Assembly (NCBI GenBank): GCA_950022655.1
Contig: OX465584.1
Location: forward strand, 58,872,335 to 58,936,334
Direction of reading: 5' to 3'
Source: Alentia gelatinosa
Taxonomy: Eukaryota; Annelida; Polychaeta; Phyllodocida; Polynoidae
DNA: 64,000 nucleotides
The stretch's first letter is position 1; each line of letters starts with the position of its first letter. A program made the position numbers and the translations under genes. Below, in pieces: positions 1 through 64,000 of this stretch. The notes beneath the pieces were generated by a model. It searched no databases, had not been told where the DNA came from, and saw only the letters and a program-made list of their open reading frames with translations.

Positions 1-96
1 AATTATATTACGTATGCAACATGATTTAGATTTAGTAAATAACTGGACTGATGAATTTAAGCTGAGGATAAATTATAAACTTACCTGTATGACACA

Positions 97-694
97 GGGA
101 GCCTGTTTCACTAGTTCCATGACATGTCTGTGACACCATACAGACATTGGGGTTGTCTAGTTTTGTGACAACACAAGTAGCTGCCCTTAGGAAAAGACAG
201 ACCCAAAACATAGGAATCAGACAAATCTACACATCATGGACCTATTTCATAGTTTCGTGACAAAAGTGTTAGACAGACATGAAAAGGGGCACCAACAGAG
301 CAAGCAAGAACGGACAAAACAAAGTCTAATGTCTAGTTCTTATGAAACCGGACACACCATCTAGACGCCATCTATACATGTCATGTAACTAGTGAAACAG
401 GGACCTGCTTCAGTAGTTTCGTGATATGTCTGGATGGTGTCTCTGACACCATACGGACAGATCACAAGACTGCAGTCGATGACACACGTAATATTCACTT
501 CCCGTAGGAGTTAAGTGATGACACTTTAACATGAGTAGGGGATACATATACCTATAATCGCTCCAAATATAAAGAAGATTAGCTGCTCCGATCCTCTGAT
601 ATTTGCTAGACTTTTACCGCAGTTGCTTGAACTGTTGGTGCCACTGTTGATGTCTGTCTAGGCCTAATGTCACGAAACTACTGAAACAGGTCCC
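97..694. mobile_element. MITE family A, two head-to-tail copies
   Basis: Two adjoining copies (about 97-399 and 400-694) of a short non-autonomous element. The termini read GGGACCTGTTTCACTAG and, inverted, CTAGTGAAACAGGTCCC, and continue inward through GTGACATGTC. There is no coding capacity. Further copies lie at 3142, 18779, 22011, 22783, 43229 and 48890. The terminal motif also recurs inside the element (CACGAAACTAGTGAAACAGGTCC), so it may be a composite of nested copies. Part of the second copy (about 478-600) matches the inner arm of the large palindrome at 35440-35840. Confidence 0.75.
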
Positions 695-697
695 TGG

Positions 698-1079
698 TCC
701 CTGTAGTCACCATGGCATTATGGAGTGGATGGGGCTGTAAACAGTTGGAATGGGAGGGGACCTGCCACTGCATTCCACACTATATCTATAACCCTTTCAC
801 TGCAGCATAATACCTCCAGACCTTCCGAAAGCTACTATAGAGGAAAGTTTAGGGTCAGTGCTCGTATCCCATCGAATTTGAATTGTGTAGTAATTCACAA
901 TGCAAATCCATGTGAGTAATAGCGATTCAAACGAGAGAATATGGGTTTTATGTGAGTGCAGCTGTTTCATTTAGCGTAAGGAGTGGTCAAACATAACCGG
1001 ATAACGAAATAGATAGACAAACATACACAGGTACACATGCAGATATATAGATACATATGATATACATACGCTCCCCCCA
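698..1079. other. Intergenic, no feature recognised
   Basis: No convincing coding exon. Bases 843-895 match 2846-2895 in inverted orientation (GTTTAGGGTCAGTGCTCGTA and its complement), so this is probably repeat-derived. Confidence 0.5.
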
Positions 1080-1275
1080 GTGCATAAATGACACTTTATT
1101 CAGAAACACCGTCAAATACACTGAGTCAATGTTAAACCTATGGTGTTTTTTATTAGGGATAGGATAAAATCAAAACCTGATTCGTTTTAATCTTGGCCAC
1201 CGTATGCCATGACTGGAGTTTGGCAGAGTTACTTCATGAGGCATCCAGCTTTACGATAGTATCACCAGTCCGATT
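1080..1275 (+). mobile_element. Foldback-family element, partial
   Basis: Carries the terminal module of the foldback superfamily: a CATTGA/TCAATG step, TTAAACCTATGGTG, then TTATTAGGGATAGGATAA. It continues into the CTTGGCCACC stem module shared with 29545-29650 and 63370-63486. The second half of the stem is truncated. Confidence 0.6.
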
Positions 1276-1366
1276 CTCTGGCCTTTTATTATCCACCTAA
1301 TACAAAGGTGATGTTCAAGCTGCTTGTTCAAGCCGCCATAAATAATCCAGAGGGCAATCTGAAACA

Positions 1367-1743
1367 TTAAAACCCATTAGTTGCGGGTGATGCCTTAAGG
1401 CATCACCACACAGGATCGGGTGATGCCTTAAGGCATCACCAGTCCAGATCGTGTGATGCCTTGAGGCATCATTTTCCAATATTTACAAAATTATTGTTTT
1501 AGGTGATAAATTAGAAAAATAATTCATCAATATACATGAAACTTCCACAGAGTTTAGGTATAGCATTATATTTAAAATGTTTATGGAAATGGAAAATGAT
1601 TTTGAGTATCACATGTTATATCACATGATCACATCATCCAATTACCATAATGGGCCTGTGGATACCTGCACTAGCACTATATAAGTACTAATACCCGACC
1701 CCTATATACATGACTGTGTAGCAGCCCGCCGTGAATGGGTTAA
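1367..1743. mobile_element. TTAA-flanked MITE with three micro-palindromes (copy 1)
   Basis: The element begins TTAAAACCCATTAG and ends ATGGGTTAA, so it is bounded by TTAA and has short inverted ends. Near the left end are three palindromes at 1386-1407, 1419-1440 and 1455-1470, the first two reading GGTGATGCCTTAAGGCATCA. Three other TTAA-bounded copies (14354, 41311, 45035) share this layout. TTAA target sites are typical of piggyBac-type transposons, so that affiliation is an inference. Confidence 0.75.
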
Positions 1744-2333
1744 TTCCACAACAATCCACCAGAAACCCCCACTTAGTAAACTAGGACAACCACACTGAGA
1801 CATCAGCCCCAACCTGAGTGGTCCACCACAGTCCCCCGCCGAAAGGTCAAGGGGCAGATCCAATGAGAGGGGCAGCAAGTCACCACATGACCCCGGTGAC
1901 CCAATGGGTGCCGAGTTTAGTAGAGGGCATGAATAAATTACCTCACTCCACAACCGAGAGCGGAGGTGATCTAGTCACTTGGCTCGATCACACGTCCGGA
2001 ACATGGCTTTCATACGTGGCCTGTATGTCGCACAGGTCGCCAGTGTTATAAAGGCCATGTGTAGGGCCGGTGCACAGTGACCCACGCTACTGCCAGTTAG
2101 TAATTGTACCTGCTAGCCCTGCTCTGCGCACTCTCACGGGCGACGTAGGCGGGGCTTACTCTTTTGGATTTGTTAACTGAGCCTAATTGCCTTATATCAT
2201 CTTTAACTACAGCACATGTGTATATTCATCATGGCAAGCTGCTGGTGCCCAGTTGATCAAATCTGACACTATTCAGTTTATCTACGCTTCTGTATGTATT
2301 GTGGCGTTAAAATCTGGGACTATTCAGTTCATA
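1744..2333. other. Intergenic, no feature recognised
   Basis: Open stretches on both strands lack conserved motifs, splice context or a recognisable family. No gene is supported here. Confidence 0.4.
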
Positions 2334-2814
2334 AGGGGCGTCCACCAACCGCGACAAGGCTACGACAAGAACCGACAAGAAAGTTCCTTGTCGTAAGAAG
2401 TGGGGCTTTACGACAGCATTATCGGGGCATGTCGTAGACGTTGCTAGTTCCCGTAAAAAAGACGTCCATGGTACTGACAAACTATGACATGTTCGATATT
2501 GTCATAGCCTTGTCAGAAGGCTCCAGACAAGCTTCCTGACAAGGTCACTACGACATGTTTGATATTGTCATACCCTTGTCAGAAGGCTCCCGACAAGCTT
2601 CCTGACAAGGTCACTATGACATGTTCGATGTTGTCCTAGCCTTGCCAGAAGGCTCCTGACAAGCTTCCAATCGTGTCTTGTAATGGGCTTGTCGTAGACT
2701 CTTGTCTGGAACTGGGATCCACCAACCACGACAAGGACTCCAATCGTAGGCCAATCGTGGAACTTGTCAGGAAGCCATTGTTGTAGCCTTGTCATGGTTG
2801 GTGGATGCCCCCCT
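2334..2814. mobile_element. MITE family D
   Basis: Inverted ends: GGGGCGTCCACCAACC on the left and GGTTGGTGGATGCCCCCC on the right, each followed inward by a TAGCCTTGTC/GACAAGGCTA module. The interior is a roughly 70-bp direct repeat built on CTTGTCAGAAGGCTC and GACAAGCTTCCTGACAAGG. A related copy lies at 15397-15807. Non-coding. Confidence 0.7.
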
Positions 2815-2884
2815 TAAGTGCAGAACTCCCAGAAGCCACGTGAATTACATTGTGATTCAAACGAGATGGGATACAAGCTCTGAC

Positions 2885-3060
2885 CCTAAACTTGACTGGG
2901 TTTCTGAATTTATCTCACCCTTCACATTGACTAATGGGCTAACATTTGTGACATAATCACCCATTGGATATTTTTCCTAAATATCTAATGGGCGTTAGAG
3001 ATGAGTTTCCAATGTAAAGTCTATGGAGAAAAACTACCAGGGGTAAGATAAACGGGAAAA
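2885..3060. repeat. Foldback-superfamily repeat, GGTGAGATAA type
   Basis: Bounded by TTTATCTCACCC and GGGGTAAGATAA, with TCTATGGAGAAAAAC next to the right end. The closest relative is 18478-18640, which has the same interior (ATTGGATATTTTTCCTAAAT) in the opposite orientation. Confidence 0.6.
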
Positions 3061-3141
3061 CATCCTTTTCTGCACCAGTGTGACTGGGGCATTACAAAGC
3101 TATGCCCACTATCCCAGAATACAATTCTGCGCCAAAGAGCT

Positions 3142-3443
3142 GGGACCTGTTTCACTAGTTTTGTGAGATGTCTAGATGGCGTCTAGATGGTGTTCCGGTT
3201 TCAGACGGAACTAGACATTAGACTTTGTTTTGTCCATTCTTGCTTGCACTATTGGTGCTGCTTTTCATGTCTGTTTAACACTTTTGTCACGAAACAGGTC
3301 CATGATGTGTAGATTTGTCTAATTCTTATGTTTGGGGTCTGTCTTTTCTTAAGGGCAGCTACTTGTGTTGTCACGAAACCAGACAACCCCAATCTGTCTG
3401 TATGGTGTCACAGACATGTCACGAAACTAGTGAAACAGGTCCC
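3142..3443. mobile_element. MITE family A
   Basis: A full-length copy, about 302 bp, with terminal inverted repeats GGGACCTGTTTCACTAG and CTAGTGAAACAGGTCCC. The interior shares CTTGCACTATTGGTGC and GGGGTCTGTCTTTTC with the other copies. Confidence 0.8.
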
Positions 3444-3452
3444 TGGTGGTGG

Positions 3453-3620
3453 TGAAATTGCATAATCAGACCTACTCAGATGATCTGTAGTCGCCACTTG
3501 CTTGGTGTTTACACTAGACAACTTTTAGCCTTTTACAGTTGAAAGTCGTCAGGCAGTACTAAATTCAAGAATTGCTCGCCATAATCATCTAATGTAAACG
3601 CCGGGTAAGGATGTTTCTGG
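3453..3620 (+). repeat. Dispersed repeat, second copy at 39455-39625
   Basis: Shares AGTCGCCA, TTGGCGTTTACACT, GCTGAAAGTCRTCA and CATCTARTATAATCGCCGGG (or close variants) with 39455-39625, and a short part with 23150-23185. Non-coding. The bases from 3620 to 4100 hold nothing recognised. Confidence 0.5.
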
Positions 3621-4100
3621 GTACCTGTTGGTGAGCTGGAATGATTAGCTTCCACAGGTCATTTGATAAATTGCGATGATTCGCAGGAAATAAACAGACT
3701 GCGCAATGCCTAGGTCTGCTATATCATTTCCTGTGTGTTCTTATTAATATCACACCTAAGTTTATCCAGTCAACTATCTACCCAAGGTACGTGCGTAATA
3801 ACCTGGTGTGATTTCCGTCGTAAAGGGTTAAGCGGGAACTCCCAGGGTGCAGGGAGTGGTCTTCTATGGGCGGCGGCACCTCACAGAGGGCAAGGAGCGC
3901 TCCTCCTTTATTAATACCGGCTCTGAGGTGAATGGTGTGCTGGGAGAGTGTGCGTGATCTCCATACTCAGTATGTGCTTGGTAGTCTTCCCGTGTCAACC
4001 AGCACTCTCCGAGCACATACTCTGGTAGCACACTGGCGCCATCACCACACCAATGACATGTCACCTTCTGTCTCAAATGTCAGCTTACCTTGCCTGTTAG

Positions 4101-4455
4101 GGCCACTCAAAAAAACTAGTTTTTATCACCAAGCCATGAATAATATGACGAGGGGTGTATTTTTTTTGCTGGATCAAAGAAGGCTTTTGAAATGATAGGA
4201 AGCATAGCTTGACAATAGGTGGCCATGGCAACAGAATTATTGGTTGTGTAGGCAGTATGAAGAGAGATATGAATACCACGGTTTTTGGAATACCTAGATG
4301 CACATAATATTACGTTGAATCCAGCTTTGATTTGATACCAAATACACATATCTTTTATGATATCTATCAAGTTTTATCGTATAGAAAAAAAATCTTATAA
4401 AAACATTTTTGCTGACGTGCGCAGAGATGAGAACATGGTTATTTTCTTAGCGGCC
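4101..4455. mobile_element. MITE family E
   Basis: Bounded by GGCCACTCAAAAAAACTAG on the left and a degenerate GGCC end on the right. The copy at 30271-30662 shares ATCACCAAGCCATGAA-like and ATATGACG interior blocks and the terminal GATGAGAA block. Flanks suggest a short TAA-like target duplication. Confidence 0.6.
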
Positions 4456-5209
4456 TAAGACCGAGCACTCACTGCTTCCAACACACTCCGACATGGCTAC
4501 TATAAGGCCCCGTGAGAAGGGCTGTGTCACAGTGTCTCAGAAAGGATTTTGCAGAAACTAGCGACTTCGTCGTATCGTATTCATGCTAAATCGTGCCTTT
4601 TTATATATAGTAGGTAAATAAATGACAGTGGGCCACGCTGGTATTGGTAGGGAAGGGAAGGGTGGGTGAATGGGCTATTATCTCATGAGACACAGACAGA
4701 CTGTTGCCAAGAACCAGCAGAGTTCTCAATGGGTTATTATTCAGCATGACATGGCAGAGCGGCGCAGTGTACTGTCTATGCTTGTTCCCGAGTGCTAGTC
4801 AACTATGTTGTCCCTGATTTGTAGTAACCAGCGAAATTGGGATCTCATTTGTTTTTCACGAGAATAGTAGATCAGAAAACTACAATACTAAACTTTGTTT
4901 TCGGCATTGTTTGCAGTAAATCATAAGAGAAAAAGTATATCTATGTATAGTCCTACAAAAAAGAAGAACAGGTTCGAGTTTTTCCCTACACGAGACTCTC
5001 ACTCCCGTGGGGCTTCAATCTCCAACCCTAGATCGGGTTCACTCTGTCCTTATGTGTGGGAGATTCTCCAAGCGGGTTCGACGGAATTCTAACGTTTTAA
5101 ATGTAGTAGGTAATAAAAAGTTGTCCATGGTACCGACACACGCCTCAACATGAGGGGTGTGCCAACACAATAATATGAAGGTGTGTATGTGTTGGGAGGG
5201 GGATGCATA
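4456..5209. other. Intergenic, no feature recognised
   Basis: Moderately A+T-rich. No convincing exon, RNA gene or repeat family was identified by eye. Confidence 0.4.
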
Positions 5210-5540
5210 GCTTTAATCCGGGCCCCCACCTACCACGATGGTCTACGACATACTCCCCGATGGCTACGATTTGAAATGCCCAAATCGTGGCTTATCGGGA
5301 GGTCCCCGATAGTCCAAATCGTAGAAATGGTTTGAAATCGTAGAGCTGTGAATCATACTCGCTGACCACGATATCTTCCATATAGGCTACGATACCCTAC
5401 GACAGGCTACAAAATTTCCAACATGTTGGAAGATATCGGGACCTCTACGATTGTCTATTTCCATTTTGTGTCAGCAGTCTAAGGTCCGTCAGTGTTTCCT
5501 GACTGGAGATCGGTGATGGCCACTGGAAACAGGCTATGAG
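5210..5540. repeat. Degenerate inverted repeat plus MITE fragment
   Basis: Bases 5210-5460 contain repeated and inverted blocks around ACGATATCTTCC and GGAAGATATCG, with GCTACGAT-type motifs throughout, so this is probably a decayed foldback element. Bases 5460-5535 match the centre of the 200-bp MITE found at 25981, 26309 and 46431 (TCAGCAGT, GGTCCGTCAG, GATGGCCA). Confidence 0.5.
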
Positions 5541-5899
5541 GAGAAGTTAAGGTGGTGGTTAAGTAGAAGAAACCTAATCTATGGTCATAGAAAATGGATA
5601 AAATTTGACAGATAAAAGAACGTCCTCCCTTTCTACCATCACTTATAGATGACAGTCTAAGTCATAGATTTGTGTATGCGGCTAGATCATGTTTATCATC
5701 ATTTATTAAAATAGAAGGTGTCCCATTTGGAGAACACATACTTGTAGCTCAGTTCTAAAAATGTTTAGATAATTTGAAGCCTTTGTTCCAAAGTATGTTT
5801 GTATTTGGGATCCTAATGTAGTGCTAGCTTATGTTGACAAAGACAAATGCTGGTAGTTGGGTGATTTCTAAATTCTATTTGCAAATAACATAGGATAAT

Positions 5900-6235
5900 A
5901 TAAGTTCTGTATATAAGCAAATAAAAAATGCATAAAAAAATGGCATGTCACAATGCTAACTTCTATGGGAGGCCCATCTGAAAATGCAAGTGCTTACCTA
6001 TTGGTGTCTATGGGAAAATGCAATATTTTTACTTTGTTGCTAAATGACACTGATGTTCTATTGCTATCTTCAAATAATTCTGGATTATGATAGTTGGGAA
6101 CATACATGTACAAATGAGAAATGCTAAAAAAAATACTATGTCACCTTGCTAATTTCTATGGGAAGGCCATATGAAGAAGGTAAGTGCTTATCTATTGGTG
6201 TCTATGAGAAACTGCTATATTTTCATGGCCCCAGA
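5900..6235 (+). repeat. Direct duplication of about 190 bp offset
   Basis: Bases near 5930-6040 (ACTTCTATGGGAGGCCC, then TATTGGTGTCTATG) recur with divergence near 6125-6230. It is an old tandem duplication. A separate 30-bp direct repeat (AAAGACTATGTAAAAGAAGA) occurs at 6361 and 6522. No gene is seen in 6236-6899. Confidence 0.6.
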
Positions 6236-6899
6236 TAGCAACACCAGTGTTAAACTAGGGGGCGTTTCGATACCTACCTGCATTTGTCTTTAAGGTTAGA
6301 AAAATTGACCTGAAGGTTCTGTATTTTCTTTTTGCTGACAACAGGGCAGCATTACATAACAAAAGACTATGTAAAAGAAGAAGTAAAACTTTTTTTTTTA
6401 TTTTGCCTTAAAACCACGGAAATGATGTGGGAGGTTGATCCTTGTTTGATTTCATTCCAAGATGAAAACTAATGACCCTGGAGTTAACCCACTTATTTTG
6501 AAGTTTGTCAGATTTCATAGCAAAAGACTATGTAAAAGAAGAAGTAAAACATTTTTTCTTTTTATAAACAAGCTTACATTTAGCATTATTCTCAATCCTG
6601 TAAAGCACTATTCAATAGCAGCAGGGAAAAGATTATTTCATTGACCAAACCACAATAACCAAAAGGAAAACAGAACAAAAAATCCAATCTTCATATACTA
6701 TTCATGTGTCACCTATCCATTGATTATAAGTGATTCTCAATTTTTTTTAAATTATTTCAGCAAACATTTCTACCAAAGGTAGATTTTCCAATGTAGGTTT
6801 TTCCAATTCTAGTAGTTTAACATCTAGATAAATGGTTCAATATAAACAGAAGTAATGGGGAGACATCATAGGATAATATTGATGATGATGATATTTAGT

Positions 6900-7345
6900 T
6901 CACAATTTGTACTCATGTTCAGAGTATATCTGTTTAACCACTCGCTTGAAAGCAGCCTTGGTGTCTAACTTCTGGGTCGATTCACTGAGTTTATCCCATA
7001 ACTTTTCTCCTCGATAAGCCGGGGACTTCATATAGTTATTACAATGTATACGCACTTTCTTAAACTTTATTTTGTTGTCACTTCTAGTTCTCCTCTTAAT
7101 AACATCCAAGTTATACTCATTCTTTGACCTTTTATACATCAGGCTTAGGACCTGTACATTTCGGCGAGAGTCGAGATAATCTATCTTCAACTGCCGGTGC
7201 ATATCAAACACATTTACACCTCTAACTTGCCTTTGGAGGATCACTCTGAGAGCCCTGTTTTGAATTACCTGTAGGCGGTCAGTATTCTTTTTAGAGGTAC
7301 TATCTAATAAAAATGAACAATATTCAAGTGTTAGTTTCTGCGAAC
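6900..7345 (-). pseudogene. Non-LTR retrotransposon RT C-terminal remnant
   Basis: An open frame on the minus strand ends at 6900. It contains the stretch typical of the end of non-LTR retrotransposon reverse transcriptases: LEYCSFLLDSTS, then LQVIQNRALRVILQ, then a basic domain with LWDKLSESTQ and a final FKRVVKQ helix. Only the last part of ORF2 is present; no catalytic YxDD block lies upstream, so the copy is 5'-truncated. The reading frame runs on into the neighbouring MITE, which is an artefact. The exact LINE clade is not resolved. Confidence 0.75.
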
Positions 7346-7360
7346 GTTTCCAATCAGAGA

Positions 7361-7668
7361 ATAGCCTGGAAGCCTGGCCTATATGCTCACTAAAGTTATA
7401 GGCCAGGTAACGCCAACAATTTTTTGGTGCATTATGGGTAACGCCTCCATTTTTCTGGTGCATTGTGGGATTGCGCCTCCTTGACACTCTCCTAGCAGAG
7501 ATCCTGTGTTCTACTTCTGCAAAAGATATGCTGGGAGAGTGCCACCTTGGTAGACTTTGTCTGTAGAGACAAGAGAGCTGGCGTCACTGTCAGTTCAAGG
7601 TCATTCTCTAGTATTAGGTAGGAAGGCGTTACCTGTCCCATATTTCATTTGGACAGGGAACCAGTCTC
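7361..7668. mobile_element. hAT-like MITE next to the GULO stop codon
   Basis: Begins TAGCCTGGAAGCCTGG and ends in GGGAACCAGTCT. The copy at 61894-62145 has the same ends and an apparent 8-bp flanking duplication (GGTATAGT). Together with TAG...CTA ends this suggests a hAT-type element (inference). It holds an inner hairpin (7487-7543, ACTCTCCTAGCAGAGAT against ATATGCTGGGAGAGT). It ends 4 bp from the GULO stop codon, so it would form most of the GULO 3' untranslated region. Confidence 0.6.
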
Positions 7669-7671
7669 GTT

Positions 7672-34510
<26,839 letters not shown>

Positions 34511-34639
34511 CGTGATTTGGTGGTGAGAACTTCTTTCGCCGGCACTAGATATCGTGTAGACAGTGGCTGTGATATCTGACGAAGTTCATGCGTATCACCA
34601 CGCACTTGATAGGAGACTGGGCCAAGCAGGGTGTCTGTG

Positions 34640-34935
34640 AGAGCGTGCTATGAAGAGACGTCACGAGTTTGAGTCTGAGTTTATTTATGCCACGCATTTT
34701 GTTGGCTCCATAATTTCACGAGTCGAAGACAAGTGTCATTACGGAGCGAACAAAATGAGCGGCATAAATAAGCTCAAACTCAAACAAGTGGCGTCTAGAT
34801 TTTATCCTACCCCATTTCCATTTTTTTTCAGCATCAGAAAGTAGTGGCATAAACAACACTTTATGTCACACCATTGTTATAAACAAATCCCATGTTAAGC
34901 CTATGGCGTTTTTTATTAGGGGTAGGATAATTATA
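34640..34935. mobile_element. Foldback-superfamily element
   Basis: The hairpin at 34665-34800 (TTTATTTATGCCACGCATTT against a GCGGCATAAATAAG arm) shares its stem with 32812-32905. Terminal modules are TTTATCCTACCCC (34801) and TTATTAGGGGTAGGATAA (34913). It lies just upstream of the GULO start and could affect its promoter. Confidence 0.7.
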
Positions 34936-35211
34936 CGCTCTACATTAGACTTGCTCAAGTCTTTGATTATAAACATTCATTAAATGATGAAATACAATCT
35001 GAATAAAGTTTATTATAGTATGTATCCTTCTCTGACTGGCCAATGAATCAAGGACATGTCCAGTAGGAATGGAAACTCCTGTATATGTCCCCCCAGTCGC
35101 TCCCTGTAACCCTGCATCTCCTCGCGCAGTTCTCTGGCCGCCTGTGTTGTTATAGCAATAAATGTCGCCTGCTCCTGACTGTGACCCGATTGAGATCAAA
35201 GTGAGCGACCA

Positions 35212-36053
35212 GGGCCCTGTTTTTCAGTCATGACAATCGTTATGGGCGACGTGTTTTTGCCGTCAGTGTTCGATAGACACGACACTTTAGTGAATAGGCG
35301 ATATGTCGTGAGTCTAAGAGGCATAGGGCGTCCAGACGTGTTTTTCAGTCACGACAATCGTGGGGTCACGTGATTGAAAATGTCGCCCAAATTGTCGTTG
35401 GTTCATGACACCTATGGACATGTCGTACAGAATGCGCAACTTCACTTCCCGTTGGAATTAAGCAATGAAATTTTAACACGGGTAAGGTATACATATTACC
35501 TATAATCGTACCAAATATGAAGACAATCGGATTCACCGTCCCGAAGATATCCACGTTTGAATTTTGTCATAGCAAACGCTGCTCTGGTGGCCAGTGTAGC
35601 TCTACCCTCACTGTGCGATTACGTCACTCTCCCAGCAGAGATTCAGCGCTCTTTACTGTGAAAGATCTGCTAGGAGAGTGGTTGTATGATATCCGATCGA
35701 TAGCCCGATGTTTCAAATTCAAACGTCGATATCTTCGGGACGGTGGGTCCGATTGTCTTCATATTTTGTACAATTATAGGTCATATGTACTCCTTACTCG
35801 TGTTAAAATTTCATTGCTTAATTCTGTCGGGAAGTGGAAAAATCCTCTATATACACACAGTGATGTGTTATAGAACCTAAGACAGTTCTATACTTGTCGT
35901 AGCAGCCGACATTTTTCGCGGCGATCGTGAGTGGCGCACTACGATCGTGTCTATAGAACAGCGGCCATTTTGTGTCTTCCAGAATGTCGTGGAATCGCTG
36001 GACGATCGTGGGGTATCGCTGCGCGACGATGTCGTTACTGAAAAACAGGGCCC
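35212..36053. mobile_element. Nested palindromic MITE with GGGCCCTGTTTTTCAGT ends
   Basis: Terminal inverted repeats GGGCCCTGTTTTTCAGT and ACTGAAAAACAGGGCCC enclose about 840 bp. Inside is a second, larger palindrome (35440-35840), whose arms contain ATATGAAGACAATCGGATTC and CCCGAAGATATC and their complements. A hairpin of ACTCTCCCAGCAGA against TCTGCTAGGAGAGT lies at its centre. No coding capacity is credible. Confidence 0.8.
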
Positions 36054-36308
36054 AGGAGCCGTGTATGGAGAGTGTTGGGAATACTGGAGCTACACAGCGC
36101 CAGAAATCTAGCACCATTACCAATTGTACCAGTTCCTGTATCCCAGCGAGGAGAGTAGACATAGGTGCAAGGAATGGAGCCAGTCTAATACTCTCCACAT
36201 CACCCAAAGGTTAGATTGGTCATTATAGGCTTCCACCTTACTGCAAATAACACCATCCATTCACTATGTACTTGCACGCCCTATATACGTTGTATATAAA
36301 AGGTTAGA

Positions 36309-36625
36309 GTGGTCACATACACTTTCAGGATACTAAGAAAAATCTGTCCCTTCACTATCTGCGTGCTATTCACTGTGATATTGGATAAGGAGCAGGGTGC
36401 CAGTATCTCAGGGTCTTGGAGGCATGCCCAGCTGACCATGACCAATCACTCAAGACCGAAATACCTCATTGGTCCACTGGTGCTCAATATGTTTGGATCC
36501 TACACTCAGACGGTTACAGAAATGGCAAATTGACTGAGTACAAGAGGATAACAGAAAACGAAACTGAATGTAAATAAAACCTTTTAATGGTTTTTTAATC
36601 TATAATTGCACGCTCATTCAACAAT
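36309..36625 (-). repeat. Dispersed repeat family C, inverse copy
   Basis: Matches 34005-34395 in inverse orientation (GACCATGACCAATCACTCAA, TCACTGTGATATTG, CTTTTAATGG). Confidence 0.75.
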
Positions 36626-37845
36626 AATTAACATACCACTTGCACCTAGTTCTACAATATATATATGCATCCGCAGAGGAGCGCCCCCTATAGGGACCCA
36701 ACTCATATATGCCATCGCGGCAGGGTTCAAGGCCCCACTTTCAAACTTGCAAGCAGAAGGAAAGGAGCTCTTAACAATGGACTGTGTGAGGCTTGTAAGC
36801 CATAGCCTATGTGAAATAAGGCTGTATTCAACAATACCAAACAGCCATAAAACGTGGAGCTCTATTGAGCTCTATTGTGGTTTGGAGTACAATAGATATC
36901 TGAAAAGATTTTTGATAGAGCGCTAACAGTTTGTATTTAGTAGCTATTACTAGTTAGCCTAGTTTAGTATAGAAATCTCCATTCAGCTGTCATTTGAGAC
37001 CATGCCAAAACGATAGGGGGCGCTGCGCTTCACACCTCCTCTGATGCATCCGCTATGCTAGACTGTATGCAGTGGTGTCCTAGCGGATATTTGGTCAACT
37101 GCACTGCAGATAAATCATTGGCACAACTGTAAATCCAATTGTTTTCTGTAGGTTTCTAATTGGGGAAGAGAGCTAAATAGTTTATCAAGTTCTTTGTAGG
37201 CTGGAAATATTTTCAAATCAGAAAATCTGAAAATGGGTGATTTCTGAGGGGCGCCATGAGCTAGTCTGTTTACAGACCGCACCGCCTAAGGCTTACGGTC
37301 TGTAAGGGTCTAACAGAGCACAGCTCCCATTTACCAGCTCCCTCTGGATGATGGGAGAAAGGACTTTTGTGATTGGCTGTTCTAATTTTAGCACCAACTA
37401 ACTCTCCAAGCTGATTTATTTGGTACATGCCCAGTAAAAGCTACTCTAGGACCTATGCTTGAAGAGCAACATACTGATTACTGGCAAATCACTCAGGGCA
37501 GCTTAGTACCAGCAGAGGCAGGAATCCCTGAAAATGGCACCCCAGAACAGTCTTAGTTTGAGCCTGTGCGCCCTGGCCCTGGCGACAACAGACTGTACTA
37601 GAGTCTAGCGGTGAGCTAAAGTCACCCGAACTCTGCCAATTTTTTGGAAACTCCTAGAAGGGCTAGAACTGCAAATCGAACTGTTTCCAGTATGTTCCTA
37701 CTTGAGGAAGACGGCTAAATAGTTTAAGGCTTGGTAGACTGGGAATATTTCCAATGCATCGAAGACAATATCGAGGCATAGAAAGATAAGCTATCAGCCC
37801 TGTGTTGCCAATCCAGGTCACCAAGTCCGTGGTATCACGTACTTA
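36626..37845. other. Intergenic, repeat-derived
   Basis: No exon supported. Bases 37255-37520 are the inverse of a repeat also found at 60070-60270 and 61005-61165 (CTTACGGTCTGTAAGGGTCT, GGACCTATGCTTGAAGAG, GATTTGCCAGTAACCAG in the partners). The rest has no recognised feature. Confidence 0.5.
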
Positions 37846-37980
37846 GAAGGAAACCCACGAGATGAAAATAGCCTGATCCGTACTCCACCGAGTTCGTCTG
37901 CGGTCAGACGAGGTGGAGTGCAAACCAAGTTTTTTCATCGAGTGGGTTTCTGATTTTATCTCACCCCATAAAACATTATT
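37845..37980. repeat. Foldback-superfamily hairpin, minimal form
   Basis: AAACCCACGAGATGAAAATA pairs with TTTTTCATCGAGTGGGTTT. The inner stem ACTCCACCGAGTTCGTCTG pairs with CAGACGAGGTGGAGT. Ends with TTTATCTCACCCC. The CACTC...CGTG loop motif is missing, so the loop is only a few bases. Confidence 0.75.
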
Positions 37981-38399
37981 TATTGATAAAATTAATCACC
38001 CAATTCAAGTTCAAGTTAAGATATTTCAGATGGGGATGTATTTCTTCTGTGTACATCCAACTTCCATGTAGACTTGTAATGTTCATCCTGTGCCTCGGTG
38101 GATGGATGTTTAATTGTTTTTGGTGCTGCATTTTATGCATCTATTAAGCATTTATTTCCGAGTTTTTCAAGATAGTGCAAGAACTATGTGCACACATTCT
38201 ATATTGGTTTCTCTGGTGCAAGGTTCTGGTATGTTTTCTTTTTCCAGTTATTGTTCATCGTTGGAGTGAGCAAGTGTCGTCTATTGGATATACAATTGTG
38301 CATCGATGGATTGTTCACATGTTCGTACAGAATAGACAAGTTACTACTTTGACTATGTACCTGCTTTTTTCTGGATAAATGAATGGAGTTCAGCTCTCT

Positions 38400-38610
38400 T
38401 ATAAAACTAGGAGCAAATAGTATGTTCATCATAGATGAATGAGCATGCAACTATATATGAATAATAATTAAAAGGTATAAGTTAGATTTAGACTATGGAT
38501 AGTTCTCTATAACCCACTTGCCCATGTATGCAGTACCCTGAAAATCTATATGGACCCCTCTAAACTCTAGATGATGTATATAGCGCATGCAAGCACGCTC
38601 TAAAAAGATA
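38400..38610 (+). repeat. Dispersed repeat family C, deleted copy
   Basis: Starts AACTAGGAGCAAATAGTATG and ends GCAAGCACGCTCTAA. It lacks the middle of 34005-34395. Confidence 0.7.
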
Positions 38611-41310
38611 TTTCAGATGTAAATAGACACTTCAGCAGATAGTCAGTATGACTGCTAATTTGTTTATTCATAACTAAAAACAGACGAAGTAATATGAATA
38701 CAATGCATCTATATCACATAATCATTATAGTAATAAAAAACCTCGGTACTCTAGCAAGGTGTAGTCAGAGAACTAGAACCTCTGGAAGGGGCACTGTACC
38801 TGGCAATAGGCCTTTTTCCACAGGCTGGTGTCACACGTTATCTACTTGGATACGCAATGCCTGCAGCCAAACATACCCCTGGCAACGTATACTTTAGCAT
38901 TGGAGCACTGAGTGTATGAAAGAATTACGTTTATATTACCCATGTACATTATTTCCAGAGTCATAATAATGATTGCATCGTATTCTATGTTATCCCAGCT
39001 CAAATCTAGTATGTCATACATGCATATTGCCTCAATAATACTTTAGATATAGTAGAGATAACACAGGGTCACCGAAATTGAATACACCTTAATACATTGG
39101 CAGGCCTAGCTATCATATGCTTATCTTTCTCCAAGTTAAAACCAAAACAATTATCAACTATAAAGTTTTGATAGTCTAGACTCATTGATACAATGCCTTT
39201 AATTGTTCTAGCAGTCCAATCTGTCCAAAACCAACACTACTGCAATCACACCCACCGTTCACACTTTAGGTGTGATTGCTGTATATCTCTATATGAATAC
39301 CGCCGGACTCGCGGTGTTTGTCGGAGCGGCCGCGTAACTAGACAGTGGGCCGTTAGGCGGCGCTGAATGGCAACACCTGTATTGATATCCACCTGTCTAG
39401 ACGACTAATTCAAGCTGGATTAAAATAGTCGCTAGCTTCAGAGCGTTTGGTATAGTCGCCAGGTGGTGCCAAGTTGCATAATCTAACATAATCAGACAAT
39501 CTCCAGTCGCCATGCACTTGGCGTTTACACTAAAAGATCTGTAGTCTTTTATGGCTGAAAGTCATCATGTGGTGCAAAATTCAAGAATCGCCACCCATAA
39601 TCATCTAGTATAATCGCCGGGTTAGGTGAACTCTGTCAGTGTCAAGGCCTTCCGCCATAAAACCCACTGAACTCTGTATCATATGCAAAAGACTCTTATC
39701 TTGATGTAAGTAGTCCGAGAGGCTCTGACTGTGAAGCGGTGCAGACAGTCAAAGAACAGTCCCATAGAGGCCTAGGCTAGCTGGTCGACCAAAAATGTAC
39801 ATCTCAGCTCAGCAGCCGTTTTCCTTATAAATATAGGTTGAATCTTTCAGATTTTGTGATAGACAGTTTCCTGAGGCAAAATGCAGCAAATTGACAGTAA
39901 TTTCCTACCATTGCATTAGTTCTAAGCAATAGAAAAGCCAGTGTTTGTAAAATCCATGTCTTTGTATTCTGCAGGTGCCAAAAATAACAAAAAACTGGTT
40001 TCAAAAGTGCAGGAAATCCTTCACAGGGGATTGCCAGGAACCAGCTTATCAAATATGGCCGACATGAGTTGAAACTGTTGAAATGTGGTTAAATGAGTTG
40101 TACAAAAAGGCTCTCGAAAGTAACACAAAGGAAGAAAAAACAGGAGTTGTATCATCAAAAAGGAATTATTATACATTTCTGAAGGTAAGGGAACATAAAA
40201 ATGCACTTACATTGACAGTATAACAGAGAACCAAGGACCTGATAATTTGTACTATGCGAATAAGCAGTTGTGCTCTCTGACTGTCTGCTAGGCAGTCAAA
40301 GTTTCTCGGACTAGACGTAAGCGGCATTAAAGGAATGTATTCAAAGGTTTGGTTTTTTTCGAGGTGTATTTTATTGGATACAGTTCACCAATACATGATT
40401 AGCGGTCTACCACCATACCCTAGGAGGCAATATCTGGTACTAATGAATACAACATATATTAGCCACACATAGATTTAGATTATGTAGAATTACACAATTT
40501 CAATAATGTAGCAAAAAGGGAGTAAGTTTTAATATAAGAAAAAAAAACACACTACTGGATTTACATATGTATGAATATGTAGGTTAAATTTTACCAATGA
40601 GCGAAAGGATCATGAGGTATGCTACATTTGTAATATCCTGAACAGTGAAGAAACACTTCCTGCTAAAAAATCCAAAAGACATTGGTAATCTATGTAAATA
40701 TTCAGTATTGTAGAAAAAAGGGAGTAAGTTTTGATAAAAAAGGACCACACTACTGAATTTACATATATATGAATATGTAGATTAACCGATTAACATGAGG
40801 TATGCTACATTTGTAATATCCTGAAGAGTGAATAATCTATGTAAATATTCTATATGAGAACGATGTTTGATTAACATCTATACCCTGTATCCTCCTTATT
40901 TTGGTCAAGCCTTATATTTTCCTGTGACCTGACCTCCTGTAGTAGTGACAAAATATAAGAAATCATTTGGTAAGATCAATTAGATTCATCCAAATAGATA
41001 AATCTTGTTTACAATACAGCATACAGCTGCTCAGTTAGCCCAAAGGAATATGAATCTTATTTGATTTGAAGAAGGTTACATTCTGATTACATTTGTTATT
41101 CAATCTTCGATTGAAAGACGCTCCAACTTATATCAAACAAATAGGAAGTTAATCTCGAGGAATATTAAATCTTTTGCAATACATCTTCTTACCATTCAGC
41201 TCTGTAGAAAACATTTTGCACTTTTACAACAGAAGCCATTTCGTTTCCCAAAGTCTTGTAGTTTGGCCATTTCCCAAAGTCTCGTAATTTGGCCAGTTTC
41301 TCTGAGCCCT
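38611..41310. other. Intergenic, no gene recognised
   Basis: Contains a short hairpin at 39235-39285 (GCAATCACACC against GGTGTGATTGC), a repeat at 39455-39625 matching 3453-3620, and a direct tandem duplication (40500-40700 and 40710-40855, sharing GGGAGTAAGTTTTRATA and GAATATGTAG). No exon, RNA gene or promoter is supported. Confidence 0.45.
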
Positions 41311-41690
41311 TTAACCCTTTAAAGACGGGGGTCTGTGGCAGAGCTCTGTTGGTTGGGGCGGGTACTTTGGATTGGCATAACTCCAGGGGGCGGGTCAAAT
41401 TTTGTCTAAACCCATATTCCATTATTTGATCACGTGATATGACACATCATTCTTATTCATATTATTTGTTTTACCAAATGATATCAAATACTATATCATA
41501 GGTATATTCTCTGAAAGTTTCAGATATATTGATCAAATATTTCTTCATAAAACAATGAAATGGTAAATATTACTAAATTACATAAATAATGCCTCAAGGC
41601 ATTATCCGGTCTCCACGGGGAATGCCTCAATGCATTACCCAGCCTATGCTGGGGAACGCCTCAAGGCATTATCTGCCCTGAAAGGGTTAA
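41311..41690. mobile_element. TTAA-flanked MITE with three micro-palindromes (copy 3)
   Basis: Starts TTAACCCTTTAAAGACGG and ends CCTGAAAGGGTTAA. The palindromes lie near the right end: AATGCCTCAAGGCATT at 41587, AATGCCTCAATGCATT at 41620 and AACGCCTCAAGGCATT at 41654. The core differs from copies 1 and 2 on both sides of the axis. Confidence 0.8.
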
Positions 41691-42210
41691 TATGACTATT
41701 TTTAGAACAATCATCTCTCCTTTAATGGTTTTTTTTTTCAATCTTTTTGAATGTATTCTTGTCATTTGACGTTCACAGGTCATGTGTGACTGAAATGTGA
41801 TTTTTTTTACTAAAGCAAATTCGACATGTGTCCTATAAACGATATCGGTCGGTGTTTAGGGCCCAAAAAGTCGGTAGGGGTATATAATCGGTGACCATGA
41901 TAATCAGTGGTCGGTTCCCACTGACCGACTTCTTCCATAACGACCGATTTACAGATGCGCCATGTCCTCAGTAATGAAAGCCAATGTGGTATGATTTTGT
42001 TTGTGGTGTTTTTGCCAAATTTAGCGTTTGTCGGTACTGAAGTCGGTCGGATAAATTGAGCGGTATTTTGTCTTGAGTCACATACGATCGGATGGGGTTT
42101 ACCGACACATATTTTCATTGCAGAAATTTGGGACGAGGGAATATTTTTATGTGGCATTTGCTGCCTCAGAGAGACAGAGAAAACGTGGAAAACAGAGGGT
42201 GGTTTTAGCC
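41691..42210. other. Intergenic, no feature recognised
   Basis: Contains repeated GACCGACTT and TCGGTCGG blocks, probably an old foldback. No coding exon is supported. Confidence 0.35.
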
Positions 42211-42394
42211 CACGAGATTCAGATCAACTATAGACAGTAGAACCAAAAGACTAATCCGTTTAAAACGTCCCAAAACATCATTTTACAAAAGAAGCCCACT
42301 GTATTATGGTATGGCGTCTTGGAACAATCTGCCTTTAGAGGTACAGGAAGGTACACTATACCAGTACAAAAAAACATTTCAAAATGAAGACTGA
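42211..42394 (+). pseudogene. Non-LTR retrotransposon RT C-terminal remnant
   Basis: An open frame TRFRSTIDSRTKRLIRLKRP, then FYKRSPLYYGMASWNNLPLE, ending FKNxD-like (KKTFQNED) and a TGA. The pattern 'SPxYxGxxxWNxLPxEV...F' is the usual end of LINE-type reverse transcriptases. Upstream catalytic parts are absent. Confidence 0.7.
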
Positions 42395-43228
42395 TAAACC
42401 CCGTGGTTAACATACTATGTCTAAGAGGTACAAAGGCCACCTAATTTCCTCTCATCGTTTCACCATGTAAATAATACCTAAATTACTGTGTATATAATAT
42501 GAGACGTGTTACTGTAACAGAAATGTAACCAGTTCAAATATAACTGGCCAGAATACCTGCGCAGCAGAGGCCTGTATGTATTCCTTTTTGTACAATAAAC
42601 CTAAACAAAAAAAACATCCCAAGGTGCTATTAACACTATGTAAGGAGGTCAGGTTGAAGGTCTTGGCTGCTGGGTCAATCTATGCCTTCTATATTCCTTA
42701 TATGGCAATGAAGGCAGAGGGACAACTCTATGCACGAAACATGTTGGCCAGTGGTACGGCATTGGGCTAATTGTCTGGGGAGGTTGAAACCGCTGTTTTA
42801 TCGCTGTGATTGAGGCGCAATTAATGTAATCTTAGCATTAACACACGAAAAAAAATTGATATATTGAAAATAAAAAAGTGAATTCTTTATGGAAAAGTGT
42901 AAAGTTGGTATCTCTAAGAAATTGGCCACTGAAAACCCAGCTTTTTTGTTAGTTAGTTATTCGAACTGGTACAAGAAAGGCTAAGGCATTTAATATGAAG
43001 TATTACCAAGAAAAATTTTTGAGGCAGAAATTGGCTACTGGAAACCCAGCTTTTGGCAGTTTGTTATTCGAGCTTTCAAAAGGAAGACATAGGCATTGAA
43101 TCTGAAGCATTAATGACAAATATTTGGGTCTAAAATTGGCCAGTTTTCTTGACGCTGTGGTTTACAGGCTTGGACATGAAGACATACCAAGAAAAATTTG
43201 TTTGCAGAAATCGGCCACTGGGAACCCA
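42395..43228. other. Intergenic, no gene recognised
   Basis: Bases 42900-43225 hold three loose repeats of a block containing TTGGCCACTG, AACCCAGC and ACCAAGAAAAATTT. Nothing coding was seen. Confidence 0.4.
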
Positions 43229-43526
43229 GGGACCAGTTTCGCTAGTTTTGTGACATGTCTAGATGGTGTGTCCGGTGTCATAAGAACTAGACACTAGACT
43301 TCGTTTTGTCCGTTCTTGCTTGCACTTTTGGTGCCACTTTTCATGTCTGTCTAACACCTTTGTCACAAAACTAGTGAAGCAGGTCCATGGTGTATAGATT
43401 TGTCTAATTCTTATGTTTGGGGTTTGTTTTTTCCTAAGGGCAGCTAATTGTGTTGTAACGAAACTAGACAACCCCAATGTCTGTATGGTGTCGCAGACAT
43501 GTCACGAAACTAGTGAAACAGGTCCC
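43229..43526. mobile_element. MITE family A next to the AChBP-like gene end
   Basis: Full-length copy with ends GGGACCAGTTTCGCTAG and CTAGTGAAACAGGTCCC. It begins 32 bp after the stop codon in transcript order, just beyond the AATAAA signal, so the insertion borders or supplies the end of the 3' untranslated region. Confidence 0.8.
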
Positions 43527-43531
43527 AGCTC

Positions 43532-43537
43532 TTTATT
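43532..43537 (-). promoter_or_regulatory. Polyadenylation signal AATAAA of the AChBP-like gene
   Basis: AATAAA on the minus strand starts 21 nt after the TAA stop (43558). The position is short but allowed for a compact 3' UTR; cleavage would fall in or beside the MITE. Confidence 0.6.
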
Positions 43538-43557
43538 TCTCTGTGTGTTTTCGAGCT

Positions 43558-43900
43558 TTAGTCAAGATAGGCCGAGGCGTTGAATAAGAAGCTGTATCGC
43601 ACAACGCTGAACAATTCCGGCATCCGTGACAGTAACTCCTGCTCCGCTCTGGTCTCCAACACTTTGCATGACGTTTCTGTGACGTAATCCGCCGTTTTGA
43701 TGACGTCACTCGTCGACCCAACGACGACCTCGTTGGCTTCGTACATCGGGGTCCAAACACGCATAGAACAGCTCAGCTGATTGGCTCCCGCACTGACGCA
43801 GGGCAGGCGGTATGTGACGTCATAAGCCCACGTCACAGCACCCGCTGACGTAACGATGACGTCATGGCGGTCATGAGAGACGTAGTCTTTGTCGTCAAGA
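43558..43900 (-). CDS. AChBP-like exon 5 (last), residues 135-248 and stop
   Basis: Acceptor TTTCCAG. Encodes LDDKDYVSHDRHDVIVTSAG then AVTWAYDVTYRLPC, the short Cys-loop (C169 to C179), SMRVWTPMYEANEVVV, and a C-terminal RYSFLFNASAYLD before TAA. The loop C stretch EQELLSRMPELF has no cysteine pair. Three TGACGTCA palindromes fall within the exon. Confidence 0.88.
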
Positions 43901-46900
43901 CTGGAAAGTAAAACAAGGATTTTATTTGGGAATATAGAGCCTCCAGAGGTTACTAAACTCCCGATTATCGCCCCGGGTAAAGCAAAGTTCTGCTCCCGAT
44001 AGAATTGGCACACTACGGAAATAATGAACCACAGTTTTCTGATTTATAATTGGAGAAACTGAATATAATTTCGGATTCCCATGTAGAAATAGCTGAAATT
44101 CCCATTTCTGACATCAGAATTTCAATTTGAGGATGTCTGAAAACCGTTAAACTGCATTTATTCTGGGTTATGAGTAAGGGGTCGATCACTATACTATGTC
44201 GTTAACCAGCGAAACCCGGAACTTGTCAACAGACTGAATTACGGGATACCTCAATAGGGTCTATTGTCAGAGGTAGCAAAGACCCTGTTGTGGGGTCCAG
44301 GGAGCAGAGCCCTCAGAACCATTTGGATATCATAGATTATACTACCAGAATGCTGGATTTTAATTGAGGGAGGGGAGGGGTTTACACACCTGATGCCAGG
44401 AGTCCAATAGCAAGGACCCTCTTGGTGGGTTCAGGGGTAGAGTAAAGCCCCTGGATTTCATAGATTGTATAAAGCACGTGATCCACCAAATCGCCGCTCA
44501 GAGATGGCCAGAGGTGGCCGGCCAGCTGGTTTTTACAGAGCCGGCAAGCCAGAGGCAACGACCGCACAGTTGCAGGAGACAGGGTTTTCAATTGGCTGGT
44601 CCGGACAATTCCAGCCGATTTGCTGATCCACCAGGCAGATTGTCCCAGCCGATCTGAGCCGATGAGCGATTTGGGCAGCCGACGTCTACATTTCCTCCAC
44701 ATGGTCATCGTCCGGCCCTAACTCACTCTTGGTGGATCATGTGCTTAAGCTGTTCCCAGGTTCCTTTGAGGGGCACTTGTGACAAACTGGGGAAAGCTGT
44801 AGGGTCCAGAGGCAAAGCTCTTCCTGAGACACCAGGGCAAAGCCCCAAGAAGCATTTGGATTTCACAGATTATAAATACGAACTGTTCCTGGGATTTCGG
44901 TTCAGGAGAAGGGATATTGACACACCTTAGTCTATATGGGCAGACTTAGACGCGAATAAGATGTACTCCATACCGAAGTAATGCAAGGTGTCTGCTTACA
45001 CATGGTGACCCTTTGAAAGGGATAAAAGTAATGCTTAACCCTTTAAGGACGCATGATGCCTGGAGGCATCACCTCACAAAAGACACATGATGCCTGGAGG
45101 CATCACCGCACTAAAGACACATGATACCATGAGGCATCATTGTCCAAATATTAACAAAAATGTTTTAACAAAGAAACAATAGAGCAATACTCATGAAATC
45201 TTCAGAAAATGTAGATATAACATCATGTTTAGTATTTCTATTAAAAAGAAATAAAATATTTATGATTATGTATCATATTGCATGATTGCAAACTTGGATA
45301 TCAGTTTTAACTATTATGTGGCCGTCCTCTAGCCAAACAGACTGCCACCAGCACCCGTCCTTATGGGAGTAACTAGGCCCCAGGCAGCCATCTTAAAGGG
45401 TTAATATAAGGGGGGATTTTTCATCCTGAGCGGAGTTTTTCTGAACAGTAAAACTCCTCTTCCGGGACACCCCGCTTAAGGGGATACCCTGCTTACAGGT
45501 TCAGCGGACACCCTGCTGAATGGGACAATTTGCTCATAACGGAGGATGGTCCCTTAAGCGAGGTTTTACTGTATATGAACCAGATATTTTGGATGTCCAC
45601 TGGAAGATGAAACGTACCTGGGGAAGACCTCAGTCTCCGGAGTCCAGATCTCGTCAGATCGCAGGTGGAGTTTGTCGATGGTGGCGCCATCTGCTGAGTC
45701 CCAGCTGAGTCTTGTGTCTACCCACACCTATCAACAAAGCCAAGAGTTACACAGAAACAGAGTTTCATTTTAAGCCCAATACCCATCTACCGATTTCGGA
45801 ACATTTATGTACGTTTGTCGGCGACAAACGGTGGGTAATTTGTCTCAGCCAAGCCATCCTAACGGAGTCCGTAGATGTAGGACAGCTAGGCAAGGCTACC
45901 CAGCAATTAGTGAACACTTGGTTTCTTTGGTTTTTGCCCTCCCCCAGCGATTAGTGAACCATACACCGATTTTATCAGTGTGCGGGTCAAGCGAGGGATT
46001 ACGTAAATTGCCTGCGACAAGGTGACCAACGATTTGGGAACTAATCGTTCAACCCTAAATCGGTAGATGGGCATCCGGCTTTAGGTAGCGTAAACAAACT
46101 GATTATGGAAGTATATCTGTGCAAAAATATACACCAAGGCTGCGCTGCATCTAATGCCACATCACAGCCTGCAGCATCTGTACCTCATCAAGTGGGATGT
46201 AACTGCTGAGCTGATGGATTTGGATATGCAAGACCGTACTGCTCTGTATAAAACTTTATGGGATGGATACAAAGTGGGTTTGCCAATATTTAAACAGATA
46301 TACTTTCAAAGTTTGTTTACGCTCCCTTTTCAATTGCCAAACCACTTTGCATATGACCATATATGGCAAACTCTGTTTCCGTTTCGACCTGCCGATCATG
46401 GCCACTGATCATGGCATTTGGTGGCCTTGTAGGCCTGTTTCTATTGGCCGATGAAAACAGTGTAGATATTATGAGTTCTCCCAATAGCCTATTTCCATTG
46501 TGCCTCAGCAGTGATAAAGGTCCGTCGGTGGCTCCTGTGTTGATGGGTGACAGTCAATGGAAATGGGTTTTTAGGAGAAATAAAAAATATCTTCACCATT
46601 TTTGTCGGCCAATGGAAACGGGCCTAATGGCGAAACATATATATGCGCGACCACCTTAGATGGTCTCTTTGTATAGTTTTTGTTGGCCGATTTCTATCTA
46701 AATAATCTTAGCTCTAGTTAAAATCACCATGGTTTTGGGTGTTTTGTTTTTTATTGCATTCATACTGAGCTTATTTCTTTCGCATTTCATACTGAAATTT
46801 ATTAGGTGGTTATGTAGTTTATTATCCACCTAATACAAAGTGTCCATAGAAAACACATAGGCAGCGTGTATGGACATACCCAGCGCATACGGATATGTTG

Positions 46901-49900
46901 TATGCTCCGGTGGCGCATACGGAAAAATAGTGCGTATGGAAAAATAGTGCATAACTAAAATCAACTGATATCGACATGTCACTTGTGCAGAAAAGGTGGA
47001 TAATAAATACAATATTTGTAGACTGGTTTCAGATAAAAGCATTTGTATGCGCCTCGGAGTTGACTCTACGCAATATCCTCGCATACACTCGAATATTACT
47101 ACTCAACTACTCTAAGCATACGGCCGCTTGTATCTGAAACCAGTCAATATTGTGTATTTATTGCGATTTTCAGTGCTGTGGTTCTGATTTGGGAGAGAGA
47201 GCAAAGTGTCGTCTGCATAAACTTAAATTTGTTTCAGAGAAATATTGGGTGTCGTTCGCGTATAATAGGAAGAAGAGAGGTCCTACGATCGAACCCTGAG
47301 GGACGCCATTTTTTTATTTATTCATTTATCTATTTATACGGCGAAGATTTTCAGCACAAAGTCGGTATGAATTACCCTCACATTAAGTCCTGGGTATTCA
47401 TATTCACAACGGTTCTTGTTCGGTAGGTAGCAAAGCTACAGATCTATTAAAGTACACCCACAATTTACATAAAGGAAGCATAGCGGTGTAAATACCCAAT
47501 ACGTAATACTGATGGGTTAATGTTAGTGGTGTGGATATTAACATCCTGTATGCCACGGTTATGCCATAAAATATTTATATGCCACTGGTGACATATGAAG
47601 TAAAAAACACATGACAGGGTAGGAAAAGATCTAAACGTCACTCACTTTCATATAATTGTTTACATGCCATTCGTTGTCTTCTGCTACAGATATCACTCAG
47701 CTCCGCTTCATGATATCATTCCGCGAAGACAACTCATGCCATATGAACAATCATATGAAATTTTGTGATGTTTCATGATAGTCTTTGTTCTGTTTGACAG
47801 ATAACTATGGAATCATTTTATTGTTGTGTTGTTAAATTTGTAGTGTTTGAGTTTATGAAGAAGTATTTGTGCAAAGCCGGCATGAAAAGATCTGCGGCCA
47901 TTAGTACCATGTTTTTTTATCTGGTTGGTCGTATTCTCCTCCTATTTGATGACAGATAATATCCTCGTATTTGCTCGGATATTACTGTGGGTCACCTAGC
48001 TAGAGAACATGACGATGCAGATGAAAATCATGGTAATATTGTTTAATTTAGATATCTGATGTGACCTACCTGGCGAACGTGAGCTCTGAAGGTGACAATA
48101 TGGCCGACCGGTTGATAATCAGTAATGGCGATCAGGGAGAGGCTGTGGCCCACCTTTACCTGCACACTTCCATTCACAACTGGCCGCTTCTGTAAAAAAT
48201 AGTGTAAATTTCATGTTTCATATCCCTTCTCTGGGAGTCGTTGCTCCTAGAAATGGGGGGAACACGTTGCTCCAGTAATATTGGATCACGTAATATGGTA
48301 TCCTTGTTTTCACATTGTATCACTACTTTTTAAAACACCACCTTTTCAGTGACATAGGTAAAAGGTTTGAACATTGGATTTTGAATTGAATATAGATGGT
48401 GATAAAGTTATGATGTGATCCGCAAAGAATCTGGAACGACAATTTTGACCTCGGGTCACTATTTTGCAACGCCCCCTTGGAAGAAGAGAAATTATTCAAC
48501 ACTATGTTATGTAAAGCCAAGACACACCAGTTGAGAGACGCTGCGATTTCCCAAATCAAACTGACTGTTTCCGTACGTCAAAGTACTTTGTAAATTTATC
48601 AATAAAAAATATCACTCTGCCTTTAGCATCGGGATATATTTCTCATTCAAGAATAAAAACGTATATTAAGCGTACACACACAGAAAGCGAGTTTCCACTA
48701 TATGGGTACTATATTGTACTTGGCACTTACATAAAATGGCATTTTTTCATGCCTTTTAAGTATATGATAATAAAAAAAATAATGAGTGAACCTGCAGCTC
48801 CCAAGTCCCAGGGTACAAGAAGATGCAGTGAGAAAGTTAGCTGAATGTAGGGGAGAGAGTTCAGGCCCTACTCCACTGCAGCCATTCCTGGGACCTGTTT
48901 CATTAGTTTCGTGACATGTCTAGATGGCGTCTGTGACACCATACGGTCAGATCGGGGTTGACTAGTTTCATGACAACACAAGTAGCGCTCTGCCCTTAGG
49001 ACAAGACATAGCCCAAACACGGTGTGTCTGGTTTCATGAGAATTAGACATTGCCTTGTTATTTGTACTGTAGTGTCACTTTTAGGCTTAGTTCCGTCTGT
49101 GCACTCCATTCTTGCTGGCACTGTTGGTGCCGCTTTTCATATCTGTCTAACACTTTTGTCACGAAACTAGTGAAACAGGTCCCAGTGTAGTGCCAAAACG
49201 GTTACCCTGCCAAAAATGGTAATTATCGCCCACTAGTATCTTGTGCGCATGTGCGAACATGCACAGTGATGAATTCCACAATTGGAGAGTGAGAAATTTG
49301 CGAAAATTAAGCATATCATGACATATCACCACATGTAATTCTCATGTCTAAATACTATTCTTTTCATTTATTTGCATTAAAATCACATCAAAACAGTAGT
49401 ACGTCCAAAAGTCTGTGAAATCTGACTGGAAGATCGTGTGCGGACGCATTCACGTATTGGGTGGGCGATAATTACCATTTTCTGTAATCAGCCCTCATGT
49501 TCTCCTCATGGTCATGCATGAGCCAAGAATAATCAAAGAACGGGTGGAGATTGAGTGAAGATTGTTCGGAGATCAAGAGGACGAGAGAGTGTATATACCT
49601 GGATGTAGGAAGCGAGAGAGTTACCTGGATGTAGGAAGAGTGAGAGTTACCTGGATGTAGGGAGAGAGAGTTACCTGGATGTAGGGAGAGAGTTACCTTG
49701 ATGTAGGGAGAGAGAGTGTTACCTGGATGTACGGAGAGAGAGAGTTACCTGGATGTAGGGAGAGACTTACCTGGATGTAGGGAGTGAGAGAGTTACCTGG
49801 ATGTAGGGAGAGAGAGAGTTACCTGGATGTAGGGAGTGAGAGAGTTACCTGGATGTAGGGAGAGAGTTACCTGGATGTAGGGAGAGAGAGAGTTACCTGG

Positions 49901-52900
49901 ATGTAGGGAGAGAGAGAGTTACCTGGATGTAGGGAGAGAGAGAGTTACCTGGATGTAGGGAGAGAGAGAGTTACCTGGATGTAGGGAGTGAGAGAGTTAC
50001 CTGGATGTAGGGAGAGAGTTACCTGGATGTAGGGAGAGAGAGAGTTACCTGGATGTAGGGAGAGAGAGAGTTACCTGGATGTAGGGAGTGAGAGAGTTAC
50101 CTGGATGTAGGGAGAGAGAGAGTTACCTGGATGTAGGGAGAGAGAGAGTTACCTGGATGTAGGGAGTGAGAGAGTTACCTGGATGTAGGGAGAGAGTTAC
50201 CTGGATGTAGGGAGAGAGAGAGTTACCTGGATGTAGGGAGAGAGAGAGTTACCTGGATGTAGGGAGAGAGAGAGTAATCTGGATGTAGGGAGTGAGAGAG
50301 TTACCTGGATGTAGGGAGAGAGAGAGCTACCTGGATGTAGGGAGTGAGAGAGTTACCTGGATGTAGGGACAGAGAGAGTTACCTGGATGTAGGGAGTGAG
50401 AGAGTTACCTGGATGTAGGGAGTGAGAGAGTTACCTGGATAAAGGGAGTGAGAGAGTTACCTGGATGTAGGGAGTGAGAGAGTTACCTGGATGTAGGGAG
50501 AGAGTTACCTGGATGTAGGGAGTGAGAGAGTTACCTGGATGTAGGGAGAGAGAGTAACCTGGATGTAGGGGAAGAGAGTGTTACCTGGATGTAGGGAGAG
50601 GGAGAGTTACCTGGATGTAGGGAGAGAGAGAGTAACCTGAATGTAGGGAGAGAGTTACCTGGATGTAGGGAGCGAGAGAGTTACCTGGATGTAGGGAGTA
50701 AGAGAGTTACCTGGATGTAGGGAGTGAGAGATTTACCTGGATGTAGGGAGAGGGAGAGTTACCTGGATGTAGGGAGTGAGAGAGTTACCTGGATGTAGGG
50801 AGAGGGAGAGTAACCTGGATGTAGGGAGAGAGAGTTACCTGGATGTAGGGGAAGAGAGTGTTACCGGGATGTAGGGAGAGGGAGAGTAACCTGGATGTAG
50901 GGAGAGGGAGAGTTACCTGGATGTAGGGAGAGGGAGAGTTACCTGGATGTAGGGAGTGGGAGAGTTACCTGGATGTAGGGAGAGAGTTACCTGGATGTAG
51001 GGAGAGAGTTACCTGGATGTAGGGAGAGAGAGAGTTACCTGGATGTAGGGAGTGAGTTACCTGGATGTAGGGAGTGAGAGAGTTACCTGGATGTAGGGAG
51101 AGGGAGAGTTACCTGGATGTAGGGAGAGGGAGAGTTACCTGGATGTAGGGAGTGGGAGAGTTACCTGGATGTAGGGAGAGAGTTACCTGGATGTAGGGAG
51201 TGAGTTACCTGGATGTAGTGAGTGAGAGAGTTACCTGGATGTAGGGAGAGGGAGAGTTACCTGGATGTAGGGAGAGGGAGAGTTACCTGGATGTAGGGAG
51301 AGAGAGAGTTACCTGGATGTAGGGAGTGAGAGAGTTACCTGGATGTAGGGAGAGAGTTACCTGGATGTAGGGAGTGAGTTACCTGGATGTAGGGAGAGAG
51401 AGAGTTACCTGGATGTAGGGAGTAAGAGAGTTACCTGGATGTAGGGAGTGAGAGAGTTACCTGGATGTAGGGAGTGAGAGAGTTACCTGGATGTAGGGAG
51501 TGAGAGAGTTACCTGGATGTAGGGAGTGAGAGAGTTACCAGGATGTAGGGAGTGAGAGGGTTACCTGGATGTAGGGAGAGAGTTACCTGGATGTAGGGAG
51601 TGAGAGGGTTACCTGGATGTAGGGAGAGAGTTACCTGGATGTAGAGAGAGAGTTACCTGGATGTAGGGAGTGAGAGGGTTACCTGGATGTAGGGAGAGAG
51701 TTACCTGGATGTAGAGAGAGAGTTACCTGGATGTAGGGAGTGAGAGGGTTACCTGGATGTAGGGAGAGAGTTACCTGGATGTAGAGAGAGAGTTACCTGG
51801 ATGTAGGGAGTGAGAGGGTTACCTGGATGTAGGGAGAGAGTTACCTGGATGTAGGGAGAGAGTTACCTGGATGTAGGGAGAGAGAGAGAGTTACCTGGAT
51901 GTAGGGAGAGAGAGAGTTACCTGGATGTAGGGAGAGAGAGAGTTACCTGGATGTAGGGAGAGAGAGAGTTACCTGGATGTAGGGAGTGAGAGAGTTACCT
52001 GGATGTAGGGAGAGAGTTACCTGGATGTAGGGAGTGAGAGAGTTACCTGGATGTAGGGAGTGAGAGAGTTACCTGGATGTAGGGAGTGAGAGAGTTACCT
52101 GGATGTAGGGAGAGAGAGAGAGTTACCTGGATGTAGGGAGAGGGAGAGTTACCTGGATGTAGGGAGAGAGTTACCTGGATGTAGGGAGAGAGAGAGTTAC
52201 CTGGATGTAGGGAGTGAGTTACCTGGATGTAGGGAGTGAGAGAGTTACCTGGATGTAGGGAGAGGGAGAGTTACCTGGATGTAGGGAGAGGGAGAGTTAC
52301 CTGAATGTAGGGAGTGGGAGAGTTACCTGGATGTAGGGAGAGAGTTACCTGGATGTAGGGAGTGAGTTACCTGGATGTAGTGAGTGAGAGAGTTACCTGG
52401 ATGTAGGGAGAGGGAGAGTTACCTGGATGTAGGGAGAGGGAGAGTTACCTGGATGTAGGGAGAGAGAGAGTTACCTGGATGTAGGGAGTGAGAGAGTTAC
52501 CTAGATGTAGGGAGAGAGTTACCTGGATGTAGGGAGTGAGTTACCTGGATGTAGGGAGAGAGAGAGTTACCTGGATGTAGGGAGTAAGAGAGTTACCTGG
52601 ATGTAGGGAGTGAGAGAGTTACCTGGATGTAGGGAGTGAGAGAGTTACCTGGATGTAGGGAGTGAGAGAGTTACCTGGATGTAGGGAGAGAGAGAGTTAC
52701 CTGGATGTAGGGAGAGAGAGAGTTACCTGGATGTAGGGAGTGAGAGAGTTACCTGGATGTAGGGAGAGGGAGAGTTACCTGGATGTAGGGAGAGGGAGAG
52801 TTACCTGAATGTAGGGAGTGGGAGAGTTACCTGGATGTAGGGAGAGAGTTACCTGGATGTAGGGAGTGAGTTACCTGGATGTAGTGAGTGAGAGAGTTAC

Positions 52901-55900
52901 CTGGATGTAGGGAGAGGGAGAGTTACCTGGATGTAGGGAGAGGGAGAGTTACCTGGATGTAGGGAGAGAGAGAGTTACCTGGATGTAGGGAGTGAGAGAG
53001 TTACCTGGATGTAGGGAGAGAGTTACCTGGATGTAGGGAGTGAGTTACCTGGATGTAGGGAGAGAGAGAGTTACCTGGATGTAGGGAGTAAGAGAGTTAC
53101 CTGGATGTAGGGAGTGAGAGAGTTACCTGGATGTAGGGAGTGAGAGAGTTACCTGGATGTAGGGAGTGAGAGAGTTACCTGGATGTAGGGAGTGAGAGAG
53201 TTACCAGGATGTAGGGAGTGAGAGGGTTACCTGGATGTAGGGAGAGAGTTACCTGGATGTAGGGAGTGAGAGGGTTACCTGGATGTAGGGAGAGAGTTAC
53301 CTGGATGTAGAGAGAGAGTTACCTGGATGTAGGGAGTGAAAGGGTTACCTGGATGTAGGGAGAGAGTTACCTGGATGTAGAGAGAGAGTTACCTGGATGT
53401 AGGGAGTGAGAGGGTTACCTGGATGTAGGGAGAGAGTTACCTGGATGTAGAGAGAGAGTTACCTGGATGTAGGGAGTGAGAGGGTTACCTGGATGTAGGG
53501 AGAGAGTTACCTGGATGTAGGGAGAGAGTTACCTGGATGTAGGGAGAGAGAGAGAGTTACCTGGATGTAGGGAGAGAGAGAGTTACCTGGATGTAGGGAG
53601 AGAGAGAGTTACCTGGATGTAGGGAGTGAGAGAGTTACCTGGATGTAGGGAGAGAGTTACCTGGATGTAGGGAGTGAGAGAGTTACCTGGATGTAGGGAG
53701 TGAGAGAGTTACCTGGATGTAGGGAGTGAGAGAGTTACCTGGATGTAGGGAGAGAGTTACCTGGATGTAGGGAGAGGGAGAGTTACCTGGATGTAGGGAG
53801 AGAGTTACCTGGATATGGGAGAGAGTTACCTGGATGTAGGGAGTGAGTTACCTGGATGTAGGGAGTGAGAGAGTTACCTGGATGTAGGGAGTGAGAGAGT
53901 TACCTGGATGTAGGGAGTGAGAGAGTTACCTGGATGTAGGGGGGAGAGTTACCTGGATATAGGGAGAGATTGAGTTACCTGGATGTAGGGAGAGATTGAG
54001 TTACCTGGATGTAGGGAGTGAGAGAGTTACCTGGATGTAGGGAGAGAGTTACCTGGATGTAGGGAGTGAGAGAGTTACCTGGATGTAGGGAGAGAGAGAG
54101 TTACCTGGATGGAGGGAGAGAGTTACCTGGATGTAGGGAGAGAGAGAGTTACCTGGATGTAGGGAGTGAGAGAGTTACCTGGATGTAGGGAGAGAGTTAC
54201 CTGGATGTAGGGAGAGGGAGAGTTACCTGGATGTAGGGAGAGAGTTACCTGGATGTAGGGAGAGAGTTACCTGGATGTAGGGAGTGAGTTACCTGGATGT
54301 AGGGAGAGGGAGAGTTACCTGGATGTAGGGAGAGAGTTACCTGGATGTAGGGAGTGAGAGAGAGTTACCTGGATGTAGGGAGTGAGAGAGTTACCTGGAT
54401 GTAGGGAGAGAGAGAGTTACCTGGATGTAGGGAGTGAGAGAGTTACCTGGATGTAGGGAGTGAGAGAGTTACCTGGATGTAGGGAGTGAGAGAGTTACCT
54501 GGATGTAGGGAGAGAGTTACCTGGATGTAGGGAGAGAGAGAGTTACCTGGATGAAGGGAGTGAGAGAGAGTTACCTGGATGTAGGGAGAGAGTTACCTGG
54601 ATGTAGGGAGAGATTGAGTTACCTGGATGTAGGGAGTGAGAGAGTTACCTGGATGTAGGGAGTGAGAGAGTTACCAGGATATAGGGAGAGATTGAGTTAC
54701 CTGGATGTAGGGAGAGAGAGAGAGTTACCTGGATGTAGGGAGAGATTGAGTTACCTGGATGTAGGGAGAGAGAGAGAGTTACCTGGATGTAGGGGGAGAT
54801 TGAGTTACCTGGATGTAGGGAGAGAGAGAGAGTTACCTGGATGTAGGGAGAGATTGAGTTACCTGGATGTAGGGAGAGAGAGAGAGAGTTACCTGGATGT
54901 AGGGAGAGAGAGAGTTACCTGGATGTAGGGACTGAGAGAGTTACCTGGATGAAGGGAGTGACCTGGATGTAGGGAGTGAGAGAGTTACCTGGATGTAGGG
55001 AGAGAGTTACCTGGATGTAGGGAGAGAGAGAGTTACCTGGATGTAGGGAGTGAGAGAGTTACCTGGATAAAGGGAGTGACCTGGATGTAGGGAGTGAGAG
55101 AGTTACCTGGATGTAGGGAGTGAGAGAGTTACCTGGATGTAGGGAGAGAGAGAGCTACCTGGATGTAGGGAGAGAGTTACCTGGATGTAGGGAGTGAGAG
55201 AGTTACCTGGATGTAGGGAGTGAGAGAGTTACCTGGATGTAGGGAGTGAGAGAGTTACCTGGATGAAGGGAGTGACCTGGATGTAGGGAGTGAGAGAGTT
55301 ACCTGGATGTAGGGAGTGAGAGAGTTACCTGGATGTAGGGAGAGTGAGAGAGTTACCTGGATGAAGGGAGTGAGAGAGTTACCTGGATGTAGGGAGTGAG
55401 AGAGTTACCTGGATGTAGGGAGAGAGAGAGTTACCTGGATGTAGGGAGTGAGAGAGTTACCTGGACGTAGGGAGTGAGAGAGTTACCTGGATGTAGGGAG
55501 AGAGTTACCTGGATGTAGGGAGAGATTGAGTTACCTGGATGTAGGGAGTGAGAGAGTTACCTGGATGTAGGGAGAGAGAGAGTTACCTGGATGTAGGGAG
55601 AGAGAGAGTTACCTGGATGTAGGGAGAGATTGAGTTACCTGGATGTAGGGAGAGGGAGAGTTACCTGGATGTAGGGAGTGAGAGAGCTACCTGGATGTAG
55701 GGAGTGAGAGAGTTACCTGGATGTAGGGAGAGAGAGAGTTACCTGGATGTAGGGAGAGAGTAACCTGGATGTAGGGAGAGAGAGAGAGTTACCTGGATGT
55801 AGGGAGTGAGAGTTACCTGGATGTAGGGAGTGAGAGAGTTACCTGGATGTAGGGAGAGGGAGAGTTACCTGGATGTAGGGAGTGAGAGAGTTACCTGGAT

Positions 55901-58798
55901 GTAGGGAGTGAGAGAGTTACCTGGATGTAGGGAGAGATTGAGTTACCTGGATGTAGGGAGTGAGAGAGTTACCTGGATGTAGGGAGAGGGAGAGTTACCT
56001 GGATGTAGGGAGAGAGAGAGTTACCTGGATGTAGGGCTGGTGGAGCAGCGCTCTGCTCACCCGACCTTCCTGGTACCAGCGATCTGAGCTACCAGCGGGC
56101 ACCGACTCCACGCGACCCCTACCAGGAAAAAACAGAGATGAACAATTACAGTTTTCTGATGTGACAATCAATGATGTTCAAGGCCTATATCAGTATATAT
56201 ACCCATGGCCGAATGTCTTACTTTTACTGACCAGTTGTTCAGATTCTGTTTGTCACTGAGTGACGAAAGATTTTCATATGTCCCTCCATACTACGTGACC
56301 ACCCATCCTGCTATTTGGTGAGTTGTAAAAAGGCATTCTTAATGATTTCTACTATAATATAGAGACACAGTGAGGGTGACTGAATTATATCTGTTCCTCA
56401 ATATTTTGGTCCGAAATACTTCAAACTCGGTGAGTATTTCTGATCAAAATATCTCTGAACAGATTCCATTCAGTCACACTAACTATGTCTCTATATAGTA
56501 TTATGTACCCATGGGCGAATGTCTCCCTTTTACTGACCAAGAGTACAGATTCCGTTCGTCACTGAGTGACGAAAGATTATGCATACGTCCCTCTGTACCA
56601 CCTGACCACTGTCATTTTGCTATTCAGTGAGTTTTATCATGGCATTTTTAATTATTTTCAGGTGTAAAATAATAAGGAGACATAGTGAGTGTGACTGAAT
56701 TACATCTGTTCCTTGTTGTTTTGGTCGGAAATATTCACCTCGTTCTACAAACTCGGTGAATATTTCCGACCAAAACAACTAAAAACAGATTTCATTCAGT
56801 CACACTAACCTATTCTCCATATAACAATTCAACACTGACTCCTGATACTCACAAATCCATTATTCAGAATGAATCAGTATTATGAGGAAAGTATTTACTG
56901 AGCCTGTAGTGATGTCGTTCGGGGTCTTTCAACCTGTAACTACGGTCCGATGCCGTAGGTGAAGGACCGAGATTGAGGTGCCGAGAATGGCCTTCATTCT
57001 GAGTTCAGAAATTATGTTTCCTGACTATCAATGAAAAAATACTTACAAAGAAGATAATTATTAGAAAATAATGAAATTTGGTATACATGCACAAAACACA
57101 TGATTCTTCGCTGCAGATATATTTTACTTGGAAACCATTCTCTGACCATTATCACCCGCCATTTCGATTGTATACTGCGAGCAAGAGCCCCCTCCAAGCT
57201 TCGAGGATACCTCTAGGATTAAGAAAGAAATTGATAAGTGTTCAATTGGTCTGTGTCCTCGTTCGCCATCGAGTTTGGAGTGCGCAGTAATATTAGGAAA
57301 CGTCCTTACTGTAGACGAAACGGTTCCTGTTCGAGGTCAGTCGTCGATTTCATACTGCCTGAAGCCATAGGCGGAAGGCAGTATGAAAATGGAGACTGAC
57401 CGAGAACGAGAACCATTTCGTCTACAGTGAGGACGTTTGCTTATTATAATATACCTTTAATTGGTGAAAAACGCCATTTTAATGACATACAAAGTCGCAG
57501 TTACAGCGGGCACGAACATTATTATTACTGCACCCCTAGCAGCGGGCAGTATTTAATAGACATTCGGACATAGGTATATAATAATATGAACGAGTCGATA
57601 GACAAGTGAATATTCTGAAGAAGCATGGCAGGTCGTTTCATATTTGCTATATGTCCGAAATTGATACAGACAATTAATTTAATTTGCCCTAACAACTGAT
57701 ATTTTAGTCAACGCGTATGGAACAGTGTTCAGTATTTTCCCGGACGGAACAATGTTCAGTACAGTATTTTTACGTTATATGGTGAAACAGTGCGTATTTA
57801 CAGTACTTATATAGAACGTCCTGACCATGCTGTACAATTTACAGAACGAGATGCTAATTTACGGTGTGTACGGACCGAGGCATTTATGCCGAGTTCCGTA
57901 CAAACGGTAAATTATCATCGAGTTCTGTGACTTGTACAAGCATGGTTGGACGTTATATATTTACTATATGCCCGAAATTAAAAAAAAATAATCAATTTCA
58001 ATTGGCTTAACAACCAATTTTTTAATAAATGTGTATGGCAAGGTGGTCCGTATTTTAGTGTACGGACCGGCGGTCCGTACAGTATTTTTACGTCATATGC
58101 CGAAACGGTGCGTATTTACAGTATATACGGCATGGGTATATAGTAAATACATGTACACGGCATGTGTATATATTCTGAAACCCTTCAAATGAAATGGTTA
58201 TTGGGGACACAGATGAAACACGAATATGTTTCTGATTTTATCTTAGCCTTGATATAGTTTTCTGTTCATCACACACTGAGGCTGAGTTATCGTACTTATG
58301 CCTATGGACGTTTATACCAGGCTAAGATAACATATACTTATATACAACGTCCTGACCATGCTGTACAAGTTACAGAACGAGATGCTAATTTGCCATTTGT
58401 ACGGACCGAGGCGTTTACGCCGAGTTCCGTACAAATGGTAAATTAGCATCAAGTTCTGTGACTTTTACAAGCATGGTTGGACGTTATACATTTATTATAT
58501 ACCCACAATCTTTTTTAAATCAACTTTATTTTTCCTAACAACCAAAATTTTAATAAATGTGTATTTTAGTGTACGGACCAGTGGTCCGTACAGTATTTTT
58601 ACTGGCAATCTCATACAGTGACTTGACTGTAGGGACCCACTGTTTACTCTTCCTTTTTTCAGTATTTATCACCTTAACAACTTCATTTTTACTGGTATTT
58701 TAAAATAACCATTCTTACCGCGATCCTCGCCTCCTGCCACGCGCATGCCCAGTGCCAAGAAGCACGAGGGCCACGACCACCAGGTGGAGCCACCCCAT
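43558..58798 (-). CDS. Secreted acetylcholine-binding-protein-like Cys-loop protein (5 coding exons)
   Basis: Five minus-strand exons join in phase into 248 residues. Residues 1-20 are a signal peptide (MGWLHLVVVALVLLGTGHA). The rest is the extracellular domain of a nicotinic-type Cys-loop receptor: RPVVNGS near 60; tryptophans of the loop D region in VRQVWVDTRLSW (96-108); EIWTPE (126-131, loop A); a cysteine pair C169/C179; and RVWTPMY (loop B). It stops (TAA) at the end of strand beta-10, just where M1 would start. No membrane helices follow in the 9 kb downstream, and AATAAA lies 21 nt after the stop. This layout matches molluscan and annelid acetylcholine-binding proteins, which are secreted pentamers. 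Oddities: the Cys-loop has 9 residues between cysteines (13 in receptors, 12 in snail AChBP), and loop C lacks the vicinal cysteines. Possible N-glycosylation at N64 and N242. Ligand unknown. Alternative: a receptor truncated by the adjoining MITE. Confidence 0.82.
44260..44930 (+). repeat. Degenerate tandem repeat in AChBP-like intron 4
   Basis: Three loose units share GGGTCCAGRG-type, AGAGCC/AAGCTC and GGATTTCAYAGATTATA-like blocks (about 44280, 44420 and 44810). Non-coding. Confidence 0.5.
45035..45404. mobile_element. TTAA-flanked MITE with three micro-palindromes (copy 4)
   Basis: Starts TTAACCCTTTAAGGACGC and ends CCATCTTAAAGGGTTAA. The palindromes are GATGCCTGGAGGCATC (45054 and 45088) and GATACCATGAGGCATC (45122), spaced about 34 bp. 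In AChBP-like intron 4. Confidence 0.85.
45618..45727 (-). CDS. AChBP-like exon 4, residues 99-134
   Basis: A 110-bp exon with acceptor TGATAG and donor GTACGT, ending in phase 2. Encodes VWVDTRLSWDSADGATIDKL, then SDEIWTPETEVFP. It matches the 'WxxxxWxDxRLxWxPxDY...WxPDI' region of nicotinic subunits; the loop A tyrosine is replaced. Confidence 0.93.
46431..46626. mobile_element. 200-bp MITE, GTTTCCATTGG type
   Basis: Ends AGGCCTGTTTCTATTGGCCG and CGGCCAATGGAAACGGGCCT. Same family as 25981 and 26309. In AChBP-like intron 3. Confidence 0.75.
46800..47150. repeat. Foldback repeat
   Basis: TTATTATCCACCTAATACAA (also at 1287) begins a block with repeated GCATACGG and its complement, a GACTGGTTTCAGATA arm at 47020 and a TATCTGAAACCAGTC arm at 47131. 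In AChBP-like intron 3. Confidence 0.55.
47635..47770. repeat. Foldback-superfamily hairpin
   Basis: TTTCATATAATTGTTTACAT pairs with a GAACAATCATATGAAA arm, and GTTGTCTTCTG with a CGAAGACAAC arm. The loop is CACTCAGCTCCGCTTCATG. A GGGTAGGAAAAGATC end precedes it. Confidence 0.7.
48070..48189 (-). CDS. AChBP-like exon 3, residues 59-98
   Basis: A 120-bp exon, phase 0 at both ends, with acceptor TTTACAG and donor GTAGGT. Encodes KRPVVNGSVQVKVGHSLSLI then TDYQPVGHIVTFRAHVRQ, matching the 'RPVxNxSxxxxVxxxLxLxxIxxxDexxq' region of nicotinic subunits. Confidence 0.93.
48890..49183. mobile_element. MITE family A
   Basis: Ends GGGACCTGTTTCATTAG and CTAGTGAAACAGGTCCC. In AChBP-like intron 2, about 400 bp from the minisatellite. 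Confidence 0.8.
49590..56036 (-). repeat. Splice-site minisatellite, about 6.4 kb in AChBP-like intron 2
   Basis: On the plus strand the unit is GTTACCTGGATGTAGGGAG plus a variable AGAGA or TGAGAGA tail, mostly 22 or 26 bp, roughly 260 units. On the transcribed strand each unit reads CCCTACATCCAG then GTAACT after a CT-rich run. The last plus-strand unit runs without a break into exon 2: the exon's final 12 bases (CCCTACATCCAG, codons PYIQ) and its donor are a repeat unit. Segments of the array are themselves duplicated, for example with an offset of about 1667 bp. Single-base variants (GTAGTGAG, TTACCAGG, GAAGGGAG) mark sub-blocks. Assembly length should be treated with caution. Confidence 0.97.
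56025..56118 (-). CDS. AChBP-like exon 2, residues 27-58
   Basis: A 94-bp exon with acceptor CTGGTAG and donor GTAACT, phase 0 at its end. Encodes GRVESVPAGSSDRWYQEGRV then SRALLHQPYIQ, the N-terminal helix region before RPVVN. The last four codons and the donor belong to the adjoining minisatellite. The donor used by the gene should be the first of the series. Confidence 0.85.
56180..56830 (+). repeat. Tandem duplication with hairpins, AChBP-like intron 1
   Basis: Two units of about 340 bp (from CCATGGCCGAATGTCT at 56203 and CCATGGGCGAATGTCT at 56511). Each ends in a hairpin: GTGACTGAATTAYATCTGTT pairs with a GATTYCATTCAGTCACAC arm, and an inner stem of AATATTTCCGACCAAAAC pairs with its complement. 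Confidence 0.75.
57299..57595. mobile_element. Hairpin element, inverse copy of 32070-32358
   Basis: Stem AAACGTCCTTACTGTAGACG pairs with CGTCTACAGTGAGGACGTTT. The inner stem TCATACTGCC pairs with GGCAGTATGA around a GAAGCCATAGGCGGAA loop. The tail contains AATGACATACAAAGTCGCAG. In AChBP-like intron 1. Confidence 0.8.
57700..58600. repeat. Two related foldback blocks with long stems
   Basis: The hairpin at about 57795-57960 has stem ACGTCCTGACCATGCTGTAC pairing with a TACAAGCATGGTTGGACGT arm. It recurs at about 58345-58490 with the same outer stem and a changed inner stem. GTACGGACCGGCGGTCCGTAC-type palindromes lie at 58059 and 58573. Confidence 0.75.
58719..58798 (-). CDS. AChBP-like exon 1, residues 1-26 (signal peptide)
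   Basis: Starts at ATG 58798-58796 and ends at donor GTAAGA, two bases into codon 27. Encodes MGWLHLVVVALVLLGTGHAR then a basic GRRRGS. The hydrophobic core and small residues before GHA fit a signal peptide cleaved near residue 19. The join to exon 2 rests on phase, order and sense rather than strong homology. Confidence 0.75.
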
Positions 58799-59069
58799 AG
58801 TCAACAGGTCCCGAAAAGTCTGAAAACTGAGAAATTGGGGAAAATAAAGTGTTGGTTCCACCAGCACACAAGATATAGCGAGATTGGTCAAGATTTGGTT
58901 GTATAGCTCAATCTTGCTAGGTTTTGAATAATCTGTGTGCATATTTGTGGTGATGCATCTCGAGGTGTCATGGTGGTGGAGCACCAAAGTATCTTGAAGA
59001 AGTACACACATAATAGTGTGGAATGTATCGTGATAAAGGAGGTATGACATTTCTCGACACTGTAAGATA

Positions 59070-59362
59070 TTTAGAAGGAAACCCACGAGATGAGAATAAC
59101 TTGGTCCGTACTCCACCGAGTTTGACTGTGAAGTAATCCACGAAGCGAAGCTGAGTGAATTACGTAGCGGTCAAACGAGGTGGAGTTCAGACCAAGTTAT
59201 TCACATCAAGTGGGTTTCTGATTTTATCTCACCCTGTATAACCCTATTTATTGCTGGAATAACTCGCCAAATTAGCCATTGAGTATTGGGTCCAATACTT
59301 TCACGGCCGTGGAGTACGACTTCCTAACGTTAAGCCTATGGAGAAAAATACCGGGGTGAGAT
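59070..59362. mobile_element. Foldback-superfamily element, GGTGAGATAA type
   Basis: The hairpin at 59078-59220 (AAACCCACGAGATGAGAATA against a TTATTCACATCAAGTGGGTTT-like arm) has loop CACGAAGCGAAGCTGAGTG. The terminal module TAACGTTAAGCCTATGGAG and GGGGTGAGAT ends near 59362. Confidence 0.8.
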
Positions 59363-60289
59363 TAATCAAGATATACCATGGCAAATCTGTTGGTGTTGGT
59401 GGAACTAGCCCTTAAGTGAATCAAACCAATAGAAAGTTTATTTGGCACTTTGCACAGGTGATCGTAGTGTGCAACGTTTTAATATCATTCTCTGGCCAAT
59501 GTGATGCCAGGGGTGAGATAAGTGCTGTAAACATTTAAAACCTATATGTCATCTCAAAATAGTTTTTATCTAAAACTGAATTCAGTGAGGATATGTTTTC
59601 TCTTCTCAAAGATGGAGGTCGACCTCAATCTTCGAGAGTAGGAAAAATATCGACATATGTTACTCCCTACTTAACCCAAAGCGACTCACAGAGTGACTGT
59701 CAACACAATAGGAACTCTTTCAAAAAAGCAAACTATTTTCTATATTGGATTTCAATTTAGGGATTCAACCTCCTATAAACATTTATAAGAATGTGATACA
59801 GGACCCACAGGTTGGCAAAAAAAACGCGCCTCATGAGACGAGACAAGAATGATTTAAAAAAGAAAAACATAAACCCTCCAGATGTTACTAAACCCGTTGA
59901 TACTGCCCCAGGTATGTGAACTAACTGGAGAAACCTATTATATATAATTTGAAATGTATATGTAGAATTAAGTGAAATTTCTGTTTCTGCCATCAGATTT
60001 CCAATTTGAAGATTTATATAAAAACCATTTACGAGATATGGGTCAAGGGTCTATCACCATACAACGATGAATTCCTGTCTCCACTGATACTAAGCTGCCC
60101 TGGGTGATTTGCCAGTAACCAGAGTATTACTCTTCAAGCATAGGTCCTAAAATTAGAACGGTCAATCACAAAATTCCTTTCTCCCATCAGGCAGAGGAAA
60201 CAGGCAAATGGGAGCCGTCCTCTGTTAGACCCTTACGGACCGTAAGCTTTAGGTGGTGCGGTCTGTAAACGGACTATAGAACAGATATA
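59363..60289. other. Intergenic, no gene recognised
   Basis: Bases 59780-60060 resemble 43905-44190 (CCTCCAGAKGTTACTAAA, TAACTGGAGAAAC-like, GATATGGGTCAAGGGTC blocks), so this is a dispersed repeat. Bases 60070-60270 are a copy of the repeat at 37255-37520. No exon is supported. Confidence 0.5.
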
Positions 60290-60640
60290 GGGAGCCAAAG
60301 TGAACCCGCTGAAACCACAGATACCCACCTACAAAACACCATTTCCGGTGGCCAGTAAGAACGAGGCTTAGTGCTAAAGCTATGGTGGTTTGAGGCTAGA
60401 CTTTTGTTTTTGGTCTCGTTTGTTATTTTTGAGGTGGAGTTTATAACTTTCGTCTCTGAATAACTTTGTTTCAAAACTACGATGACAGTTGTTAAGTTTA
60501 TTAAAAGTTTGGATCTAAAAGATTGGTGAATGAGACATATAATTTTGAACCTACATAGTCAAAGTACTGAGTGCCTATACCCGGAAATAGTATTTTTTGA
60601 CCGGCTATCTGTGGTTGCAACGGGTTCACTTTGGCTCCCT
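60290..60640. mobile_element. MITE with long terminal inverted repeats (GGGAGCC type)
   Basis: Second copy of the 30906-31255 element, with ends GGGAGCCAAAGTGAACCCGC and ACGGGTTCACTTTGGCTCCC, flanked by TA on both sides. Confidence 0.85.
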
Positions 60641-60774
60641 ATAGGACTGGTTCACACAACTACCCACAGATAGCAGGTGAATCAATAATTCCCGGATGGT
60701 CCACCAGGGTCATCTAGGTTAGACACCCCAGATATGGTGGCGCCACTGTATAGTCTACCCATACAGGAACCAGG

Positions 60775-61345
60775 AACAAATAGTACGTTCATCAGTGATG
60801 GATGAGCGTGCAATTATAAATGAATAACAATTAAAAGGTTTCTGTTACATTCAGTCAATGGATGGTTTTCTCTAACCCACTTGCAGCCAGTCAACTTGCC
60901 ATTTCTGCAACTGCCTGAGTAGAGGATCCAGATATATCAAGCACCAGTGGTATTTTAATCTCGACTGCTATTTTGAGGCACGAATTCCTGCCTTCGCTTG
61001 TACTATGCTGCCTTGAGTGATTTGCCAGTAACCAGAGTATTACTCTTCAACCATAGGTCCTAAAATTCGAACAGCCAATCACAAAATTCCTTTCTCCCAT
61101 CAGACAGAGGGAACAGGTAAATGGGAGCCGTCCTCTGTTAGACCCTTACTGACCGTAAGCCATTTTGGTCATGGTCACAGGGCATGCCTCTCAGATCTTG
61201 AGACACTGGCTCCCTGCTCTGTTCTCACTATCACAGTGAATACCATGCAGATAGTGAAGGGTTAGTTTTCTGAAAGCATGCTGGAAGTTCAATATGACCA
61301 GTCTAACCTCTGGGCGATGTATATAGGTCAAGCACTCTCTAATAA
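60775..61345 (+). repeat. Dispersed repeat family C with an insertion
   Basis: Starts AACAAATAGTACGTTCATCA and ends CAAGCACTCTCTAATAAAA. The middle is interrupted at 60975-61165 by the repeat shared with 60070-60270. Confidence 0.7.
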
Positions 61346-61379
61346 AACACTCTATAGATACTCTTGATCCAAAGTTGTT

Positions 61380-62660
61380 ATGCCTGACGCCTACGACTAC
61401 AGGTTAGAGACAGTCACTAGCTCAAATCCCCTCCATCTTTTCTAAGTAATAAATGTTCTTTCTGGAACCAATGAAAGAATGAAAGTCCTAGTGCACCAGT
61501 TACTGCCTATAATTTCCATTGTAAATTGTCATCTTTTTACCTCCTGAATTTTTCCTCTTTACAGAGGCATAACAACTTAAACATTCCCACTATATGTCAG
61601 TCCCTGTAGTCTAGAGGTAGAGGATCTGTACAGGAAACCCGGGGTTGAGATTTCAAATCCCCTCCATCCAGAACCTGTATTTTTTATCTGGGTAATACAG
61701 ATTCTTCTATGAACCGAAAACAGTTCTGATGAACTAGTGACTGCATATAACTGCCATTTTAAATTGTCATTTGTTCTCATTCTGAATTATTTCTCTTCCC
61801 GTTTTTGAATTTTACAGAGGACTATCTACCTAAAGGTTGAGAGTTCAAATACCCTCTATGTTCATCTCATTACTTGGCTGCACTGGTATAGTTAGCCTGG
61901 AAGCCTGGCCTAGTTAGACTATAGGCCAGGTAACGGGTTCCAGTTTCGTGGTGCATTATTGGTAACGCCTCCATCTTTCTGTTGCATTGTGGGATTGCGC
62001 CACCTTGGCAGGCCACCAGATATGCTGGTTCCCGGGGTATCCACTAGGGGGCTCGCTAGTGACAACGGGACGTACTACAGTCTAGTTGAAGGACGTAGGA
62101 ACCCGTTACCTGCCCCTTATTTCATTAGGGCAGGGAACCAGTCTATGGTATAGTCTAACCACAGCACTGACACTGGGTAGACATGACAAGAACTAACGTT
62201 ATCACTGACAGTGCCTGCCACCTGGTGTATAATGAGGAACCAGATTCATCCATGCATTTGTTACACTAGCCACCAGAGCTATACTGTTTTAGGTGTGGTC
62301 GGGTTAAATCTGTGACCCTTTGCTGATTCCCCCCATGTAGTACTTGTAGATTGGCCACCAACCCCTGTCTGCACCTAGCTGCGATTTACAGCAAACGTCT
62401 GCTCTGATGGCCAGTTTATGTAGTAGTTACTGCATATAATTGGCATTGTTAATTGTAATTTTTTCTCTTTCTGAATTTGTTCTACTTGCCACCTGGTGTA
62501 TTGTCATTTCTTATCTTTCCAATGTTTTTTTCTACTTCCGTTTTTGAATCTTAAAGAGGCTTAAACAACATAAACATTCCCAATACATGTCAGGTAGAAG
62601 ATCCTCGAGAGAAATTTAAGGTTGAGAGTTCACTCTGCCAGAAATTATCCTTTTAATGAA
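61380..62660 (+). repeat. Tandem tRNA-derived SINE-like array
   Basis: About four diverged units of roughly 210 bp. The clearest head (61597-61668) starts TCCCTGTAGTCTAGAGGTAG, which fits the acceptor and A box of a tRNA-Glu-like sequence. It has GATTTCAAATCCCC in the B box position. The tail repeats GTGACTGCATATAA, AAATTGTCAT, CTGAATT and AACATTCCCA blocks. Weaker heads lie near 61396, 61830 and 62590. A hAT-like MITE (61894-62145) is inserted in the array. Confidence 0.6.
61894..62145. mobile_element. hAT-like MITE, copy of 7361-7668
   Basis: TAGCCTGGAAGCCTGG at the left and GGGAACCAGTCTA at the right, flanked on both sides by GGTATAGT. Interior blocks GGTGCATTRTTGGTAACGCC and GCATTGTGGGATTGCGC are shared with the copy beside GULO. 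Confidence 0.65.
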
Positions 62661-63199
62661 AACTAGGCGATTTTTCTTATTTGGTTAAAAACTCGTAGGA
62701 AAAAGATTCAAATTTTTGGGAGTAGTTTAGGAAACAAAAAGAGCCCTAAAAAGGGTTATTCTTCGACATTTCACTTTTTTCCAACATTCCAACCATGTAA
62801 CTTCAAAAGTAGCCTACACTCTAAATCGCTTATTTTTCAAATTTCCATACAAAACATGCAAGAGCGAGTACTAATTTATAGGTCAGAAATGTACCCTTAC
62901 CAAACTCTCTCTAAAGGATCTAGAGGTTTGATTCCAACTTTACCAAATATGGTACCGATCACCCCTCAGATCTTTTTACTTAGAGGGGGAAAAAAGCATG
63001 GACCAGCCTAAAGGCTGAATGCTTACCCAAATTGCCAGTAAGAAACTATTCAAATCATATACGAAGGAAAACTACCCTCACTCTTTATAAGACCAACTAT
63101 AACAGTCCATAACTTACACAATATGTTGTTTGAACCTGTGTACCAGACCTAAAATACTACCATGCTAGATCATTCATTACTATGTAATCTTCCCCTAGT
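62660..63199. other. Intergenic, no feature recognised
   Basis: A+T-rich, with no exon or repeat family identified by eye. Confidence 0.4.
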
Positions 63200-63505
63200 A
63201 TCCCACCCCTAATATAAAATTCCATAGGCTTAACATTGAGTTTCTGTATGCCACGCTGGCTGGCATACAGAGTTTTATATGCCACTAGTGGCATACAGAA
63301 TTATTATCACATAATATTCCAAAATCGAGGAGACGGGGTGGGATAAAATCAACACTTGATTCGTTTTAATCTTGGCCACCGCATGCCACTCCTGGAGTTT
63401 TGGCTCCGGACTTCACTCGGCTTCGCCTCATGAAGTCACTATGCCAAACTCCAGTCGTGGCATACGGTGACCAAGATTAAAACTCATCCAGTTTTATGAT
63501 AGTAT
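63200..63505 (+). mobile_element. Foldback-superfamily element
   Basis: Near-identical to 29365-29685: TCCATAGGCTTAACATTGAG, ATGCCACTAGTGGCATACAG, GGGGTGGGATAAAATC, then a hairpin (63370-63486) with the CACTCGGCTTCGCCTCATG loop. Confidence 0.8.
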
Positions 63506-63784
63506 GCCTAGATATATGACTAGATTGTGTTACAACCAGTTACACCAGAATTGTTTTACTTCTGGAAAAAGTCATATGATAAAGCTAGATACTAGCGGCT
63601 TGATAGAGTAGTTGTATGATTTGGTTAGTCACTGATGGTCTTAATGATCAAGATAGAAACTTGTTACCATACCTCATGTATATGCCCTATACTAATTAAG
63701 ATGAATTGAATTGTTTTGTATATCTTCCCATTTCATTTCATTTTCTCATACTGTACCAATCTGTTGTTAGTATAGTGTATGATT

Positions 63785-64000
63785 TTATTACAGCGTGCTT
63801 ACACACGCTTTATACATCATCTAGAGTTTAGAGAGGTCCATATAGACTTTCAGGGTACTGCATACAAACTATCCCTTCACTATCTGTGTGATATTCACTG
63901 TGATATTGAGAGCAGAGCAGGGAACCAGTGTCACAGTGTCTTAGAGCCATGCCCAGCTGACCATGACCAATCACTCAAGACCGAAATACCTCATTGACCT
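63785..64000 (-). repeat. Dispersed repeat family C, cut by the window end
   Basis: Begins GCGTGCTTACACACGCTTTA and continues with GGTCCATATAGACTTTCAGG and TGACCATGACCAATCACTCA, the inverse of 34005-34395. Confidence 0.75.

Follow-up and report, generated by a model that had tools for sequence, protein, structure and literature searches.

A minisatellite carrying the exon 2 splice donor in an AChBP-like gene of the polychaete Alentia gelatinosa

How does a spliceosome treat an intron in which the donor of the preceding exon is repeated about 257 times? The question is raised by a minisatellite in the genome of Alentia gelatinosa (assembly GCA_950022655.1, contig OX465584.1). The window analysed here is a 64,000-nucleotide stretch of that contig (positions 58,872,335 to 58,936,334, forward strand); coordinates are counted from its first letter. 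A preliminary description of the window had proposed that the array was founded by the exon 2 junction of an AChBP-like gene, and that its units are potential recursive splice sites. The array lends itself to testing how the spliceosome selects one site from hundreds that are nearly identical. It also bears on whether a junction-founded repeat can grow because removal at any copy yields the same mRNA.

The host gene and its product

The gene lies on the minus strand. Its five exons form a complete model with consistent phases and an open 248-residue protein. Exon 1 (58719..58798) holds the start codon and, by eye, looks like the coding region of a signal peptide. Exon 2 (56025..56118) ends in CCCTACATCCAG, with 56025 as its last base, and is followed by the donor GTAACT. 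Exon 3 (48070..48189) is 120 nt long and exon 4 occupies 45618..45727; exon 5 (43558..43900) includes the stop codon. Exon 3 can be skipped in frame, leaving 208 residues, whereas skipping of exon 2 or exon 4 is out of frame. Intron 1 contains two stretches (56140-56810) which by eye are similar and hairpin-like.

Residues 46-223 of the spliced protein match PF02931, the ligand-binding domain of neurotransmitter-gated channels (86.2 bits); no other Pfam family matches the protein at E 0.001. It has 144 matches to solved structures. Most of the 60 listed are nicotinic receptor subunits; the best of them is Capitella teleta AChBP (E 4e-16). A search for relatives of the protein gave 1053 word-sharing candidates, none of them at E <= 0.001. 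The predicted product is a ligand-binding-domain-only protein, and the name AChBP-like is fair because the reading frame stops soon past the binding domain. The gene and exon assignment made earlier is thus upheld by the five-exon model, the PF02931 match and the match to Capitella teleta AChBP. The exon 5 region (43558-43900, minus strand) encodes a short Cys-loop, as in the aligned Capitella AChBP. Typical acetylcholine-binding subunits have an adjacent cysteine pair; this pair is absent from the protein described here.

The array and its origin

The donor minisatellite occupies 49593..56024 (minus strand) in intron 2 and, by Tandem Repeats Finder and segmentation, consists of 257 units of 18-30 nt, mostly 26 or 22. 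Tandem Repeats Finder itself gives 49596-56036, with a period of 26 and 257.6 copies. As assembled, the intronic array measures 6432 nt, which is 82% of the 7835-nt intron 2; 1403 nt remain without it. Segmentation on the 16-nt core CTACATCCAG|GTAACT gives 258 cores, including that of exon 2 itself; 213 have no mismatch, 36 have one and 9 have two. Core spacings are 26 nt (177 cases), 22 (60), 28 (10), 24 (4), 18 (3), and 30, 23 and 21 (one each). All are between 18 and 30 nt, and the array is therefore unbroken. The gap-free segmentation and the copy number agree with the earlier account of about 260 units running without interruption into the coding end of exon 2.

In a typical unit, the final 12 bases of the exon are followed by the donor and then by a stretch rich in C and T. 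It had been claimed that every unit repeats the exon end and the donor; this is correct for the typical unit but not universally. The 12 exon bases (56025..56036, minus strand) match the modal unit without a break and are intact in 226 of the 257 intronic units (88%). GT is kept in 257 of 258 cores, AG in 254, and AG|GT in 253 (98%). The exact sequence CAGGTAACT is found in 225 of 258 cores; outside the array it occurs on neither strand of the window, but only 0.44 occurrences are expected by base count, so this absence says little. Neither viral_contigs (viruses) nor genome_contigs (bacteria and archaea) contains an exact match to the 21-nt pattern of the unit. The transcript strand is 70% pyrimidine, and CTCTCT is present in 190 of the 257 units. 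These features, together with the 257 GT donors, could suit an RNA-binding platform, in which hundreds of pyrimidine and U1 sites would concentrate or sequester splicing factors. The pyrimidine stretches would be PTB-like sites and the donors U1-binding sites, both factors being putative binders, and a role of this kind appears very unlikely.

The exon 2 junction is likely to be the founder of the array, since both the frame of exon 2 and, very nearly, its length agree with the receptor family. Exon 2 ends at residue 58, and the PF02931 match begins 13 residues earlier, at residue 46. In the comparison with PDB structures, 18 of 58 rows reach back to the exon 2 side, beginning no later than query residue 18; aligned lengths are equal in 10 of these and differ by one or two residues in 8, many rows being near-identical chains. 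The five printed alignments begin at query residues 21-29, no earlier than the region where exon 2 ends, so that colinearity is supported, though not proven, by the aligned ranges and the Pfam start. A 56-residue query spanning the joint of exons 2 and 3 found no match in PDB. The modal unit and the exon end have 12 contiguous bases in common and diverge further into the exon, which is in keeping with the junction founding proposed in the preliminary description. The identity of these 12 bases with the modal unit could also be explained in the opposite direction, if the array came first and the exon end was overwritten through conversion. Such an origin is set aside as most improbable; exon 2 matches the receptor family in frame, and its length is within two residues.

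At a lag of 67 units there are runs of 20 and of 11 identical units, and at a lag of 20 there is one of 11. When the unit order was shuffled (200 shuffles), such runs reached at most 7. These block duplications suggest past instability of the array. Common unit types account for 13 of 26 units in one distal bin, 17 of 23 in the last bin and 18-25 of 26 in the others. No graded decay away from the exon was found: mismatches per core are flat except in the last two cores. AG|GT is less variable than the other core positions, with 4 of 39 collapsed events (binomial 0.019) or 5 of 54 raw events (0.003), although the copies are non-independent and certain other positions of the core vary no more than these. 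Selection on AG|GT, which would argue against pure passivity, is at most weakly indicated.

Past the array there is a degenerate unit-like stretch (48828..48856, minus strand) with 7 mismatches in 29; in six mononucleotide shuffles, no stretch came within 9 mismatches of the unit. From its end at 48856 it is separated from the array by inverted-repeat elements at 48888-49185 and 49213-49481. The first of these is related to an element just past the stop codon (43226-43528); the second is different. Another minisatellite is found in the window at 10201-10493 (22 bp x 13.3, 98% alike), at no recognised exon. Long open reading frames on the minus strand at 10996-13911 have a weak phage-integrase match (E 0.01, below the cut-off) and are, we presume, perhaps those of a tyrosine-recombinase retroelement of DIRS type. 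Inside this stretch, 11911-12325 is a perfect 208-bp tandem duplication (100% matches), which is either recent or an assembly effect.

Splice-site form, coding consequences and function

Splice sites were scored with approximate weight matrices, against the window's 6849 other GT and 6767 other AG sites. On these approximate matrices the array's median donor is at the 99.4th percentile and its median acceptor at the 99.1st; 254 of 258 acceptors score above the 90th percentile of other AG sites, and the median acceptor score is 9.1, with the gene's own four acceptors at 5.3-10.2. By the same matrices, the top-scoring donor of the array is that of the sole CAGGTAAGT copy, near the distal end (last base before GT at 49771, minus strand). 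With these percentiles and with AG|GT in 253 of 258 cores, the array has the unit form first ascribed to it, a pyrimidine tract followed by CAG|GTAACT.

This form is that of a recursive splice site, and it invites the reading of the intron as a splicing-neutral ladder. Any of about 250 AGs in the array would serve as an acceptor that captures exon 2 and rebuilds CAG|GTAACT at each step; the intron would be removed stochastically in many steps, and the mRNA would be unchanged, the regenerated junction being the same by construction. The 253 AG|GT sites are consistent with a ladder, as is the array's median summed acceptor and donor score, which on the approximate matrices is exceeded at one of the 436 other AGGT sites in the window. 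GTAAC, a near match to the branch site, is present in 243 of 257 units, 17-26 nt ahead of the next CAG, and 106 units have a perfect YTNAY, mostly 14 nt ahead of the next CAG. The second-next donors lie 43-56 nt on, which is near the RS-exon of about 50 nt reported in the fly (PMC8605326). However, the donor shares bases with the motif that resembles a branch site, and one unit, at 18-30 nt, is too short for an intron.

Other evidence argues against a ladder. Measured against the very long introns that hold recursive sites in the fly (PMC6110457), intron 2 is short, with 7.8 kb in all and 1.4 kb outside the array, although that scale may not apply to this host. Mutant flies are reported to include the cryptic exon when its donor is stronger than the ratchet donor (PMC8605326). 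The array donors are mostly identical, so cryptic-exon inclusion would compete with recursive removal. The proposal of recursive sites is therefore borne out in form, by AG|GT at 253 of 258 sites, but not in donor strength: with 225 of 258 donors identical, the ratchet donor has no advantage over the cryptic one downstream of it. Inclusion would also mostly break the frame. From array acceptors to any of the next 39 donors there are 9088 possible pseudo-exons; 2988 of these are multiples of three, and just 73 are open in frame. A ladder is accordingly doubtful. If it were true, repeats founded by a junction whose intron begins with pyrimidines would be a class of arrays able to expand freely, because the mRNA is the same whichever copy is used.

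Translation shows that the reading frame survives with only one of the 257 GT donors, exon 2's own. Read-through from exon 2 meets a stop after nine intronic codons, and retention of one 26-nt unit leads to a stop at position 72. Extension of the protein through array units was considered and is ruled out, as no donor but the first keeps the reading frame open.

The array might have no effect on splicing at all, being a junction-founded minisatellite that is tolerated since the first donor is always used. It lies in an intron, and use of its frame-breaking sites would be selected against. The gene's own sites are also strong: on the approximate matrices, and relative to the window's other GT and AG sites, its four donors are at percentiles 98.9-99.8 and its four acceptors at 92.6-99.5, so all are above the 92nd. 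On the other hand, the human ABCA7 repeat, which is similar in layout and size, is reported to be associated with altered splicing and expression (PMC5954066). A mere passenger is a possible reading, but not a probable one.

On balance, we lean towards a splice-donor VNTR that was founded by the junction and whose hindrance to the joining of exons 2 and 3 is most likely mild or nil. The founding segment, duplicated in tandem, would have run from 12 bases inside exon 2 through the donor GTAACT into the CT-rich start of the intron. The copied intron start is pyrimidine-rich, so that a tract would precede each copied exon end, and most units would look like acceptor-donor pairs without selection. 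Expansion would have occurred through slippage or unequal exchange and would have included blocks of tens of units; the identity between exon end and units is observed, while the direction of copying and the process are what we infer. Most transcripts would probably join the exon-borne, outermost donor to exon 3. The remaining donors would be decoys, use of which is predicted from translation to break the frame. By analogy with ABCA7, great array length may impede splicing between exons 2 and 3 and promote the in-frame loss of exon 3, with a fall in expression. Decoy donors and copy-number effects, both raised in the preliminary description, would appear to fit better than recursive use, because human ABCA7 has nearly the same layout.

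Comparison with known systems

Ratchet points of Drosophila resemble the array units in having a pyrimidine tract followed by AG|GT (PMC8605326, PMC6110457), a form found at 253 of 258 array sites. As described in these sources, ratchet points are conserved, have strong acceptors and strong regenerated donors, and sit in very long introns (PMC6110457 for the last). The array, in contrast, packs sites by the hundred, most of them identical, into an intron of 7.8 kb.

Human UBC has tandem dual-specific splice sites, in which the repeat boundaries are AG|GT and can serve as donor or acceptor, the spliced segments being multiples of the unit (PMC10809524). The array repeats are likewise bounded by AG|GT, again in 253 of 258 cases. 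UBC repeats are coding, 228 nt long and frame-neutral (PMC10809524), whereas the array units are intronic, 18-30 nt long and frame-breaking.

Closer parallels are found in the human genes ABCA7, CBS and IFI6, which are grouped in this analysis as junction-founded splice-donor VNTRs. The array has two features of this group: it begins at the authentic donor and includes it, and its units carry a donor (GT in 257 of 258). The minisatellite of IFI6 (6-16) supplies several splice donors (Turri et al. 1995, as cited in PMC2572611, PMC2915984 and PMC4526556), and so resembles the array in having repeated donors at an exon end. It differs in that two downstream units are reported to serve as donors and yield isoforms (PMC4526556). 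By its nomenclature, the unit of the 31-bp VNTR of CBS, c.1444_1467+7, also spans an exon-intron junction, with 24 exon and 7 intron bases (PMC2630376). It is described with 16-21 copies, compared with about 257 in the array. In a 68-bp duplication of a CBS junction, the more distal site is reported to be preferred (PMC2630376); use of the outermost donor in the array is therefore not to be presumed.

The nearest relative in layout is ABCA7. Its intron 18 VNTR has a 25-bp unit in 12-427 copies, the first two bases of which are the GT of the exon 18 donor. Skipping of exon 19 is reported to rise with VNTR length, 3.2-fold between extreme samples and 4.1-fold between the alleles of one person, and expression drops as the VNTR lengthens. 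Retention of one unit is about 2% and does not change with length (all PMC5954066); therefore, decoy use need not rise with copy number. Both repeats have a pyrimidine-rich unit and start at the GT of an exon donor, and in both the downstream exon can be skipped in frame. They differ in that the ABCA7 unit, as printed in PMC6857246, is donor-only and has no AG|GT at the joint, while the array units carry 12 exon bases and CAG|GT. ABCA7 is also backed by RNA and disease data, the present array being described from genome sequence. Should array length act here as it does in ABCA7, donor-containing repeats would be a more general route by which tandem repeats tune splicing.

Because its layout is nearly that of human ABCA7, the array seems less unprecedented than was first thought; it is probably a striking new example of donor-carrying repeats. 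Its dual-specific units may yet cause it to behave unlike known donor VNTRs. The donor of a single exon has here been copied about 257 times, in units with acceptor features that the printed ABCA7 unit lacks.
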